This document shows, piece after piece, positions 1 to 64,000 of a DNA stretch of 64,000 bases. Both the position numbers and the translations under genes were made by a program. The stretch spans positions 122,350 to 186,349 of IMG/VR virus record IMGVR_UViG_3300017971_000194, one strand, 5' to 3'. How positions within the stretch are numbered: the stretch's first letter is position 1; each line of letters begins with the position of its first letter. The notes below the pieces were generated by a model. That model ran no database searches. It had not been told where the DNA came from and worked only from the letters and a program-made list of their open reading frames with translations. Source of the DNA: a virus.

Positions 1-3000
1 GGAGAGGCTGCTCAAGTTCTTTGATAGCTTCAATGAAACTAGATACAGAAGCCTGACTTGAATCTTCAACCTTTGGAACCTGCTTCAAGCCAAGATATGG
101 GATACCATTCTTGAAGGCAATGTCGGCAGCCAGAGACAATCTGTTTTCGACTGAGACTTCACCATATAGGGACTTAATGACAGGCATCTCATCAGAAGTG
201 AACAGTTCTGTGTCCCAACTATCTTTGGTATAACTATAACTGATGTAATAGAAGTCACCGATAGATGGTTCATTACCGGACTTATCGAAAGTACGGACAA
301 TAGAAGTATCACCAACACTGACATTTACAGTATTTGCTACTGTCATTTCAACACCAGGGATAGTCCTGACAGGAGTATTTGCATTAGTTGGGATCTCATC
401 AACTACAGACATCCCGAAAGATTCCCCATCAGTATATGATCCTGTTGTAGATTCTAGAACTGTAAATCTAAGACCCGTGACCTCATCTGTATAGGTTTGT
501 CCCGGATAACCAATGTTGCTTGTACCAGTACCAGAACCTTCTGAATGTGAAGAAGTCACATCAAAGTAAGATCCAGCACCTTCACCAACATCTCCAGATG
601 TCCCTGGTACAATCCCAAGTCCAGTATCATTGAAGGCACTGTCAGTACCTGTACCAAAAGCGATAGATGATGTAGTACCAATGGTCAGAGACTCAATCCT
701 CAAGAACACTCCAACACCAGCTTGAGTTACGGTGCTTGCTCTAGCCCGAGTCTTAAATGTAGTATCATCATTCAAGACCACTGAAATTTCTTCAGCTCCA
801 GGCAGTCTTTGATCCCCAGTCTGATTACTAGTGAACCCAAGAGTAGTATTTGCAGTACCATCACCAATGATGATCTTACTATCTGGACTAGAGATATTGG
901 AATAAAGCCTGAGATAATTGCTAGCACCTACGGTCACAGATCCAGCATTGGAAGCACCTGTTTCCGTATTGATGTCTGTAGCAATCTGGGCAGCAGTACG
1001 AGTACCGGCTGTGAGGCTGACCTCATAAGGAACACCATCAATGGTGAGACGGAAAATATCGTTCACACCAGCAGTGATAGCATAACTTTCAGCATTAGAG
1101 CTGAGTAAAGTAGCTGGCAATGCCACAGCACCTTCAATACCAGTGCTCTCGTCACCTTCTGTGAGAAGAAGAGGTGTGTTTGCGGTGCCAGATTCTACAA
1201 CTACAGTAGAAACATCATCTGGACCAGTAGGAGCAGTGGGGGAGAAGATCCGAAGTCTGGTAAGAGCCCCCGTACCAATGGTCTCAGCAATATCTGCACT
1301 AAGAGCTGTACCATTTGAAGCTAAGTTAATAGCTGTCACGATATCAGCAATTGCTTCAGTAGCTGATGTTCCGAGAGTAACTGGTACCGACACACCATCA
1401 ACTGTAAATTCAACGAGATTATTCCCACCACTACAATCAATAGTAGTCCCACAAGCACCACTTACTATTGAAGCTGCACCACTATTGCTTAGGTCTACAT
1501 TGGTCATCCCAATATTGTCTACATTATAATAGAACAAGTCGGAAGCACCATCGTAGCAAGAATATGGTCCAGGTTCAGTGTTTGTGAAAATTGCAGGGGT
1601 TCCAGTAGAATCATGGAACGTAACTGTAACAATCTCTAAAACAGGGTCACCACCAACATGAATTGCATCTGGTACAGTCTCAACACCTGAAGGCCATTGA
1701 ACTGTCTCAGCCAACCCACCACTCTTCCCAGCAAAGAGAACAGCATACTGATTAGTACCTGTCAAAGATGACAAGACACTATACTTACCAGTACCTGAAA
1801 CACCTTCATTCAGACATTCAAGAGTGAAAGTGTCATCTGTGATACGATTGTACCAGAACGTACAGAATACCAAGTCCCCAGGAGGTACCGTTCCACCTAA
1901 CTTGACTCTACGAGTAGAAGAGTCAACTTCTAGAACATCTATAGGACCATTATTGAGAGCATCTACAACATCACGTCCACGATATGCAATGACAAGATCG
2001 GGACGATTTGTAGGGAGATCAATACGACCTTCTGAAACAGTCTCATATAGACTTGAACCTAATGGAGAATTCCTACCATTGCCCGTTGTTGGAGGCATTG
2101 GAAGAACAAACTCATTATCAGAAACCACTGAAGGAGTGACTGATGTATCAACATATCGTTCACATTCAGCCATGTAGATACGATTATCAATCAACAGAGT
2201 TGAAATCTGAGTATCATCAAATGGCTCTGCTCCAGCAGAACGGTCACCACCTGTAACAGATACAGAAGTACCCCAATAAATCTTCCCATCACTGACCACA
2301 AAATCAGAAAGATTTAAGTAATCCCTACGTCCTGGAGCATACCCACAATTACCCACTTCAGTAATGTCATCATTTGGTAGATAATCGAAAGTATCTTGAT
2401 ATGTATTGAAATAGTATGTGACTGCAACAGTAGCTCCTACTGGAGGTGGTACTGATAACGTCACCCAACCATTCGTACCATCAATTGACACTGGAGTTTG
2501 GTCTGTACCATTAACTGCCACTGTCACATCGGTAGGATCTGTTGATGTGATACCACCATTAGATCCATCTACGATTGGTCTCTGGAATGTTCTGAAAGAT
2601 TTATTCCTCCCAGAAGTCTGACCTGCTGCAAATCCCAAGAGAGCATTAGCATTACCATTTCCAATCTCAATCTCACTAGCAGCTTTCAGTTCGATTCTGT
2701 TTTGACCTTGTTCATCAAGATCCACTGAAACTGTCAGACCTGTTACTTGAGCTGCATTGATATCAGCAATGATCTGAAGAGCTGTTCTACCAGCCCCTGC
2801 CGTTAAAGTGACAGTCTTCTCTGAACCACCATTCACAGACAACTTGAAGGTGTCATTGATACCTTCAGTAACTTCAAATGTCTCTGGGCTAGAATACAAC
2901 AGGGCATATTCTTCACTAACCTGATCAGACACATCTTCAGTGACCTGAGTATCGGTGCGATTATAGTAGTAGGTACAAAGAACTGTAGATCCTTCTGCTG

Positions 3001-3436
3001 GAATGGACTGAAGAGTAACCTCACCCTTAGTACCATTCACTTGAGCTACTGCTACTAGAGTACCGTCTACAGTAACCTCCACATGGGTAGGACTAGTAGA
3101 GGTTTCACCTCTACCTTCTCCAGTCACGATAGGAAGGTTACGTACCTTGAACTTAGAATGCACCCCATCAGCAGCACCAAGGACAGGATTATCAGGATTT
3201 GTTTCATCCAAAACAAATCTTTCACTCACATCCTCATTGACGATACGCTGATCTACAGTAGCAGACGAACCTCGAACCAGTTCCAAATCGGTTACTTCAA
3301 GGTATTCCTGTCCTACACCTATGATTACTAAGGGTCTGATGCCCGCAGGAGGTCCACCACCTCGTTCACGGACAGTTCTAGTATAGACCCCAGGGAAAAC
3401 GTGTGACTCGAAAGGTCCCATACCTAATGGTGTCAT
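1..3436 (-). CDS. Tail sheath protein, very long, cut by the left edge
   Basis: The open frame starts at an ATG at 3436 behind a GGAGG site and runs off the window, giving at least 1145 residues. The N-terminus contains FPGVYTRTV, then a glycine-rich turn and GIRPLVIIGVG, the usual start of contractile tail sheath proteins; sheaths polymerise around the tail tube and contract. Ordinary sheaths have roughly 400-800 residues. The excess here is made of inserted beta-rich repeats. One type (about residues 189-240, 674-709 and 791-824) has the pattern F-x-VDG-x(n)-VTLTAG-x-RTA-x-IA-x-DIN, reminiscent of flagellin-hook modules. Another (about 115-165, 297-345, 475-530) ends in a TYYYN-like strand. 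The C-terminal domain is outside the window. It is the last gene seen of the leftward virion operon. The sheath call is by motif and is fairly secure. Confidence 0.82.
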   Translation of the reverse strand, partial: MTPLGMGPFESHVFPGVYTRTVRERGGGPPAGIRPLVIIGVGQEYLEVTDLELVRGSSATVDQRIVNEDVSERFVLDETNPDNPVLGAADGVHSKFKVRNLPIVTGEGRGETSTSPTHVEVTVDGTLVAVAQVNGTKGEVTLQSIPAEGSTVLCTYYYNRTDTQVTEDVSDQVSEEYALLYSSPETFEVTEGINDTFKLSVNGGSEKTVTLTAGAGRTALQIIADINAAQVTGLTVSVDLDEQGQNRIELKAASEIEIGNGNANALLGFAAGQTSGRNKSFRTFQRPIVDGSNGGITSTDPTDVTVAVNGTDQTPVSIDGTNGWVTLSVPPPVGATVAVTYYFNTYQDTFDYLPNDDITEVGNCGYAPGRRDYLNLSDFVVSDGKIYWGTSVSVTGGDRSAGAEPFDDTQISTLLIDNRIYMAECERYVDTSVTPSVVSDNEFVLPMPPTTGNGRNSPLGSSLYETVSEGRIDLPTNRPDLVIAYRGRDVVDALNNGPIDVLEVDSSTRRVKLGGTVPPGDLVFCTFWYNRITDDTFTLECLNEGVSGTGKYSVLSSLTGTNQYAVLFAGKSGGLAETVQWPSGVETVPDAIHVGGDPVLEIVTVTFHDSTGTPAIFTNTEPGPYSCYDGASDLFYYNVDNIGMTNVDLSNSGAASIVSGACGTTIDCSGGNNLVEFTVDGVSVPVTLGTSATEAIADIVTAINLASNGTALSADIAETIGTGALTRLRIFSPTAPTGPDDVSTVVVESGTANTPLLLTEGDESTGIEGAVALPATLLSSNAESYAITAGVNDIFRLTIDGVPYEVSLTAGTRTAAQIATDINTETGASNAGSVTVGASNYLRLYSNISSPDSKIIIGDGTANTTLGFTSNQTGDQRLPGAEEISVVLNDDTTFKTRARASTVTQAGVGVFLRIESLTIGTTSSIAFGTGTDSAFNDTGLGIVPGTSGDVGEGAGSYFDVTSSHSEGSGTGTSNIGYPGQTYTDEVTGLRFTVLESTTGSYTDGESFGMSVVDEIPTNANTPVRTIPGVEMTVANTVNVSVGDTSIVRTFDKSGNEPSIGDFYYISYSYTKDSWDTELFTSDEMPVIKSLYGEVSVENRLSLAADIAFKNGIPYLGLKQVPKVEDSSQASVSSFIEAIKELEQPL

Positions 3437-3483
3437 TTTATCCTCCTAAAAAAAGCCTAACTAACTTTTCTAATAAAAGATAA

Positions 3484-3900
3484 TTAATTTCCAACCAAAG
3501 CCTCATGTAATTCTTTGGCTGCTTCACGACGTACCTCAAGTCTTTCTTGAGGTACTCGATAATATCCGTCAGTATGATCCCCAATAGGCACTTTGCCTAG
3601 ATAGGGACTATCATAATCGCTCCTAGCATGGTCTTCAGCTTTACGACGCTCTTCAAACTTGATCCATCTCTTCTCAGCAGAACGACCCACTGCCTTATCC
3701 ACAACAGGATAGTCAATATCATGCACCCCAGTTTCACCTTGGGCACGAGAAGATGAAAAATTAAAACTAGCCTTAGCCACAATTTTAGTGGCTTCTTCTT
3801 CACAATTCACACAGGAAGTCTTCTCACTCCCCTCGGAACTAGACACAAGCCGGTCAAATTCTAGACCACATCCGCTACATTCATATTTATATACTGGCAT
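3484..3900 (-). CDS. FmdB-type zinc-ribbon protein, copy 1
   Basis: A 138-residue protein. The start at 3900 was chosen because GAGGG lies 7 bases upstream; an in-frame ATG 48 bases earlier has no such site. The N-terminus has YKYECSGCG and, about 20 residues later, CVNCE, giving a CxxC...CxxC zinc ribbon of the FmdB family. That family is common in bacteria and phages but its role is poorly known. A charged, probably helical tail of about 95 residues follows. It sits between the sheath gene and a virion candidate, so it may be a small structural or assembly factor. A second protein with the same fold is at 21737-22165. The fold assignment is good; the function is unknown. Confidence 0.7.
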   Translation of the reverse strand: MPVYKYECSGCGLEFDRLVSSSEGSEKTSCVNCEEEATKIVAKASFNFSSSRAQGETGVHDIDYPVVDKAVGRSAEKRWIKFEERRKAEDHARSDYDSPYLGKVPIGDHTDGYYRVPQERLEVRREAAKELHEALVGN

Positions 3901-3955
3901 GGTTTCCCTCGCTGCTACGAATCCATCATCTACAAATAGAGATGACATAAAAAGG

Positions 3956-5077
3956 TTAAAAAAACTTTTCTATATCTAACTCACGTCTTTCAGATCTCGT
4001 GACGATCTGTTCATAGACCGTAGAAACCACTACTTGAGAGACTTGCAGTGGCAGAGGCTCATAATAAGACCAATCTGTTTGGAAAGATATAGAAAAACTA
4101 TTTGAGAAATAATATTCATCCCCTTCTTCATCATAGACTTCTTCAGACTCACCACCCAAAGAAGGACCATCTACCATTGTCAGGCCAACATCCTCAAATT
4201 GAGATTTTTTCTTCAGAAAAGTCATCACAGCATCGTCAGCTACTTGCTCTGCTTGTTCAGAATCCTTTACTGCAATGGCATCTATGTCAAAGCTCATTGT
4301 ATAATGACCACCATATTCATTGAATGCTGGCCCTCTACGATCCGTTATAACTACAGCACACTTGTCACCTTTTAGCAATTTATGTCCGAAAGCTAGAACT
4401 ACTCCTGGAAGTATAGAATTATTCGAACCAAAAGAATTGAAAGTATGTGGACCATTACTCCCAGTCAAAACTTTGTAATCTGCTAGGATAGTAGTTTTCT
4501 CCACAAAAGGACTGAGAAAAGTGATTTTATTACCATCCTGGTCATAATCAACACCTTCCTCTAAAATATAGACATAATCATTATTATCTACTCGAAGACG
4601 AAGACTTTTTGTGATAGGTTCATTATCAAGATAGGCTTCAGTTTCTAACCCAGTCTCAAATGTTATGAGATTCTCATCAAATATAGACCGGAAAACATCC
4701 ACAATTACAGTACCACCTTCTTTCTCATCATCAACATCAAGAAGTTCAAGAACATATATCCCAGGCTCGGTAGGGAACACATTATCATTATCATATAGAG
4801 CCTGAGTATCTTCTCGTATCCATTCTAAGAACTGTCCTTTATGTCCATCAATAGATGCAAGCATACAATAACTATGCACCATACCTACAAAATTCTGTGG
4901 TGATAACACTATCCTATCACCACTAGATCCCTTTATAATCAAAGCAAATTGAGGACGTTCTTTGAAAGAAAACCGATCTTGGACCTGAATCTTAGAGAAA
5001 TACGGATGATCAGCGAACGACTCTCTAAGTTCACTAATTAGGAACTTTTTGGTTGCATTTGTGAGCCAATAGTACAT
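3956..5077 (-). CDS. Unrecognised virion-module protein, 373 aa
   Basis: No family was recognised. The protein is soluble-looking and rich in beta-strand patterns and acidic residues, with no signal peptide or membrane segment. It begins MYYWLTNATKKFLISELRE and contains a GNHTF-free middle with repeated FxxxxITFETG-like strands. Its start overlaps the stop of the upstream gene as TAATG, so the two are translationally coupled. The position directly before the sheath gene suggests a tail or neck component, for example a terminator or connector protein. That is inference from position only. Confidence 0.6.
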   Translation of the reverse strand: MYYWLTNATKKFLISELRESFADHPYFSKIQVQDRFSFKERPQFALIIKGSSGDRIVLSPQNFVGMVHSYCMLASIDGHKGQFLEWIREDTQALYDNDNVFPTEPGIYVLELLDVDDEKEGGTVIVDVFRSIFDENLITFETGLETEAYLDNEPITKSLRLRVDNNDYVYILEEGVDYDQDGNKITFLSPFVEKTTILADYKVLTGSNGPHTFNSFGSNNSILPGVVLAFGHKLLKGDKCAVVITDRRGPAFNEYGGHYTMSFDIDAIAVKDSEQAEQVADDAVMTFLKKKSQFEDVGLTMVDGPSLGGESEEVYDEEGDEYYFSNSFSISFQTDWSYYEPLPLQVSQVVVSTVYEQIVTRSERRELDIEKFF

Positions 5078-5340
5078 TATTGGGTATTCAAGATTTCTTC
5101 AACCAATTCTTTTTTGGTCTTATCAGTTATGTCAATCCCTAACTTCTCTGCTTCTTCTTCTACCTGAGCTTTCTTCATCTTGCTCAAATCAGAAGAGCTG
5201 AGAGTTTCGGTTTCTTCAATAGGCTTTGCCGCAGGCTTCTTTGCCTTCTTCTTTGCCTTACCTTCTTGTCCTGGGATACCATGCTCTGGAGTCTCAAAAG
5301 AAGTGTCAGGAAACAGTATACCTTTGTAACGACGTGCCAT
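5077..5340 (-). CDS. Small protein with C-terminal HeH/SAP-like helical domain
   Basis: An 87-residue protein starting behind a clear AGGAGG-type site. The N-terminal half is basic and alanine-proline-rich (KAKKKAKKPAAKP), probably disordered. The last 40 residues, from LSKMKKAQVEEEAEKLGI through the end, have the two-helix pattern of HeH, SAP or Rho-N-like motifs, which often bind nucleic acid or serve as small adaptors in phage virion proteins. It is coupled by TAATG to the downstream 373-residue gene. A head-tail joining or DNA-end role is possible but not shown. Confidence 0.6.
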   Translation of the reverse strand: MARRYKGILFPDTSFETPEHGIPGQEGKAKKKAKKPAAKPIEETETLSSSDLSKMKKAQVEEEAEKLGIDITDKTKKELVEEILNTQ

Positions 5341-5351
5341 ATCTATCCTCC

Positions 5352-6344
5352 TTATTCATATTCTTGAAGAGCTTGTAATAGAAGCCCTTCTGAAACACTT
5401 GTTAATACATTCACAGCCATTCGGACTTCACTGATTTCCACTTTCATTTTGACCTTATAGGGTTCAAATATCTCTTTGAACACGTCCAAAAAACCGCCTA
5501 TCTTCGAGGTACCACCTGCCAACACAATAGGGATTGGTTCTGGGAAATCCAACTCTCCCATTTCACCAACCTTCTTCACCAGATACTTAACAGCATCCTC
5601 AATCAAGGATTTATAATAAATGGTTATTGCCTCTTCATTACGATCTTTAGGGTTTTTCAGATCAATACCTTTTTCCTTGATGGTACACATCCTAGAAGAA
5701 GTTTGACCTAGAGCTTTCCCTGCCTGAGTATCAATCCAATCTCCAGCACGAGACATAGAAAATGCCAACGAAAGCATGCTATGATAGGCCATAGCAACAT
5801 TGACCATACCACTACCAAAACTCAAGGCAATACCCGAAAAATTCTCCTGAGCACATTCAGACAAAATCACTGAAAGGGCTTCATTTGATTCTTGAGGCTC
5901 ATACCCTAGTTCTTTAAGAATTCTCTTGAATACATCGGTATGGTAGATTACATCTTTTGAAACATCATCAATTGGTTCGGCTGGCACAGAGAAGTAACAA
6001 ATCTCATTCTTAACAGATGGTTTACCAAGCACCTGCTTAATGATGATGGACAAAATTTCAACAGCATCAACCTCTTCTGGTGAAATGATACCCTTTGATA
6101 GAGGTCTACGAGCATCTCTTTTGAAGATATTTGCAGTATGTAAAGCTGTATCCCCAACAATAACAATCTTATCCTTGTATTCTATATAACTCACTCCAGA
6201 AAGCTTGAGCATCTTCTTAGCATCAGGCTCAAGATCCAAAAAAGCATCTCTAAGCCTCTTGACTACTAGTTCATCCTCGTCATTCTTACGAGCAGAAATG
6301 ATGTTCATGGTCCCTATATCTAGACCAACTCCTGAGTTACTCAT
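5352..6344 (-). CDS. Actin-like ATPase (MreB/ParM/Hsp70 superfamily)
   Basis: A 330-residue protein. The start at 6344 has GGAG 8 bases upstream; a longer in-frame reading from 6398 lacks one. Three hallmarks of the actin fold appear in order: phosphate-1 loop GLDIGTMN near residue 7, phosphate-2 loop ALSFGSGMVN near residue 175, and adenosine motif VLAGGTSKIGG near residue 275. Such proteins bind ATP and often polymerise; plasmid and phage members segregate DNA or position replication. The length fits ParM or MreB. It is embedded in the structural operon, not the replication operon, and has its own 190-base leader with two hairpins, suggesting separate expression. No partner gene resembling ParR was recognised. 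Confidence 0.8.
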   Translation of the reverse strand: MSNSGVGLDIGTMNIISARKNDEDELVVKRLRDAFLDLEPDAKKMLKLSGVSYIEYKDKIVIVGDTALHTANIFKRDARRPLSKGIISPEEVDAVEILSIIIKQVLGKPSVKNEICYFSVPAEPIDDVSKDVIYHTDVFKRILKELGYEPQESNEALSVILSECAQENFSGIALSFGSGMVNVAMAYHSMLSLAFSMSRAGDWIDTQAGKALGQTSSRMCTIKEKGIDLKNPKDRNEEAITIYYKSLIEDAVKYLVKKVGEMGELDFPEPIPIVLAGGTSKIGGFLDVFKEIFEPYKVKMKVEISEVRMAVNVLTSVSEGLLLQALQEYE

Positions 6345-6385
6345 CTCGTGTTCTCCTTTGACGTTAGCTACATAACATAAATTGC

Positions 6386-6402
6386 GACCTTCTCCCAAGG
6401 TC
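6386..6402 (-). promoter_or_regulatory. Hairpin in leader of the actin-like gene
   Basis: A 6-bp perfect stem (GACCTT/AAGGTC) with a 5-base loop lies about 40 bases before the actin-like start codon, just after an AT-rich TATATATA tract that could be a -10 region. It could affect mRNA stability or translation. The stem is seen in the sequence; the role is inferred. Confidence 0.35.
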
Positions 6403-6459
6403 TATATATAACATCTTATGATCGGCTCCGTCTAGTAAATATTTGCCACATAATAAACA

Positions 6460-6478
6460 TAGAATCTTATAGATTCTA
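6460..6478 (-). terminator. AT-rich hairpin between the 216-aa gene and the actin-like gene
   Basis: On the minus strand TAGAATCT and AGATTCTA form an 8-bp stem around a 3-base loop, followed by the T-rich stretch TGTTTATTATG. It lies 57 bases after the stop of the upstream gene in a 190-base gap that is long for this genome. It could be a weak or partial terminator. Confidence 0.4.
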
Positions 6479-6534
6479 GAGTTTGAGCAACATCATCCCT
6501 GAAAGCCCATCACATTCAGATATATATAAAAAGA

Positions 6535-7185
6535 TTAACCATTCTCTTTTTTAGCCCTTAGTTCCTTCAAAGCCTTCAAATTGCTATCTAGCTTACCAGT
6601 CTTCTTCTTCTCTGATTTGACATCGACCTTTGTAGAAACTACATTTTCAGCACCTAAAAGGTCTGAAGGTATATATCGAGGTGCTTCTGTATCTATTATA
6701 TCCTGCCCAGATCCTGATTGGATCTGTATGCTTCGTAACAATTCACGAAGAGTATCTTTATCAACACCATTCCCTACTGAACTCTTCATATCTTTCAGTT
6801 CTGATACAACCTCACCTAAGAGCTGGGTAAGATTCTCCAAAGTCCTAGCATTCCCAGCAGCCAAAAATTTCACAGCTTCAAGATCTGGAGAGCTTGTGTT
6901 TTGAGTTACTCTCTTAGCTACAGGCTTAGGCAAAGATGGTAATGATTCTTCTTTTGGTTTCACAGGTTTCTCAGGAACTTTTGTTGAAGAAGCATACAAC
7001 CTACGATCTACTCTAAGTTTCTTATCTTTAATGTCTCTGAACAAATCTTTTGATTTTGATACTTGTTTTGCTGTGAGACGCACCGCTTCATCATATCCCA
7101 CAGTCACTCCCAAATCATCTATTCTATGGTCTCCCACAATGTTCCCTATGACTACAAGGTCACGGTCTAAGTCTATCTTTGCCAT
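6535..7185 (-). CDS. Unrecognised virion-module protein, 216 aa
   Basis: No family was recognised. An N-terminal region of about 75 residues (VVIGNIVGDHRIDDLGVTVG near the start) looks folded. A proline- and lysine-rich linker follows (about 70-95), then a predicted coiled-coil stretch around 105-150 and a basic tail KALKELRAKKENG. The ribosome site AGGGTGATGTT supports the start. It lies 4 bases after the stop of a possible tail-completion gene, within the neck or tail part of the virion operon. An assembly or connector role is inferred from place alone. Confidence 0.6.
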   Translation of the reverse strand: MAKIDLDRDLVVIGNIVGDHRIDDLGVTVGYDEAVRLTAKQVSKSKDLFRDIKDKKLRVDRRLYASSTKVPEKPVKPKEESLPSLPKPVAKRVTQNTSSPDLEAVKFLAAGNARTLENLTQLLGEVVSELKDMKSSVGNGVDKDTLRELLRSIQIQSGSGQDIIDTEAPRYIPSDLLGAENVVSTKVDVKSEKKKTGKLDSNLKALKELRAKKENG

Positions 7186-7189
7186 AACA

Positions 7190-7699
7190 TCACCCTATTG
7201 CTTCTCGTATCTTAGATTGAATCCTGTTACGTATCATTTTCATAATTGACCTTTTAGCTCGTTCCAAAAATGCAGTTCTTTTATGAGGTGGGAATACCCA
7301 TTCATCCCCCATCTTTTTTGCTGTCACTTTCCTCACTTCAATCTTACCATCATCTTGTATCACAGCTACATTTGGTATTGCACGTAATACTTTCATAGCC
7401 TCTCTTGGATCATCAGGCAGGTCAATATTATCAAGATCCAACTTTTCTTCTTCTACCTCTTCTTCAACTTTCTCCCCTGTCAAAGCTGGATGGTCAGACC
7501 ATATTACTATGTCTTGCCCCTTAACAGAGTATTTCCAAGAACGAATTAAATCCGTTGCTGGAGCTTTGAAGGATTCTTTTTTGATTTCTGTCTTCAGAAT
7601 CCTCACCATATCTCGTGCTAAACGGTCCAAAAAGAAACGGTTTAATTTTGGTTCTTTCGGATCAGGTGTGAAAATATTTGGTTGAATTCTAAATTTCAT
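7190..7699 (-). CDS. Possible tail-completion or neck protein, HK97 gp10-like
   Basis: A 169-residue protein with the overall plan of HK97-gp10-type tail-completion proteins: an N-terminal helix (FLDRLARDMVRIL), a LIRSW segment followed by strands (KYSVKGQDIVIWSDHPAL), an acidic inserted loop, then FPPHKRTAFLERAKRSI and a C-terminal helix. Members of that group sit at the head-tail interface. The similarity is by pattern, not a firm match. No convincing ribosome site precedes the start; it lies 7 bases after the upstream stop and may be translationally coupled. Confidence 0.5.
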   Translation of the reverse strand: MKFRIQPNIFTPDPKEPKLNRFFLDRLARDMVRILKTEIKKESFKAPATDLIRSWKYSVKGQDIVIWSDHPALTGEKVEEEVEEEKLDLDNIDLPDDPREAMKVLRAIPNVAVIQDDGKIEVRKVTAKKMGDEWVFPPHKRTAFLERAKRSIMKMIRNRIQSKIREAIG

Positions 7700-7706
7700 T
7701 TACATT

Positions 7707-8984
7707 CTAGTAGGTAATATTTTCCCAAACTACGGTACGACCTCGTTGTTCCCTTTCATCTGGAATAGTGGATTTCTCAGTAATCTGAGGATACACATTA
7801 GACCCATCACTTTGAAGTCGAGTCTCTGGGAATACAAGAGATGCTGTACCAGTGACTGGGACATAATACCTAATATCTCCTGAATCAATGTAGTTCATTG
7901 TAAAATGTTGTTGTAGTATAGAACCTCTTGCTGAAGGGATTGAAGGTGCTCCAATAGTATATCGGTCACCATTCTGACGTACAATAAAATCACGATGAGA
8001 AAGGAGAGGGCTAGGACCTGTCCATGCCTCCCAACTATGCTCTAACTTTCGACCCATATCTGATTGAGCTTTTTTCTTTGAAGATTCATCTGGAGCTATA
8101 ATCATATCATAAGGACCGTCATACCCACCCAAAACACCAGATCCAAAACATCTCTTACAATCACTCTTGGGCTGGTTCTTATGCGATCTCCAGCAAGGAC
8201 ATTGAATTCCTATGTGACGTTTTAAGAACACTTTAACTCTTTCCCCACCCTGCTCTAGTATCCATCGATTACGTCTAATAGCTTCTGTCCAAATATAATC
8301 CAACTTCTCAATTTCATGAGCTGAAACAGGATACGTATTCTCCATTGGAGTTTCAATGTACCCATCATCACCTGAACCTGTGCCCTCTACTACCGTTGTG
8401 ATACGATAAAAAATCCTCTGACTCATAGCTGTAGATAAAGAATTGGATAGATATCTATACGTACAAGTCGTTACTGAACTGTCTGTTGGGAGCACTGGTG
8501 GTTCTAATCGTTGAGTAGTCGGATTGAAAATAGGCCCATTCACCAACTCTACAATACCAAGATCCCCCTTCACTTTAAATGGTACTACTTCTACACCATC
8601 AATCTTTACTGTAACATCTTTGGCATGATCAGCTATTTTCAAATTAGTATCAGTAGCTGGTTTCATGATAGGGTATCGTTTCACCCTGAATATCCATTTA
8701 TCATCTTCACGAGTACCTTTAGAGATGTAATTATCTGATACATCTTCATCAATCTCAACTTTCAACTGTACCTGATCACGATAAAACGTAGCTCCAATAG
8801 GTATTTCATTGAGTTTACGAAATGGACCAAATTCACTGTCAAAGGCTCGATAAATATTGACTCCAAGCACCTTGAACTGAGAATTCCCTGGTAGAATACC
8901 AGGATTATCCCATCTAAGATCCAATGCATTTGGGATATATGGTGATACCACATTCAAATTATGTGGGGCTTCTGGAAATGCCAT
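7707..8984 (-). CDS. Virion protein with FnIII-like start and cysteine cluster, 425 aa
   Basis: The first 90 residues look like a fibronectin-III-type beta sandwich (APHNLNVVSP, LDLRWDNP, VNIYRA). Around residues 125-180 is a beta repeat (VTVKIDGVEVVPF ... TCTYRYLSN) related to one of the modules inserted in the tail sheath. Around residue 260 is a cysteine cluster, CPCW-x(10)-CKRCFGSG, of zinc-knuckle or DnaJ-like type. This mix of domains suits a neck, connector or tail-tip structural protein. The start has AGGATGATAC upstream. No specific family name can be given. Confidence 0.6.
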   Translation of the reverse strand: MAFPEAPHNLNVVSPYIPNALDLRWDNPGILPGNSQFKVLGVNIYRAFDSEFGPFRKLNEIPIGATFYRDQVQLKVEIDEDVSDNYISKGTREDDKWIFRVKRYPIMKPATDTNLKIADHAKDVTVKIDGVEVVPFKVKGDLGIVELVNGPIFNPTTQRLEPPVLPTDSSVTTCTYRYLSNSLSTAMSQRIFYRITTVVEGTGSGDDGYIETPMENTYPVSAHEIEKLDYIWTEAIRRNRWILEQGGERVKVFLKRHIGIQCPCWRSHKNQPKSDCKRCFGSGVLGGYDGPYDMIIAPDESSKKKAQSDMGRKLEHSWEAWTGPSPLLSHRDFIVRQNGDRYTIGAPSIPSARGSILQQHFTMNYIDSGDIRYYVPVTGTASLVFPETRLQSDGSNVYPQITEKSTIPDEREQRGRTVVWENITY

Positions 8985-8987
8985 GTA

Positions 8988-9878
8988 TCATCCTATAAAT
9001 TTTCTAGGGGTCAGAACCCCTCTACCAACATGAGGCCCAAAAGAACTACGAATACCAACACCATATTTAGGCTGTTGTAGTCCCTTTGTAATTTTCACAC
9101 CACGTTTTGCAGCCTCAACATATTTATCAAATTGCTCTTCAGCATTTCGCTTAGCAGCTTCATATTTGCTGGATTTCTCAATGCTAAGAGAAATACCACC
9201 AATCGAGTAGTCGAATTCTTCCTCTATCCAGTTGATCATCAATGCTTGAAGGGCAAGAATCATAGCCCCAGTCAAAGTCAAAGTTCTCCATTCAGGACGA
9301 CTTTGCAGCATGCCAGAAACATTATTATATACAGTCCTGGGAGGATACATCATAATAAGGTTTGCACTACCTTCAATATACTCATTTAACTCTAGATTTT
9401 CCCAAATATACCCAAAAACTCTGTTGTAACTATTGATGATACCTTCACCTGTAGGAGGTCGGAAATGATAGTTACGATCAGGATTATTATCTCTCAAATA
9501 GATTCTAAGACGATCTATCAGATCATCCATAACTGCACCATAGCTTAATGTCTGTGCTGCTAGGCCCCCTTCTACAACATTGAACTCTTGAACACACTGA
9601 ACAGGAGCTGATGAGAAAGTTTCTTTGAAAGTCCATCTGATACGGAAATCACCAATATTAGCATCAAATGGTATTTGAAATGCTGCGTAGTATTCCCCAA
9701 CAGCAGGATTAACAGGTACTCTATCGGCATCACCAATAAGAACTTCAACCCCTGTCGTATAATCATAGATAGCATACGTAATCACAGCCGCATTAGCTGG
9801 TAATCCGGCTGAATTACGAAGATAGATATTTAGGTCATCTCTACCAAGAGTTTGACCTCTTACAAAAGCTACACTCAT
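8988..9878 (-). CDS. Virion protein with N-terminal Ig-like domain, 296 aa
   Basis: The first 105 residues form a beta-sandwich-like domain (RGQTLGRDDLNIYLR, VNPAVGEYYAAFQIP, DFRIRWTF) that resembles the whole of the next upstream gene product (9934-10326). The rest is mostly helical, with TLTGAMILALQALMINWIEEEF as a hydrophobic helix that is probably buried, not membrane-spanning, and a basic glycine-containing tail. GAGG precedes the start. The position, between head and tail genes, suggests a head-tail connector or neck protein. No family was recognised. Confidence 0.6.
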   Translation of the reverse strand: MSVAFVRGQTLGRDDLNIYLRNSAGLPANAAVITYAIYDYTTGVEVLIGDADRVPVNPAVGEYYAAFQIPFDANIGDFRIRWTFKETFSSAPVQCVQEFNVVEGGLAAQTLSYGAVMDDLIDRLRIYLRDNNPDRNYHFRPPTGEGIINSYNRVFGYIWENLELNEYIEGSANLIMMYPPRTVYNNVSGMLQSRPEWRTLTLTGAMILALQALMINWIEEEFDYSIGGISLSIEKSSKYEAAKRNAEEQFDKYVEAAKRGVKITKGLQQPKYGVGIRSSFGPHVGRGVLTPRKFIG

Positions 9879-9933
9879 AGTGAACCTCGCAAAACTATTC
9901 TACTACTTATAGAAATAAAAAGACAAGTGGGAA

Positions 9934-10326
9934 TCAATTTTTGACGAAAGAACAAGTCATCCCTCCACCCCCACAAGGAGATGGTGTAGAAGAGGGGTCT
10001 GTATCATCAATTATAGAGAAAATTTCCTCGCAATGTCCGGTACGTCCCGTAATAGGATCATCCCCTGTTGATAGGGCATAATGTACTTGCCTTAAAGGTT
10101 TGGTATAGGGGACAGCCCATACAAAATGAAAATGACCAACTTCAGGATCTGAAATCAAAGCAGTTGCTGGCACATCTACTATCTTATTGGTTCCAGTAGC
10201 TCCATCTAGGTCATCGTAATGGAATATTTCTATAACTGGATTGGTGGGATCAAAAGGATCTCCTGTTTCCTCTCTAAGAAACAGGACATAGAAGGTACGA
10301 CGCTTTCCCCTCACAGCATATGACAT
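9934..10326 (-). CDS. Small Ig-like protein, related to the N-terminus of the 296-aa neighbour
   Basis: A 130-residue protein that looks like a single beta-sandwich domain. It starts RGKRRTFYVLFLREETG, followed by a PEVGHFHFVW segment, matching RGQTLGRDDLNIYLR and PAVGEYYAAF of the 296-residue product in order and spacing. The tail PSPCGGGGMTCSFVKN has two cysteines. The two genes are adjacent, suggesting duplication of a structural domain. A minor virion protein is likely; the exact role is unknown. Confidence 0.55.
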   Translation of the reverse strand: MSYAVRGKRRTFYVLFLREETGDPFDPTNPVIEIFHYDDLDGATGTNKIVDVPATALISDPEVGHFHFVWAVPYTKPLRQVHYALSTGDDPITGRTGHCEEIFSIIDDTDPSSTPSPCGGGGMTCSFVKN

Positions 10327-10329
10327 TCA

Positions 10330-10581
10330 TCAACTCATATAACATAGGGATTTAAGGTCCTTTACGCTGTTAGCAAAATCTAATGGAATGACCTTTGTTC
10401 CGTCTGACTTATTGTAGTAAGCCAATTTGAGTTCCTCTAATCGAGGTGATTCCTCAAAAATAAACAAGGTTCTATTACCCCTTCTCTCATGACGTTCCAA
10501 CATACACCCACATGTCCTAAGAAAAGCAGCAAAATATATATCACTTACCGCACGGGTATTTGAGGATTTGTCATGATTCAT
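10330..10581 (-). CDS. Small protein, DUF5659-like
   Basis: An 83-residue protein read from the ATG at 10581; a GTG one codon earlier is also possible, and neither has a strong ribosome site. The plan (IYFAAFLRTCGCMLERHER, a short strand LFIFEE, then KLAYYNKSDGTKVIPLDFA and KDLKSLCY) resembles the small DUF5659 family seen in phages, whose role is unknown. It ends just before the 130-residue gene starts. The family link is tentative. Confidence 0.5.
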   Translation of the reverse strand: MNHDKSSNTRAVSDIYFAAFLRTCGCMLERHERRGNRTLFIFEESPRLEELKLAYYNKSDGTKVIPLDFANSVKDLKSLCYMS

Positions 10582-10653
10582 CACATTACCATAAGCTAAC
10601 AGATCGTTACATTACATTGGTGCTGTAAACAACACCAAACTACAAATTACCTA

Positions 10654-11184
10654 TTATGGTAATGAAAATGCAGTAGATCCATCGTCATCAACGACACCAA
10701 CGGCTGCACCAGCAGTACCACCATACTCGAAACCACTGTCCCTATAACCATGAATCACACCATGGTCAAAAGAAAGAAGGAACACACCGGTTTCAACAAA
10801 AGATGGAGCAAGCTCTTCAGCCAAAGCTGTTGCTGTGTCAGCATCCATATTAGCACCTGCAAAATCGAATGCAGCAGCGTCAATGCCTGAATAGTCAAAG
10901 TCAAGATTGGTTTTGCTGACATTGATAGGGCCACCACTGGGAAGACCCCTAGCAATGATAAGGGGAGCTGTAGCAGTGATTTCAGCAGCAGTCAACCCAT
11001 TGGAATCTGCGGCTAGGATCTCTTCAACACTCTGATGAGAATTGCTAGCAGTACCTGGAACTGGCCTGGCAATGGCTCTTTCCTGACCCAAAGGTTCTAC
11101 TGAGGGAGCCCACTGGGAAACTGGCTCAAGATCGCTAACGTGAACTTGTGCCACATCTGTTCTGATAACTCCAATACGTGCCAT
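10654..11184 (-). CDS. Unrecognised acidic virion-module protein, 176 aa
   Basis: An alanine- and acid-rich protein behind AAGGAGATATAAAG. A segment near residue 135, VFLLSFDHGVIHGYRDSGF, matches VLLSADHGCIKGLQDNGL in the 189-residue protein two genes upstream (11540-12109), so the two share a domain. The C-terminal part is glycine-rich and ends DDDGSTAFSLP. No membrane segment or signal peptide is present. The regular beta and turn composition suggests a virion surface or joining component. The family is unknown. Confidence 0.55.
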   Translation of the reverse strand: MARIGVIRTDVAQVHVSDLEPVSQWAPSVEPLGQERAIARPVPGTASNSHQSVEEILAADSNGLTAAEITATAPLIIARGLPSGGPINVSKTNLDFDYSGIDAAAFDFAGANMDADTATALAEELAPSFVETGVFLLSFDHGVIHGYRDSGFEYGGTAGAAVGVVDDDGSTAFSLP

Positions 11185-11186
11185 CT

Positions 11187-11528
11187 TTATATCTCCTTTT
11201 TCAAACGAAGTTTCCAGAGAGCTTCGATGAATGATCTTGCTTCCCTGTAAAACATGTCCATATTTTCCATAAAATCGATATGGTCAAAGTATCTTGCCCT
11301 CTTTGCCTTATCTAAATATACCTTCATCTCGTGTTTCTTCTTCCTAAACTTAGCTTGCCAAGTGATGCCCTCAATATCAAGTCCATCTATAGTCTTGAAA
11401 TGAGCTTCCATTTCCTTCAGAAGAAACTTCAAGTAATTCTGAGGGAAAATAAAATGTGGCCTCCACTGGTTGCCACGAAAGTTCACCAGATGTTGGTCTA
11501 GAAATTCTCCTATTGATTCTTTGTCCAT
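11187..11528 (-). CDS. Unrecognised helical protein, 113 aa
   Basis: A small, charged, mostly helical protein rich in aromatic residues and lysine (KFRKKKHEMKVYLDKAKRAR). It lies between two proteins that share a domain, 2 bases before the stop-to-start junction of its downstream neighbour. No strong ribosome site is seen at its ATG. No motif was recognised. It may be a chaperone or assembly factor for its neighbours, but this is only positional inference. Confidence 0.5.
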   Translation of the reverse strand: MDKESIGEFLDQHLVNFRGNQWRPHFIFPQNYLKFLLKEMEAHFKTIDGLDIEGITWQAKFRKKKHEMKVYLDKAKRARYFDHIDFMENMDMFYREARSFIEALWKLRLKKEI

Positions 11529-11539
11529 ACCAAATCATC

Positions 11540-12109
11540 TTATGATAAAGCCACCGTGTTCGAATCCTGACCATCAGCTCTTACAGTAGCTGAAGTAGTG
11601 CCCGTAGCAACGCCTGGAACCAATGCTGCTGGGACAACGATAGAAGTATCTGACCAAGTACCACCACCACCAGTTACTTGAGCCTGAGTCAATTCTACGG
11701 CTCCAGTGCCAGTTAAAACCAGTTTGGAAACATCTGGTGGGATACTCAGAAAATCAGTACCTGTTACAGTAAGGTCTCCAGCCCCAGGGTTGTCCAAATC
11801 GGCTGTGGTAATAGCAGGAGCAGTCAGATCAGCGGCTGAGAAAATCTGCACCGTAGCTAAACCATTGTCCTGGAGACCCTTGATGCAACCATGGTCAGCC
11901 GACAAGAGCACATTATCAGTCTCTTGAAGGTCAACAAATCCAGGTTGAGCTGCATCGTCTGGATTCTCGTATGGAACCAGAACCTGTTGCTTCAATAAAG
12001 CCCTCTTTGAAGCATCAAGGATATGTCTAGAATTGAACCTAACTCCATCCTCGATATCACTGAGAATAATGGTTCCTTCTTCAGATTGGCTATGAATAAC
12101 TCTTAGCAT
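11540..12109 (-). CDS. Virion-module protein with C-terminal Ig/IPT-like domain, 189 aa
   Basis: The ATG at 12109 was chosen: AGGAG lies 6 bases upstream, while an ATG two codons earlier touches that site. The N-terminal half has VLLSADHGCIKGLQDNGL, shared with the 176-residue protein at 10654-11184. The C-terminal 95 residues (APAITTADLDNPGAGDLTVTG ... SATVRADGQDSNTVALS) have the pattern of an IPT/TIG or other Ig-like fold, frequent on phage virion surfaces. It is probably a head or tail decoration or joining protein. No family was firmly recognised. Confidence 0.55.
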   Translation of the reverse strand: MLRVIHSQSEEGTIILSDIEDGVRFNSRHILDASKRALLKQQVLVPYENPDDAAQPGFVDLQETDNVLLSADHGCIKGLQDNGLATVQIFSAADLTAPAITTADLDNPGAGDLTVTGTDFLSIPPDVSKLVLTGTGAVELTQAQVTGGGGTWSDTSIVVPAALVPGVATGTTSATVRADGQDSNTVALS

Positions 12110-12185
12110 TGTCATCTCCTCTTAAATCATGACCTATTCTAGGTAATCATAAAAAGATAATCGTTATTCTGTATCCTCTATAAAA

Positions 12186-12710
12186 TCAATCCGTGTCATC
12201 CTCATCTTCTTTTTCTGATGAGGCTGCTTTTTCCAACGGTTTCTTACTAAGATTCTTATCTTTATCCACTTTTATTTGTATAGAAGAAGATGGCTTCCTA
12301 GATGCCGCTTTAATCACCATCTTCACCTGCTCAGGACTAGGATCATCTTTAATTCTAGTTATTTTCTCTAATTTCTTCCTGATTTCAGGTGTAGAAGCAT
12401 TTTTCTTTGCAAGATCCACAAGAGTATCTACCTGTACTTCAGTGACTCCCACTTTCAGATGCTGCTCTTCTAGCTTTTTGACTACATCCCGCATTTCCCA
12501 TAAGACATAGCCCATAGCCCCACACATCACGATGACTGTCAAAGCCATACCACCAAGAACTATGTAACGACTTAAAGTAGATCTATTGATTTCTCTGGTA
12601 CTTTTCTCAGCTTCATCCAAAGTTTTAGTCATTGGGTCAATTAACTTAGTAATCAATTCAAGGATTCTATCTAATTTGTCTGCTACATCCTTTATTGTGG
12701 GTTCACTCAT
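12186..12710 (-). CDS. Single-pass membrane protein with coiled coil, 174 aa
   Basis: Read from ATG 12710, with AAAGGTGG upstream; a GTG three codons earlier is possible. A helical segment (about 5-45, DKLDRILELITKLIDPM) precedes one membrane helix at about 49-72 (VLGGMALTVIVMCGAMGYVLW). A further coiled coil and a lysine- and acid-rich disordered tail ending EKEDEDDTD follow. Its start overlaps the stop of the upstream 82-residue gene. Together with the membrane proteins at 12951-13334 and 13977-14357 it forms a membrane-protein cluster next to a papain-like hydrolase, so holin- or spanin-like lysis functions are conceivable. Confidence 0.6.
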   Translation of the reverse strand: MSEPTIKDVADKLDRILELITKLIDPMTKTLDEAEKSTREINRSTLSRYIVLGGMALTVIVMCGAMGYVLWEMRDVVKKLEEQHLKVGVTEVQVDTLVDLAKKNASTPEIRKKLEKITRIKDDPSPEQVKMVIKAASRKPSSSIQIKVDKDKNLSKKPLEKAASSEKEDEDDTD

Positions 12711-12951
12711 TGCTACCACCTTTCACAGGAACATCCATTAAGTTAATGGCCTGAGTTTTAAAATCTTGAAGTTGAGATTTCAAGTCTTGATATCGGTCTC
12801 TCTGTGATTTTATCAATGTAGTCACAGTCTTATGAGATTCTCCATCGCTTTCTGGAACTTTAAAAAGTTCTTCTAGATCAAATTCAAATTCAACAGAGAC
12901 TTCCCCATCTTTGGTATCATCTTCAATCTCTTTTGGCTTGAATGGCCACAT
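12703..12951 (-). CDS. Small acidic protein, 82 aa
   Basis: Read from ATG 12951, which overlaps the TGA of the upstream gene and has GGAG 9 bases upstream; an in-frame start 36 bases earlier lies inside the upstream gene. It starts MWPFKPKEIEDD, then an acidic stretch and a helical region with SQRDRYQDLKSQLQDFK. There is no membrane segment. It is coupled to membrane-protein genes on both sides and may be their soluble partner. The function is not known. Confidence 0.5.
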   Translation of the reverse strand: MWPFKPKEIEDDTKDGEVSVEFEFDLEELFKVPESDGESHKTVTTLIKSQRDRYQDLKSQLQDFKTQAINLMDVPVKGGSNE

Positions 12952-13334
12952 CAAGTGTTTCTCCTGGCTACCATAGCCTCTTTCCAAGCATTCATAGCTT
13001 CAGTGAGACCCCTGATGACAGTGTTATTCTCATTAGAGAAATCCATCAAAAGTTCTCTCACTTCTTTGGATTCTTCTACACGCTTATCTTGTAGATCAGT
13101 CAATGTTACCTGGTATTTCTCTTGTATAGATGTGATGGTTTTCTGATACTCCTCTTGAAGAGATGTTAATGTCTTTTGATGTTCTTCTTGGGTAGTATTG
13201 ATCTGAACCATCAATTTTTGTATATACCTCCAAAGATACATCACAGCAAAACCAAGACCTACGACCATCACAGCAGTCAATAAACCAATATAACCACCGT
13301 ATTGAGCAAATTGTTTAATTGTTTCAACGGGCAT
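12951..13334 (-). CDS. Single-pass membrane protein with 11-residue coiled-coil repeats
   Basis: A 127-residue protein with one N-terminal membrane helix at about 13-35 (GGYIGLLTAVMVVGLGFAVMYLW), then a long coiled coil. Residues 49-81 are three 11-residue repeats of the form QEEYQKT(I/L)TSL, a right-handed or undecatad-type coil. AGGAGGG precedes the start. The plan of a short cytoplasmic or periplasmic end, one helix and a long coiled coil resembles phage holin or i-spanin subunits, but no family was matched. Part of the membrane cluster at 12186-14881. Confidence 0.55.
   Translation of the reverse strand: MPVETIKQFAQYGGYIGLLTAVMVVGLGFAVMYLWRYIQKLMVQINTTQEEHQKTLTSLQEEYQKTITSIQEKYQVTLTDLQDKRVEESKEVRELLMDFSNENNTVIRGLTEAMNAWKEAMVARRNT
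13092..13190 (-). repeat. Three tandem 33-bp coding repeats
   Basis: These encode three successive 11-residue units (starting QEEHQKT, QEEYQKT, QEKYQVT) in the coiled coil of the membrane protein at 12951-13334. The copies have diverged at the DNA level. Confidence 0.6.
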
Positions 13335-13358
13335 AGACTATACAACCCTCCTCTGTCA

Positions 13359-13364
13359 ATTATA
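13359..13364 (-). promoter_or_regulatory. Possible -10 element before the membrane-protein cluster
   Basis: On the minus strand the 103-base gap upstream of the gene starting at 13334 contains a perfect TATAAT about 25 bases before the start codon, with no good -35 at the usual distance. The gap is AT-rich. A weak or phage-specific promoter is possible. Confidence 0.25.
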
Positions 13365-13437
13365 GCGCAACATGACCATCAATAGACAGGAAAAATAAAT
13401 ATATAATTTGAAGATTTATTTATAGAGATATCTATGT

Positions 13438-13950
13438 TTAAGATGGGTCAGGGTCTAAAAACAAATCATCTAGATTCCCATCAATGATGGGCATCAATGT
13501 TTCCATCTCATCAGAACTTAGATCTTTTGGAAGATACTTAACATCAACAGCATGTAAATCGAATGAAATCTTCTCTTTCAGAAATTCTTGAAGTTCCTTT
13601 TCTTTAGCTTCACCTAACTCAACTGCCTCACGATGTTCTTCTCGGAGCTTATTGAATTCAGCTTCGAACTCAATTTCATTTCTGATTCTAGTAGCACCAT
13701 TAGGAAGGAAGATTGGATTACCATCTGGATCTTTCACTGCATGTTTTGTGACCAATCTAACTCGTTGCTTTTCGTATTCTTCATAGCCATCTGGAGCTTG
13801 TCTTGCTTCTTCTAGAGCGTCAAGTTCATCCTTGATGGTACGTTTATTCTTTGCAATGACATAAGCAAATCTAGTTTCTCTGATCCTAGCTAAAGCCTTC
13901 AGAGTATCATTGAAAGAAATCAACTCCTTTCTTGTCATCTCAACTTTCAT
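13438..13950 (-). CDS. Helical protein, weakly DUF1617-like, 170 aa
   Basis: It starts MKVEMTRKELISFNDTLKAL behind AGGAGGAAGAT. The protein is almost entirely charged and helical through residue 130 and contains KDPDGNPIFLPNGATRI as a turn, then ends in an acidic tail DGNLDDLFLDPDPS. This layout recalls the DUF1617 family of small phage proteins, found near tail or lysis genes, but the match is loose. It is soluble, with no signal. It lies between the VanZ-like membrane protein and the coiled-coil membrane protein. Confidence 0.5.
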   Translation of the reverse strand: MKVEMTRKELISFNDTLKALARIRETRFAYVIAKNKRTIKDELDALEEARQAPDGYEEYEKQRVRLVTKHAVKDPDGNPIFLPNGATRIRNEIEFEAEFNKLREEHREAVELGEAKEKELQEFLKEKISFDLHAVDVKYLPKDLSSDEMETLMPIIDGNLDDLFLDPDPS

Positions 13951-13976
13951 ATCTTCCTCCTATTAGTTACATAAAA

Positions 13977-14357
13977 TCACAACTGGGACTGACCTACATT
14001 ACCATAACTAGCTAACCACCACCAGCACAAAATTGTACCTAACGTATTAGCTATCATATCTTTCCAAGAAGCACCATGCCTAAAACAACCATCAAGAAGA
14101 ATTTCCCATGGTCCCATCATTATGAACCAACCCAAAAAGGCTGCCCAATGTCTATTTAATCCTAACCTAAAAAATAGCCATGTCAATAGAAAACATGTTA
14201 AAAAATGGGACAATTTGTCAGGTATAACAAAAGTCCAAGCTGGTAACTTATCTTCAAGACCTACCCAACCCCAAGCCTCTTTCATATTGATCTGTTCCCA
14301 CCACCAATTATCTGGCTCCCACTTAAATCTAGACACCCACCATTGTATTATACTCAT
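13977..14357 (-). CDS. VanZ/DUF2279-like integral membrane protein
   Basis: A 126-residue protein, very rich in tryptophan. It has three hydrophobic helices at about 50-68, 70-90 and 98-118. DKLSHF before the first helix, PWEILLDG in the second and SWKDMIANTLG before the third match the D-K-x-x-H-F, E-x-x-D and D-x-x-AN-x-x-G pattern shared by VanZ-like and DUF2279 membrane proteins. Their biochemical role is unclear; some affect envelope properties. It is coupled by ATGA to the papain-like hydrolase upstream, which suggests a joint envelope or lysis function. Confidence 0.6.
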   Translation of the reverse strand: MSIIQWWVSRFKWEPDNWWWEQINMKEAWGWVGLEDKLPAWTFVIPDKLSHFLTCFLLTWLFFRLGLNRHWAAFLGWFIMMGPWEILLDGCFRHGASWKDMIANTLGTILCWWWLASYGNVGQSQL

Positions 14358-14881
14358 AATGCACCTCCTATATCGACTTCAACAAAAAGCTCTGGTCGAT
14401 TTCGACAATAACTAAGAAGCATTTGAGGTGTCACAGATTCAAAATCGAAATTATCAATACCAGGACTTCCCAAAACTTTCAGAAATCTAGAGACCATTTC
14501 TGAACAAACCTGACCTCTAGAATTATTGAAAGGTCGTTTGATTTTCACTTTTAACAACTTCCAAACAATGAACACCAGCCCAATGAAAAAGGCACTTTTC
14601 CAATCATAAGGAGATGTAACAAGTTCAGAAATCTCCTTCAAAGCTGATGAAATGTTAGATGATTGACATCGAAAACGGTGAGTTACATTTTGGGGTCTTT
14701 TCTTTGTAGGAAACGTCTCAACACCACCAGCACTTGACTCTAAGGTCCAGCTATCACCTTCAAATGAAAGATTGTTATACTCCAACCCGGTGTGACTTAC
14801 CTTACTCTTTTCAGCCCATCTTAAAAGACGACTATACCAGGCACTACTACACGTAAAAAAGATATCAACATGTTGTTCCAT
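14354..14881 (-). CDS. Permuted NlpC/P60 papain-like hydrolase (YiiX type)
   Basis: A 175-residue protein. It starts VDIFFTCSSAWYSRLLRWAE, then VSHTGLEY with His30 and WTLESS with Glu48, and has QVCSEMV with Cys126. This His, Glu, Cys order is that of circularly permuted NlpC/P60 or YiiX-like enzymes, which act on peptidoglycan peptides or on acyl groups. A hydrophobic segment at about 96-112 could associate with the membrane. The start has GGAG 6 bases upstream. Overlapping with a VanZ-like membrane protein, it is a candidate for a lysis or cell-wall-entry enzyme. The catalytic assignment is by motif. Confidence 0.65.
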   Translation of the reverse strand: MEQHVDIFFTCSSAWYSRLLRWAEKSKVSHTGLEYNNLSFEGDSWTLESSAGGVETFPTKKRPQNVTHRFRCQSSNISSALKEISELVTSPYDWKSAFFIGLVFIVWKLLKVKIKRPFNNSRGQVCSEMVSRFLKVLGSPGIDNFDFESVTPQMLLSYCRNRPELFVEVDIGGAL

Positions 14882-14890
14882 ACCAAACTC

Positions 14891-15622
14891 CTATACGGCA
14901 TTTTTCTTACCCAGATACAAAATCCAACCTACATCAAGAGCCTTATCTGAATTATTGACTATCACAACTTTATGTATCCAATGAGCAAGTACCCGCATAG
15001 GCTTAACAGCCGGAATAACAAGAGGCACTTCACCATTTCCAATTAAAGGTATTTTTGATACAAAAGTAGCTAATGATATAGGCTGATCAATCAGATTATA
15101 CCCTCCTTTTCCAGTTACATTAATTGATACTGTTTCTGTATCTGGGTCCCAATCAAACCATCCTGTATTATTACCAGGAGCTGGTACTGGAACCACTTTA
15201 GTAAAAGTTACATTACCATTTAATTTTTCAGACAGATCCAAATCCCAACCACCATTGGGATATGGTATATAAACATGTGTATTTGGAGCTATCTCATATT
15301 TCAAATAATTACCGGCTCCTGGATTAGAAGTCCCTACAGTAGCTGGAGCATAAATACTAAATGAGACCTTATCACCTGGCTTACCACCATCATAGAAAAC
15401 CATACCACCAGCTAGGTAAGACCATTCAATGAATTGAAACTCAATGCTGTCACTACCACCCATAACATATGCTTTTGAGAATTCAGTACCAGCAAATTTC
15501 ACTCCATTAGACACATCATCACTTACACCAGTATAATTACTTACCATCCCAGACGGAAAGATATCTGGGACGTAATGTGGTTTCCCATCTGAAAACCGTG
15601 GAGGATTTCTGAGATCTATCAT
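14891..15622 (-). CDS. Beta-rich virion protein, 243 aa, likely attachment region
   Basis: No family was recognised. The sequence is rich in glycine, asparagine, tyrosine and tryptophan with alternating strand patterns (YVPDIFPSGMVSNYTGVSD, VYIPYPNGGWDLDLSE), typical of fibre or base-plate surface proteins. The start has GGAGGTGATTGA and overlaps the stop of the upstream gene. It directly follows two proteins that share a C-terminal domain and look like fibres. A host-attachment or tail-fibre-associated role is inferred. Confidence 0.55.
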   Translation of the reverse strand: MIDLRNPPRFSDGKPHYVPDIFPSGMVSNYTGVSDDVSNGVKFAGTEFSKAYVMGGSDSIEFQFIEWSYLAGGMVFYDGGKPGDKVSFSIYAPATVGTSNPGAGNYLKYEIAPNTHVYIPYPNGGWDLDLSEKLNGNVTFTKVVPVPAPGNNTGWFDWDPDTETVSINVTGKGGYNLIDQPISLATFVSKIPLIGNGEVPLVIPAVKPMRVLAHWIHKVVIVNNSDKALDVGWILYLGKKNAV

Positions 15623-16605
15623 TCAATCACCTCCACACCATAATGAAGAAAAGCTCTCATCTTAGTTAAACTTGAAAGATTGTCTCGAATCACAATATCA
15701 AGAACTTTTTTATCAGTTATATGCACTGTAGCTATCTCGGGTTTTAGCAGAAAAACAAACATCTGAGTATTATCCGAAAATACCATATCATCTACTGGAC
15801 GTAGATACCCAAAAAGGTCTACATTCGTCTTCATAGTGAAAGACCACAAAGTTTGGTCTTCTTCTGGTTCAGTATCTAGATGTCGAATCAAAACACCATT
15901 TGCTAAACCACTTGTAATATCTGCAAAAGAATTTGAATTCCAGCCAGAAGTACCAGAAACCACGATAAGTTTCATTGAATCTACATGATATATTTCTGTG
16001 CTAGGTGCTGAGATTCTGAACGTATAAGGACCTCCCCCACCACTACTATTCAGCTCAATATCATCAAACCAGAAATGCTGACCACCTTGAGAGGCATAAA
16101 TGAAAACTAACTTAGCAACATCATTTACGAGATCAAAATCTGCTATTGGAATATTAACTTGCTGCCAAATATCCAGATCAAAGTTATCAATATAATCAGC
16201 AACATAAAGGACATTACCAGGATTAGAACCCCCACTGGTTCTAAATAGAATCTTGAAATTTGAACCTACAGGATAGGCTTTGGGCTGCATCCAGAAAGTC
16301 AAGGTATCATATGTCCCAGCTATGTCTTGATTCTCCCCATAATCAAATCTTGTCTCTTGTCCGGCTGACCTTTCACCACTATCAAGACCATTTGTCCCAG
16401 AATATTTTGACTCTGCTGTTTCTGTTCCTTGTGCCTCGTGATCCCAATCACCACCAGTATCTCCAGCACCAGTTCCATTCCAAATTACTGTAGGTGTACC
16501 TTGAGCAGCACCATTAATAGCCATCTCTTCGGAGCCATTATCGAGACGTTTGAACTTAGAACGCTCAAGATTCAAATTGTTAATCACAACAGTATTAATC
16601 GGCAT
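15619..16605 (-). CDS. Fibre-like protein with carbohydrate-binding-type domain, 328 aa
   Basis: The start at 16605 follows the upstream stop by 7 bases; an earlier in-frame start lies inside the upstream gene. The N-terminal 60 residues include a glycine-threonine-rich stretch. Residues about 60-195 look like a jelly-roll carbohydrate-binding module, ending HFWFDDIELN, typical of CBM or discoidin-like folds. The last 120 residues (MKLIVVSG, LANGVLIR, DIVIRDNL) match the C-terminal domain of the upstream 329-residue protein. This suggests a receptor-binding or fibre protein. The match is within the window; the ligand is unknown. Confidence 0.65.
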   Translation of the reverse strand: MPINTVVINNLNLERSKFKRLDNGSEEMAINGAAQGTPTVIWNGTGAGDTGGDWDHEAQGTETAESKYSGTNGLDSGERSAGQETRFDYGENQDIAGTYDTLTFWMQPKAYPVGSNFKILFRTSGGSNPGNVLYVADYIDNFDLDIWQQVNIPIADFDLVNDVAKLVFIYASQGGQHFWFDDIELNSSGGGGPYTFRISAPSTEIYHVDSMKLIVVSGTSGWNSNSFADITSGLANGVLIRHLDTEPEEDQTLWSFTMKTNVDLFGYLRPVDDMVFSDNTQMFVFLLKPEIATVHITDKKVLDIVIRDNLSSLTKMRAFLHYGVEVIE

Positions 16606-16612
16606 TACTATC

Positions 16613-17602
16613 TCACACTGATGGAAGTAAATTACCCTTAACAAAACATCTAAAATACACCCCAGCAGAATCAATATCATCTCTTACCGTAACAGAAACT
16701 CTATCCGATGTTCCTGCATATAACCTCAACCCCCCACCAATTAACCAGGTTGTAGACAGCAAATCTTTACTGCTCACGACCCATTGAAAACCACCGGGGG
16801 ATGCAAAATTCACAAAACCCTCATTCTGCTGTATATTGATCACTGTCCCAGTATTACCACCTGCTGTTATTTGAACCAATACACCATTGGTCAATGGTCC
16901 TGATACAGCACCAAAGTAACCATTGCCGAAGGTAATAGAATTTGATGCTATGGTGAGTTTCATCTCTTGCAGAGAAATATCATATGTTGAATCTGCTTCA
17001 TATGTAAATTCAACAGGTGTAACACTCCCATCCACTAGCAACGAATCATTGCTTCCGTTAAGCACATATGAATTTCTGATTGAGGATGGGTCTGGTGGTG
17101 CAGAAGTGAACGCTATGGGCTCACCTCCGAGTGAATACAATGTTGCTTTCAGCCTACCCTGCCCACTGATTGTGTCAATGGCATCTAGAGACACTAAATC
17201 AGAAGATCCTTTTGCTATTTTTGATTCTGATTGCAAACGATATACAGCACCATCAAGAATGATACCGACAGGATTACCGGACCCATCATGCAACACTGTT
17301 TTTTGGAGGTCACTCGGCTTTGTACGTGTAGATAATGCTACATCAAGATTATCTGTCTTTGCTCGAATCAGGTCAGCAGTTGATTCTGAGGCACGAGATG
17401 AAAGAGCTACGTCAAGATTATCGGTATCCCCTTCAATTGACGTGAGAGAGGCTTCCAAAACATCTTGTTTAGCTTCTGTCGCTAAACCATGACCTGTAGC
17501 TAATTTGGTTTGGGTCTGAAGGCGATAAATTGAACCATCCAACTCAACCCCTACTGGATGAGCAGCACTATCATATAATATCACAGCAGGGCTACGACTC
17601 AT
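16613..17602 (-). CDS. Tail-fibre-like protein with internal repeats, 329 aa
   Basis: Residues 6-37 and 102-133 are near-copies (LDGSIYRLQ and LDGAVYRLQ inside longer repeats). Between them TDNLDVALSSR and TDNLDVALSTR repeat, a pattern common in trimeric phage fibre shafts. The last 120 residues (MKLTIASN, LTNGVLVQ, VSVTVRDD) form a domain shared with the next gene product. The stop lies just before the start of that gene. It is probably a fibre whose tip domain was duplicated into its neighbour. The receptor is unknown. Confidence 0.65.
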   Translation of the reverse strand: MSRSPAVILYDSAAHPVGVELDGSIYRLQTQTKLATGHGLATEAKQDVLEASLTSIEGDTDNLDVALSSRASESTADLIRAKTDNLDVALSTRTKPSDLQKTVLHDGSGNPVGIILDGAVYRLQSESKIAKGSSDLVSLDAIDTISGQGRLKATLYSLGGEPIAFTSAPPDPSSIRNSYVLNGSNDSLLVDGSVTPVEFTYEADSTYDISLQEMKLTIASNSITFGNGYFGAVSGPLTNGVLVQITAGGNTGTVINIQQNEGFVNFASPGGFQWVVSSKDLLSTTWLIGGGLRLYAGTSDRVSVTVRDDIDSAGVYFRCFVKGNLLPSV

Positions 17603-18087
17603 GTTATTGCCCTCGTTCTGGAAGTCTCAAAAATACCAGTATACGATATAGTATCTGTTACAGTAGCCAATACTGTAGAACCATCAGTATCATATACTTT
17701 CCACTCCTCAGCAGTTGGTATTTTATTAGCATTTCGAGTAATGGTAAGTTCAACTATCTTCTTAGTTTTTGAGGAGGATTCCCACCATATCTCTGAGGTG
17801 GGAAAAGGATCGGCAGAGGGAAGGATTTCTCTATATGCCCCTGACACAAAACCCTCAGCAGGACCATTGTCTATAAAGTGGATTAACTGCCTTAGAACTT
17901 TATGTTCTGCCTCAGTTATACCACTCCCACCAGTACGAGGATTGTATATACCCAGGCTGTCTTTGAGCTTAAAGGCTCCACTTACATATCGTACAGCACC
18001 TTCTTCTGTAGGATCTTCAGTTTGCTCATCGTATCGAGTCTCTTCCTCCAGTGAAGGTCCGTACACTCTATCTGGAGTTCGAGGCAT
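17599..18087 (-). CDS. Conserved phage virion-type protein, 162 aa
   Basis: It starts MPRTPDRVYGPSLEEETRYD, and the middle contains GGSGITEAEHKVLRQLIHFI followed by GPAEGFVSGAYREILP and IWWESSSKTKKIVE. From memory this arrangement recurs in structural proteins of unrelated tailed phages next to fibre genes, but it has no assigned function I can name. The C-terminal part is beta-rich. AAGGGAT precedes the start, and the stop overlaps the start of the 329-residue fibre-like gene. Confidence 0.6.
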   Translation of the reverse strand: MPRTPDRVYGPSLEEETRYDEQTEDPTEEGAVRYVSGAFKLKDSLGIYNPRTGGSGITEAEHKVLRQLIHFIDNGPAEGFVSGAYREILPSADPFPTSEIWWESSSKTKKIVELTITRNANKIPTAEEWKVYDTDGSTVLATVTDTISYTGIFETSRTRAIT

Positions 18088-18107
18088 ATCCCTTCATCCT
18101 ATTCTAT

Positions 18108-18710
18108 CTAAGACTTTTTAGGTCTCCCTCGCTTCTTTGAAGCCTCGGTTTTCTTAGTAGCTGCTTTAGTTGCTTTCTTGGCAGCACCTTCTTTCTTTTC
18201 AGCTTTTTCTTTTGCTGCTTTGGCTCTACGCTCATTGAGGTCAGCCACCACTGATTTCCCTCGTGCAGCTTGTAAAGAAGGACGCACAGAACCATCACTA
18301 TCTGGAGTTATAGTACCATCTTCGATGGCTTTATAGAGAGTTTCTAATTTTGCCCGTTCTTCTTCATGCATTGAAGAAAGAATATTCTCACTTTTACCAA
18401 AGGCTAACACTTCTCCCTGTTTAATCTGTTTATTGATAAAAGCTGCATCTGACAAATTGGTAAGGATACCTTTACACTGATCTATAGCTGTCACCACCAT
18501 AGTATGCTCTTCAGGTGACATTTCTTCACCCATTAACTTCTTCTTATAGTATCCCTTATGATTTTCTAACTTTTCTATACCTTGCTTCAAAGCACCAATA
18601 GCACCGTCATTACGATACAGCTCTTGTTTTGCAGCTTCCTCCTGAGCACTTAGTCTCTTACCAACCTCTTTGGTAATCAACATCTTCAGTTCTGACTTTT
18701 CTACATTCAT
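18108..18710 (-). CDS. Helical protein with lysine/alanine-rich AT-hook-like tail, 200 aa
   Basis: The first 150 residues are helical and charged, with MSPEEHTMVVTAIDQCKGIL in the middle. The last 50 are lysine- and alanine-rich and end KKRGRPKKS, which contains an RGRP core like an AT-hook. Such a tail can bind DNA or nucleic-acid-rich partners. It lies between fibre genes behind AGAGGAG. A DNA-binding virion protein or assembly factor is possible. No family was recognised. Confidence 0.55.
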   Translation of the reverse strand: MNVEKSELKMLITKEVGKRLSAQEEAAKQELYRNDGAIGALKQGIEKLENHKGYYKKKLMGEEMSPEEHTMVVTAIDQCKGILTNLSDAAFINKQIKQGEVLAFGKSENILSSMHEEERAKLETLYKAIEDGTITPDSDGSVRPSLQAARGKSVVADLNERRAKAAKEKAEKKEGAAKKATKAATKKTEASKKRGRPKKS

Positions 18711-18756
18711 CTACATCTCCTCTAGTTGTTTTTAGCTACATATATATTAGTTGATA

Positions 18757-20694
18757 CTACCTGATAATCATTGTGATAACATCAGGATTACCAGGAGAAC
18801 CTGTCAATGCAAACTCAAATTTCAGATCCCCATTAGCTGGTGCATCACCTGGGTATACATCATGATTTGCTGCTGCATCAGCACCATTACGCATCAGCAC
18901 ACCATTCAAATATATATCAACATCGGTTACAAATGTATAGGTTGAATAATCAGAAAGTTGAGCATCAATATTTGGTGATCCACCAGCTCCTGTCACATTT
19001 GTATTAGCAGCAATCGTAGCTGCTGTAACTACTGCAACAGTCTTCTCAGTATCTGCTGCTGTAGAAGCTTGAACAATAGCATTCAGCAATGACACTTCAC
19101 CAAAAGCTGTTTCGTAATTATCCCATTCAGTAGAATTTGCAGCCAATTTAAGATCCACACTGAATGTAGATCCTGAACGATACCCATCATCAAAAAGGAT
19201 CTCATTCACAGAATCAAGTTTGACATCTCCAGCACCACCTGAAGCCAGAGTCAGACCAGCAGCAGAATCAATCTGACCAGCGGTATCACCTACATTGATA
19301 GTGGTGCCACCAGTGTCAAATGCAGCTCCTTGTGCAAAGTCGGCTGTGTTGACATTGTTTATATCAAGGTCATCTACATTTAACTCAATTTCATCACCAG
19401 CAGCATTAGGCTTAATACTCAAAAGGTCTACACCACCGTCACTGGTTTGGAAATCAAGAGTATAAGTATCAGAGATACGCCAATCAATATTCTGAATCTG
19501 TGTTGCTGGTCCAGCTTGATTGTCAATAGCATTATCAAGAGTAACATCAACAGAGGCACTTACATCTGTAAACACACCTGTTAAGAATGCTTGTTCTGGC
19601 AAAGAATCAAGATTCAATCGACGTACATAACTGTAATTAACAGATTTACCACCAATATCAGCAGCATCACAAGGGATAAGATCATCAGCAGTACCATTCT
19701 CAACTACAAATGAAATCTGTACCTGTGCTGTACTGTCATTAAAGGCAGTACCATCTGTAACCCCAGTTTCAGTTTGCAACAACCCAAGAATTTCTTTTTG
19801 ATTAGAAAGAATTGGGTCTCCAGTAGTAGCGTCCCTGATAACTACTAAGTTTTTGGGGTTGATAGTATTAACACCAGAGACTTCAGCAAGGTCATGGCTT
19901 CCAACATCACCAGATAATGTAGCAACAACACAACCATTTGCAGTTCCTGCATTGACAGCCGCTGTCTCAGTAGGTGTTTCACTACTAGCCTGGCTCAAAG
20001 TAACATGATCACCAGCACCACCAGTAAGCCCTGAAACTGCAAAACCAGCATCTGAAACTGTTTCAGTAACTGTCTGGTTACCAGCACTACCACCCTGATC
20101 ATGTGTAAGGGTTACAGTAGCAGCACCACCATTTGAAGCATCTACCAAGAGTCCAGCACCAACACCATCAATAGCTGCAATGCAAGTATCTCGAACATCA
20201 TCTGCTGTAGTGTCACCACTTACATTTACTCGAATGTTAGTTGCATCATAACCACTTCCTGGAGTGTATGTGCCAGTAACATCAAAGTAGAATGTCACAG
20301 CAGGATTAGTACCATCACTAATAACAAAAGTTTCACCATCAGAAAGATTAGCTTTTGCTACTGTAGTAATAGAACCTGTAGGAACAACACTTGCAGGGAC
20401 AGTAATGTCAGTAAGCACCTGTGCTCTAAAGAGGAACTTGTGTTCCTCTAAAGCATCAAGATGTGTGGCAATTTGGTATATACCTCTGGTCTTGGTATTT
20501 ATTGTTGGCACTTCATCATACCAATTACCACTCTCTGTGTAATACAAGACTCTCTTGAGCATAGAACGAAGACCATTCAGATCATCCTCAATGTTACTTG
20601 GGTTTGTCTCCAAAGTTGATCCTGGAGCAATAGTATCATCATAGGTATCAGATGGATTGATCTGAGTGACTTGCCTGATATATGTTCTACCCAT
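18757..20694 (-). CDS. Large beta-rich virion protein, fibre-like, 645 aa
   Basis: It starts MGRTYIRQVTQINPSDTYDD and SMLKRVLYYTESGNWYDEVP, a start typical of phage structural proteins, then has long stretches rich in Thr, Val, Ala, Asp and Gly. Residues about 115-165 (DGTNPAVTFYFDVTG, TADDVRDTCIAAID) resemble the flagellin-hook-like inserts of the tail sheath. Later segments (TINVGDTAGQIDSAAG, KLDSVNEILFDDGYRSG) are repetitive beta strands of fibre type. TTTGGAGG precedes the start. It may be the main fibre or a long structural filament of this virion. The exact position in the particle is unknown. Confidence 0.6.
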   Translation of the reverse strand: MGRTYIRQVTQINPSDTYDDTIAPGSTLETNPSNIEDDLNGLRSMLKRVLYYTESGNWYDEVPTINTKTRGIYQIATHLDALEEHKFLFRAQVLTDITVPASVVPTGSITTVAKANLSDGETFVISDGTNPAVTFYFDVTGTYTPGSGYDATNIRVNVSGDTTADDVRDTCIAAIDGVGAGLLVDASNGGAATVTLTHDQGGSAGNQTVTETVSDAGFAVSGLTGGAGDHVTLSQASSETPTETAAVNAGTANGCVVATLSGDVGSHDLAEVSGVNTINPKNLVVIRDATTGDPILSNQKEILGLLQTETGVTDGTAFNDSTAQVQISFVVENGTADDLIPCDAADIGGKSVNYSYVRRLNLDSLPEQAFLTGVFTDVSASVDVTLDNAIDNQAGPATQIQNIDWRISDTYTLDFQTSDGGVDLLSIKPNAAGDEIELNVDDLDINNVNTADFAQGAAFDTGGTTINVGDTAGQIDSAAGLTLASGGAGDVKLDSVNEILFDDGYRSGSTFSVDLKLAANSTEWDNYETAFGEVSLLNAIVQASTAADTEKTVAVVTAATIAANTNVTGAGGSPNIDAQLSDYSTYTFVTDVDIYLNGVLMRNGADAAANHDVYPGDAPANGDLKFEFALTGSPGNPDVITMIIR

Positions 20695-20728
20695 TTCTAA
20701 ACCTCCAAAAAAAGTTTTTTAACCAACG

Positions 20729-21016
20729 CTAAATAGCAGTTATATAATTTGCAGTTACTCTGTCATCTCCAAAAGGAGCAAAGTTCAAAGTCACAGTATC
20801 ATAACCTGTACCTACCCCACCACTTTCAGAGATAGTGTAATCTTCAACAGCTCCTTCATGAAGTTTTTGACCATTATAGTGTACCCTTAATGAAGTTGGC
20901 TCAAATACATCTGGTGTTAGATACATCACATTAACTCCATTCACATCACCAATTAATGGAATGCCATATTTGAACCTATCCGTATTAAGGGCAGATCCGA
21001 CTCGACAAAGAGGCAT
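20729..21016 (-). CDS. Small beta-sandwich virion protein, 95 aa
   Basis: It starts MPLCRVGSALNTDRFKYGIP and continues as one beta domain ending DTVTLNFAP, DRVTANYITAI. The strand pattern resembles the TYYYN-ending module repeated in the tail sheath and in the 425-residue protein, so it may be a stand-alone version. GGAGGAAAG lies upstream of the start, preceded by a 9-bp hairpin. It is probably a minor structural protein. Confidence 0.55.
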   Translation of the reverse strand: MPLCRVGSALNTDRFKYGIPLIGDVNGVNVMYLTPDVFEPTSLRVHYNGQKLHEGAVEDYTISESGGVGTGYDTVTLNFAPFGDDRVTANYITAI

Positions 21017-21032
21017 AACATTTCTTTCCTCC

Positions 21033-21058
21033 TAGAGTGGACACACAAATCCACTCTA
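21033..21058 (-). promoter_or_regulatory. 9-bp hairpin just before the ribosome site of the 95-aa gene
   Basis: TAGAGTGGA and TCCACTCTA pair perfectly around an 8-base loop. On the transcribed strand the hairpin ends right at the AGGAGG site, with no U-tract, so it is not a standard terminator. mRNA processing or a stability element is more likely. Confidence 0.5.
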
Positions 21059-21095
21059 AATAGGGATGTTATAAAAGCATAATGGAAAAAGTAGA

Positions 21096-21734
21096 TTACC
21101 AATATGAAGGAGCGTGATTCAGATTAGCTTTTAATGTAAAACTAGCTGTAGCACCATCACCACGCATGAAAACTCTAGAAATATTTTTCTCAGGATAAGC
21201 TGGGGGCTCATTTGCACCTAGAGCTGGAACAACAAATTCACCACCATTTTCTTCATATTTCACAAACATTTGTGGTGTGAGACCTGTGTTTTGGATGAAG
21301 ATCTCATCAGAAACACATGGCAATAAAACTTCTATACCACCAGTAGGAGCGGTACCTTCCACAATGAAATTTGACCGATCTCTATAAATAGGGGAAATGA
21401 TTGGAAATGGAAGCTGAGTACCAGCGGCAGGACCACCATCTACAGTCAACTCAATCCAAAATACTGATTCATCATCCATTGAAACATCAGCAGGATTGAA
21501 AATAAAACGTGTTACATTTTTTGGAAGACCATGACCAGTATAAGCCACTGCATGAGTAATTGAATCTGACTTTCCACCAGTAAACTGTGGTATTTGGATA
21601 GTATCCCCATACGATCCTTGAAGCTCTTGACAAAATTCTAAAGTAAAAGAAGGATTCCCTTCTTGATTATCAATCAATATATCAACAAGGTCTTTCGCTC
21701 TTTTCCTTATGCTAATCATATGTCGGAATGGCAT
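21096..21734 (-). CDS. Unrecognised virion-module protein, 212 aa
   Basis: It starts MPFRHMISIRKRAKDLVDIL with a basic helix, followed by beta-rich sequence. Segments such as GSYGDTIQIPQFTGG and EVLLPCVSDEIFIQNTGLTP suggest a sandwich fold that may bind a repeated virion surface. GAGGAGTTAGAA precedes the start. It lies 2 bases before the stop of an FmdB-like gene upstream. No family was recognised; a structural role is inferred. Confidence 0.55.
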   Translation of the reverse strand: MPFRHMISIRKRAKDLVDILIDNQEGNPSFTLEFCQELQGSYGDTIQIPQFTGGKSDSITHAVAYTGHGLPKNVTRFIFNPADVSMDDESVFWIELTVDGGPAAGTQLPFPIISPIYRDRSNFIVEGTAPTGGIEVLLPCVSDEIFIQNTGLTPQMFVKYEENGGEFVVPALGANEPPAYPEKNISRVFMRGDGATASFTLKANLNHAPSYW

Positions 21735-21736
21735 TT

Positions 21737-22165
21737 CTAACTCCTCATGTCTTTAACGGTCTTGTCAATAACCTCATTTTTTGATCTTGGACCAGACCGT
21801 TCTTTTTCAATCAAAGGTTGATACTGAGCTGCAACCTGAGAACCCTTCTCCATGACTGCTTGATCTCTCACCTGTTCCCAAGAATCAGCCTTTTGCCCTT
21901 TATAATTAGGAACCAACTTTGCCCCTTCTCCATACCTCTCATTTTGTTTGAGAGCCATATCCACAGATCGTTGCTCCCGTGCCCTTTTCTCTTTCCAATC
22001 CCTGCCGGTCCAACCCCAACCTTTCAACGAAAAATTCACTGAGCCAGGGTTAAAGACTCGATCCATCTGATTCCCACAGCTACATAATATTTCAGAATCT
22101 CTTTCTTCAACGGAAAGATTCTTCTTTGTCATTTCCCCACATTCACATTCAAAAGTATAGATCAT
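21737..22165 (-). CDS. FmdB-type zinc-ribbon protein, copy 2
   Basis: A 142-residue protein. It starts MIYTFECECGEM and has CSCGNQMDRVF about 20 residues later, giving a CxC...CxC ribbon related to the FmdB-type protein at 3484-3900. VNFSLKGWGWTGRDW follows, a tail seen also in simplified form in the other copy (FNFSSSR). The rest is charged and helical. The start overlaps the end of the SWIM-type gene region by only a few bases. Its role in the head module is unknown; zinc binding is inferred from cysteines. Confidence 0.65.
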   Translation of the reverse strand: MIYTFECECGEMTKKNLSVEERDSEILCSCGNQMDRVFNPGSVNFSLKGWGWTGRDWKEKRAREQRSVDMALKQNERYGEGAKLVPNYKGQKADSWEQVRDQAVMEKGSQVAAQYQPLIEKERSGPRSKNEVIDKTVKDMRS

Positions 22166-22168
22166 AGG

Positions 22169-22900
22169 TCACCACCTATATGAATAATTTTTCACTAAGT
22201 CAAACACAGCATAAACATGCTTACACACCAAATTGTTACCCTTTGGATCTCTGATACGAGGAGGTGTTGCAGTTCCTTTTGAATTGCCATCTAAATAACC
22301 ACCTCTTCGAGCATGGTACTCTGGCCCATAATAGATCCAAAATGGACAAGAACAAGACAATTTAAGGTCAGCTTTATCTAGATTTTTGATCCTTCTATCT
22401 TTTGCTTCAGCCTTCACAGTCACTACATGAGTACCCTGACCACCTCTTGATTGTACCTCAAAAGTATATCTATTGTTTTTAGGCATAGATCTGCGTAATC
22501 TGGTACGACAACTCCTAGCCTTGTTTTTCACATCCCTAGACAACCGCCCCTCAATATCTTTCATGGTCACAGCAATTCTACTTGAATGATATTTAGGACT
22601 CAATATTAAAGGAGAGGTCTCACACAAAAATCTAGATACTACAGCATTTGCTATGAGATGATCACGATATTCCTCTGAATCAAGTTCTATAATAACAGGG
22701 TCTTCATACGCTCCTTGCCCTGGGTAAAAACTTAATTCACCTCTCATATCTTTTTCCACAACAGTATCAAAATGCTTTGGTTTACGATACATATCCTCTA
22801 TGTCTAGTATATCACCTTCACCCCCATTAGATCTGTCAGAATCAGGAGGGGCTACTAATGTTCTATAACCAGAAGGATACTCGTAATCATATTCCCACAT
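22169..22900 (-). CDS. SWIM-type zinc-finger protein, 243 aa
   Basis: The C-terminal 75 residues contain LKLSCSCPFW, a glycine- and basic-rich spacer, and LVCKHVYAVFDLV, which is the CxC-x(n)-CxH arrangement of SWIM zinc fingers with an unusually long spacer of about 45 residues. SWIM domains bind DNA or proteins. The N-terminal part is acidic, the middle basic (RSCRTRLRRSM). GAGGTTTCC precedes the start. It lies close to the major capsid gene and may contact DNA inside the head or at the portal. The domain is seen; the role is inferred. Confidence 0.6.
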   Translation of the reverse strand: MWEYDYEYPSGYRTLVAPPDSDRSNGGEGDILDIEDMYRKPKHFDTVVEKDMRGELSFYPGQGAYEDPVIIELDSEEYRDHLIANAVVSRFLCETSPLILSPKYHSSRIAVTMKDIEGRLSRDVKNKARSCRTRLRRSMPKNNRYTFEVQSRGGQGTHVVTVKAEAKDRRIKNLDKADLKLSCSCPFWIYYGPEYHARRGGYLDGNSKGTATPPRIRDPKGNNLVCKHVYAVFDLVKNYSYRW

Positions 22901-22956
22901 GGAAACCTCATCACAGTTCTGTTATAGAATAAAATAAAAGGAAAACAAGGAGAGGA

Positions 22957-23928
22957 TCAACTGAGTGCTTCTGGATAAGACTGTCGAATTACACGCTTGA
23001 AAGTATCAGTCTCAGCCAAAAAGATAGCCCTGATGATATCAGGTTTCTCTGAGAATTCTTTGATACTTTCGGTCTTATCTTTTGTAGATGCATAAAAATC
23101 CCAAGATTCTGGGAATTCAGGACACATCTTTTTGACTGTGGCCACAAGCATATCATCTATCTTGGGCTTTCTCCCTCGACGAGGGGTATCATCAGAATCA
23201 TCTGAATCAACTTCTACTTCAACATTGACTTCACGGTTACGGTCATGAACACTACCTACCTCAATAGCATCTTCAGAAGTGGCAATCATTTGACTCTGTT
23301 TACCATCAGTCTCTCGTGCCCCAGCAGCTTTTGGTGATATGTTTTCTTGCTTAAAAACGATCCCTTCCTGCATCACTGAAGTTGTCTTGGCTTCACCTTG
23401 AACATCTTCAATGTCCTTGATCTCTCTATTGACAGCAGATAAAGTCTCTTTAGCTACCAAGGTACGACCTGTTACCTCTCCTTCACGACCCACATTTCTC
23501 TTGCCAATAGTACGTACCTGAGCAATCTCACCCATTTCTTCATCAACTTCTATACCAACAGGATCTCTACCAGTAGCTTGCTCTTTAGCTCTGTCATGTA
23601 ATGCTTGTCGGTTTCTAAATGAACCAACAATTTGTTCATCAACCGCAGAAACTACAGTTTGAAACTTAGAATCTTTTTTATTAGGGGTGGCTGCTGAAAC
23701 TTGCATATCAGCAGACTGTGGATGATAACTAGGTTCTGAACCACCTTCTGGAGCTAACCATCCTGCTTTAATGACAGTCTTGAGTCTAGGAAGAACTACA
23801 GCAGGTTCCCCTTCAATCTCAGCTCTATAACCATCAAAAACAATTCGAGTCCCAGCTTCAATTTTCTGTTCAGTATCACCAATAGTGAAACCCACCTTAG
23901 CTACATAACATTTCGCTTCTCTTGACAT
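22957..23928 (-). CDS. Acidic protein downstream of the major capsid gene, 323 aa
   Basis: An N-terminal beta domain (YVAKVGFTIGDTEQKIEAG, PAVVLPRLKTVIKAGWLAPE) is followed by about 170 polar, probably disordered residues and a basic patch RRGRKPKID. The C-terminal 70 residues form a helical domain (VKKMCPEFPESWDFYAS, PDIIRAIFLAETDTFKRVI). GGAGGATC precedes the start. It follows the major capsid gene after a strong hairpin. It may be a head protein or an internal DNA-associated protein. No family was recognised. Confidence 0.55.
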   Translation of the reverse strand: MSREAKCYVAKVGFTIGDTEQKIEAGTRIVFDGYRAEIEGEPAVVLPRLKTVIKAGWLAPEGGSEPSYHPQSADMQVSAATPNKKDSKFQTVVSAVDEQIVGSFRNRQALHDRAKEQATGRDPVGIEVDEEMGEIAQVRTIGKRNVGREGEVTGRTLVAKETLSAVNREIKDIEDVQGEAKTTSVMQEGIVFKQENISPKAAGARETDGKQSQMIATSEDAIEVGSVHDRNREVNVEVEVDSDDSDDTPRRGRKPKIDDMLVATVKKMCPEFPESWDFYASTKDKTESIKEFSEKPDIIRAIFLAETDTFKRVIRQSYPEALS

Positions 23929-24028
23929 TTTCTAGATCCTCCATGGAAGTATTAAGCACTCTCAGACAATATTACAGAAAATTTGTATTAGATCAAGAAA
24001 AAAATATATAGATATAGAGTAGCAGATC

Positions 24029-24058
24029 TGGGTGGGGGATCTTTCGACCCCCCACCCA
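24029..24058 (-). terminator. GC-rich hairpin after the major capsid gene
   Basis: TGGGTGGGGG and CCCCCACCCA form a perfect 10-bp stem, the strongest in the window, 45 bases downstream of the capsid stop. The stretch after it on the minus strand is not immediately U-rich, but TATATATTTTTTT follows about 30 bases on. It may end or attenuate the highly expressed capsid transcript, or protect its 3' end. Confidence 0.55.
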
Positions 24059-24102
24059 TCTCTTCACCCAAGAATTAGGAAGGGATTCTTAGGGGTAAAC
24101 CG

Positions 24103-24978
24103 TTACCGCTGGACCACGAGCCTCTGGAGACCCCAAGGATTGTACGCACCGATACCGAGATTCTCGAATACTGAGAATCCAATGGTCCTAGCCTTTGGAT
24201 CATCAGCAGACAGAACAGTCAGTTCTGTACGGACAGGGATACGTCCAAATTGTTCGGGTTCACAACAGATATACACGAAACCACGAGGAACAAGCCTGGA
24301 GACGATGATCTTGGCTCCCCACAACGTAGCCATCATACCGGTTTTGAGCAGAGTTCCCTGAGACTCGATATCCAAGATGTCACGACCGAACTTACGGATA
24401 TCCGCATAGTCACGAGCGTTCATATAGATACGAGCAACACGGAGATCATGCTCTTCAACCTGTCCAAAAGCATCGGCAAGAATGCCTGGGTTGATGGGAG
24501 CGATCACCAACAGATCAGGATTGGTCTGACCAGGAATGTTGTCATAGCCATTGACAGCAATGCTATCAAGAATGGCAAAGACACGCTCATCTTCAGCAGC
24601 CTGAATCTGAGCCTTGGCAAGATCCTGAGCACGTTCGATCAGATCGAAACGTCTCTCCTTGACCTGGGTCAACGGAATTTCGGGGTTACTGGCTACTTCA
24701 AACAGAGGGAACTGTACCCTTCTGGTCTTGACAATAGCCAAAATGTTCTCACCTTCCTCACCAACGACATAAGCCGGTACGTCTGGGTCTTTATCATATA
24801 CAGCCAAAGCTCCATCCGGCAAATATTCAACGAGGAAAGTCTTACGTCCTACCGCACTGTAATCTCTGCGTGTACGCAGTGGCTGAATCATGGAAGCAGC
24901 CAGCTTTTGCCTACCAGCAGCGGTGCGGATGAACTCAGAGATGATTTTTTGCTTCATAGCATTTGATACTTGAGCCAT
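24103..24978 (-). CDS. Major capsid protein, HK97-fold candidate
   Basis: A 291-residue protein in the place expected for the major capsid gene: after protease, scaffold-like and decoration genes. It has a helical N-terminus (QKIISEFIRTAAGRQKLAAS), an E-loop-like beta region (FLVEYLPDGALAVYDKDPD), and a spine-helix region, RFDLIERAQDLAKAQIQAAED. It ends with a domain containing LWGAKIIVSRLVPRG, similar to HK97 A-domains (W-x-x-I-x-V-S). GC content and codon choice are richer than in neighbouring genes, consistent with high expression. GGAGGTGCTGAG precedes the start. About 20-30 residues may be removed by the protease at maturation, which cannot be judged here. Confidence 0.8.
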   Translation of the reverse strand: MAQVSNAMKQKIISEFIRTAAGRQKLAASMIQPLRTRRDYSAVGRKTFLVEYLPDGALAVYDKDPDVPAYVVGEEGENILAIVKTRRVQFPLFEVASNPEIPLTQVKERRFDLIERAQDLAKAQIQAAEDERVFAILDSIAVNGYDNIPGQTNPDLLVIAPINPGILADAFGQVEEHDLRVARIYMNARDYADIRKFGRDILDIESQGTLLKTGMMATLWGAKIIVSRLVPRGFVYICCEPEQFGRIPVRTELTVLSADDPKARTIGFSVFENLGIGAYNPWGLQRLVVQR

Positions 24979-24991
24979 CTCAGCACCTCCA

Positions 24992-25606
24992 TCACAGTAA
25001 CAGATTGAAGACGAGTTCCGGGAAGGAGGAATCGGGTGCTACAATAACAGTACCCACTTCCTTAGCCGTTCCAGAAGCTGCAACTTCAATCGAGTCGTTA
25101 GCACGGTTGGTCAGCAATCCATTGATACCACAATACAGGGATTGACCTGTCTTGTAGGCTGTCAATGCATCACCAACGGCCCCGCCACCAGTAGTAGTTT
25201 GCTGGGAAGTTTCGTAAATACGAACCCCATAACTACCCTGGCCACTTACATATGGACCCTTTCCACTAGCCGGTGCAGGGGCATTCTCGAAAGCATTGCC
25301 TTCTGCATCGTTAATGAAAATACCCAGTGGCTTGTTATCAGCATCTGGGACAGCCGGGGGTCCACCAACTTGGCCATTACCGGCATCACCACGAGCTACA
25401 CACACACTCCCACCCAGGACACCCCGTTTAGTGTTACCGGTCAGAGTCGTTGACGGATCTCCGGTTTCCACAGACGGGTTGTTTTGAGTGAAGGCATCTG
25501 CACATAGCTCACCAACATTGTTTCGGATTCCGAGATGCAAGATCCTCAGAGCTGAGGGGCCTGCCACGAAATCCTGGGAGCTTTGTCCCTGCAATCCTGC
25601 TGGCAT
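24992..25606 (-). CDS. Head decoration protein candidate, 204 aa
   Basis: The ATG at 25606 has GGAGG 7 bases upstream, whereas the ATG two codons earlier touches the site. The protein is rich in glycine, alanine and asparagine and beta-strand-like. It ends with SLYCGINGLLTNRANDSIEV, GTVIVAPDSSFPELVFNLLL, similar in style to the small head-stabilising proteins placed before major capsid genes. It shares the higher GC of the capsid gene. A hairpin (TTGACG/CGTCAA) lies in the gap upstream. Assignment rests on position and composition. Confidence 0.6.
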   Translation of the reverse strand: MPAGLQGQSSQDFVAGPSALRILHLGIRNNVGELCADAFTQNNPSVETGDPSTTLTGNTKRGVLGGSVCVARGDAGNGQVGGPPAVPDADNKPLGIFINDAEGNAFENAPAPASGKGPYVSGQGSYGVRIYETSQQTTTGGGAVGDALTAYKTGQSLYCGINGLLTNRANDSIEVAASGTAKEVGTVIVAPDSSFPELVFNLLL

Positions 25607-25625
25607 GTTCATACCTCCTTTAGGG

Positions 25626-25652
25626 TTGACGTTTCTTCATCTTCTTCGTCAA
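25626..25652 (-). promoter_or_regulatory. Inverted repeat before the decoration gene
   Basis: TTGACG and CGTCAA form a 6-bp stem around 15 bases, 20 bases upstream of the decoration-gene start and its AGGAGG site. On the minus strand the first arm also resembles a -35 box, but no -10 follows. A processing hairpin or weak control element is possible. Confidence 0.3.
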
Positions 25653-25662
25653 TTACATCACA

Positions 25663-26760
25663 TTAATCTTTGAAAACATCTGATACATCAGGATCAGAGT
25701 GCCAAAGAGTCGATAGATCAGATCCACCTTTATCCTTAGAAGCCACCTTCACAGAACCACCCAACTTCTTGACTGGTTTACGAGAAGACTTTTTGGCTTT
25801 GACTTCACCGGTCTCTTCATCAAAGAGTCCTTGCAACACTTGGTCATACTGTTTTTCTGGGAGGACTTCTTCTTCCATCATTGGAGGAGCCATCATTTCT
25901 ACGTCAAGACCAGGCTCACCCATGAGGTCCTCTAGCATTTCATCTTCAAGAGCTGGAGCAGCTTCACCTTCAGGCATAGGAGCTGGAGCAGCTTCACCTT
26001 CAGGCATAGGAGCTGGAGCAGCTTCACCTTCATCTAGAAGCTCTTCTCCCTCTTCTCCCACTTCCCCCATCTCCATTTCTTCCCCACCTTCCTCTTCTTC
26101 ACCTTCCTCTTCCTGACCTTCTTTCTCCAAACCTTCCTCACCCTTCACGGTGTCACATGCCTCTAACTTAGCCATAAGACTTTTCAGAGTAGTGACTTCA
26201 TCAGGAGTCAGAGCAGCTTTGACCTTCTTTTCCTTAGATTCCTCGGTCTTGGCTTCTTTGGTATCCTCAACCTTAGTGTCTACAGAACTCTTACGAATCC
26301 TGGAAAGAGTAGCAAGGATAGCCTTGCTGCTTAGAGTCATCAGCTCAACAGCCTGATCCTCAATTGCTTCCTCAGAAGCACCAGCAAGCATATGCTTAGC
26401 AATCTTCACACAACGGAAAGCCTTCTTTCGGATATCAGCCTTTGACTTCCTATTCCTTCTTGCCATCATCATGGGTTCCATAGCAGGCTCACTTTTCTGA
26501 TTGTCATAGGTACCCTCATTCCATCTCTCGTCAGAATGATGTCCCCAATCAGGCTTGGGTTGACCCATACCGATTTCATCTCTGGGCTCTTCACCTAACC
26601 AAAGGTCTGAAGGGTGTTTTCCCTCTGCCCAAGCTTCAGGGTCACCCTTAGCGTATGCATCATAGGGAGGCTGCCTATGATCCGAATTCATCTCATACGC
26701 ATCCGCCCTACGACGACGACGTGACGTAGGTCTACGATTCATATTGTTTCTTCTAGCCAT
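25663..26760 (-). CDS. Scaffold-like acidic protein, 365 aa
   Basis: It starts with a very basic stretch (RRNNMNRRPTSRRRRRADAY). Residues about 105-155 are helical. It then becomes strongly acidic (runs of E and G around 215-245) with repeats of GEAAPAPMPE, and ends in a basic then acidic C-terminal part (KKLGGSVKVASKDKG). An elongated, charged protein between protease and capsid genes is what one expects of a scaffolding or head core protein, which is usually cleaved by the protease. GGAGGCTATT precedes the start. Function inferred from position and composition. Confidence 0.65.
   Translation of the reverse strand: MARRNNMNRRPTSRRRRRADAYEMNSDHRQPPYDAYAKGDPEAWAEGKHPSDLWLGEEPRDEIGMGQPKPDWGHHSDERWNEGTYDNQKSEPAMEPMMMARRNRKSKADIRKKAFRCVKIAKHMLAGASEEAIEDQAVELMTLSSKAILATLSRIRKSSVDTKVEDTKEAKTEESKEKKVKAALTPDEVTTLKSLMAKLEACDTVKGEEGLEKEGQEEEGEEEEGGEEMEMGEVGEEGEELLDEGEAAPAPMPEGEAAPAPMPEGEAAPALEDEMLEDLMGEPGLDVEMMAPPMMEEEVLPEKQYDQVLQGLFDEETGEVKAKKSSRKPVKKLGGSVKVASKDKGGSDLSTLWHSDPDVSDVFKD
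25951..26033 (-). repeat. 30-bp tandem repeat in the scaffold gene, 2.8 copies
   Basis: Two identical 30-base units (25951-25980 and 25981-26010) are followed by a partial third copy to 26033. The unit encodes GEAAPAPMPE. Perfect identity of the copies suggests recent slippage or gene conversion, so the copy number may vary between isolates. Confidence 0.9.
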
Positions 26761-26770
26761 AATAGCCTCC

Positions 26771-28276
26771 TTAACTACGAGATTTTGCCAGACTCAAAAT
26801 ATATCCACCAAGGATAAATCTCTTGATCTCTCTATTAGAGATAGATTTATTAAAAATATATTGGCATTTTTTCAGGAAAACTTTAGGATCGTCACCATAT
26901 GATGATATAGAACCCACTTTTAACAAGGTTTTTACTTCATCAAATGAGAAATCAATTCCAGCCTTCTTAGCCACCAAAAGAAGTTCTAGTCTAGAAAATT
27001 TATCTTTCAAAGATTGCCATCCAAATTTTCTATAGTTTTCTAGACCTGAGTTGACATTCTTAGAGAGTCTCTTTTTTCTTGATTCTAGAAGAGTATCATC
27101 TTCAAATTCTGTAAATTGAGTGATCTCGGGTTCTGGCTCTTCTAGAGCTTCTTCAAGAACAGTATCCCAAACATCTTGAAGTAGCTTCAACCTGACCTCT
27201 TCCATGAGGTCAGTATAACTTGTTAATTCACCCTCACCAGGGATTTCCAGACCTTCATCAACAGGGTCCATCTCAACATCCCAACCCTCACTATCATCTG
27301 GCCAGTCTCCCTCTCCTCCTTCTTCTCCACCCTCCTCAGGAGCATCCTCAGCTTCATCTTCAGCAGGTTCTTCATCTTCTGGGGGTTGGGCTAAAACAAT
27401 CCTAGAAGCTACCCGTCGAAGATTATCATTTTCAACAGATTCACGTCTTGACTCATAAGCATTCTTGAGTAGACCTGAGATTTTCTCTAGATCTATGATA
27501 TTAGGGTTCAATATAGAATGAAGCACTGCTCCCGTAAATGCAGGATCTTTCACCCAACTAGCTTCTATAAATATAACTGAATCAGGCACATCTTTATGCC
27601 CACACAGTTCTGCTACGATACGCTCTCTTCCATCAGGATCTATAAATGTAGAACCCTTCTCGTATTTAATATGAGGGCAAAGCTGCGTTTCATCAAATGC
27701 CACATTCCCACATTTGGTACATATAGTAAAGACTACCTCACAGCCCATAGATAATGTTGTAATCTTTTTACGGAGAATATCCTGGATCAAGTCTTTATGT
27801 TTCTTATGAGTAGCAACCAAGATGTCTATATATATGGTATCACCAAGGTCACGAGCTACAGCATCAATAACCTTCCCTTTGCTCAAACTTGGGATCTGAA
27901 CATGTTCTACATAATTCTCACCACCAACAAAAGTAGGGTAAGAAGCTACAAGCAGATTACGTTCCCAACAATCGGCATTACCATTTATATAGACTGATGT
28001 ATCAGCAGTGACATAGAAATCTGGATATTGACGATCCACAACAAAACCATCAACCTTGATTTTACCTAGCTTGCTATTGGCAGGTGCCTCAGTATCTACA
28101 GAAGCAATAATTGTGCAATGAGACAATAAGTATTCTTTGGGATCAAACTCTTCCAGGATACTCTCTGCTTTATTAGCTGTACGAGCTGAGAACTTAGGAT
28201 TCTTTGCCCTAAACCAGTCCTCGATATCAATGGAAGGGACTAAAACTGTAGCATCAGCATATTTTAAAAAACCCAT
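26771..28276 (-). CDS. Prohead maturation protease with inserted zinc ribbon, 501 aa
   Basis: The N-terminal 250 residues look like a prohead serine protease: strands HCTIIASVDTE, then NYVEHVQIPS with candidate His125, TTLSMGCEV with candidate Ser176, and IEASWVKDPAF, matching the S-x-V-x-x-PAF strand of these enzymes. Inserted after the serine is CTKC-x(10)-CPH (Cys186, Cys189, Cys200), a probable zinc ribbon not usual in the family. A helical, highly acidic extension to residue 501 follows, perhaps an inner-core or scaffold part. AGGAAG precedes the start. It cleaves scaffold and capsid N-termini in related phages; here that is inferred. Confidence 0.75.
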   Translation of the reverse strand: MGFLKYADATVLVPSIDIEDWFRAKNPKFSARTANKAESILEEFDPKEYLLSHCTIIASVDTEAPANSKLGKIKVDGFVVDRQYPDFYVTADTSVYINGNADCWERNLLVASYPTFVGGENYVEHVQIPSLSKGKVIDAVARDLGDTIYIDILVATHKKHKDLIQDILRKKITTLSMGCEVVFTICTKCGNVAFDETQLCPHIKYEKGSTFIDPDGRERIVAELCGHKDVPDSVIFIEASWVKDPAFTGAVLHSILNPNIIDLEKISGLLKNAYESRRESVENDNLRRVASRIVLAQPPEDEEPAEDEAEDAPEEGGEEGGEGDWPDDSEGWDVEMDPVDEGLEIPGEGELTSYTDLMEEVRLKLLQDVWDTVLEEALEEPEPEITQFTEFEDDTLLESRKKRLSKNVNSGLENYRKFGWQSLKDKFSRLELLLVAKKAGIDFSFDEVKTLLKVGSISSYGDDPKVFLKKCQYIFNKSISNREIKRFILGGYILSLAKSRS

Positions 28277-28285
28277 CTTCCTATC

Positions 28286-28876
28286 CTATATGAGGTTAAA
28301 ACTTGAACCGAGACTATCGAACCACTTTTCCTCTAATGTTTTGAAAAAGCCATTCAAATCTTCCTCAAGGTTATCTAGATCAATTTCCTCATCCAAATAC
28401 TGGATGAAGAGATGCTGTATCAGTACATGAATGTCTGTAAGCCAAGATATATATGACTCCACAATGGACACCATAGCATTGACTGAATCTTTGGTGTATT
28501 TCAAGTATAGGTCATACTTATAGCGTTTCAGAACATCTAAGATATGGTGTAAAGCATCTAGTCTTGGGCCTTGAATTAAACGGTCTACAAAACCTGTTGC
28601 ATCAGGTGTCACTTCAGGATCAAATTTCTTTATGTTCTCGATACGAGCAAGACCAGAAAACACAACATCAAAAAATGTAACACCCTCAGAAATAAGCTCA
28701 TCTCTGAACTCTATAAGTCTAGATTCATTATCTAAGCCAAGAATTCGTTTCGAAATCTTGATCACATCATCTCTATGATAGAGATGACCTATCTTATCAT
28801 ACAGTTCTCCCTGGATGTCATCCACACCACAACCTTCACACAAGCAGGTATAGACTATTGTCGAGATAGAAGTCAT
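28286..28876 (-). CDS. Unrecognised helical protein, 196 aa
   Basis: It starts TSISTIVYTCLCEGCGVDD with three cysteines near the N-terminus (CLCEGC) that might bind a metal. The rest is helical, with acidic residues and aromatic positions (YESYISWLTDIHVLIQHLF). The start overlaps the stop of the upstream gene as TAATG. It lies directly upstream of the prohead protease. It could be a small head protein or a protease cofactor; nothing firm can be said. Confidence 0.55.
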   Translation of the reverse strand: MTSISTIVYTCLCEGCGVDDIQGELYDKIGHLYHRDDVIKISKRILGLDNESRLIEFRDELISEGVTFFDVVFSGLARIENIKKFDPEVTPDATGFVDRLIQGPRLDALHHILDVLKRYKYDLYLKYTKDSVNAMVSIVESYISWLTDIHVLIQHLFIQYLDEEIDLDNLEEDLNGFFKTLEEKWFDSLGSSFNLI

Positions 28877-29367
28877 TAAAGTTCTCTGGTTGAGGGAGAA
28901 GCAAACTCAAGGTCCCTCTCTATAGTTTTTTTCAAATCAATAGCTTCTCTTTTCACTTCAGCATAATGTGAGATAGCACTCAGCCTACCCAACATGTTGC
29001 TTGCAACTTTACGAGCCTCTTGTTTGGGAAGTCCTCTAAACATCCCAGCCTGCACCAGAGAACAATCTTCTTTTGCTAGTCTCTCGATACGGTAAGTAAT
29101 CTCAGACAAATCATCTGAAAATTCTGGGAAAAGGCTGGAGATTTTTCTAGATAAATGACTCATATCTTCTGATAGCTTGTGAAGAGAACCACCAATTTGC
29201 TTGTAATTCATTGACATGTCAGGATCAGAACTACTCAAATCGGGATCTGACTCATTCACACGCTCTCGTCTACGATCTTTACGAGGAGGACGCTTCTTAG
29301 GAGCCTTCCGTACCAACCTCTCTGTCTCTTTCTCTTCAGATTTGTATCTATCCTTAGTTCTAGGCAT
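28876..29367 (-). CDS. Basic N-terminus, helical protein, 163 aa
   Basis: The start at 29367 has GGAG 7 bases upstream; a longer reading by six codons has none. The first 45 residues are very basic with many R and K (KKRPPRKDRRRERV), then a serine- and aspartate-rich linker (DPDLSSSDPDMSM). A helical C-terminal domain follows, about 60-160 (EDMSHLSRKISSLFPEFSDD). It is coupled to the next gene. The charged N-terminus may bind DNA or capsid. No family was recognised. Confidence 0.55.
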   Translation of the reverse strand: MPRTKDRYKSEEKETERLVRKAPKKRPPRKDRRRERVNESDPDLSSSDPDMSMNYKQIGGSLHKLSEDMSHLSRKISSLFPEFSDDLSEITYRIERLAKEDCSLVQAGMFRGLPKQEARKVASNMLGRLSAISHYAEVKREAIDLKKTIERDLEFASPSTREL

Positions 29368-29429
29368 AAGTGTCTCCGTGAACAAACAACAATATCCACT
29401 TTTAGATTTTAATAAATAGTTTAGTGAGA

Positions 29430-29609
29430 CTATGAGATAGTATGTCTGACTGAAATGAATAGTTCTATATGTTTGGGTATTCTTTTCCTACGACCCAACT
29501 TCTTCCTTTGGTCATGATAGAGATCAACAGCTCTTTTGGTGGCTGTGAAAATTTCCTTAGCCTTGACCTGGAAGGAATCTTCATTAATTTTGACTTCAAA
29601 GATCTTCAT
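29430..29609 (-). CDS. Small basic protein, 59 aa
   Basis: The ATG at 29609 overlaps the upstream TGA as ATGA and has GGGAAC just upstream. The sequence KIFEVKINEDSFQVKAKEIF and TKRAVDLYHDQRKKLGRRKR reads like a small folded protein with a basic helix. Such small proteins are frequent in phage operons. It has no recognised motif. A gap of 62 bases separates it from the next gene. Confidence 0.5.
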   Translation of the reverse strand: MKIFEVKINEDSFQVKAKEIFTATKRAVDLYHDQRKKLGRRKRIPKHIELFISVRHTIS

Positions 29610-29899
29610 CGTTCCCAAGGACTGATTTGGTTTTGGATAGCAATCAGCAATTCAGGGTAATGTGATTTAAGACAACGGTCGCAAACCATTTTCAATTCGT
29701 TCAAGGTAGGATCATTTAAGATATTGTCTCCATCTTCACCAAGAAGAACTGCACCTGTTGGGTGCTTCATGTCCTTTAATTGATTTTCTCTATCCTGATA
29801 TGCCACACCCACTTCACATCCGGTACAATAAGCATGTAGAGCTATGTTCACATCCTTCACTTTAGGGTATAGCCTTAGATTAGTAGGTGCTGGACGCAT
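29606..29899 (-). CDS. Small protein with two CxxC pairs, 97 aa
   Basis: The ATG at 29899 follows AGGAGGAG; an earlier in-frame ATG lacks a site. It contains AYCTGCEVGVAY near residue 25 and MVCDRCLKSHYPELL near residue 75, two CxxC pairs separated by about 45 residues that probably bind zinc together. It is located upstream of the head genes, between unknown small genes. A regulatory or structural zinc protein is likely, but the family was not recognised. Confidence 0.55.
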   Translation of the reverse strand: MRPAPTNLRLYPKVKDVNIALHAYCTGCEVGVAYQDRENQLKDMKHPTGAVLLGEDGDNILNDPTLNELKMVCDRCLKSHYPELLIAIQNQISPWER

Positions 29900-30378
29900 T
29901 ACTCCTCCTGTGATGGGCCACAATAATGTTTCAAAGTCAATTCCTTCAACGATTCAGGGACTGGTTCTAGATAACAGACCTGAAGACCTTTTCTGGAAGT
30001 GATAAAGAACCCATCGTTAAAAAATGGCTCCAATGAAGCCATGTCTTGTTCAGTGTAAACATGAATGAAAAAAGAACTCTCTTGAGATCGTATTGGGAAA
30101 AGGAAAAAAGGTATTTTCAGAGACTCTACATTCACAGACCCATAAAGACCTGGGACCTGCACCATATAGAACAAATCACCATTCTCCATAGCCACAAAAT
30201 CGATGTCACTGGTATGAGCCCATACCTTTCCTTCCAAATCAATTGCCTCTACAAGATTTTTAATTTCAGAATCGAGAATGCCTGGAGCTGTGAGCCAAGT
30301 GACCTGGAGAGGGTCTTCAACTTCAATGGGAGAGACATCAAAAGACATTCGACGCTGGTAATAACGTACAATTTTCAT
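29899..30378 (-). CDS. Unrecognised protein, 159 aa
   Basis: A soluble-looking protein with alternating strand patterns (SFDVSPIEVEDPLQVTW, SLKIPFFLFPIRS) and helices, ending in KHYCGPSQEE. The ATG overlaps the stop of the upstream gene as ATGA. No motif was recognised. It is the third gene of the leftward operon from the divergent control region, so it may be expressed early in that transcript. Confidence 0.5.
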   Translation of the reverse strand: MKIVRYYQRRMSFDVSPIEVEDPLQVTWLTAPGILDSEIKNLVEAIDLEGKVWAHTSDIDFVAMENGDLFYMVQVPGLYGSVNVESLKIPFFLFPIRSQESSFFIHVYTEQDMASLEPFFNDGFFITSRKGLQVCYLEPVPESLKELTLKHYCGPSQEE

Positions 30379-30761
30379 TGACCAAATTCCCTATCTATAT
30401 CGGCCTGAGAGATGATATTAAATTTCCGTAGGATTTTCTCTGGCTCCTTACTATAACGTTCCAACACAGCTAATCTTGAATCTTCTACTGTTCTAGCACG
30501 GTCACATGCTTTCCCCCACAAATCCTTCCAAAACCTTTGTTGCTTCACCTTATCTGGCTCTTTACGGTTTTTTATCCTCATAACATCTCCAAGTATCTCT
30601 GACAACGAGAGATATATCTTTATGTCCTTCTCTTCATTCACACACCGATAAAAATATCGAAATCCTCTCTTAAACCCATATACGAATACAACTATACAGG
30701 CAAGACAAAAAAACAAAATCCCACCCACACATATAAGAATCAATGTCTGTGTCTGGGCCAT
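30375..30761 (-). CDS. Small membrane protein, 128 aa
   Basis: Read from ATG 30761, which overlaps the end of the upstream gene by 22 bases; a GTG four codons earlier is possible. Residues about 6-29 (LILICVGGILFFCLACIVVF) form one membrane helix. A basic, helical cytoplasmic part follows (KRGFRYFYRCV, RKEPDKVKQQRFWKDL). It is a candidate for an inner-membrane or early protein near the divergent region. No family was recognised. Confidence 0.5.
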   Translation of the reverse strand: MAQTQTLILICVGGILFFCLACIVVFVYGFKRGFRYFYRCVNEEKDIKIYLSLSEILGDVMRIKNRKEPDKVKQQRFWKDLWGKACDRARTVEDSRLAVLERYSKEPEKILRKFNIISQADIDREFGQ

Positions 30762-31093
30762 ACACCTTTGCACTCCTTCCAGAGGAATTCAATAGACTGT
30801 GGAGTCCTGTTAAGACCCTTATTCATTTTGTCAGGATCATAGTGGTTGACCAGAGGCACATTAGCAAGACGTACATAATCCTCCCTTTCTGGATTCACAG
30901 CTTCCAAATAATCTTTCCTAGCTTTTGGAATCCTCTGCAACATCCATATAACATCATCCTTGGTCAGAGTCCTCAGATAATTCCTCCCCTCCTGAATCCA
31001 ATAATTGCCTTCAGGGATATCCTCCCTCCAAATCTCCACCTCTTCAGTTGAGACACTGGTACCATTTTCCGGGAAATTACCACTAAGCGACAT
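30740..31093 (-). CDS. First leftward gene, unrecognised protein, 117 aa
   Basis: The ATG at 31093 follows AGAGGAGG at 5 bases, whereas an in-frame ATG seven codons earlier has none. It encodes a soluble, acidic protein (GTSVSTEEVEIWREDIPEG, then KDDVIWMLQRIPKARKDY). It is the first gene of the leftward virion operon, next to the 1-kb control region. It might be a regulatory or minor virion protein. No family was recognised. Confidence 0.5.
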   Translation of the reverse strand: MSLSGNFPENGTSVSTEEVEIWREDIPEGNYWIQEGRNYLRTLTKDDVIWMLQRIPKARKDYLEAVNPEREDYVRLANVPLVNHYDPDKMNKGLNRTPQSIEFLWKECKGVWPRHRH

Positions 31094-31522
31094 ATCATCC
31101 TCCTCTTCACTCATATATACACTAACAATACAAACAGATCAATCAACATCCCCCCACCCACAAATCCAGGTCTCAATTTTTTGGATCTCATCTCTACACT
31201 TACAATACATGTATGGTAACTTTTCAGATCCCAAAATCTCCCTACCTGCAACACAGGTAACTTTCCTTACCTCCAATTTTTGGATCTCCATAATAATATA
31301 TATAAATAGATCTGATCTTAACTTCTACCTACAAGAGGAAAAGAAAAGAGAGTATATATAAATGAAGAAGGGGGAGTACACGAAAAGATCTGTATGGCAA
31401 CATATGGTGAGGAGAAGAAATGAAAAAAAATGGGTAGGAAGCGGGAAATTTTTTAGTTGTATGTTCAGGGAGTTATGAGACCCAGTGTTGTAAGTTACTG
31501 GAATTGTATGAGATCTTTTTTG
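31094..31522. other. Non-coding divergent control region
   Basis: No convincing gene is present. It holds AT-rich blocks (31291-31310, 31352-31363), a three-copy phased motif and a perfect 6-bp hairpin (TACCTG/CAGGTA at 31243-31259). The leftward operon starts on one side and a promoter for rightward transcription on the other. It could be a bidirectional promoter or an origin of replication. Confidence 0.7.
31176..31287. repeat. Phased three-copy motif ATTTTTGGATCT
   Basis: The motif occurs at 31176-31188 and 31276-31287 on the plus strand and at 31226-31237 inverted (one mismatch). Start-to-start distances are about 50 and 50 bases. Equal spacing with an inverted middle copy suggests binding sites on the same or opposite faces of the helix for a repressor or initiator. 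Confidence 0.65.
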
Positions 31523-31550
31523 TAGACAAAGGAGTTTGAATCCGTATAAT
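31523..31550 (+). promoter_or_regulatory. Sigma-70-type promoter for the rightward transcript
   Basis: TAGACA (31523-31528) and a perfect TATAAT (31545-31550) are 16 bases apart. This is the best host-type promoter in the window, upstream of the structured RNA and the rightward DNA-metabolism operon. Transcription would start near 31557. Confidence 0.65.
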
Positions 31551-31556
31551 GCCCTT

Positions 31557-32040
31557 AATTGGCTTGATTAGGAGGGGATTCAAAAAGTGAAAAAAGGTCG
31601 TTTGAATCTTACCGCTGAGGGTAAACAGTCTTCTAGCAAGTCAAGAGTTTCATGTCCAAACTTCCAGTTTATCTGCCATCAACGTAAAAATGCCCTGACT
31701 ACTGGCCTACTAGTACCAGGGAAGGTTAGATTTACGTCCCGATGGTCTGGGAGATGCCCTGCTGTTTGCTGCCACCGGCCTACCGGTGGGCTCTCAGCCC
31801 TTACTAGCCCCAGCATTTCGCTGGTTGGAGTCGGGCCAAGTATGTCTCTTCCCTCTTATAAGTTCATGAGAGGCACATCCGAGCAGAAATTTGGGCAGCC
31901 AACAACAACAGAAGCCTTGAAAACAAAAACACCACTGGAAGGAACAGAAAAGAGAGCATATATAACGACGATGGTATAAAAAACAATATGAAACCCGAAC
32001 ACTTATGAGTGTTCGTCTAGCTGGATAACTTCAGCTAGCA
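31557..32040 (+). ncRNA. Structured RNA candidate of about 480 nt
   Basis: Downstream of the promoter are many perfect helices. ACGTAAA/TTTACGT (31682-31688 with 31731-31737) encloses CCCTG/CAGGG and TACT/AGTA. CCCGA/TCGGG (31738-31742 with 31831-31835) encloses TGGGAG/CTCTCA (31748-31753 with 31791-31796, one GU), CCACCGG/CCGGTGG (31772-31789) and CCAGC/GCTGG (31810-31824). CCTCT/AGAGG (31852-31873), CGAACACT/AGTGTTCG (31996-32015) and CTAGCTG/CAGCTAG (32017-32038) follow. The segment is GC-richer than its surroundings. It has no tRNA-like ends. A GTG-started frame at 31587-31979 crosses it, but its protein looks unnatural. The class is unknown; large phage RNAs such as GOLLD or ROOL are possible relatives to test. 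Confidence 0.5.
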
Positions 32041-32045
32041 TGACA

Positions 32046-32109
32046 TTTAGGAAGGGGTTGAGGGGAACGAGATCTCTCAAATTCTTCAAGAATTCCTCCC
32101 GTTCCTAAA
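32046..32109 (+). promoter_or_regulatory. Three-way junction leader before the first rightward gene
   Basis: TTTAGGAA and TTCCTAAA form an 8-bp closing stem (32046-32053 with 32102-32109). Inside it TTGAG/CTCAA (32058-32062 with 32076-32080) and AATTCT/AGAATT (about 32080-32094) make two hairpins. The junction ends just before the GGGAG ribosome site of the TTG-started gene at 32124, so it could control translation or be the 3' end of the RNA. Confidence 0.45.
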
Positions 32110-32123
32110 GGGAGAGATGTATC

Positions 32124-32396
32124 TTGAAGACAATTTATGTGATACCTGACCTGAATTTAGAAGTAGAAACAAAGACAGATTCTCTTAGACCCAAATGGTT
32201 GATTCATTTTGAAGATGGGTTTTCTTTCAAATCACAATATCAGCCAGATGATGGTTCCCCACCTAGACATCGAATAGCAGAAGTTAAAGGTCCATTCTAT
32301 GTTGAGAAGATTTCAAATGAAATCAGTCAAAAAGGATTCGTGCAGAGAGCTACTCTGAAACCTAAAGGATGGGAGTGTGCATGGACACACCTCTGA
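32124..32396 (+). CDS. First rightward gene, unrecognised protein, 90 aa
   Basis: It begins with TTG at 32124, with GGGAG 9 bases upstream; an ATG at 32117 in another frame runs only ten codons. The product starts MKTIYVIPDLNLEVETKTDS, is basic and aromatic, and is probably folded as beta strands (PKWLIHFEDGFSFKSQY). It overlaps the start of the uracil-DNA glycosylase gene by 16 bases, as do many gene pairs here. No family was recognised. The unusual start codon and structured leader lower the confidence. Confidence 0.55.
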   Translation: MKTIYVIPDLNLEVETKTDSLRPKWLIHFEDGFSFKSQYQPDDGSPPRHRIAEVKGPFYVEKISNEISQKGFVQRATLKPKGWECAWTHL

Positions 32397-32965
32397 TCCA
32401 AGATAGTTCTATTGCCACAGAGATAGCTTCTTGTCAGCTCTGTCCACTTTATCAAGACGTGGTTAGTCCTGTTCGAGGAGAAGGCCCTCAGGATGCCAAA
32501 ATCATTTTTGTGGGTCGTAACCCTGGTAACGATGAAGATCGTTTCACCAGGCCCTTTGTGGGACGTTCTGGGCAGCTTCTGAATGAGTGGATGGGGAAGG
32601 TTGGTTACAAAAGAAACCAAGTTGGGATAGTGAATATGGTAAAATGTTTCACTCCTGGAAATCGACCTCCTACTCAGACAGAGATTGAGTCCTGTAAAGT
32701 ACATCTCCGAAAAGAACTGGAATTTTTTGACAAGGCAAAGATTCTGATCCTTATGGGATCAGATGTAGTCCAGACTTTGATGCAATTTAAAGAGAAACAA
32801 AAAATTACACATATAGCTGGCAAAATTTATAGAGCTGGGAGATTTCATGTCTTCATTATGTATCATCCTTCCTATGTCTTGAGGAATCCTGCCGAAAAGA
32901 AACGATTCTTCAACTATTTTGCTCCAAAGACAAAGAATTTAGCTGAGCGTTTAGAAATAATTTAA
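32381..32965 (+). CDS. Uracil-DNA glycosylase, family 4 (Fe-S type)
   Basis: A 194-residue enzyme read from ATG 32381, with GGGAG 6 bases upstream; an in-frame ATG four codons earlier touches AAAGG. It removes uracil from DNA. Family-4 features: Cys18 and Cys21 (CQLC), VGRNPGNDEDRFTRPFVGRS as motif 1, VKCFTPGNRPPT, a fourth Cys in EIESCKVHL, and YHPSYVLRNP as motif 2. The four cysteines fit the 4Fe-4S cluster of this family. Motif 1 has GRNPG where GEAPG is usual. It is the first recognised gene of the DNA-metabolism operon and may protect phage DNA from uracil. Confidence 0.88.
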   Translation: MDTPLIQDSSIATEIASCQLCPLYQDVVSPVRGEGPQDAKIIFVGRNPGNDEDRFTRPFVGRSGQLLNEWMGKVGYKRNQVGIVNMVKCFTPGNRPPTQTEIESCKVHLRKELEFFDKAKILILMGSDVVQTLMQFKEKQKITHIAGKIYRAGRFHVFIMYHPSYVLRNPAEKKRFFNYFAPKTKNLAERLEII

Positions 32966-33008
32966 GCTCATTGGTAGAGTCTCTTCATACAGTGAAGAGG
33001 AGGTATAT

Positions 33009-33863
33009 ATGTTTGGTGAGATTTGGGAAAGAGATGGTGTCCGAGCATTTCTGACAAGTTATGTCAGAGAAGGCACCTTTCATCCTCTTATTCTCACTGG
33101 TGAAGAAGGCATGGGGAAGCAACTTTTCTCCAGGCTCATATTCAAATATGCCAATTGTGAAGGTAATCAAAGTTCAAAATGTGAATGTGCTTCTTGCATA
33201 TCAATACCTAGAGAAGATTACATTCTCTATGAATTAGAAAAGAAGTCTTGGGGTGTAAATGATATTCGAGAGATTTCTGCTGCTGTCAGTAAGCCACCAC
33301 TAGCCTCTAAAGTCAGAGCTATTGTCATAGACCAAGCTGATAAAATCACCCCTGAGGGAAGCGATGTTTTTTTGAAAATAGTAGAGGATGTAAAGCCTTA
33401 CAATCTGTTTCTTTTCCTCACTCCTTACCACACAGAAGTTATCCCCACTCTTCGATCTCGATGCTGGGAAATTTATATACCACCAACATCAGAAGCAGAG
33501 TATGGTGGAATACCACTGTTCCAACTTAACAAAAGTCGTGTGGAACAGGAAAGAGCTATATTGTTCATAGAGAGTTTTTTTGAAAAAGAGACGTTACTGA
33601 ATCTTCTTAAAGTACGAGAGACAGATCTTGGAGATTTAATCCATTGGGTGTTGTTTGTACTGCATCTTCATTTCACAGAATCCTCTCCATATGTCCAAGA
33701 AAGACTTTCATTGATAGAAGAGAAAAGAGGTAGTCAAGACCTACTCGTTATCTATAACCATTTAAATCAATTCTACCAGACTATGAAGAGATACCCTAGT
33801 GTTAGAGCTTGGCATCATTTCTTTCAAGCTGTGGTAGATGCAAAGATAGAGCTGAGAAAATAA
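33009..33863 (+). CDS. holB: Clamp-loader delta' subunit (HolB-like)
   Basis: A 284-residue AAA+ protein. It has a degenerate P-loop (GEEGMGKQ, residues 31-38), a four-cysteine zinc module (Cys50, Cys58, Cys60, Cys63), a Walker-B-like VIDQAD and the SRC sensor motif in TLRSRCWEI, as in DNA polymerase III delta' and gamma. Delta' sits in the clamp-loader ring and helps open the sliding clamp. The stop overlaps the start of the delta gene as TAATG. With the delta, tau/gamma and clamp genes it makes a full phage-coded loader. The E. coli gene is longer (334 residues), so it is somewhat short. Confidence 0.75.
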   Translation: MFGEIWERDGVRAFLTSYVREGTFHPLILTGEEGMGKQLFSRLIFKYANCEGNQSSKCECASCISIPREDYILYELEKKSWGVNDIREISAAVSKPPLASKVRAIVIDQADKITPEGSDVFLKIVEDVKPYNLFLFLTPYHTEVIPTLRSRCWEIYIPPTSEAEYGGIPLFQLNKSRVEQERAILFIESFFEKETLLNLLKVRETDLGDLIHWVLFVLHLHFTESSPYVQERLSLIEEKRGSQDLLVIYNHLNQFYQTMKRYPSVRAWHHFFQAVVDAKIELRK

Positions 33864-34744
33864 TGCATTGGTGTCTGATAGGTACAAACGAATTCTTGAG
33901 AATGAAAATCTTGGAGATGATCCAAGATCGTACCGGTATTGACACAGTTATCCAAAAAGAGGACCCTAATGAGATCTATTTCCTAATCAAAAGCAGTCCT
34001 CTCAAGAAGATCATAATTTTTTGTGATGTCCGTAAGATAAGTTACGACGTGCTCAAGAAAATAAAGTTGGAAAATCATCACATTGTTTGGGCTGTGACTA
34101 ACAGGGGGTATCTCGAACACATACCAGAAAAAGTACCTCAAGAAAATACATTCAAATGCAATGACCTCAATGAAGAAAGATTTGTAGTATTCATTAGAGG
34201 TGTCTTGAAGGAATTTGGTATCTCGTTATCTGAAGATGAATATATGTATTTAGCAGAACGTCTGGATAGGGGAGATCTCTATCAAACACACTCTGAATTA
34301 GTCAAGTTGGGGAATCATTTCAAAACTGCTGGTAAGATTCTACAAAAGGATCTCAAGTGGATTGGCAACCCAAAGAAAAAGACAACTCTAGATTTATTTA
34401 ATGATTTCCTCAGAAAAAGAGAAACCACACTCAAGACTTTTCTTAATCTAGAACATCAAGAAATACCTCCATTGCAAATCTTGGCTTTCTTTTTGGAAGC
34501 TGTTGAGAAAGTTATATATATAAAATCATTCATGGCTCGTGGAGGGGAAATCAAAGAACTTGCAGGTCAGTTAAATGCCCATCCGTATTTCCTAACAAAA
34601 CTACAAGAGCTATCTTCAAAAATAACCTTGCCTAAGTTACTGAGTTGGCATAAAAGGTTGTGCCAATTAGATATAGGTATGAAATATACAGGATTAGATG
34701 GCTATATATTATTACGGTCGTTTTTATTGGAGGAACTAGCATGA
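33863..34744 (+). CDS. holA: Clamp-loader delta subunit (HolA-like)
   Basis: A 293-residue protein starting at 33863 in a TAATG overlap with the delta' gene. The N-terminal region lacks a good P-loop, as in delta. The C-terminal part contains HPYFLTKLQELSSKITLP and LCQLDIGMKYTGLDGY, the pattern of the delta C-terminal domain (hydrophobic helix, then L-x-x-LD-x-x-x-K). Delta binds and opens the beta clamp. Overlap with NrdJ is ATGA. Identification rests on this C-terminal motif and the neighbouring delta'. Confidence 0.7.
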   Translation: MHWCLIGTNEFLRMKILEMIQDRTGIDTVIQKEDPNEIYFLIKSSPLKKIIIFCDVRKISYDVLKKIKLENHHIVWAVTNRGYLEHIPEKVPQENTFKCNDLNEERFVVFIRGVLKEFGISLSEDEYMYLAERLDRGDLYQTHSELVKLGNHFKTAGKILQKDLKWIGNPKKKTTLDLFNDFLRKRETTLKTFLNLEHQEIPPLQILAFFLEAVEKVIYIKSFMARGGEIKELAGQLNAHPYFLTKLQELSSKITLPKLLSWHKRLCQLDIGMKYTGLDGYILLRSFLLEELA

Positions 34745-37371
34745 TAAGTTTAGAGGTATCTGGTGATACTACGAAAATGAAAGTGGAGTCTTTTTTCTGT
34801 AAAGGTGGGAAACCAGATGCAGGCATAAAATGGGAAAAGAAAAATGCAGAAGTAAAAGACAAAGATGGCAATGCAATATTCCAACAGAAAGGGGTTTCCT
34901 ATCCTCAGTTTTGGAGTCAGCAAGCTATCAACATAGTTTCTGAGAAATACTTTGCAAAAACAAGCAGAGCTAAAAATGAAGAGAAAAGCCTAAAAGAACT
35001 AGCTGAACGAGTTTGTGGTACGATTCGTAAATGGGCTATTGAAGGTGAATATCTAGATGAAGATGAGGCAGATGTATTTTGTAATGAACTTATGTATATG
35101 ATCTACAATCAAGTCATGGCTTTTAATAGCCCAGTGTTCTTCAACATAGGGCTAGATGAAGAGCCTATGATCTCTGCTTGCTTCATTCAAGGTTTGGAAG
35201 ATTCAATGGGTTCTATTATGGAACTTGTCTCCAACGAGGCTCGTATCTTTCAAAACGGGGGTGGGACAGGGACCAATTTTTCTGTCCTCAGGTCTTCAAC
35301 GGAGCCTCTATCAAAAGGAGGTATAGCTTCTGGTCCTGTATCTTTCATGAAAGGTTTTGATGCTTTTGCTGGTGTCATCAAAAGTGGTGGGAGATTACGT
35401 CGTGCTGCCAAGATGATCATTTTGGATGTAGGGCATCCAGATGTTGAGGAATTCATTTGGTGCAAAGCTCTTGAAGAAAAACGTCTCCAAGAATTGATCC
35501 GAGATGGTGAAGCCAATTTTGAACACGTCTATAATCATACTTACTTCCAGAATGGTAACAACTCAGTACGTATCCCAAATGAGTTTTTCCGAGCTGTCAA
35601 GAATGATGGTAATTGGTATACAAAAGAGGTAGTCAGTGGGAAGAAAGGTCCTAAGTACAAAGCTTCTGAGATTCTAGGGGACATAGCGAAAGCAGCACAT
35701 ATTTGTGGTGACCCTGGTGTTCAGTACCATACCACTATCAATGATTGGAATACACTAGCCAATTCTGGTGAGATTGTAGCTTCCAATCCTTGTAGTGAAT
35801 TTATGTCTCTTAATGATAGTGCTTGTAATCTTGCTTCATTGAATCTTATGAAGTTTGTCTCTTTGGATAAAGAGAAATTTTTTGACATTGAAGCTTTCCG
35901 ACATGCAGTACAGGTGACTATTCTAGCTCAAGAGATTTTAATTGACCGGGCTTCTTATCCCACACCAAAAATAACTGAGGGAGCCAGGAAATATCGTCAA
36001 TTGGGTTTGGGGTATGCCAATCTTGGTGGTGCTCTTATGGCTTTGGGTCATCCTTATGACTCAGATTTTTCTCGAAGCATTGCTGCTGCAATTACTAGTC
36101 TCATGACTTCAACGGCATATGATTTCAGTGCTGATATTGCCGTTCTAAAAGAACCATTTCAGGAATGGGAACTCAACAAACAACCTTTCATCAAAGTGAT
36201 GAACAAGCACATAAGAGCCCATAAGAAAATCATAGGAGAAGATCCTATTGAAGACTTGTTAGAGATCAGTCTTGATACTTGGAATTCGGTAGTGTCAAAG
36301 TGTAACAAGCATGGGATTCGTAACAGTCAAGTCACTCTGCTTGCTCCTACAGGAACTATTGGATTCATGATGGATGTGGCAACCACAGGAGTAGAACCTG
36401 ACATTGCTTTGGTGAAAAGTAAGGTTCTTGTTGGTGGTGGGGCTATGCAATTAGTGAATCCTGTTATTCCATTAGCTCTGAAGACTCTCCATTATAAAAA
36501 TGATGAGATCAAGAAAATCCAAGACTACGTTCTTGAGAATGGATACATAGAAGGAGCACCTGGGCTTCTTGAGAAACACCTGCCAATATTTGATTGTGCT
36601 ATCCCTCTCAATAATAGATGCATAGAGCCTATGGGTCATATCAGGATGATGGCAGCCGTCCAACCATTCCTTAGTGGTGCTATCAGCAAGACTGTCAACT
36701 TGCCTGAAAACGTCACAATAGAAGAGATCAAGGATATATATCTAGACGCTTGGAAAATGGGTCTGAAATCTATAGCTGTTTATAGACAAGGTTCCAAAAT
36801 TTTCCAGCCCTTGATGTCCAAGACAAAAGGTAAGAAAAGAGCTGCCTTGAAGCCCCTTAGACGAAACTTGCCAGATGAGATCAAAACTATTCGACACAAA
36901 TTCGATATAATCGGACACAAAGGGTATATTCACGTAGGTCTTTTTGAAGATGGATCACCAGGGGAGTTATTTATCCGTATGGCAAAGGCAGGGTCTACTA
37001 TAAATGGTCTCATGGACAATTTTGGGATTGCCGTGAGTCTTGGTCTTCAGTATGGAGTCCCCTTAGATGCATTTATAACCAAGTTTGAGAACACCAGATT
37101 TGAGCCTCAAGGTTGGACCAAAAACTCAGATATACAGTTTGCAAAATCCATTCTTGATTACATTTTCAGATGGTTGAAGTCATACTTCTATTCTGATGAC
37201 CATACTCATGTTGAAGCAGAACTGAAGGATGAGCCAGTAGAGGAATTACCAGCCTTGCAGACAAGTACCATTTCTGATGGGCCTCCTTGTCCTAATTGTG
37301 GGTTCCTCACTACTCCAAACGGAACTTGTTATCGGTGTCCAAATTGTGGTAACTCATTAGGATGTTCATAA
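34741..37371 (+). CDS. nrdJ: Class II ribonucleotide reductase, B12-dependent (NrdJ)
   Basis: An 876-residue enzyme from ATG 34741, which overlaps the delta stop and follows GGAGG at 8 bases. It converts ribonucleotides to deoxyribonucleotides with adenosylcobalamin. Features: NSPVFFNIG and the SACF cysteine near residue 140, GGGTGTNFS, NPCSEFMSLNDSACNLASLN with the active-site residues, APTGTIGFMMD, and a C-terminal double CxxC ribbon ending CPNCGNSLGCS, which carries the regenerating cysteines. No class I or III subunit genes are near. Use of B12 means the host must take up or make cobalamin. Confidence 0.93.
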   Translation: MISLEVSGDTTKMKVESFFCKGGKPDAGIKWEKKNAEVKDKDGNAIFQQKGVSYPQFWSQQAINIVSEKYFAKTSRAKNEEKSLKELAERVCGTIRKWAIEGEYLDEDEADVFCNELMYMIYNQVMAFNSPVFFNIGLDEEPMISACFIQGLEDSMGSIMELVSNEARIFQNGGGTGTNFSVLRSSTEPLSKGGIASGPVSFMKGFDAFAGVIKSGGRLRRAAKMIILDVGHPDVEEFIWCKALEEKRLQELIRDGEANFEHVYNHTYFQNGNNSVRIPNEFFRAVKNDGNWYTKEVVSGKKGPKYKASEILGDIAKAAHICGDPGVQYHTTINDWNTLANSGEIVASNPCSEFMSLNDSACNLASLNLMKFVSLDKEKFFDIEAFRHAVQVTILAQEILIDRASYPTPKITEGARKYRQLGLGYANLGGALMALGHPYDSDFSRSIAAAITSLMTSTAYDFSADIAVLKEPFQEWELNKQPFIKVMNKHIRAHKKIIGEDPIEDLLEISLDTWNSVVSKCNKHGIRNSQVTLLAPTGTIGFMMDVATTGVEPDIALVKSKVLVGGGAMQLVNPVIPLALKTLHYKNDEIKKIQDYVLENGYIEGAPGLLEKHLPIFDCAIPLNNRCIEPMGHIRMMAAVQPFLSGAISKTVNLPENVTIEEIKDIYLDAWKMGLKSIAVYRQGSKIFQPLMSKTKGKKRAALKPLRRNLPDEIKTIRHKFDIIGHKGYIHVGLFEDGSPGELFIRMAKAGSTINGLMDNFGIAVSLGLQYGVPLDAFITKFENTRFEPQGWTKNSDIQFAKSILDYIFRWLKSYFYSDDHTHVEAELKDEPVEELPALQTSTISDGPPCPNCGFLTTPNGTCYRCPNCGNSLGCS

Positions 37372-39311
37372 TGGAACTTGAGATAGCAAATGGTCTGAAG
37401 ACCTGGATGGAGGAGATCGTAAAGATACCTCCATCATCTTTCAATCAAATCAATTTTGGTAAGTATCGAGGTCCTTACGAACTTATCACTCAGAACCATA
37501 AAACTCTTAGAGGACCAAGAAGTGTACTCCAATATTGGAGTTACATTGAATCATTTAGTCCTGAGATTTTCCTTATCATGGGATGGGGGTTCTCCTACAA
37601 AGTAGCTAAGAATGCTCTCTATGCTTTTCATGACAAGCATCAGAAACTTCCCTCTCTCAATAACCTGTTCGAGAACCCATATATTTTGATTGGGTTTGGT
37701 AGGGTGCAATTCAAAAAGATTGACCATATTGCTTTAAATGAAATTGGTCTGAAAGAAGATTCTCCGGTTCGTATTCTTGGATATGTCAAACATATCTTGT
37801 CTCAAGCCTCATCATCAGGGCATCTATATTTATCTCAAGAAAGTGTGTTGTCAAAAGTCTGTGATAATTTGAATCTCAAATTCTCTCTAGATGACCTAAT
37901 GAAGATGATCAAAAATGATTCTCTAGAAACTGTGGTGCTAGACCATAATATGGTTTACAGCGGATGGGCTTACAATGTTGAAAAGCGATCCTCAGAGATG
38001 ATGTGTGATTTGATCTATAAAAGAACTGAAGATCTAGACATCACACAATTTATAGATAATTTCCAAAAAAGAGAGGGTATTCAATTTTCTGAGAATCAAA
38101 ATCAAGCTGTGCATATGGCTTTAGAAAACAATTCATTTATTCTTACTGGACTACCTGGTACTGGAAAGACAACCCTCACTAAATGCTTGTGTAGCATGTT
38201 CAAAAATATTCTTGGTGAGGACCCTTTACTACTTACTCCTACTGGAGTGGCTGCAAAAAATCTCCAGGAAATGACTCAATTAGATGCGTTCACTATACAT
38301 AGAGCTTTGGAATACCGAGGTGGTCATTGGGAGTATAATGAGCACCGAAAGTATAGTACAAAAGTTGTCATTGTTGACGAGGTGTCAATGGTAGATCAAG
38401 TTGTGTTCTACCACTTATTAGCAGCTATTGATACCAACACCCGTCTTATATTGATTGGGGATACAGCTCAGCTACCTAGTGTTGGCCCAGGAAACGTGTT
38501 GAGAGAATTAATAGGGTCCAAACAAATCCCCACAGTATCTTTAACTGAGATTTTCCGTCAAGAAGAGGCTTCTGATATTGTTTTGAATGCTCATAGAATC
38601 AATAAAGGTCAGAGCATCACTATCACAGATAAGAAGCCTGCTGATTTCATGTATATCAGTGGATCAGATCAGGTTGAGCTTAGAGATTTCATCATAAAAG
38701 CTTCTCAAAAGCTATTTAAAGATGAAAAAGATTTTCAAGTCATAGCTCCAATGTATCGTGGTGATGTTGGTGTAGACTCTCTAAATGAACATCTGAGAGA
38801 TTCTCTAAATCCAGCTTCAAAAGACAAAAAGGAAATGACTATTGGTGGTATTCGATTTCGAGTGGGGGATCGTATAATTATCACTAAAAATATGTATAAG
38901 TTACAGGTCTACAATGGAGATATTGGTAAGATAAGGTCTATAGATTTCAAGACAAAAGAAATTGTAATCAAGATTTTCAAGCCATTCAGATATCTTCATT
39001 TGAAAACAAATGACGATGCTCTCCACACAATGGGTATGAAACTGGCCTATGCTATTACGGTACACAAAATACAAGGTCTTGAATTTGACTATATCATCCT
39101 TCCATTGGTGATGAGTTTCTTCCCATTGTTACAACGAAATCTTCTATATACAGGGATCACGAGAGCTAGGAAAAAACTTATTCTGTTAGGGGAGAAAAAA
39201 GCTATCGGGAAAGCCATTCAGAACAATAAACCTATTCAAAGAAATTCATTATTAGGTAAGAGAATTATAGAAATTCTATACCAAAATGGTGAGATACAAA
39301 AAAATAATTGA
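37371..39311 (+). CDS. SF1B helicase, RecD/RecD2-like
   Basis: A 646-residue protein. The ATG at 37371 shares bases with the NrdJ stop as TAATG. The helicase core starts near residue 240: Q-motif FSENQNQAVHMAL, Walker A LTGLPGTGKTT (about 260-268), LLTPTGVAAK, Walker B VVIVDEVSMVD, LIGDTAQLPSVGPG, EIFRQ, and the C-terminal UvrD-like AITVHKIQGLEFD and LYTGITRARKKLI. This is the order in RecD2/TraA-type 5'-to-3' helicases. The N-terminal 230 residues may be the inhibitory or HhH-like region. Likely in replication or recombination. Confidence 0.85.
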   Translation: MELEIANGLKTWMEEIVKIPPSSFNQINFGKYRGPYELITQNHKTLRGPRSVLQYWSYIESFSPEIFLIMGWGFSYKVAKNALYAFHDKHQKLPSLNNLFENPYILIGFGRVQFKKIDHIALNEIGLKEDSPVRILGYVKHILSQASSSGHLYLSQESVLSKVCDNLNLKFSLDDLMKMIKNDSLETVVLDHNMVYSGWAYNVEKRSSEMMCDLIYKRTEDLDITQFIDNFQKREGIQFSENQNQAVHMALENNSFILTGLPGTGKTTLTKCLCSMFKNILGEDPLLLTPTGVAAKNLQEMTQLDAFTIHRALEYRGGHWEYNEHRKYSTKVVIVDEVSMVDQVVFYHLLAAIDTNTRLILIGDTAQLPSVGPGNVLRELIGSKQIPTVSLTEIFRQEEASDIVLNAHRINKGQSITITDKKPADFMYISGSDQVELRDFIIKASQKLFKDEKDFQVIAPMYRGDVGVDSLNEHLRDSLNPASKDKKEMTIGGIRFRVGDRIIITKNMYKLQVYNGDIGKIRSIDFKTKEIVIKIFKPFRYLHLKTNDDALHTMGMKLAYAITVHKIQGLEFDYIILPLVMSFFPLLQRNLLYTGITRARKKLILLGEKKAIGKAIQNNKPIQRNSLLGKRIIEILYQNGEIQKNN

Positions 39312-39342
39312 GTTCGTATAGTGGTTTTGTTGAGAGGTGAAA

Positions 39343-39660
39343 ATGAAGATAAAGTCAATAACAGCAGCTATGACCTCATTTGGGGACCAAGAGAAAAGAT
39401 CCTGGGGTAAAGATATCTTTTTATCTTTTACCGCTGTGCCTGAAGGTCAAGACTGGTCGCTTGAAGAAGCTGAAGTTGAGTACATGAAGTTGTGCAAGAG
39501 GCTCTCTGTTATGAGCTTTGCTACCTTACTTTCCCGTAACATGATCACAAGTGATTCTTACACTCTCAAGAAAGATCGTACTTCAGGTGTGTTCGACATG
39601 TTGATTGAACAGTTGAGTAAGAAACTTGAAGAGGAGGACAAGAGGGAAGATGATAAATGA
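39343..39660 (+). CDS. Small replication-operon protein, 105 aa
   Basis: Read from ATG 39343, with GAGAGGTG upstream; a GTG two codons earlier is possible. It starts MKIKSITAAMTSFGDQEKRS with strands and a helix, and ends in a charged coil (EQLSKKLEEEDKREDDK). It overlaps the next gene by 11 bases. It lies between helicase and a coiled-coil protein, near the ssDNA-binding candidate. No family was recognised; an accessory replication role is inferred from position. Confidence 0.5.
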   Translation: MKIKSITAAMTSFGDQEKRSWGKDIFLSFTAVPEGQDWSLEEAEVEYMKLCKRLSVMSFATLLSRNMITSDSYTLKKDRTSGVFDMLIEQLSKKLEEEDKREDDK

Positions 39661-40447
39661 GGCTTGGATAAAACAAGTATTTGACCGTATACCTAAGATG
39701 GTCATTACTTTAGAGGATGGTGATATCACTGTTCTTGGTCCTGTTTATCTTCGTGAGAAGCTTGTCGAGTGTCGTACCTACTTGAATGAAGTCAGTGGTT
39801 ATCTTCAGTCTATAAAGCGGTCACTTTGGGAAGTGACCAGGAAATTAGAAGCCTCTCGTGCTGAATATAAAATTGATCTTGATCAGCTCATAGCTACTGA
39901 TGAAGTTGTACGTAGAGGTACTTCGTACAAAGATAGAGTAGCTTCAGCTAACCAACAGTTAATAGACAATCTCAAAGAAATTGCAGACCTTGAAGAACAA
40001 GAAAGAGACCTTAAAGCCTTGGAAGAAGTTGTAAAGGTCAAGATTCGGGATCTGAAAGATGCCAATGCCGATATCCGCACTGCTAAGCAGTTAATGACTA
40101 CAGAGATTTCTTTGGAAGGGTATCTTGGTTCAGAAGGTGGGAAAGAAAAAAAAGAAAAAGAAGATGTCAACAAAGACCCTTCAATTTTATTAGATGGTAT
40201 ACCTGACGATCCACCTTCTATAGAGACCGATGACGATGAGGAAAAGTCAGCATCTGAGGACATCAGTTTTTTAGATGACTTTGATGCAGAGTCTGATAAC
40301 TCTTCTCCTGACACGGGAGAAAACTCTGAGGAAGAAGGGAAGAAAGAAAATGACTTGAAGACCATTGAAGTAGAAGAACCAGAAACAAAAGAGCCAGAAG
40401 TCAAAGGTGAAGACCAAGATTTGATGGACATTTTAAAAGACCTATAA
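39650..40447 (+). CDS. Coiled-coil protein with acidic tail, 265 aa
   Basis: The ATG at 39650 has AGAGGGAAG upstream. The first 30 residues look folded, then a long coiled coil (about 35-150) with many Glu, Lys and Leu. The last 100 residues are very acidic, serine-rich, and end QDLMDILKDL. This end resembles SDYSDLLADL at the C-terminus of the next protein, a candidate ssDNA-binding protein. Such acidic tips often serve as protein docking sites. The function is unknown; it may belong to the same DNA-binding complex. Confidence 0.55.
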   Translation: MINEAWIKQVFDRIPKMVITLEDGDITVLGPVYLREKLVECRTYLNEVSGYLQSIKRSLWEVTRKLEASRAEYKIDLDQLIATDEVVRRGTSYKDRVASANQQLIDNLKEIADLEEQERDLKALEEVVKVKIRDLKDANADIRTAKQLMTTEISLEGYLGSEGGKEKKEKEDVNKDPSILLDGIPDDPPSIETDDDEEKSASEDISFLDDFDAESDNSSPDTGENSEEEGKKENDLKTIEVEEPETKEPEVKGEDQDLMDILKDL

Positions 40448-40459
40448 TGGAGGTAAGCC

Positions 40460-41140
40460 ATGTCACAGCCAAGTTGGATCAATGAAGTTAGTTTTGATGA
40501 CGGTGATGATGTTGTCAAGACCAGTCGTATCGATACCTATAAAGGTACGATCAAAAATGCTACAGATCGCATTGCAATTGCTCTGCGTAGAAAAGACGAG
40601 GAAGGGAAGTATTTGATGGACAAGATTTCCTTTCTTGTCGTGAATGCTCACTACCATCCCTCGGTAGGCTACGTGATCTGTACTAATGGGTTCTGCTGCG
40701 AACGTATGGGAGCACCAAAAAGTCGAATTGCTACTATCATTGTTCAGTATATTACTGATCGAGATGGTAATATCGACAAGACCAATTTCCGTAAGTATCA
40801 GGTATGGCCCTGGGTCATCAATGGGGACAAGTATAACGACCTGAAGCGTCGTAATAAGTCCAACCCTCTCCATCAAACGGATCTGGAAGTGACTTGTAAG
40901 GACACACAGTATCAGAAGTTGGATATTGTACCAGCAGGTGAAGCTCTGTGGATGAAGAAGGATGAGATCAGAGATGACATACTTGCTAAGGTTAAGAAGC
41001 TGGAAGAGTCCCTGCCAAATCTTTTGGGTCGGAAGATGACCACAGAAGAACTCAAAGAGGCTTTGGGTGACGACGTTGATGGGGTTGAAGAAGGTGGTGC
41101 CGATTCTTCGGACTATTCTGATCTTCTAGCGGACCTTTAA
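40460..41140 (+). CDS. Single-stranded-DNA-binding protein candidate
   Basis: A 226-residue protein behind TGGAGGTAAGCC. The first 160 residues are basic and beta-rich with aromatic residues (DKISFLVVNAHYHPSVGYVI, KTNFRKYQVWPWVING), and GYVICTNGFCCERMG holds three cysteines. This resembles phage OB-fold SSBs such as the gp32 class. The tail is strongly acidic and ends SDYSDLLADL, as SSBs end in an acidic tip for partner proteins. It lies just before the RuvC-like and RecA genes. GC is somewhat higher than in neighbours, as in abundantly made proteins. Confidence 0.6.
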   Translation: MSQPSWINEVSFDDGDDVVKTSRIDTYKGTIKNATDRIAIALRRKDEEGKYLMDKISFLVVNAHYHPSVGYVICTNGFCCERMGAPKSRIATIIVQYITDRDGNIDKTNFRKYQVWPWVINGDKYNDLKRRNKSNPLHQTDLEVTCKDTQYQKLDIVPAGEALWMKKDEIRDDILAKVKKLEESLPNLLGRKMTTEELKEALGDDVDGVEEGGADSSDYSDLLADL

Positions 41141-41144
41141 TGAC

Positions 41145-41765
41145 ATGAGGGTCCTTGGTCTTGACCCCTCGATGACCAACTATGGGTGGTGTTTGATAGA
41201 TGACCAGGCATCACCTATAGTTGTGAATCGAGGAAAATTCCAGACCGACTCGAAGATGTTGTTCATAGATCGCTACGTCTATCTTCGTGAGTCAATCTAT
41301 GATCTCTGCATCAATACTGAAGATCTAACCGCAGTAGGTATTGAAAGTCCTCCATTTGGAGAGCTTTGGTCAGAAGGTCTATATGGATTGTTTTTATTTG
41401 CTATGGAAGCCCTTCACAAAGCAAAAAAGAACGTATACTTTTGGGACCCGTTGACAGTGAAAAGTAGAGCCAAAGAAATATTGGGTAGAGAGAAGGGCAA
41501 GATGTTCAAAGTAGATATGATAGATGCTGCAAAAAAAGCTTCTGATGTAAAAGGGGGTTGGAACTCTGACACTGCTGATGCTTTTAATGTAGCCTATCTT
41601 ACCTATAGATTCATTCTTTATTTTAATGGGACCACCCCTGAGGAAGAACTTACCCCAAAGGAAAAGTGGATATTTCTTGGTGTGAAGAAGGTAAAAGGGA
41701 AGTTGAAAAAACGTGGGATGGCTTACCGTGAGAATGACAGATTTTTTCTGTTTGGAGAAAATTGA
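41145..41765 (+). CDS. RuvC-like Holliday junction resolvase
   Basis: A 206-residue protein with RNase-H-fold acid motifs: VLGLDPSMTNYGW (Asp7), AVGIESPP, and SDTADAFNVAY, in the order of RuvC/RNase-H resolvases. Such enzymes cut four-way DNA junctions made in recombination, which phages must resolve before packaging. The start follows the upstream stop by 4 bases; the stop abuts the RecA start. The C-terminal 50 residues are basic and extra to the RuvC fold (KKVKGKLKKRGM). Confidence 0.7.
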   Translation: MRVLGLDPSMTNYGWCLIDDQASPIVVNRGKFQTDSKMLFIDRYVYLRESIYDLCINTEDLTAVGIESPPFGELWSEGLYGLFLFAMEALHKAKKNVYFWDPLTVKSRAKEILGREKGKMFKVDMIDAAKKASDVKGGWNSDTADAFNVAYLTYRFILYFNGTTPEEELTPKEKWIFLGVKKVKGKLKKRGMAYRENDRFFLFGEN

Positions 41766-43007
41766 ATGCCAAAAGCAAAAGCAAAAACAAAAAGTGAAAA
41801 AACTAATGCTCTGATAGAAGCTAGAAAAGCATTGAGAAAACATAAAGAGGTGGATTTCAAGAATAGAAAAGACCCTAATCCAACTGAACAATTCCCCCAT
41901 GTATCAACAGGGTCCATCATAGTCAACCATCTGATTGGAGGTACGATCATTCCTTCATCTGGACTATCCATATGCCCTGGTGTTCCTCGTGGTCGTATCA
42001 TTGAGGTATACGGTCCTGAATCAAGTGGTAAGACAACATTGGCATTAGCTGTTGCAGCACAAGCACAACAGGCTGGTGGTGTAGTAGGGTTCCTTGATTT
42101 TGAGAATGCTTTACATGATGGTTATGCTCAAGCCCTTGGTGTTGATTATGATAATGATCTGATTGATATCTGGGTACCATTCTGTATGGAAGAGGGTTTT
42201 GAAATTATCAATACATGGGTAGAGCATAATCTTGATGCCATAATCATAGACTCTGTTTCTGCTATGGTGCCTAGAAAGGTGCTGGAGGGAGAGGCTAGCA
42301 AGGATGAGCAAATTGGTCTTCGTGCCATAAAGATGTCTCAGTTCCTTGGTAAACTGGTTAATTGGTTACGAGGGAAAGATACATCTGTGATCTTTGTGAA
42401 TCAGATACGATCTGTGATCAAAACCTCCAAATATGATACTAGACCTGATGAAACAACCAGTGGTGGAAATGCTTTGAAGTTCTATTCTACTATCAGGTTA
42501 AAACTACAGAAACGGGCACAGGAAGTTTTGGAAATCAAAGATTCATTGACAGGCCAGAAAAAGAAAAAACCTATTGGTACATATACCAAAGTTACCTGTG
42601 TCAAAAATAAATTGGATAGTAAACAAGGGGATACTGGTGAAATCTTCATCAGGTTTGGCAAGGGTATTGACAATATCAGGACTATTTTGGATATTGCCAT
42701 TTTCCGTAAAGTCATCACAAAAAATAGTTCCTGGTTGTCATATAAAGAAGATGATAAAAAGGTTGGGTTCAAGGTACAGGGAAAAGAGAAGGTACAAACT
42801 CTGTTCAGAGAAAATCCTGTGGTGTATGAAGCTATTAAGAGTGATGTGCTTGAAAAAATATCCTTTGAGAGTAATGTTGAAACTGAGGGTGCCGTAGAGA
42901 GTGACGAAGGGGATATAATTCTTGAAGAAGAAGAGCAAGTGGAAAATGTTGATACTGAAGAAATTGTTGTTGATGAAGATGGTGAGGTGAAAGAAGAGAC
43001 TCTATGA
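41766..43007 (+). CDS. recA: RecA recombinase
   Basis: A 413-residue RecA-family ATPase. Walker A is GPESSGKT at residues 83-90, followed by FLDFENALHDGYAQALGVD, matching FIDAEHALDPIYARKLGVD of E. coli RecA. Walker B is AIIIDSVSAMVP, and the L2 region VIFVNQIRSVI with DETTSGGNALKFYSTIRL. The DE-rich tail (EEEEQVENVDTEE) is longer than in E. coli RecA. It makes strand-exchange filaments on ssDNA. The gene overlaps the next by ATGA. It has a basic N-terminal extension of about 40 residues. Confidence 0.93.
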   Translation: MPKAKAKTKSEKTNALIEARKALRKHKEVDFKNRKDPNPTEQFPHVSTGSIIVNHLIGGTIIPSSGLSICPGVPRGRIIEVYGPESSGKTTLALAVAAQAQQAGGVVGFLDFENALHDGYAQALGVDYDNDLIDIWVPFCMEEGFEIINTWVEHNLDAIIIDSVSAMVPRKVLEGEASKDEQIGLRAIKMSQFLGKLVNWLRGKDTSVIFVNQIRSVIKTSKYDTRPDETTSGGNALKFYSTIRLKLQKRAQEVLEIKDSLTGQKKKKPIGTYTKVTCVKNKLDSKQGDTGEIFIRFGKGIDNIRTILDIAIFRKVITKNSSWLSYKEDDKKVGFKVQGKEKVQTLFRENPVVYEAIKSDVLEKISFESNVETEGAVESDEGDIILEEEEQVENVDTEEIVVDEDGEVKEETL

Positions 43008-44170
43008 TAGATATTGGGATCAAGAATTTCCAATCAATTAAAGATGTATCCTTTAGGATTAAAGGATTCACAGTAATTGTTGGGAAAACAAATATTGGTA
43101 AGAGTGCTATAATACGTGCTATCAAAGGTGCGTTGAGGAACTCAAAGGGAAGCTACTATATTCGAGAGGGTGAAAAAACTTGTACTGTCACTCTTCAAGA
43201 TCCCAATGGTTTCTTTCTTTCCTGGGAAAAAGGGAAAGGGAACCAATATACCATAGGTAATGAATCCTACAATAATGTTGGATTTGAAGTGCCATCTGAA
43301 TTGGCAGATGCTGGATTCCGAGTCATCACTACAGGTAACAAAGATCTCTCCCCACAAATAGCTGATCAATTCAACCCATTGTTTCTGGTGAATGAAACGG
43401 GTGGAGCCTGTGCTGATATCCTATTTGATATCTCTCGGATTAATATTTTGAATGGTGCTCAAAGATTGATCGAAAAAGATCAACGTAATCTGAAGAGTAC
43501 CCTTAAGACTCGGAAAGCTGACCTCCAAAGGGTCCAAGAAGGTATTGAGACTCTCAAAGAAGTCCCTGACATAAGGGCTCGATATGATGTGTTGAGATCT
43601 GAGGGAGCTGATCTAGAGGAATTGAAGGTAGAACTGACAAGGATTTTGGGACTCGAAAGTAAGCTAAAAAGATGTGGTATTAGGGTGAAGTCTCTGACCA
43701 AAATTGATACCATAGTTGTCCCAGAAGAAGATTTGAATTCACTCATTGTGGAAATCTATGAAATACAGGATTTTCATGATAGGTGTAAGAAATTTCAACC
43801 TGAAATCAGATCAATGATGGAGAGTGACTTAGCACAAATCGAGATACCAACTGAAAACTTAGATGCTGATTTGGAAGAAGCTCGTGAACTTGAAAGCCTG
43901 TCTCGACAACTAATTCCAGCTTTGGATTCAGTGTCGAGACTTGAAGGAGTAGAGTCTATCCAAATACCCAAAGTCTTAGAACTAGATTTTGACTCTGTGG
44001 TTTGGATGCAGGGCAAGATTGAGTCTTTAAAGACTATCAAACGTCAATTTGTGGCTTTGGAGAAGGAGTCTTCAGAGATAGAATCTGAATTGAGAGAGTT
44101 AGATAATGAAATAGCAGACGTGAAAGCTCAGCTTAAGGTCTGCCCCTTGTGTGAGACTTCGTTAGCATGA
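43004..44170 (+). CDS. Rad50/SbcC N-terminal half, ending at the zinc hook
   Basis: A 388-residue protein with Walker A GKTNIGKS (residues 27-34) in FTVIVGKTNIGKSAIIRAI, Q-loop-like NPLFLVNETGG, then a long coiled coil from about residue 150. It ends with Cys380 and Cys383 in CPLCETSLA, the CxxC zinc hook found at the tip of the Rad50 coil. The reading stops there, so the second coil, signature motif and Walker B are absent; they are in a separate gene at 47454-48074. With Mre11 next door, this makes a two-piece DNA-end processing complex. A truncated, inactive copy is the other possibility, but the second piece argues against it. Confidence 0.85.
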   Translation: MIDIGIKNFQSIKDVSFRIKGFTVIVGKTNIGKSAIIRAIKGALRNSKGSYYIREGEKTCTVTLQDPNGFFLSWEKGKGNQYTIGNESYNNVGFEVPSELADAGFRVITTGNKDLSPQIADQFNPLFLVNETGGACADILFDISRINILNGAQRLIEKDQRNLKSTLKTRKADLQRVQEGIETLKEVPDIRARYDVLRSEGADLEELKVELTRILGLESKLKRCGIRVKSLTKIDTIVVPEEDLNSLIVEIYEIQDFHDRCKKFQPEIRSMMESDLAQIEIPTENLDADLEEARELESLSRQLIPALDSVSRLEGVESIQIPKVLELDFDSVVWMQGKIESLKTIKRQFVALEKESSEIESELRELDNEIADVKAQLKVCPLCETSLA

Positions 44171-45120
44171 AGAAATATCGGTTCATCACTAGATCTGATT
44201 GCCATCTTTCTGACAGACCTCCTGTCTCTAGGATCGATGACTACAAAGAAGCAATACTTAATAAGTTAGATCAGATTTACAAATTAGCAGTAGACCATGA
44301 ATGTGATGCTATTCTTGATGCTGGTGATTTCTATCATGTGAAAGCACCTACAAAGAACAGTCATGAACTGACTGGTGATGTGGCTCTTTTACATAATCAG
44401 TACAAGGTTCCAGTGTATGCTATTATTGGCAATCATGATGTGATGTATAGCAATGTTGATACTATTGATAAGCAACCACTAGGGGTTTTGTTCAAGACCA
44501 AGACATTCAATAGGCTGCAAGATATCACAATTGGTGATGTTCGTATAATTGGTATTGATTATCGTGTAGATGTGGATGAAGAATTGCTCAGTAGATGCAA
44601 GAAAGGTGATGAGAAGATACTCATCGCAGTGTTCCATGGTTCAGTTGCGGATCTCCCATTATATCCAGGAGAGAAGTTCTATAGTTATAAGAAACTTGCT
44701 GAACTAGACCCTGACATTTGGGTTCTCGGTCATATACATAAAGACCAGGGTATCCAAGAAGTTGAAGGTAAGCATTTCATAAATCTTGGGGCTATCTCTA
44801 GGGGGGCTTTGACATATGATGACATTACTCGCACCCCTCGTGTAGGTTTCATAGAGATCACTGTGGATGATGGTGATGTGAATGTCCAAGTTACTCCTAT
44901 TGATTTATTGGTGAGAGAAGCAAAAGAAATTTTTGATTTTGAACGTAAAGAAAAGGTCCAACAAGAGACTCGTAAGATTGAAGATTTCATTGAGAATCTC
45001 ATCAAAGTATCTACAGAGGACCCAAAAGATAAACTGACACAGAGTATTTCATCTTTAGGGCTGGCTCAAGAGGTGAAAGACACTATATACCATTACTTGG
45101 AGGCTGCTGAAAATGCCTAG
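44167..45120 (+). CDS. sbcD: Mre11/SbcD-type nuclease
   Basis: A 317-residue metallophosphatase with the five expected motifs in order: RSDCHLSD, LDAGDFYH, IIGNHDVMY, VFHGSVADLP and VLGHIHKDQG. These bind two metal ions and act on DNA ends. The C-terminal 70 residues (about 250-317) are a helical part for the Rad50 contact. The ATG overlaps the stop of the Rad50 N-half as ATGA, and the stop overlaps the Cas4-like nuclease start. It is likely the nuclease of the split Rad50 complex. Confidence 0.9.
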   Translation: MKKYRFITRSDCHLSDRPPVSRIDDYKEAILNKLDQIYKLAVDHECDAILDAGDFYHVKAPTKNSHELTGDVALLHNQYKVPVYAIIGNHDVMYSNVDTIDKQPLGVLFKTKTFNRLQDITIGDVRIIGIDYRVDVDEELLSRCKKGDEKILIAVFHGSVADLPLYPGEKFYSYKKLAELDPDIWVLGHIHKDQGIQEVEGKHFINLGAISRGALTYDDITRTPRVGFIEITVDDGDVNVQVTPIDLLVREAKEIFDFERKEKVQQETRKIEDFIENLIKVSTEDPKDKLTQSISSLGLAQEVKDTIYHYLEAAENA

Positions 45121-45952
45121 AGCCCTTACATTTTATGCATTCAAAAATTATGTTGAATGCCCTTTGAAGCATCTGAGACAGAATATAAATAGGGACAAAC
45201 CTATTACCATGCAAGATGAGTATAATACTGTTTATGGTACAGTAGTTCAGAAGATGTTTGAAATGTTTTACAATGACCAGATTTGGAGGAAAGGGAAAGA
45301 AGCCAGAACTATCCTGAAAGATAAAGTCCCCAAAGTATTTGCCGAAATCGTAGCTAAAAAGAACATCTTTTGGGGTGAACATGAGGGTGGGAAACAGCTA
45401 ATTATAGATGAATGTATTGTAGCTGTAGATCATGGTATCGATACGGTAAGAGACTATAAACTGTTAGCTCCATATGCAAAATCTGAAGTCAATACCTATG
45501 CATACATTACCAAAGCTGATCAAATTGGTGGTCGAATTGATTTCGTGTTTAAAGGTGATGGTGAGATCAGGATATTTGATGGTAAAGGGAGCAAGTATAA
45601 AGACAGGTATCTAGATCATAGACAGCTCTTTTGGTATGCTTTGTCTTATTACCTCTTGCATAGAAAAATGCCAAACTCTTTATGGTATTGGTTCTATAGA
45701 TTTCCAGAAGATCCTCTATTGGAAGTAGAATTCACTATCGATACTCTGAAGGAATTGAAAGCAGAAATTATCGATGTAATGCAGAAGATAAAGAAGCGTC
45801 AATTCAAGGCAACCCCAAGTAGTAAGGCTTGTAAGTTTTGCCCTTATGTTGGGGAATGCAAATTTAAAGCAGATAAGACCAACAAGAACAAATCTATCCT
45901 TCCAGAAGGTACTTCAGGATTTGTGGAGTTAGGTCTTGATGATGACGAATAA
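45113..45952 (+). CDS. PD-(D/E)XK nuclease of the Cas4/RecB type with Fe-S cysteines
   Basis: A 279-residue protein. It starts YAFKNYVECPLKH, whose Cys matches the first iron-sulphur cysteine of Cas4-like proteins, and ends with CKFCPYVGEC, which gives the other three. Between them are GGRIDFVF, RIFDGKGS (D-x-K) and QLFWYALSYYLL, the QxxxY-type motif of the RecB family. Such enzymes cut ssDNA or trim ends. GGAGG precedes the start. It follows Mre11, so a joint end-resection role is likely. Confidence 0.8.
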   Translation: MPRALTFYAFKNYVECPLKHLRQNINRDKPITMQDEYNTVYGTVVQKMFEMFYNDQIWRKGKEARTILKDKVPKVFAEIVAKKNIFWGEHEGGKQLIIDECIVAVDHGIDTVRDYKLLAPYAKSEVNTYAYITKADQIGGRIDFVFKGDGEIRIFDGKGSKYKDRYLDHRQLFWYALSYYLLHRKMPNSLWYWFYRFPEDPLLEVEFTIDTLKELKAEIIDVMQKIKKRQFKATPSSKACKFCPYVGECKFKADKTNKNKSILPEGTSGFVELGLDDDE

Positions 45953-45987
45953 AAATACACTCTTGGTAATATGACCTGGAGGAAATC

Positions 45988-46281
45988 ATGTCCGATGTAG
46001 AAGCGTTGGCCCGAAGATGGTCAAAATTGAAAGAGAAACGAGCCGAACTTGTCTCAAAACGGGACAAGATTAAGGGTCGTTTAGATGCAGAGAAACAACA
46101 GTTAAAAGAAATTGTTGAAGAGATAAAAGCTAAAGGTCTTGACCCTAAAAAGCTAAGCTCTACTCTGGATGAAAAGAAACAAGAGCTAGAAGATCAGGTC
46201 AATGCTTTTGAAGAGAAAATGAAAGCTCTTGAAGAGAGCTTATCTCAATTCGATGATCAGTTTGATGATCTAGGTCTATAA
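45988..46281 (+). CDS. Small coiled-coil protein, 97 aa
   Basis: The protein is almost entirely coiled coil (KEKRAELVSKRDKIKGRLDA, then KKQELEDQVNAFEEKMKAL) with an acidic end FDDQFDDLGL. TGGAGG lies upstream of the start. It sits between the nuclease and the clamp, within the interval that separates the two Rad50 halves, and could bridge them or act as a separate replication factor. The acidic tip may dock to the clamp or SSB. It is a real gene by its position and ribosome site. Confidence 0.6.
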   Translation: MSDVEALARRWSKLKEKRAELVSKRDKIKGRLDAEKQQLKEIVEEIKAKGLDPKKLSSTLDEKKQELEDQVNAFEEKMKALEESLSQFDDQFDDLGL

Positions 46282-46293
46282 AAGGAGATACAA

Positions 46294-47457
46294 ATGGCTT
46301 CAATGGAACTTACAGTAGACAGGCAAGAATTTCTACGTGCTCTTTCGACACTGGAATTTTCCAGCTACAATACAGCATCACAGTCTATTAGGTTAGAAGT
46401 GCTCAACCCTACTAAAGGTGTTCTGTACTCTTGTTCAGGACGTTTTGCTACCAGAGCATATTTCAGCATAAAATCCACAGATGGTGAAATACCAGAAGAG
46501 AATGCTGTCATTATACTTGGGACAGGTGTTGAGAACTTTGTCAGCACTCTTCCTTCTGAGGAACTCAAGATTCAGTACCTTGAAAAGAACCTTCGAATCA
46601 GAGGTATGTGGCTTGATTCTGGGAAAGAGAATTTCACAGACCAGAAATACCCATTCTTGACAGTCAAAGTCCCAGCAATTGAAAAACTCTTGAAGGACAC
46701 TCAAGACCTCGGAGAGATTCATGCTGATGTCCTTGTTGAAGGGGTTAAGTACATCAAGAGTTTTTCTAACAAGGAAATTTTCTCTCCTAGAGTTCTTGTT
46801 TCAGGAGATAAGCTCATTTATATGGATGAGATCAAGATTGGGGTCTTTGAATCATCTCAGGGATTTCCAGCTCTTAGTTTTGGTATGGATGATATGGCTC
46901 CTATCCTTTCTTTCCTGACCCAATACAAGGGTCAGAAGATCAAGGCTCTTCAATTTGGCAATGGTTATGCCCTGGAGAGTGAAAACGGATCTGTGCTTGT
47001 CTATGCTTTCAATGTGAAGGCTCAAAAGGAATTGGAAGAAGAGCTTTCACTTGAAGATGAACCTCCCATCACATTCAACATCGAGAACAAGAAGTTTTCA
47101 AATATCCTACAGCTACTGAAGACAAAAGGTTCACAACTGTTTGACGAGATGGATATCACCATCCATCCTGAAGGATTTTTGGAGATGGTTCGACCTCCAA
47201 ATTTCCAGTCTCGTTTGTCTGTTTCTCCCCAAGACATGCCTGAAGAAGCATTGACAGTCAAGGTTCAGTTTTCAAACCTCATCAGTGTGTTGAGAGCTTT
47301 CCCTAAAGATACAATCCTAATGGGCATCAACCCTGAGGATAAGAAGTTTAAGATCATTGGATCTTTGGACATCTCCCTTGGGGAACCAGAAGAGGGAGAA
47401 GAAGAGGAAAAGGTTTCCTGTCGAGTCATGAATATACTGTCCTATTGGAATGAATGA
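46294..47457 (+). CDS. dnaN: Sliding clamp, DnaN beta-type
   Basis: A 387-residue protein, the length of bacterial beta clamps (about 366-380), with three-domain periodicity. Near the start are MELTVDRQEFLRALSTLEF and RLEVLNPTKGVLYSCS; later IYMDEIKIGVFE and the end of domain 3, GSLDISLGEP. There is no single catalytic motif for clamps, so the call rests on length, strand pattern and the delta, delta' and tau/gamma genes beside it. AAAGGAGATACAA precedes the start. It would hold the polymerase on DNA; no polymerase gene lies in the window. Confidence 0.7.
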   Translation: MASMELTVDRQEFLRALSTLEFSSYNTASQSIRLEVLNPTKGVLYSCSGRFATRAYFSIKSTDGEIPEENAVIILGTGVENFVSTLPSEELKIQYLEKNLRIRGMWLDSGKENFTDQKYPFLTVKVPAIEKLLKDTQDLGEIHADVLVEGVKYIKSFSNKEIFSPRVLVSGDKLIYMDEIKIGVFESSQGFPALSFGMDDMAPILSFLTQYKGQKIKALQFGNGYALESENGSVLVYAFNVKAQKELEEELSLEDEPPITFNIENKKFSNILQLLKTKGSQLFDEMDITIHPEGFLEMVRPPNFQSRLSVSPQDMPEEALTVKVQFSNLISVLRAFPKDTILMGINPEDKKFKIIGSLDISLGEPEEGEEEEKVSCRVMNILSYWNE

Positions 47458-48074
47458 TGTTAGGTGATCTTGGAGACAAAATATCCCGACTAGAAGGGGT
47501 GCGATCCAAGTATCTTCGAGACGAATCTTCATTGGAAGATGAGATTAAGAAGATAGAGCACCAGATGTCTGTCCTAGAACAGGCTTCAGAGGCCATAAAA
47601 ACCATTCTGCAAGCTTTAATCCACGAAGACAAGGAAAGTATCAGGGCTATCATCACAGAGGGCTTACAGGCCATTTTCGAGGACCAAGACCTTTCCTTAA
47701 AAATTGATTCAAGCATCAAACGTGGGAAGGTCAACATCGATTTTTTACTTACTGATGGGATGAAGGGGATCGAAGGAGATGTCCTTGATTCTTTTGGGGG
47801 TGGTGTAGCCAATATAGTGTCTCTTCTTTTCCGGTTCATAGCTTCAATGAAGCTGAAGCTATATCCCTTCCTAGCTCTCGATGAATCTTTAGGGAATGTT
47901 TCGGAAGAATACATTGATAATGCAGGATCTTTCCTGAAGTCATTATGTAAAAAGACTCAATTTGATGTATTGCTTGTAACTCATCAACCAAAGTTCCTGA
48001 GCTTTGCAGACACAGCTTATGCTGGAGATTTGGATGGCTCAAAACTAGTTTTGAAAGAGATAAAAGGACCATGA
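47454..48074 (+). CDS. Rad50/SbcC C-terminal half with Walker B
   Basis: A 206-residue protein overlapping the clamp stop by ATGA. A short coil at residues 1-60 is followed by the ABC signature-like DSFGGGVANIVSL (about 112-124), Walker B FLALDESLGNVS with Asp143 and Glu144, and the switch histidine in LLVTHQP (His177). These are the C-terminal elements of Rad50, missing in the gene at 43004-44170. It lacks a CxxC hook. The two halves together would give one ATPase head; the descending coil is much shorter than the ascending one. Confidence 0.82.
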   Translation: MMLGDLGDKISRLEGVRSKYLRDESSLEDEIKKIEHQMSVLEQASEAIKTILQALIHEDKESIRAIITEGLQAIFEDQDLSLKIDSSIKRGKVNIDFLLTDGMKGIEGDVLDSFGGGVANIVSLLFRFIASMKLKLYPFLALDESLGNVSEEYIDNAGSFLKSLCKKTQFDVLLVTHQPKFLSFADTAYAGDLDGSKLVLKEIKGP

Positions 48075-48075
48075 T

Positions 48076-48705
48076 GTGAAAACAAAAGAAGAAATATATG
48101 AGATGTATCAGAATCTTTTAAAAAGGTACTTCTATGCTTATATCAAGGAGAAATCTACTCAAGAACCTTGGAATTGTAGGTTCAATCTACAGCATCCACT
48201 TGATATTGAACCCATCATTGATGGTGAGCCTAATCCAAACTACAATAGAATCAATCGAGTCAGAATTGAATACCAATGTGTGGTAGACGAAGATAAAGAT
48301 AGGGTTCAATTCCTGATCAATGATAGTAGGATTTGGATACGGAAAAAGCATCTCATTGATTTTGAAGAAAGTGATTCCAATATATTTTACCTAGTCCTGT
48401 CTCATGCAGAGAAGTATGATTTACATGGGTTCATCAAATACACAGGGCTTTGTAAGTTATCATTTGAGAAGAATGAAATCACTATCTGTGATATTAGCAG
48501 TGATGCTGACCATTGCCCTGCCTTTCTCAATAAGTATTCTAAAGGAGAGATAGAAGACCAGTTTTGGAAACATGTTGAAAAACATCATCATGACCTATCT
48601 CTTTTAAGGTCTATTCTTAATGAAAAAGGAAAACTGCCGTTTTGGGGTCGAGTCAAGGCATTTTTCTCGTTTAAGAAGAGATCTAAGAATGAAAATTCTA
48701 AGTAA
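48076..48705 (+). CDS. Unrecognised protein, 209 aa
   Basis: It starts with GTG at 48076, one base after the upstream stop. The protein is mixed helix and strand with many Tyr, Cys and His residues (NCRFNLQHPLDIEPIIDGEP, HVEKHHHDLSLL), and has a basic end, KAFFSFKKRSKNENSK. It lies between the Rad50 C-half and the Toprim protein, so a DNA-processing role is possible. No motif was recognised. Confidence 0.5.
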   Translation: MKTKEEIYEMYQNLLKRYFYAYIKEKSTQEPWNCRFNLQHPLDIEPIIDGEPNPNYNRINRVRIEYQCVVDEDKDRVQFLINDSRIWIRKKHLIDFEESDSNIFYLVLSHAEKYDLHGFIKYTGLCKLSFEKNEITICDISSDADHCPAFLNKYSKGEIEDQFWKHVEKHHHDLSLLRSILNEKGKLPFWGRVKAFFSFKKRSKNENSK

Positions 48706-49222
48706 AATCCTTGTTGATAGCTACTATGAATTGGGAGCTGCTGATCATGTCCCATTAATGATGGAATGGGAAGGGTTCGATTTATCTTCAATAGCTGTCT
48801 CAAAAAGCACTGGTGTACCTAAAATTTCAAATGAACCTCCTTATAAGTTTCGTACCGGTATTTTTCCAGTAGAACCTAATGAAGATATTTTCAGTCGTGT
48901 GAGTGATTCCCTTATAGATACTCTAGAAATCCATAATGATCTAGAAGATGTATTGGAATATTATGTTGAAATAGGTATACAACCTCGATGGATAATAGGT
49001 CAGTTCTTTAGCAGAAAAAACCAAATCTTTGAAGAATTAGCTCTAGAAGGAGTGGGGATAATCAATTATAAATTGAATGATTGTATAATGATCGTGCCTG
49101 GAACGGTAGAGTTAGGTTTTTTCACTATTATTTCTCGAAAGGACCTGGATAAAGCATATGCTACATATATGCTTCGAAACCCATTGGAACAGATAAGGCT
49201 TGTGAAATGGAGAAATTTATAA
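48689..49222 (+). CDS. Unrecognised protein, 177 aa
   Basis: Read from the ATG at 48689, which overlaps the end of the upstream gene by 17 bases, with AGAAGAG upstream; a longer reading runs far into that gene. It is acidic in the middle with strands (RTGIFPVEPNEDIFSRV, GIINYKLNDCIMIVPGTVEL). It overlaps the Toprim gene by 16 bases at its end. No family was recognised. The close overlaps suggest it belongs to the same replication set. Confidence 0.5.
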   Translation: MKILSKILVDSYYELGAADHVPLMMEWEGFDLSSIAVSKSTGVPKISNEPPYKFRTGIFPVEPNEDIFSRVSDSLIDTLEIHNDLEDVLEYYVEIGIQPRWIIGQFFSRKNQIFEELALEGVGIINYKLNDCIMIVPGTVELGFFTIISRKDLDKAYATYMLRNPLEQIRLVKWRNL

Positions 49223-49893
49223 AGATATGGCAAGCCAATCTGCAAAGGCATCCAGAGGCTGTGGATTTTCTACTTTCTCGTGGAGTGTCTGAAGAGCAGA
49301 TAAGACAGTTCCGTGTCGGTTGGAGTTCCAGGGTTGTGAAGATATCCAAAGATGGGAATGTGTTTTATGATGGTCCACGAGTCAATACTGGATATGTGCT
49401 ATTTCCTTTAACACGTCTCGACCAATCACCAACAGGATTTATCACCAGAGCTGTAGCAGAGAAAGAATACTACAAATGGGTTGCTAAGTCACCAGGACCT
49501 TGGTTTTTTGGGACAACCAGAGGATGCCTTGAGGAGATTTGGAGAACCAAAAGTGTCTTCTTAGTTGAAGGAGCTTTTGACTTTTTCCCTCTTCAAAGGA
49601 TTTATGCTAATACTTTGTGTGTCAGCACAGCAAATCTATCATCACAACAATATAGATTTTTAGAGAGGTTTGTTGATAAAGTATTTCTATATTTTGATTC
49701 TGATAAAACTGGACAAAAATCTTCAGATAGTATAAGGAAAAAAGCATGGAACTACTTTAGTACAAAGTCATCACCTTTCAAATGTATAGTTTTAAGCTCG
49801 AAGTTCAAGGATATTGGTGAGGCATGGTATGAGTGGGGTGATACAAAACTGAAGAATTATATCCTTGACCAGGTAGCATACCATGATATTTAA
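49207..49893 (+). CDS. Toprim-domain primase fragment-like protein
   Basis: A 228-residue protein. It starts AVDFLLSRGVSEEQIRQFRV, like DnaG after its zinc domain, and then has GYVLFPLTR and TGFITRAV. The Toprim motifs are VFLVEGAFDFFPL (Glu) and FLYFDSDKTG (Asp-x-Asp). There is no N-terminal zinc finger or helicase-binding domain, so either a separate gene supplies them or it works as a stand-alone Toprim catalytic unit, as in some phages. It may make RNA primers for replication. Overlap with the upstream gene is 16 bases. Confidence 0.7.
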   Translation: MEKFIKIWQANLQRHPEAVDFLLSRGVSEEQIRQFRVGWSSRVVKISKDGNVFYDGPRVNTGYVLFPLTRLDQSPTGFITRAVAEKEYYKWVAKSPGPWFFGTTRGCLEEIWRTKSVFLVEGAFDFFPLQRIYANTLCVSTANLSSQQYRFLERFVDKVFLYFDSDKTGQKSSDSIRKKAWNYFSTKSSPFKCIVLSSKFKDIGEAWYEWGDTKLKNYILDQVAYHDI

Positions 49894-49932
49894 TGGAGGG
49901 ACTGGAAACCCTTTTACCAAAGGAGATAAGTT

Positions 49933-50451
49933 ATGGCTACAGAGTATTGGTACTCAGAGGAAGTGAAGGAAATGGCAGAGGGGATCATTGCCAAGAGAGC
50001 CCCTGAGTTAGTTGATGCCAAGATTGTCTACGTCATGAAAGAGAAATGCTCTAAGAAGGCAGGGAAGTTGGTTCTTGGTAAGACAAAGAAAGCTTCTCCT
50101 ATGCAGAATTTCTTTTTGGATGGTTGTCATTACATCATTGAGTTAGGTGCTGATGGTTGGCAAGAGCTGAATCCACGTCAAAGAGAAGCAGCATTGTATC
50201 ACTATCTTTGCTATTGTTTTGTAGATGTTGATGAAGAAACCAATGAGTATATCTACAAAATGAGAGATCCTGACATCCAAGAATTCTCAGAGGTGATCAG
50301 CACCTATGGATTCTGGCATGAAGACTTGAAGAAGTTTGGTCGTAATGTCAAAGTTCTTGATCTTGATGAGGTTGATGGAGACCAAAGTGTTGATATCAAG
50401 AAAGAGAAAGGGAATAACACATCCCCTCAGTTAGTAGAGGCTAGTGCATAA
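49933..50451 (+). CDS. Putative phage metallopeptidase relative with altered active site
   Basis: A 172-residue protein with the plan of the putative phage metallopeptidase family, which as I remember it has HELxH followed later by HDIEEF. Here the matching segments are HYLCY (His90, Tyr91, Tyr94) and RDPDIQEF (Pro113), so the Glu and two His zinc ligands are replaced. The remainder, EFSEVISTYGFWHEDLKKFG, is kept. It is probably a non-enzymatic descendant with another role in the replication operon. AAAGGAGATAAG precedes the start; the stop overlaps the tau/gamma start. Confidence 0.6.
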   Translation: MATEYWYSEEVKEMAEGIIAKRAPELVDAKIVYVMKEKCSKKAGKLVLGKTKKASPMQNFFLDGCHYIIELGADGWQELNPRQREAALYHYLCYCFVDVDEETNEYIYKMRDPDIQEFSEVISTYGFWHEDLKKFGRNVKVLDLDEVDGDQSVDIKKEKGNNTSPQLVEASA

Positions 50452-51764
50452 TGCTTGACCTAAAATATCGTCCGTTGCAGTTCAGTGATGTGCTGGGCCA
50501 GGAAAAGATCCGTAATGTGCTACAGTCCAGGTTGGAAGGTGGTACAGACCAGGAAACATCATATGTCTTTTCTGGACCACATGGGAGTGGTAAGACAACA
50601 TTAGCTCGAATCTTTGCTAGAGCTATGCTTTGTCAGAACCGTCAGGGAAATGAACCTTGCAATACCTGTGATTCATGTAAAAACTTCATGAATGAAGACC
50701 ACCTCAATTTCGAAGAAAGAGATGCTGCTGGTCATGGTACCATTGATTGGGTTCGTGCTACGGTCGATAATCTATCCTACAATCTTTTTGGTGGGAAGAA
50801 AATCATTCTGTTTGATGAATCTCACCGTATGAGTAAAGATAGTCAAGATGTTCTACTAAAGCCTCTTGAGGATAGGAAACTAATTGGTATCTTCTGTACT
50901 ACAGAACTCAGAAAAATGCGTCCTGCTATAAGGTCCAGATGTGAGCTGTTACAGTTAGAGAGGATACCTTCACAGGTCATTACGGATCGATTGGAGTTGA
51001 TTTGTAAGCAGGAAGAATTTGAGTACGAGCATGAAGCCTTAGAATGGATTGTGAGCCATAGTAAAGGTCATGTTAGGGACGCTATCAGTTCTTTGGAGCA
51101 AGTGAGTAAGATAGGTGGTATTTCGACTCAGAACGTAAAGGACTATCTAGGTATTGGGTGGTCCACTGAGATATTGGGTCTCATTGAATCTATACTGTCT
51201 GATGATAAGGCTAAAACACTCACCTTGATCCAGGAGATGTTGTTCAAATTATCTCCTCAAGACATATACTCTAACATCCTTGAGAATCTTGTTCATCTAC
51301 AATATCTCCATCAAAGATTGATCGTACCCAACTATTTTGATCTAAACCAAGGAGTTGCAATCTTGGGACAGTTTGATATAGAATTGGTTCAGAGATTCAT
51401 GGTTTCATTTAATAGATCTTTAAGGTTTCTAGATCGTTCCATGTTAATATGTGAGGTTCTGTTGACTATAGAGAAGCTACATCGTGGTTACACTACAGAA
51501 GCTCAGAGTATGTCTACTGACATACGTCCAGCCTCTAAAGCTACATCAACAGCCAAATCCAAACCTCTACCAAAAGACGTGGGGGATAATGACCCTGAAT
51601 ATCTTACCCCTGTGGATCATGCTGGGATAAATCCTGAAAAACGAAACGATGGTTATAAACCGACACGTAAGAACACTCCAAAGAAGATTGAAGTTAGCAC
51701 TACAGCCGTAAATATGAGTGCTTCAGCCTTCAAGAAGAGATTTGCTAGTACATGGGGAAGATAA
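50451..51764 (+). CDS. dnaX: Clamp-loader tau/gamma subunit (DnaX-like)
   Basis: A 437-residue AAA+ protein with LKYRPLQFSDVLGQE at the start, P-loop GPHGSGKTT (residues 42-50), the zinc module Cys61, Cys70, Cys73 and Cys76, KKIILFDESHRMS as Walker B, and RPAIRSRCELLQL as the SRC sensor. It is the ATP-driven core of the clamp loader. The tail after residue 360 is short compared with E. coli tau, so it corresponds more to a gamma-like form. No frameshift sequence was recognised. Start in TAATG overlap. Confidence 0.88.
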   Translation: MLDLKYRPLQFSDVLGQEKIRNVLQSRLEGGTDQETSYVFSGPHGSGKTTLARIFARAMLCQNRQGNEPCNTCDSCKNFMNEDHLNFEERDAAGHGTIDWVRATVDNLSYNLFGGKKIILFDESHRMSKDSQDVLLKPLEDRKLIGIFCTTELRKMRPAIRSRCELLQLERIPSQVITDRLELICKQEEFEYEHEALEWIVSHSKGHVRDAISSLEQVSKIGGISTQNVKDYLGIGWSTEILGLIESILSDDKAKTLTLIQEMLFKLSPQDIYSNILENLVHLQYLHQRLIVPNYFDLNQGVAILGQFDIELVQRFMVSFNRSLRFLDRSMLICEVLLTIEKLHRGYTTEAQSMSTDIRPASKATSTAKSKPLPKDVGDNDPEYLTPVDHAGINPEKRNDGYKPTRKNTPKKIEVSTTAVNMSASAFKKRFASTWGR

Positions 51765-51768
51765 AAAC

Positions 51769-52269
51769 ATGGCATGGGCTGTATTTGAATTAACAAGTTG
51801 GGGTGAAAAGGAGGATACAGACCGCCTGAAAAAAGAAATCCAATCTTCCCTTGGTGAAGTAGATATCTTCATTCCATTTCTAAAAAATGAAAAAGGTCTA
51901 GACTTATCATTAGTTAAGGGCTACATATTTATAGATATTAGCAACACCCCACCTCATAAGTTGTTTCAATTAGAAGGCACAAAGTACATCAAGCGGTTGC
52001 TGACTGAAGACCAGCAGATAAAGGGTAATACCCAAAGAAGAGTGTCTCCAGTGGACGACTCTTACGTGAAGGATCTGAAGACACAATTTAGGTCTGTTTT
52101 AACTTCAAATTTCAAGAAAAAGGATAGGGTGACAATACGAAGTGGTTTGTATAAAGACCTTCCTGGGACTATTATTGACATAGATAAATCTATAGCTTCA
52201 GTGTTAATTGAATTGAAGTCTCTGAAGATACTGATTGACATCCCGACCTTTAATTTATCAAAAAGGTGA
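51769..52269 (+). CDS. NusG-like transcription factor
   Basis: A 166-residue protein from ATG 51769, with GGGGAAG upstream. It begins MAWAVFELTSWGE and has DIFIPFL, LVKGYIFI and TKYIKRLL, the order of a NusG N-terminal domain. The C-terminal part FKKKDRVTIRSGLYKDLPGT and SVLIELKSL is a KOW/SH3-like barrel. NusG paralogues bind RNA polymerase and make it read through terminators or pause. It lies before two tandem sigma-region-4-like genes, so the group may control phage transcription. The domain plan is clear; the target is inferred. Confidence 0.8.
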   Translation: MAWAVFELTSWGEKEDTDRLKKEIQSSLGEVDIFIPFLKNEKGLDLSLVKGYIFIDISNTPPHKLFQLEGTKYIKRLLTEDQQIKGNTQRRVSPVDDSYVKDLKTQFRSVLTSNFKKKDRVTIRSGLYKDLPGTIIDIDKSIASVLIELKSLKILIDIPTFNLSKR

Positions 52270-52274
52270 ATGTG

Positions 52275-53021
52275 ATGATAGATGAATCAGATCTACAGAA
52301 CATAATAATAAGCCAATTGAATTTGGATTGTGATAAATTGTCAGATGATTTCCTAAATAAATGTCTTACTAGATTACCAGATTTTGAAGCTGATATTCTT
52401 TATTTGTACTTCGTTAAAAACAAAAAACAAAAAGACATAGCACATATATTTGGATGTACTCAAGCAGCGATTAGTTACCGCATCAAAAAGTCTTTGAAAC
52501 GTATTGAGTTTCTTTTGAGTATACCTGATGTACCAGAGCCACAAATGAGAGAGGTCCTAGCTTCTGTTTTGGACCCTTTGGATGTAGAGATATTTGTACG
52601 GCTTTACCAAACCACATGCCAGACCTCTGTAGCTGATAGTCTATATATATCCCAAGGTTTGGTACGGCATAGGTTCTTTAAAGGTCTTCGTACCTTGGAT
52701 ACTGAAAAGAATCTGAGGGACCCATATCTTTACATCTTCAATTCTCTAAGTAAAAACTTCAATATATTGAAAGAAGTTTCCCTACCTCAATGGACTCGTA
52801 AGAACCACTTGCTGGTAAACGTACCTTCTGGTAAAATATTTAATATCAAGGAGGTGGAAGACCAGATGGTGATATTGGAGGATGGGAACGATGCTAGTTA
52901 TGTTGGCTTGCCGGTCAGTATTTTGTCGGTAGAAGAGCATGATTCAGTATCTCTCATGATGAAACTTCGATCAATATCTATATTATTCTATATGTCTTTC
53001 TCAAGTTTCCACGTCTCCTGA
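52275..53021 (+). CDS. Double-HTH protein with sigma-region-4-like motif, copy 1
   Basis: A 248-residue protein from ATG 52275, where AAAGGTG lies 6 bases upstream; a GTG three codons earlier is also open. HTH 1 is around residues 32-78 (DIAHIFGCTQAAISYRIKKS), like sigma region 4.2; a second HTH-like unit, about 95-140, has CQTSVADSLYISQGLVRHRF. A C-terminal extension of about 60 residues (LLVNVPSGKIFNIKEVEDQ) is strand-rich. The next gene is a paralogue without this extension. It may bind promoters, or link polymerase to phage DNA. Confidence 0.7.
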   Translation: MIDESDLQNIIISQLNLDCDKLSDDFLNKCLTRLPDFEADILYLYFVKNKKQKDIAHIFGCTQAAISYRIKKSLKRIEFLLSIPDVPEPQMREVLASVLDPLDVEIFVRLYQTTCQTSVADSLYISQGLVRHRFFKGLRTLDTEKNLRDPYLYIFNSLSKNFNILKEVSLPQWTRKNHLLVNVPSGKIFNIKEVEDQMVILEDGNDASYVGLPVSILSVEEHDSVSLMMKLRSISILFYMSFSSFHVS

Positions 53022-53029
53022 AATATAGC

Positions 53030-53062
53030 TTGATTTTTTATTTGTTTTCTACTTATATAAGT
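53030..53062 (+). promoter_or_regulatory. Internal promoter with perfect 12-bp palindrome
   Basis: TTGATT (53030-53035), 18 bases, then TATATA (53054-53059) make a sigma-70-like promoter. The perfect palindrome ACTTATATAAGT (53051-53062) covers the -10. The site lies 40 bases before the second HTH gene, so one of the HTH proteins could bind it as an operator. Confidence 0.5.
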
Positions 53063-53102
53063 ATAGAACTTTTTTTGAAAGAGCTATACGAGGAGGCAGA
53101 GG

Positions 53103-53705
53103 ATGAGATCTTCACAGGTAATATCTTTAGATCCAGCGGAAATAGAAAGCCGCTTTTCTACTGAGGATGCATTACAGACCAGGACTGCATCTTTTTTTCA
53201 TAATTTATCTATGGATACTGTGAAACCTCTGATGGATAAATTGCCTGATCTAGAGGCTGATTTTGTTTTTCTATATTTTGACGTGAATAAAAAGCAATCA
53301 GACATTGCTGAAATCTTTGGGTGTACCCAGGCAGCAGTTAGTTATCGATTGAAGAAAGCTGTCAAGAGAATTCAATTCCTCCTTTCCCTCCCAGCTATAT
53401 CAGAAAAACAAATGCAACAAGATCTAAGTAAGATTATGAGTGACTTAGATGTAGACATATTGGTGGGTATGTACCAAACAACATGTCAATCATGGGTTGC
53501 TGAGCAATTAGGGCTCTCTCAAGGATTAGTTCGTCATAGATTTTTTAAGAATCTCAATTTGCTCAAGAAAAAACCAAGCCATAAAGATCCTTACTTCTAT
53601 ATATTCGATGAGATAAGTAAAAATTTTAACATTTTGAAAGAGGTCATATTACCTCAATGGAATCATAATAAGGGATATGTCCTCATGTCGGCAGAGGCCA
53701 ATTAA
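53103..53705 (+). CDS. Double-HTH protein with sigma-region-4-like motif, copy 2
   Basis: A 200-residue paralogue of the preceding gene product. Identical or near-identical strings are FGCTQAAVSYRLKK, YQTTCQ, LSQGLVRHRFFK and SKNFNILKEV. It has an extra 15 residues at the N-terminus and lacks the C-terminal extension. GAGGAGGCAGAGG precedes the start. It has its own promoter. Tandem duplication followed by divergence suggests the two act at different times or as a pair. Its stop shares bases with the next start as TAATG. Confidence 0.7.
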   Translation: MRSSQVISLDPAEIESRFSTEDALQTRTASFFHNLSMDTVKPLMDKLPDLEADFVFLYFDVNKKQSDIAEIFGCTQAAVSYRLKKAVKRIQFLLSLPAISEKQMQQDLSKIMSDLDVDILVGMYQTTCQSWVAEQLGLSQGLVRHRFFKNLNLLKKKPSHKDPYFYIFDEISKNFNILKEVILPQWNHNKGYVLMSAEAN

Positions 53706-54592
53706 TGAGTGTCAGTGAACGACTACAAACTCAAAAATTTCATTTTGAGACTGTGACATCACAGGGTACGTATTCATATACGATTAAGGTAGATAATCTC
53801 TATCTTACAAATGACCTATATGTCATGAGTATTGAAACACCTCAAGGTGCTTTTCTTGAAGACATCCCTCTACCAGAAGAAGTTGTTAGAGATATTGTGT
53901 CTTCTATGGATTCAATCCTTGGTGAGAATGTACCAACGATTTCTCTTGATAACACAACCTTTAATTTTGAGGCTACTGAGACAGGTGATAACCCCGATGC
54001 TCAAGATGTTGTGATATCTAATATAGGTTCCTTTGGCTCTTTATTGAGTGTGGGGCTTACTCCAGACGAAACCTGGATTTCGAGTACCCCCGATAGTGTT
54101 GGTAATATAGCTAAAGATGAAGAAGAGACTGTATCAATATCAGTTGATGTTGAAGGTTTGAGTGCTGGGTCATATGTAGGTACTATTGAAGTTGCTGATG
54201 ATAGAGCTTCAAACACACCTCAAACTATTGATATCAATTTCACGGTTCTCCCAAGACCTGAAATAGAGATATTACCAGCTACAGACCTTAACTTTGCTGG
54301 TATTGTTAATGGAGCTAACCCACCAGTACAAATTTTGAGTGTTTCCAACTCTGGTCCTGCTACGTCTATCTTAAATTGGACAGCGCAAGTAGTGACTGGT
54401 TCTAGTTGGCTTTCTGTAAATCCCACCAGTGGTGGGCCAATGTCTGATACAGACCCAGCAATAGCTATGTCTGTCATAGTAGATATCAGTGGTATGGCAG
54501 TTGGTTCTTATGTCGGTTTGATCAGGATTTCTGATCCTGTGGCTTCCAACTCACCAATTGATATCAATGTGAATCTTACAATATCACTGTGA
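53705..54592 (+). CDS. BACON/Ig-like repeat protein, 295 aa
   Basis: The first 75 residues look like a capsid- or baseplate-binding strand region. Two beta-sandwich repeats follow at about 77-185 and 190-295, each with the pattern F-x(n)-DVVISNIGS, TWISSTP or SWLSVNPTSG, SVDVEGLSAGSYVG and NTPQTIDINFTV, characteristic of BACON-type Ig-like domains. These usually bind carbohydrate or mucin in phage surface proteins. It is placed among rightward genes just before the packaging set, far from the other virion genes. Coupled by TAATG to the upstream gene. Probably a virion surface protein. Confidence 0.65.
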   Translation: MSVSERLQTQKFHFETVTSQGTYSYTIKVDNLYLTNDLYVMSIETPQGAFLEDIPLPEEVVRDIVSSMDSILGENVPTISLDNTTFNFEATETGDNPDAQDVVISNIGSFGSLLSVGLTPDETWISSTPDSVGNIAKDEEETVSISVDVEGLSAGSYVGTIEVADDRASNTPQTIDINFTVLPRPEIEILPATDLNFAGIVNGANPPVQILSVSNSGPATSILNWTAQVVTGSSWLSVNPTSGGPMSDTDPAIAMSVIVDISGMAVGSYVGLIRISDPVASNSPIDINVNLTISL

Positions 54593-54600
54593 GGTAGATA

Positions 54601-54831
54601 ATGGATCTCGATCAAATATCATGGTCTGGAAGTGATGACCTAACCAGTTTCTTGACAAAAAAAGAGACAATGAAAGTTGCCTCAGTAGACAAGCTGAAAG
54701 GATTTACCAGAATAGGTAAGAATCTCTTAGTTCGTGAAGCTGATGATGCTTTCTGGTCTATTAATGAAAACGATGATGGTTCATACACCATTGAAAGAAT
54801 AGTAGGAGAGGGTGAAGATGAAAGTTTATGA
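54601..54831 (+). CDS. Small protein, 76 aa
   Basis: A short gene behind GAGGTAGATA with its end overlapping the next start by 14 bases. The product begins MDLDQISWSGSDDLTSFLTK and has KLKGFTRIGKNLLVREADDA; it may be a compact beta domain with a helix. It is coupled with the cysteine-rich gene downstream, so it might assist packaging or head assembly. No motif was recognised. Confidence 0.55.
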   Translation: MDLDQISWSGSDDLTSFLTKKETMKVASVDKLKGFTRIGKNLLVREADDAFWSINENDDGSYTIERIVGEGEDESL

Positions 54832-56683
54832 CAAGGATACACCTGTAAAGGGGCCTGTTGATCATCAGTGGTTAGAGAGAGGTTCCAGCTCAGCAGTACC
54901 TAGTGAGAACCATAGTTTGATGGAGTTACAGACTTCTCCAGGTTTCCGACTTCTTCCTAATCAAGAGATGATTGAGACTGGTAAAGAGATTGTAGAAGAC
55001 ATTGAAGGTCAGCAAAAGGAGTTAAAACGTCTCCTTCTTTACGGACTCTTGCGTGATGACCCTGATACTAAATTGATGGATACTATCAAGTCATCTTATT
55101 CCAAGCAAGTTGTAGAAGCTAGTGTAGATGTGATCAAGAGAGTTCTTGCAGAGAAGGGCGTTTTTGGTCGAGTCTATATAGATTCAAAATTGTTCCCTCA
55201 ATGTCAGAATGGTGAGGGTCAAGACCTCATTAAGAAGCATTGCTCTAAGGCTCTATATCTTAGGTCAAAAAAGAAATGTGCTGGATGTGTGAAAAACAGT
55301 GAGGGTATCTGCTTATCCTATGAGAAGAAACTGGTAGATAAGGTTCCTTATAATGCAAAGACATTGGAACATTATCGTTCCTACCTGGCCCGTGAAAAAG
55401 GTGTAGATCCTGTTCAATTAGTAGAGTCTGGCAAGACAGTCAAAGAAGCTCTTAAGACAGCTTTCAGAACATCTCCTACTGAAAAGAAAAGAGTTGCTCG
55501 GGGGGCAAATGTACTGCCAAAGACATATCGTAAAGCTGACAAATTTGTATCAAGAGAAGACTTGATCTTATCAGCCAAGATTGCCCATAAAGTTTTGGCT
55601 GAAGTAGAGCCTGACCTTGAAGATTACAAAGGCACTGTGTCTTACCAGAAATATGCAGTAGATGAAAAGGGACTATTTGGACATCTTTATGTCAATCTGG
55701 ATCTTTGGAAGGGTGATTGCAAAAAAGCAAAGACCTTCCTTGACTCAGTAGGTAATACAGCTCCATTTGTTGTCTCTACCAAGGCTTGTGATCATTATGA
55801 TCAAAAGGCAGGTAAGTGCAAAGTCTTGGGTCGTTACATAGTGAAAGAGATGGACTACAGTGACGACCTTGTAGTCAAAGAAGCTCTTAAAGTAGCTTTG
55901 AATAAGGGTCAAATTACAAATGTTCATGTGGGAGAAATTCTATCTCGCATCGAATCAATGGACTCTGATGGTGTGCGTCAAACATTGTCCAAACTTAGCT
56001 CCCTTCCACAGCTTCAAGAAGAAGGTGCTATTTCTACAGAAGCTATCACAGACCTTGGTGAATTTGAAATCTCAAGCAATGTCTTGGAAGGGATTAACTT
56101 TGAAGAGTATGCTAATAACCCTATCACGGCTGAGAAACACACCGTATTGAGGAAAAAAGTGAGAGCATACACAATAGCTAAGATGAATGAAGGTTTCTAT
56201 GGTGACGACCTTTATGAATTACTGAGGTTCAAATTTGGTATGGATAGTCTGGCAAAGGTGAAAGAAGACTTGAAGGAAGTTCTTTCTGAACAAGGTCTCA
56301 TGGGTGTCTACTATGTAGAACCTTCAGTATATGCCTCTTGTGATGAAGGGTCAAAAATCCATCGTACTCGTGGTACAAAATATGTCCAGGCTATGAAAGC
56401 CTGTCAAACATGCACAGCTAATTCAGATGGGTTCTGCCAGAAATATAACAAGCAAGTGGTAGCTTCTGTGCCATATATTGATAAGAAAGCACAGCAGGAT
56501 GAAGTGTTATCGAGAAATAGCACTGAATCTTTGGAGCCTATCGATGTGATGTCATACCAGTCTGTATTGGATCAGTTTGAGATTCAAAACATGGGGTTGG
56601 AAAACTTCTCTATTGATGAAGTACCTCAAAAAGAGTCTGACTTGGAAATCCAATCAGGTGGGATGATTCTCGATTTTGATTGA
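54818..56683 (+). CDS. Triplicated cysteine-rich protein before the terminase, 621 aa
   Basis: The ATG at 54818 has GAGAGGG upstream. Three similar modules are found at about residues 115-178, 286-347 and 493-560. Each starts with EKG-x-FG- or EQGLMG-like and VY-strand residues, then has a run of cysteines: Cys129, Cys142, Cys154, Cys157, Cys165 in the first (KKCAGCVKNSEGIC), CDHYDQKAGKC in the second, and CQTCTANSDGFC in the third, each followed by a VPY- or MDY-ending strand. The modules alternate with helical regions. They may bind metal. No known family was recognised. Placement just before the terminase genes suggests a packaging or head-associated role. Confidence 0.6.
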   Translation: MKVYDKDTPVKGPVDHQWLERGSSSAVPSENHSLMELQTSPGFRLLPNQEMIETGKEIVEDIEGQQKELKRLLLYGLLRDDPDTKLMDTIKSSYSKQVVEASVDVIKRVLAEKGVFGRVYIDSKLFPQCQNGEGQDLIKKHCSKALYLRSKKKCAGCVKNSEGICLSYEKKLVDKVPYNAKTLEHYRSYLAREKGVDPVQLVESGKTVKEALKTAFRTSPTEKKRVARGANVLPKTYRKADKFVSREDLILSAKIAHKVLAEVEPDLEDYKGTVSYQKYAVDEKGLFGHLYVNLDLWKGDCKKAKTFLDSVGNTAPFVVSTKACDHYDQKAGKCKVLGRYIVKEMDYSDDLVVKEALKVALNKGQITNVHVGEILSRIESMDSDGVRQTLSKLSSLPQLQEEGAISTEAITDLGEFEISSNVLEGINFEEYANNPITAEKHTVLRKKVRAYTIAKMNEGFYGDDLYELLRFKFGMDSLAKVKEDLKEVLSEQGLMGVYYVEPSVYASCDEGSKIHRTRGTKYVQAMKACQTCTANSDGFCQKYNKQVVASVPYIDKKAQQDEVLSRNSTESLEPIDVMSYQSVLDQFEIQNMGLENFSIDEVPQKESDLEIQSGGMILDFD

Positions 56684-56692
56684 GAGTGTGTC

Positions 56693-57277
56693 ATGAGTAT
56701 AGTAGCTAAACCAGTAACTACAGATAAGAAAGTACCAGATCTTGTTTTGGGAGATCCTGCCAAGGATATCCCTCTTATGCATATAGTCCCTGATATTGAT
56801 GTACGTGAAGCTGATGGTGAAGATGAGGACGAGGATGAGGTTGAAGAACAAGAAGAGGATCTTTTGTTTGATGTCCTTATGGACACCCCTGAATCTCCAC
56901 GAGTATTAGATTTCATACTACAGGAACTTGCTCTTGAAGTGCATGAGCTGAAAAAGTTGAGAATTTCACGTAAAGATTCTAACATGTCTACAACTCAAAT
57001 ATCAGCTCGACGTGTTGATGCACTGAAAAAGATTGGTGATATTTGGCTCAAAAAGAAAGAAGTAACTAAGAAGACTTCCATTGATGTCAGGTCTGCTGAG
57101 TTCCAGACTATTCTCACTTCTTTGTTGGATAAGATAAATCACACCTTAGATGAATCTGGATTCAGTAAAGAAATGAAACAAGTTTTTTTCATGAAGCTGT
57201 CTTCTAATCTGAAGACTTGGGAAGAAGAACTTGTGAAAATAACTTCCAAAAAGAACACTGAAGCTGAAGATGAGTAG
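56693..57277 (+). CDS. Possible small terminase or packaging protein, 194 aa
   Basis: It lies directly upstream of the large terminase gene, the normal place of a small terminase. The N-terminal 65 residues are extended and very acidic (EDEDEDEVEEQEEDLLFD). The C-terminal 120 are helical with a basic stretch (RRVDALKKIGDIWLKKK, then FQTILTSLLDKINHTLD). It lacks a clear HTH, so the small terminase role is only positional. GAGAGTGTGTC precedes the start. Eight bases separate it from the terminase gene. Confidence 0.45.
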   Translation: MSIVAKPVTTDKKVPDLVLGDPAKDIPLMHIVPDIDVREADGEDEDEDEVEEQEEDLLFDVLMDTPESPRVLDFILQELALEVHELKKLRISRKDSNMSTTQISARRVDALKKIGDIWLKKKEVTKKTSIDVRSAEFQTILTSLLDKINHTLDESGFSKEMKQVFFMKLSSNLKTWEEELVKITSKKNTEAEDE

Positions 57278-57285
57278 GGATATGT

Positions 57286-59139
57286 ATGAGTGGACGATTC
57301 TCAGACCTTGTATTGGATTTCACAAGAGATACTGTTTCTAAATCAGATCGAAAAGACCTTCCAAACATAATTGAATACATAGAATCTAACTGGGGACTCA
57401 GTATACGTTTGTTCCCTGTTCAAAAATTCATTCTGAAATGTTACTACAACATAGAGCTTGAGGATAAAGTAAAGACTATTGAAGTTACAGATAAATTCAG
57501 AGAAGAAGTCCTTTTCTCATTCACTGAACAAGAATATCTGAGCTATCTTTGGAATGAAGGTCGTATCAATATCAAAGAACTAGATACTAACCCTAGACAT
57601 GAGTTGGTTCTGGCAATTGGTCGTCGTGGTACTAAAACAGCAATGTCTAGTTTCATTGCTAGTTATGAGCTGTATAAGCTGTTGATGTTAGGAGACCCCC
57701 ACAAGTATTATGGCCTACCTGAGCACAACAAGATAGGCATTATCAGTGTAGCTACGGATAAGGAACAAGCTGGCCTTCTGTTTTCTGAAGTGTCAGGGCA
57801 TCTTGGTACTTGTGATTTGTTCTCACCCTATAAAGAAGGTGAGACACAGAGTATGATTCGTCTGTGGTCACCTCAGCATCTCTCAAAGTATGAAGGTCCT
57901 AAACCAAAGCTCTATGTCACTTTCAAGGCTTGTGTGGCTAAAGGTTTACGTGGTCCCGGTAACATCGTAATCATCTTGGATGAGATGGCTCACTTCACTA
58001 ACCAGGGTCAATCCAGTGCTGAAGATGTGTATAAAGCCATCACACCGTCTTCAACTACTTTTTCACCTAAAGACCCTGATGATCCACACAAATCATTGTC
58101 TAACCTTAGTGATGGTCGAATCATATCTATTTCCTCTCCCCTATCAGATTCAGGTAAATTCTATGAGCTGTTTGAAACAGCTATGGCAGGTGGCCCAGCT
58201 TCTGAAGGCATGTTAGCTATCCAAGCTCCTTGTTGGGAAACTAACATTCTCTTACCCTCACAGACATTGCGTCAAATGTACTTCAAAGACCCAGAAGGGT
58301 TTATGGTGGAGTACGGAGCAATGTTCTCTGGTCGAACCACAAAATTCATCGACCGTAAAGATGACTTGATACAATGTATTGATCCTCTGTTGAAACCTAA
58401 ACATCAAGGTGTACCTCGTAAACCTTACTATATGGGTATTGACGTTGGGTTAGTGGATGATGGTACTGCAATTTCAATAAGCCATGAAGAAGATAATCAT
58501 ATCATTTTGGATTACCATAATGTCAAATATGCTGGAGTAGGAGATTTGAAATATGTTGAACGTCTTGATATAGATGATCATATAGTTGCTTGGATTGAAG
58601 ATTTGTGTAATAGATTCTACATTATTGATGGAATTTTTGACCAGTGGCATGGTATAGGTATAGAACAAAGTCTGTTCAAGAAAGGGTTAAGGCAATTTCA
58701 CAGTGTTCATATTGGTAAAGAATTGGGGTCAAAAATGTATTCCAATTTCTTGACTTTGATGTATACAGGTAGGTTAGTTTTGTTTGATTATCCTTTACCA
58801 AAAGATGAGGAAGCTATCCCTCATAGTCCTTTGATTAAGGAACTTTTTGATTTAAATAAAACTAGGAGAAGTAAAAACATAATCGAAGTGGAAGCCCCTA
58901 AAATAGTTGGTAAGCATGATGATGCCTCTGATTCGTTAGTTAGATCCATATGGCTTTCTTCTGCTAGCATGAGAGAAGGATCTAGAAAAAGCAGTGGGAA
59001 AAAGTCGAAAAAACCTGGGAAAGTTGTTGCCAATAGGGGATCAGTACAGGCATTATATAGGAGTCATCATCGACGAAGGGAATCTTTACACGGACCTTCA
59101 CCACGAACTGCACGAGCAGGGGTAAATAGGGGAAGATAA
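57286..59139 (+). CDS. terL: Large terminase subunit (TerL)
   Basis: A 617-residue protein. Walker A is GRRGTKT (residues 112-118), Walker B NIVIILDEMAHF with Asp232 and Glu233, coupling motif IISISSPLSDSGKF, and nuclease-domain motif GIDVGLVDDGTAI near 385. The C-terminal GKHDDASDSLVRSIWL is the last nuclease acid. It drives DNA into the prohead and cuts it. The last 60 residues are basic and serine-rich. AGGGATATGT precedes the start, and the stop abuts the next gene as TAATG. Confidence 0.93.
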   Translation: MSGRFSDLVLDFTRDTVSKSDRKDLPNIIEYIESNWGLSIRLFPVQKFILKCYYNIELEDKVKTIEVTDKFREEVLFSFTEQEYLSYLWNEGRINIKELDTNPRHELVLAIGRRGTKTAMSSFIASYELYKLLMLGDPHKYYGLPEHNKIGIISVATDKEQAGLLFSEVSGHLGTCDLFSPYKEGETQSMIRLWSPQHLSKYEGPKPKLYVTFKACVAKGLRGPGNIVIILDEMAHFTNQGQSSAEDVYKAITPSSTTFSPKDPDDPHKSLSNLSDGRIISISSPLSDSGKFYELFETAMAGGPASEGMLAIQAPCWETNILLPSQTLRQMYFKDPEGFMVEYGAMFSGRTTKFIDRKDDLIQCIDPLLKPKHQGVPRKPYYMGIDVGLVDDGTAISISHEEDNHIILDYHNVKYAGVGDLKYVERLDIDDHIVAWIEDLCNRFYIIDGIFDQWHGIGIEQSLFKKGLRQFHSVHIGKELGSKMYSNFLTLMYTGRLVLFDYPLPKDEEAIPHSPLIKELFDLNKTRRSKNIIEVEAPKIVGKHDDASDSLVRSIWLSSASMREGSRKSSGKKSKKPGKVVANRGSVQALYRSHHRRRESLHGPSPRTARAGVNRGR

Positions 59140-59462
59140 TGGATAATGAATTGGAACAACTCATCTCTGATGAAGAAGCTCTTTCGGATGAGATTGCTGG
59201 TAAAGTAAGGGAACTCATAGAAATAAATAACTCTATACACAAGAAATGTAAATTTGAATCAAATCTAAGACCCGTATCAACATTTGCTGGAGCAAAGTTA
59301 CGCACATTAATTGGGCTTTGTAATGTTATAGATCGAAAGAAGAAATTGAGAACCCTTTTATCAGCTATTATAGAACAGGAAGAAGAAGAAAAGGAAAGAG
59401 TTGAGAGAAGGAAGAGAAGAGATGAAGAAAGAGCAGCTAGAAAAGCTGCTAAGGAGAAATAA
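59139..59462 (+). CDS. Small coiled-coil protein between terminase and portal, 107 aa
   Basis: It is coupled to the terminase by a TAATG overlap. The protein is helical with an acidic start and a basic end with repeated E and R (EKERVERRKRRDEERAARKA). It may be a small head-assembly or packaging factor, since genes between terminase and portal often serve there. No family was recognised. Confirmed as coding by tight spacing and codon pattern. Confidence 0.55.
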   Translation: MDNELEQLISDEEALSDEIAGKVRELIEINNSIHKKCKFESNLRPVSTFAGAKLRTLIGLCNVIDRKKKLRTLLSAIIEQEEEEKERVERRKRRDEERAARKAAKEK

Positions 59463-59465
59463 AAA

Positions 59466-61136
59466 ATGCCGAAAGGCTCCAGAAAACACAAAGCTGTGAC
59501 AAGAGTGGTTAGCAACTCTTCTGTCCAGGCTTTGATGAACAAGAATGCAGCCGCAGATGTGATGCTATCTGGTCAGACCACATTCTTTTCTCCATTTTTG
59601 AGCACTGATTTTCTACAGCTCCCTCAGACACCTCAAGAGAAAAGAATCCTTATCAATCACTTCTACAAAACAGACCCCATTGTTGGTCAGAGCATTGATT
59701 TACACAGTGAACTACCACTATCTAAGGTGAGGTTAGCCAAACCAAAAGTTTTCAACGAGAAGGAAGCTAAGGCATTTGGCTTCGAAGATGCTAATGACAG
59801 AGCTGAATACATCTTAGATTTTTATCTGAGAATGACCAAAAAGGTTAAGTTATTTAGCAAACTTCTAGAAATAGCTCATCAATGGTATCTGGATGGGGAT
59901 GTCTATATATTTGTTGAAGATAGTGATGTTGACCTCCCAGAAGAACAGTTGGAACGAGAACTCACTCCAGAAGGTACTCTTCGAGATAATACTCGTGAAT
60001 TGACTCAGAAACATTACAATGGATGGGAGAAACTGTTTGTTTTACCTCCTGATCTTGTCAAAGTTGAATCTATCCAGTTTGCTGATGAAGAAGAAATCGA
60101 GCTAGTACCAGACTCCAAAACAAAAAAGTTGATTGAAGAAGCTGACTTCGATGAGGAAGCTGCTAGACGTGTAGAGAAAATACCAGAAGAAATCAAAGAG
60201 TATGTGAAAATGGGGGAGAATATCCCATTGGGCACAGATCCTATGCAGGGGTCCTTTGTCTATCACATGGCTCGTAAAAAGATAGCCTATGAAGAACATG
60301 GAGTATCTTTGATTGAGCGTTGTCTGCGTATCCTTCTATATCGTGAGAAGCTACGTCAAGCACAGACTCAAATAGCTGATAGGGCTATGACTCCCAAACG
60401 TCTTATCTGGGGAGAAGACCTCAGTGAAGATGATGTAGAGGACCTGAGAATTCAAGTAGACACTGCTCTTCTTGATCCTGATTTCAGTATCATCACAAAC
60501 TATGAGGTGCATTGGGAAGAGATAGGAGCCCGTGATAGGCTACTGGACCTTGCAACAGAGTATGACATCACAGATAAGCATCTATACATTGGTCTTGGTG
60601 TCACAGAGTCTCTTCTGGTGGGGGAGACAAGTTATGGGGGAGACCGTTTAAGGATTGAGGTCATTAATACTCGATATCTTCTGTTTAGAGAAATTATCCA
60701 GACCTTTGTGGAAGAGTATATATTTGAGCCTGTAGCTCGCAAGAAGGGCTTTCTGGAGCATGATAAGTGGGGGAATATCAGAACCATCTATCCCAAGCTA
60801 CAGTTCACTAGACTAGCGTTACGTGACAATCAAGACACATACGATCAGATGTTCAACTTGTACCAGAAAGGGTCAATTTCGATTGGTGTTATTCTTGAGC
60901 TACTCAATATTGATCCTGAAGATACTCGTGCTCAGCTTGAAAAAGACATGTTTACGGTGAATGATGCTGTATTTAATGAGCTAATTCGGGCTCTTTATGA
61001 TCGAGTATCTGATCAGATTGCAGAAGAAACTAATTTGGCTGAACTCCTTATCAAGAACATGAACTTGAAGAAGAAAGATGAAGCAGAAGAGGAAGCTCCT
61101 GCTGATGAAGAACCCTGGCCAAGTGAGGAGTTCTAA
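59466..61136 (+). CDS. Portal protein
   Basis: A 556-residue protein behind AAGGAGAAATAAAAA. Its sequence has the layout of portal proteins: a helical start (EKRILINHFYKTDPIVGQSID), a wing region with FYLRMTKKVKLFSKLLEIAH and WYLDGDVYIFVEDSDVD, the stem helix (LYREKLRQAQTQIADRAMTP), the crown-like C-terminal half with TESLLVGETSYGGDRLRIEV, and an acidic end. Twelve copies form the channel for DNA. Placed directly after the terminase. The call rests on layout, length and order. Confidence 0.85.
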   Translation: MPKGSRKHKAVTRVVSNSSVQALMNKNAAADVMLSGQTTFFSPFLSTDFLQLPQTPQEKRILINHFYKTDPIVGQSIDLHSELPLSKVRLAKPKVFNEKEAKAFGFEDANDRAEYILDFYLRMTKKVKLFSKLLEIAHQWYLDGDVYIFVEDSDVDLPEEQLERELTPEGTLRDNTRELTQKHYNGWEKLFVLPPDLVKVESIQFADEEEIELVPDSKTKKLIEEADFDEEAARRVEKIPEEIKEYVKMGENIPLGTDPMQGSFVYHMARKKIAYEEHGVSLIERCLRILLYREKLRQAQTQIADRAMTPKRLIWGEDLSEDDVEDLRIQVDTALLDPDFSIITNYEVHWEEIGARDRLLDLATEYDITDKHLYIGLGVTESLLVGETSYGGDRLRIEVINTRYLLFREIIQTFVEEYIFEPVARKKGFLEHDKWGNIRTIYPKLQFTRLALRDNQDTYDQMFNLYQKGSISIGVILELLNIDPEDTRAQLEKDMFTVNDAVFNELIRALYDRVSDQIAEETNLAELLIKNMNLKKKDEAEEEAPADEEPWPSEEF

Positions 61137-61137
61137 G

Positions 61138-61674
61138 ATGAAAAAATTGTCTCAGTATGAGACTAAGATACTAGTCGAGGCATTGCAGGATACTTTGAAG
61201 AAACAGATGGATAATTATGTCGATAATATCCGTGAAATCAAAATGATGCTCGATGCTGAAGTCAAGAATTTTCCTCCAAAACTAAAAGGTGCTCTTCATA
61301 GGTACTATAGTCTATTGGATGAAGTGCAAGCTAAGATACTTGCCTTGAAAAGCAAAAGTGAAGACCTCCTTGATGATTTCCCCTCAATAGAAGCATGGTC
61401 ATTAAACAAGGTCATTGTAGATGCTGAGGCTTTTCAAAATCTCTTACAGTCTCAAGGTATAGATACCAAATATCAGAGACAAGGTGGTTTGTTGTTATGG
61501 GATTCGGATAACCTTTCTATCTATGCTCAAAGAGACCCCTCGAAGAATGGAAATATGGGTAAAGTCTTTTTGGTAGGTAATGATAAGGTTGTGAAGAGTA
61601 TGGTGTCTCAGCTCAAGAAAATTGGTGATGTGTCTGGAGAAGAACGAGACGTAGCTATACCTTTATCTGTTTAG
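61138..61674 (+). CDS. Helical protein downstream of the portal, 178 aa
   Basis: The ATG at 61138 has GAGGAG 7 bases upstream. The first 100 residues are helical (LSQYETKILVEALQDTLKKQ) and the last 75 fold as strands (GGLLLWDSDNLSIYAQRDP). It may be a neck or head-assembly protein following the portal. Its end overlaps the end of the HU gene on the other strand by 12 bases. No family was recognised. Confidence 0.55.
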   Translation: MKKLSQYETKILVEALQDTLKKQMDNYVDNIREIKMMLDAEVKNFPPKLKGALHRYYSLLDEVQAKILALKSKSEDLLDDFPSIEAWSLNKVIVDAEAFQNLLQSQGIDTKYQRQGGLLLWDSDNLSIYAQRDPSKNGNMGKVFLVGNDKVVKSMVSQLKKIGDVSGEERDVAIPLSV

Positions 61675-61947
61675 GAATCTTTTTAGATTATCTGAAGCTT
61701 TGAATTTCACATTTTTCTGTGATTTTGTTTTGGTAGGTTTCCCATCATTGATAATTCTTGATTGTATAATTCTAGATTTTACTTTCTTGACTCTGAAAGT
61801 TCCAAAGTTCCTCAGGGTGAGAACCCCTTTTATTCTAAGTGTATCTTGCATTATCAACATAATTGCTTGGTACAATGCTGTAGCTTCTGATTTCTTCAAC
61901 CCAAATGCTTCTGCTTTCTCTATGACTTGACAACGGAATGATTTCAT
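61663..61947 (-). CDS. HU/IHF-family DNA-binding protein
   Basis: A 94-residue protein with the HU layout: two helices (IEKAEAFGLKKSEATALYQ, IMLIMQDTLRIKG), then LRNFGTFRVKKVKSR of the beta arm start, a basic arm, and KNVKFKASDNLKRFLN at the end. HU bends and compacts DNA. It is convergent to the portal-side gene, with 12 bases shared, and divergent from GroEL. AGGAGG precedes its start. Its single-gene transcript suggests separate control. Confidence 0.82.
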   Translation of the reverse strand: MKSFRCQVIEKAEAFGLKKSEATALYQAIMLIMQDTLRIKGVLTLRNFGTFRVKKVKSRIIQSRIINDGKPTKTKSQKNVKFKASDNLKRFLNR

Positions 61948-61988
61948 GCCTAACCTCCTTGGGGGAATCTATAATAAATAGATAGCAG

Positions 61989-61994
61989 TATAAT
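61989..61994 (+). promoter_or_regulatory. Possible -10 of the GroEL promoter
   Basis: TATAAT lies 39 bases before the GroEL start in the 80-base gap between HU and GroEL, with no good -35. A second TATAATAAATA sequence stands at 61970. The divergent gap must hold promoters for both genes; a phage-modified polymerase may use them. Confidence 0.35.
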
Positions 61995-62027
61995 AATACC
62001 AGGTCAAATTTTTAATGGAGGTTATAG

Positions 62028-63596
62028 ATGTCCGCTAAAGAAATCAAATTCTCTCAAGACGCTCTATCACAGATATCTGAAGGAATTGACTTATTTGCTA
62101 AGACTGTGGGAGTCACTCTTGGCCCAAAGGGGAGACATGTTATATATGACAAGAGTTTTGCTACCCCAACGGTCACTAAGGATGGTGTGACTGTTGCTAA
62201 GGAGATAGAACTGGAAGACAAGTTCCAAGACTTGGGATGTAGGTTGATTCGTGAAGTGGCATCTAAAAGTTCTGATACTACTGGAGATGGTACTACCACT
62301 GCTACAATACTAGCTCAGTTCATTGTCAAAGAAGGTATTAAATTAGTTGTAGCAGGTCATGACCCAAATATGATCCGTGCTGGAATGAGACGAGCTGTAG
62401 ATCTAGTTGTAAAGGATCTTAGAGAGAAAACAAAGCAAGTCAAAGACCCCAAAGATATATATCAAGTAGCTCTTATTTCTTCCAATGGTGATGAAGAAAT
62501 TGGAGGTATGATTGCTGAAGCGTTGGACAAGATAGGGCAAGATGGGGTGATTACAGTGGAGGAATCCCAATCTATTGACTCTTCACTGAAGATCATCGAA
62601 GGGATCAAGATAGATCAAGGGTATCTTTCCTCTGATTTCCTGAAAGATGATGTCAAGGTAGAGTTGGAGAAACCTTATATTCTGGTTACGGACCAGAAAA
62701 TATCAAGTCTCCATACTATGGCTAATGTGCTCAATGAGGTAGCTGAAACTGACAGACCATTACTAATCGTAGCAGATGATGTAGTCAAGGAAGCTCTCCA
62801 AACCTTAATTCTTAATCACCGTAAAGAAATTCTTGTCAGTTGTGCTATTAAAGGTCCAGGTGTGGGAGATAAGAAAAGAGATGTGATCAGTGACATAGCA
62901 ATCATGACGGGGGCTACATTTGCCACCAAGGACCTCGGAATAGCTCTTCCCAACCTAACTATTTCTGACCTGGGACAAGCAGATAAAGTTGTAATCACCA
63001 GGAAAGACACTCTAATCATTGGTGCTAAGGGGGATATGGATCAGATTGAGCAAAGGATGCATGAAATCAAAGGTCAGATCAGGTCAGCATGGAGTGAGTT
63101 CGACATTGAAAGGTTCCAAGACCGGTTAGGTAGGTTAGTGGGTGGTGTGGGGGTCATTTATGTAGGTGCTGCTACAGAAATTGAACTCAAAGAAAAGAAA
63201 GCTCGTGTTGAAGATGCCTTGAATGCTACTCAGGCTGCTGTAGATAGTGGTGTGTTGCCTGGTGGTGGGGTAGCTCTATTCAGATCAGGTTCTATGCTCG
63301 ATACAAAGCTATGTCTTGAAGGTGAAGAACCAGGGTTCAATATTATTCGTAAGGTTCTTGAAATACCGTTACGGAAAATAGCTGAGAATGCTGGGAAAGA
63401 TGGCTCTGAAGTTGTTATGGAGCTTATGAAGAATGATGATTATTTCTGGGGTTTCAATGCCCAAACAGGACAATTTGAACATCTGGATACTGTGTTAGAT
63501 CCTGCAAATGTAGTGATTGAAGCTTTAAGGAATGCTGTGTCTATAGGGGGTCTTTTACTAACTACTGAGGCTGCTATAGTCAAGTCAGAAGAATAA
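62028..63596 (+). CDS. groEL: GroEL-type chaperonin
   Basis: A 522-residue chaperonin, a little shorter than E. coli GroEL (548). ATP-binding DTTGDGTTTA (residues 83-92), KARVEDALNATQAAV with the catalytic aspartate, and GVLPGGGVALFR agree with the family; VTLGPKGRHV marks the N-terminal nucleotide region. The C-terminal GGM repeat is absent; it ends IVKSEE. TGGAGG precedes the start. No GroES gene was found in the window, so either the host's cochaperonin or another phage gene serves. It would help fold capsid or tail proteins. Confidence 0.95.
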   Translation: MSAKEIKFSQDALSQISEGIDLFAKTVGVTLGPKGRHVIYDKSFATPTVTKDGVTVAKEIELEDKFQDLGCRLIREVASKSSDTTGDGTTTATILAQFIVKEGIKLVVAGHDPNMIRAGMRRAVDLVVKDLREKTKQVKDPKDIYQVALISSNGDEEIGGMIAEALDKIGQDGVITVEESQSIDSSLKIIEGIKIDQGYLSSDFLKDDVKVELEKPYILVTDQKISSLHTMANVLNEVAETDRPLLIVADDVVKEALQTLILNHRKEILVSCAIKGPGVGDKKRDVISDIAIMTGATFATKDLGIALPNLTISDLGQADKVVITRKDTLIIGAKGDMDQIEQRMHEIKGQIRSAWSEFDIERFQDRLGRLVGGVGVIYVGAATEIELKEKKARVEDALNATQAAVDSGVLPGGGVALFRSGSMLDTKLCLEGEEPGFNIIRKVLEIPLRKIAENAGKDGSEVVMELMKNDDYFWGFNAQTGQFEHLDTVLDPANVVIEALRNAVSIGGLLLTTEAAIVKSEE

Positions 63597-64000
63597 ACCT
63601 TCTACCAAAGTGTGTGTCACTTCTCTCTTCTAAACTAACCATTTTGACTCTTGTCTTTTCACCACCAACTTTCAGCTCACTAAGGGGGAAGATCACCATC
63701 TGAAAGTCTTTTATAGCTTTCTTGATCCGATCTCGTATCGTGTACGAAGGAACTTTGTGCTTCTTACATATCTGATTGTAGCTATATCCTTCCTTCAACA
63801 TCTCATAGTATGGCATAAGTTCAGGGTCATTTTCTGAGAGCCATGTTTCAAATTGATTTAGTTGGTGGGACATCTGGAAAAATCGTTGAGGATTGATTTG
63901 TGCCTGCTCACTTCTATATAGAGTCCGTGGCACATCCTCAATCATCTGATCTAACGAGCGTTCATCTTGGAACTTTTTGCCCCTGTTAAATCGATTGATC
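63580..64000 (-). CDS. HTH protein, cut by the right edge
   Basis: The frame is open to the end of the window, so the N-terminus is missing; at least 140 residues are read. A helix-turn-helix is seen in YYEMLKEGYSYNQICKKHKV and YTIRDRIKKAIKDF, like sigma region 4 or a small regulator. The C-terminal 45 residues (FPLSELKVGGEKTRVKMV) are strand-like and basic. It is convergent with GroEL and overlaps its end by 17 bases. It might be a third relative of the double-HTH proteins at 52-53 kb, but no close match is visible. Confidence 0.55.
   Translation of the reverse strand, partial: INRFNRGKKFQDERSLDQMIEDVPRTLYRSEQAQINPQRFFQMSHQLNQFETWLSENDPELMPYYEMLKEGYSYNQICKKHKVPSYTIRDRIKKAIKDFQMVIFPLSELKVGGEKTRVKMVSLEERSDTHFGRRFILLT

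Follow-up and report, generated by a model that had tools for sequence, protein, structure and literature searches.

A stretch of viral DNA of 64,000 nucleotides, which we call the window (bases 122350-186349 of a 186,349-base virus record), very likely encodes an Mre11-Rad50 DNA-end-processing complex whose Rad50 comes as two polypeptides, the break lying directly behind the zinc hook. The usual view of Rad50 and SMC proteins is of single chains in which a long hairpin couples head to hook; the Rad50/SbcC arrangement of N and C lobes on one chain with a long antiparallel coiled coil was not found here. We computed the genes and their motifs, the predicted half-head folds, the conservation of the split, the co-occurrence of the halves even where they are unlinked, and a bacterial operon, and we conclude that the two proteins, referred to below as the N-half and the C-half, are a genuinely split Rad50, its head probably assembled from two chains.

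In the window, a run of genes on the plus strand begins with a RuvC-like resolvase (41145..41765; phrog_159, 7.2e-15), an upstream neighbour often kept in jumbo-type phages, and a RecA/UvsX recombinase (41766..43007; Pfam RecA, 5.2e-55). These are followed by the Rad50 N-half (388 amino acids, 43004..44170), with a Walker A motif, a helical arm and a terminal CPLC resembling a zinc hook, and by an Mre11/SbcD-type phosphoesterase (317 amino acids, 44167..45120; Pfam Metallophos 3.2e-13, phrog_100 SbcD 9.6e-16) in which the phosphoesterase motifs are present. Next come a PD-(D/E)XK or Cas4-like nuclease (279 amino acids, 45113..45952; PDDEXK_1 1.3e-18, phrog_69 exonuclease 2.6e-13, cas4 2.4e-8), a 97-residue coiled-coil protein (45988..46281), presumably a helical hairpin with a conserved GxDP-type turn, and a putative DNA polymerase sliding clamp (387 amino acids, 46294..47457), whose position is conserved in the jumbo-type operon. 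The clamp name is a weak assignment from phrog_947 (E 0.0014); in Pfam (E up to 1) and NCBIfam (E up to 0.01) the protein had no match. The run ends with the Rad50 C-half (206 amino acids, 47454..48074), which consists of one long helix followed by the signature, Walker B and switch histidine. Both half genes had been proposed in an earlier note on this DNA, and their reading frames were confirmed. Start and stop codons overlap as ATGA at the RecA/N-half, N-half/Mre11 and clamp/C-half junctions, and those of the Mre11 and Cas4-like genes overlap as well, a pattern that would be expected of coupled translation.

The N-half carries Walker A (GKTNIGKS) at residue 27 and CPLC at residues 380-383, and its last residue is 388, so that the stop falls five residues past CPLC; the claim that this half ends at the zinc-hook CxxC was thereby upheld. 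The same position is kept by its relatives: among 78 full-length, non-redundant N-halves (clustered at 90% identity, partial ORFs left out), 77 have a CxxC 2-20 residues before the C-terminus, compared with a chance expectation from cysteine content of about 0.003 per protein. The sole exception is the N-half of phage Magritte, and two further hookless N-halves, in records G032 and G037, bring the hookless total to three. C380 and C383 are invariant in an alignment of 47 jumbo-type N-halves, which leaves out hookless Magritte, Tunturi_5 and group 2, and at least 90% conserved in a 53-sequence alignment including these. All 53 N sequences match phrog_16465, and 45 of the 53 match phrog_77 (SbcC). 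In the C-half, the signature (FGGGV at 114), Walker B (LALDES at 140) and switch histidine (VTHQP at 175) were found and CxxC was absent, exactly as had been noted. The signature known from Rad50 is LSGG, and here it reads FGGG. Every one of 73 C sequences matches phrog_15167, 30 match phrog_77, 24 also match an ABC-transporter PHROG, and a single one matches Pfam SbcC_Walker_B. Half of 76 C-half lengths fall within 202-210 residues, values that depend on start codons chosen by script.

Structure models placed these motifs in two half-heads. The N-half model (pTM 0.44) has a head at about residues 1-130 that, taken with the first helix, matched Rad50 1f2u_C (Z 11.3, rmsd 2.9 over 124 residues) and 9a9j_A (Z 11.0, rmsd 5.7 over 167) and, about equally, SMC (6qpw_A, Z 11.9; 3kta_A, Z 11.8). 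The C-half model (mean pLDDT 96) found its best second-look match in Rad50 1f2u_B (Z 15.2, rmsd 2.6 over 144), with 9a9j_B at Z 14.0 (rmsd 4.0 over 166); in a plain Foldseek search the SMC chain 5h66_B ranked first. Thus, by motifs and predicted folds, the elements of a Rad50/SbcC head are divided, with Walker A in the N-half and the signature, Walker B and switch histidine in the C-half. Since SMC, RecN and RecF heads also match the two models, the hook motif and Mre11 are further grounds for the Rad50 label; counting loci as distinct by the final 60 residues of N, 65 of the 66 in which N and C are found together have an Mre11-type ORF. No hinge-like block, an SMC feature, is among the predicted elements of either model, and neither half has a Pfam match to Toprim, a feature of OLD; an identity as RecF, RecN or OLD was rejected on the latter ground and on the division into two chains, their heads being single-chain. 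Two-chain heads do exist: the Rad50 heads of 1f2u and 9a9j have their N and C parts on different chains.

Single-protein searches of viral contigs returned identical copies in two records only, of 358 kb and 90 kb, each holding identical N- and C-half proteins, and small alignments reached the wider family. A tblastn search of 50,697 phage records placed both halves in the same three: LR745208 (485 kb, uncultured), which keeps the gene order of the window with insertions, the Tunturiibacter phage Tunturi_5 and the Microbacterium phage Magritte. Alignments from these records reached 58 C-half and 63 N-half loci in IMG/VR. Profile searches of related loci yielded 111 N and 110 C ORFs, duplicates counted, none of them common to both profiles; as a check on sensitivity, both profiles do match single RecN-like ORFs in bacterial loci. 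We also searched 54 whole phage records (19 + 35), each picked for a locus with one or both halves and some being copies of one phage (G000 and G001, for example). The C-half was found in all 54 and the N-half in 53, the operon of the remaining record (G034) being cut at the contig end. No second N- or C-half of comparable score appeared in the 54 records; additional matches were either weak or fragments of the gene itself, and the best additional C match had E 2.7e-6 (G004).

In 14 of the 53 records more than 20 kb separates the halves (about 224 kb at most, by record coordinates), which excludes a frameshift fusion there. In four records (G009, G010, G012, G047) Mre11, the Cas4-like nuclease, the coil, the clamp and C stay clustered and N is found elsewhere behind RuvC and RecA; in Tunturi_5, N follows RuvC and UvsX, and downstream of C are genes for a primase, a clamp loader and an antiterminator. 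Co-occurrence in whole records, even without linkage, indicates that the halves are encoded separately and maintained together. Errors of assembly or sequencing, or the decay of what was once one Rad50 gene, have next to no chance of accounting for this pattern: one C-half (L051) is interrupted by an in-frame stop, but the break after the hook recurs in independent genomes, other genes and, in 14 of 53 records, long distances separate the halves, and the motifs are intact, as the earlier note had argued in calling this a split. Nor do we give much weight to the two proteins being separate ATPases or regulators that share no head. The unlinked genes of the 14 records, and an N-C contact that is itself a proposal, would suit that highly improbable reading, but Walker A is on one protein and the signature and Walker B on the other, each lacks the other's part, and the two accompany each other in 53 of 54 records with no comparable second copy of either.

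The order N-Mre11-Cas4-coil-clamp-C was found in 42 of the 66 loci, so that a search for the same gene order in other phages, suggested earlier as a check, had a positive outcome; 13 further loci read N-Mre11-C by profile. When these 13 were read by eye, all had a coil-like ORF of about 75-110 amino acids directly before C, and in four more loci with Cas4 and clamp, in which the coil was unlabelled, a coil-like ORF precedes the clamp (L120 and L122 were left out of this reading, their anchors being spurious clamp matches). Of two cultured phages, Microcystis phage Mvi-JY20 has N-Mre11-coil-C, and Bacillus phage vB_BboS-125 has N (gp32), an AP2 protein, the coil (gp34), C (gp35), gp36 and an unannotated Mre11. 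The two coil groups matched each other at E 4.1e-10, compared with 6.6e-6 for the best same-genome coiled-coil control; coiled coils inflate such scores, and by this sequence comparison the groups appear related above the coiled-coil background. A coil search matched 23 of 24 records at E up to 0.01, nine having their own sequence in the model. Matches above 1e-4 (W02, G036, G033, G040, G011) are weak, that in W02, which is Tunturi_5, giving no convincing coil, and in G045 the search was negative and an ORF is present in the coil position.

The neighbours of the coil vary (Cas4-like and clamp, Mre11 and C, or N), and its regular company is the split Rad50-Mre11 module, in line with the earlier proposal of a companion. 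That it is a subunit of the Rad50 complex is, judging from its gene contexts, somewhat favoured; that it completes the second arm is doubtful. It may instead be an accessory of the Cas4-like nuclease or the clamp, which we consider possible but less likely. It lies between these two genes in the 42 jumbo-type operons, stays with them in L046 and L063, with C several kb away and N tens of kb away, and was not found by eye before C in 11 stand-apart C loci, some of them near-copies (L008, L010, L049, L053-L056, L058, L059, L065, L068). On the other hand, operons without Cas4-like and clamp genes have it directly before C, as in the 13 N-Mre11-C loci, the Microcystis and Bacillus phages and bacterial chromosomes, and it has N on one side and C on the other in L116 and L125, while a weak match in G011 places it behind N. 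The three genomes with a hookless N-half still give coil matches, in Magritte beside the nuclease gene, which would also suit an accessory; a tie of the coil to the hook was accordingly not borne out, and this persistence speaks against a role limited to holding the hook. Membership of the clamp in the complex was dropped, as minimal operons have no clamp gene between coil and C, the genes there abutting; the clamp is an optional member of the operon.

The models also altered the picture of the arm. The ascending arm, previously described as a single coil of about 230 residues, is modelled as five helices (133-184, 187-231, 244-273, 286-312 and 329-376), with low confidence at the breaks 234-242 and 275-280, and the descending coil, put at about 60 residues, corresponds to a C-half helix at 2-74. 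The statement that a normal hairpin cannot form was too strong, as the 52-residue first N helix could pair with the C helix: it and the free part of the latter are of similar length, and a head-proximal pairing as in Rad50 is plausible from the models. Nothing in the C-half is available to pair with the remainder of the N arm. Arms span 109 to 354 residues in 84 N-halves, intein-bearing ORFs being left out of the arm statistics. Four MAG N-halves have clear repeats (lags 39 and 78, z above 11); those of the jumbo type are weaker (lag 41, z 5.2), and group 2 shows weak ones (lag 46, z 3.3). The spacing of recurring prolines is 39 residues in the four MAG proteins and roughly 41 in jumbo-type N-halves. 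With kinship ignored, arm length shows a tendency to change in steps of approximately one unit (R 0.43 near 45, n 80). The variable N arms, the narrow range of C-half lengths and the proline periodicity would fit an arm built of repeats that requires no matching second strand. The breaks between helices, the 39-residue repeats of some members and the stepped lengths could also mean that the N arm folds back, with the terminal CxxC placed elsewhere than at an intermolecular apex or holding another zinc partner. We regard this as unlikely: the last helix before CPLC is 48 residues long in the model, the motif is CPxCG-like, as in Rad50 hooks, and Rad50_zn_hook matches the window N-half, if only at E 0.078.

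A search of genomes with eight group-2 N-halves was followed up for the best 80 of 177 relatives, and most lower-ranked relatives among them looked RecN/RecF-like and, after profile searches, were set aside. Among the matches listed, MAG contigs titled Desulfobacca, Deltaproteobacteria, Pseudodesulfovibrio and Parachlamydiaceae carry abutting N-Mre11-coil-C genes. A C-half profile built from these four contigs, whose source genomes are included in the genome counts, matched 4 of 7 genomes in the family of G052, 6 of 148 in its phylum, and 25 of 59 in the family of G054 (E below 1e-70), where three more were marginal near 1e-3. Twelve bacterial genomes have 13 loci with Mre11, coil and C side by side; N was seen in 11 of these, its CxxC 15-26 residues from the end each time, and the other two were cut before N or gave no N match. 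Of ten neighbours scanned in one locus (L259, contig of 4.26 Mb), nine match cellular-type Pfam families, asparagine synthase, chemotaxis and release-factor domains among them.

With ten candidates per genome scored, the 59 genomes of the G054 family comprise 25 with the split C-half and 8 with an SbcC match below 1e-30, with no overlap (p 0.008, kinship ignored), and 26 with neither; the curated cut-off of the SbcC family was passed in none of the 59, and two of the 25 (G102 and G092) have weaker SbcC matches, 1e-13 and 3e-10. An SbcC search of six MAG genomes gave 4e-33 in G050 (Thermoplasmata) and a weak match in G055. Split Rad50 may fill an apparent gap in bacteria without SbcC. A bolder reading, to which we give tentative credence short of even chances, is that of an old heteromeric Rad50 of three kinds of chain (N-half, C-half and coil hairpin), common to diverse phages, archaeal or bacterial MAG contigs and bacterial chromosomes, where it would replace SbcCD, with an arm of stacked helical units of about 40 residues on the N chain alone.

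As to how such a complex would work, the lobes of the N-half and C-half most likely associate into one ABC ATPase head, in which the C-half helix would pack with its base against the first helix of the N-half, as it does when Rad50 is a single chain. ATP would be sandwiched between two heads of this kind, with Mre11 bound at the base, and two N-halves could meet through their terminal CxxC motifs; the small coiled-coil protein would probably be a further subunit. The complex may serve the phage in resecting or trimming DNA ends, alongside RecA, RuvC and the Cas4-like exonuclease. From the role of Mre11-Rad50 and from these neighbours, its most likely function would be end processing for recombination and recombination-dependent replication.

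On the bolder reading given above, the arm would have no covalent return strand and could grow one whole unit at a time, and either half-head could be swapped or opened without the other. A natural Rad50 cut at the hook raises the question of whether tethering of ends and control of the nuclease require an unbroken coil. A large phage family and some bacteria appear to make Rad50 as two proteins, which offers a testable multi-part version whose small, separate parts should be easy to express.

Rearranged Mre11-Rad50 genes have been described: PMC3175470, in the parts available to us, reports Mre11/Rad50 fusion proteins in viruses and bacteria, among them a Bacillus phage 0305phi8-36 fusion (A7KV18) without one SbcC P-loop segment. 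A7KV18 ranked second in a viral fold search with our N-half. In those cases Mre11 is fused to Rad50, and the available parts describe no split Rad50, whereas here Rad50 itself is divided. The portions of PMC7824862 consulted call SbcC/SbcD practically universal in jumbo phages and describe split polymerases and no split SbcC, and the sections seen of PMC12153180, PMC11924767, PMC6375668 and PMC1193525 hold no account of a split Rad50. In the literature searched, with preprints outside it and subscription papers thinly covered, we found no description of a split Rad50, the partly seen PMC3175470 being the nearest. The split reading links two families that PHROG lists separately and under different names, phrog_16465 (exonuclease) and phrog_15167 (ATPase).

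Among known systems, those with a single-chain Rad50 or SbcC and its Mre11 or SbcD partner include the archaeal MR complex, E. coli SbcCD and T4 gp46/gp47. The window genes have in common with them the half-head folds, predicted here, Walker A, Walker B and the switch histidine, as well as a CxxC hook motif and a nearby Mre11 gene. They differ in having two polypeptides broken at the hook, a short C arm, an N arm that is interrupted or built of repeats, and an extra small coil gene. The Rad50/SMC heads 1f2t, 1f2u, 1ii8 and 3kta in the PDB resemble what we propose in being formed from two chains. Those chains are laboratory constructs, whereas the division described here is natural and retains the hook motif on the N chain.

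In three related loci (L041:3358-5604, L030:2662-4782 and also L103), inteins interrupt the N-half Rad50 gene at its Walker A motif, with domain matches to LAGLIDADG_3 (about 5e-11) and, more weakly, to Hint_2. Beyond the head, the N-half arms of L137-L140 and L259 contain tandem units of approximately 39 residues in which PP is regularly spaced, the repeat of the L259 arm having been read by eye. As to the other half, an in-frame stop interrupts the C-half of the related locus L051 (9995-10613), leaving pieces of 150 and 49 aa.

Two Mre11 ORFs, one of 688 aa (L081:11350-13416) and one of 775 aa (L047:3557-5884), are about twice the usual length, and their extra length possibly represents inserts. 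We also located an Mre11-type gene in the Bacillus phage vB_BboS-125 (L132:10247-11227, corresponding to about 22423-23403 of NC_048735.1), which carries no annotation in the record. A MAG contig labelled Thermoplasmata, which may be viral or cellular, encodes the N-half and the C-half separately (L134:8001-11926), together with Mre11 and a coil-like ORF.

Inspection of the neighbouring genes by eye revealed that in the 485 kb uncultured phage record LR745208 the cassette is adjoined by two ORFs resembling TnpB-type transposon proteins, both on the minus strand (L006:21332-22042 and L006:22135-23571). Downstream in the window, a clamp-loader-like ATPase (50451-51764) and a NusG-like protein (51718-52269) were likewise recognized by eye; the Tunturiibacter phage Tunturi_5 has a similar pair of genes downstream of its C-half.
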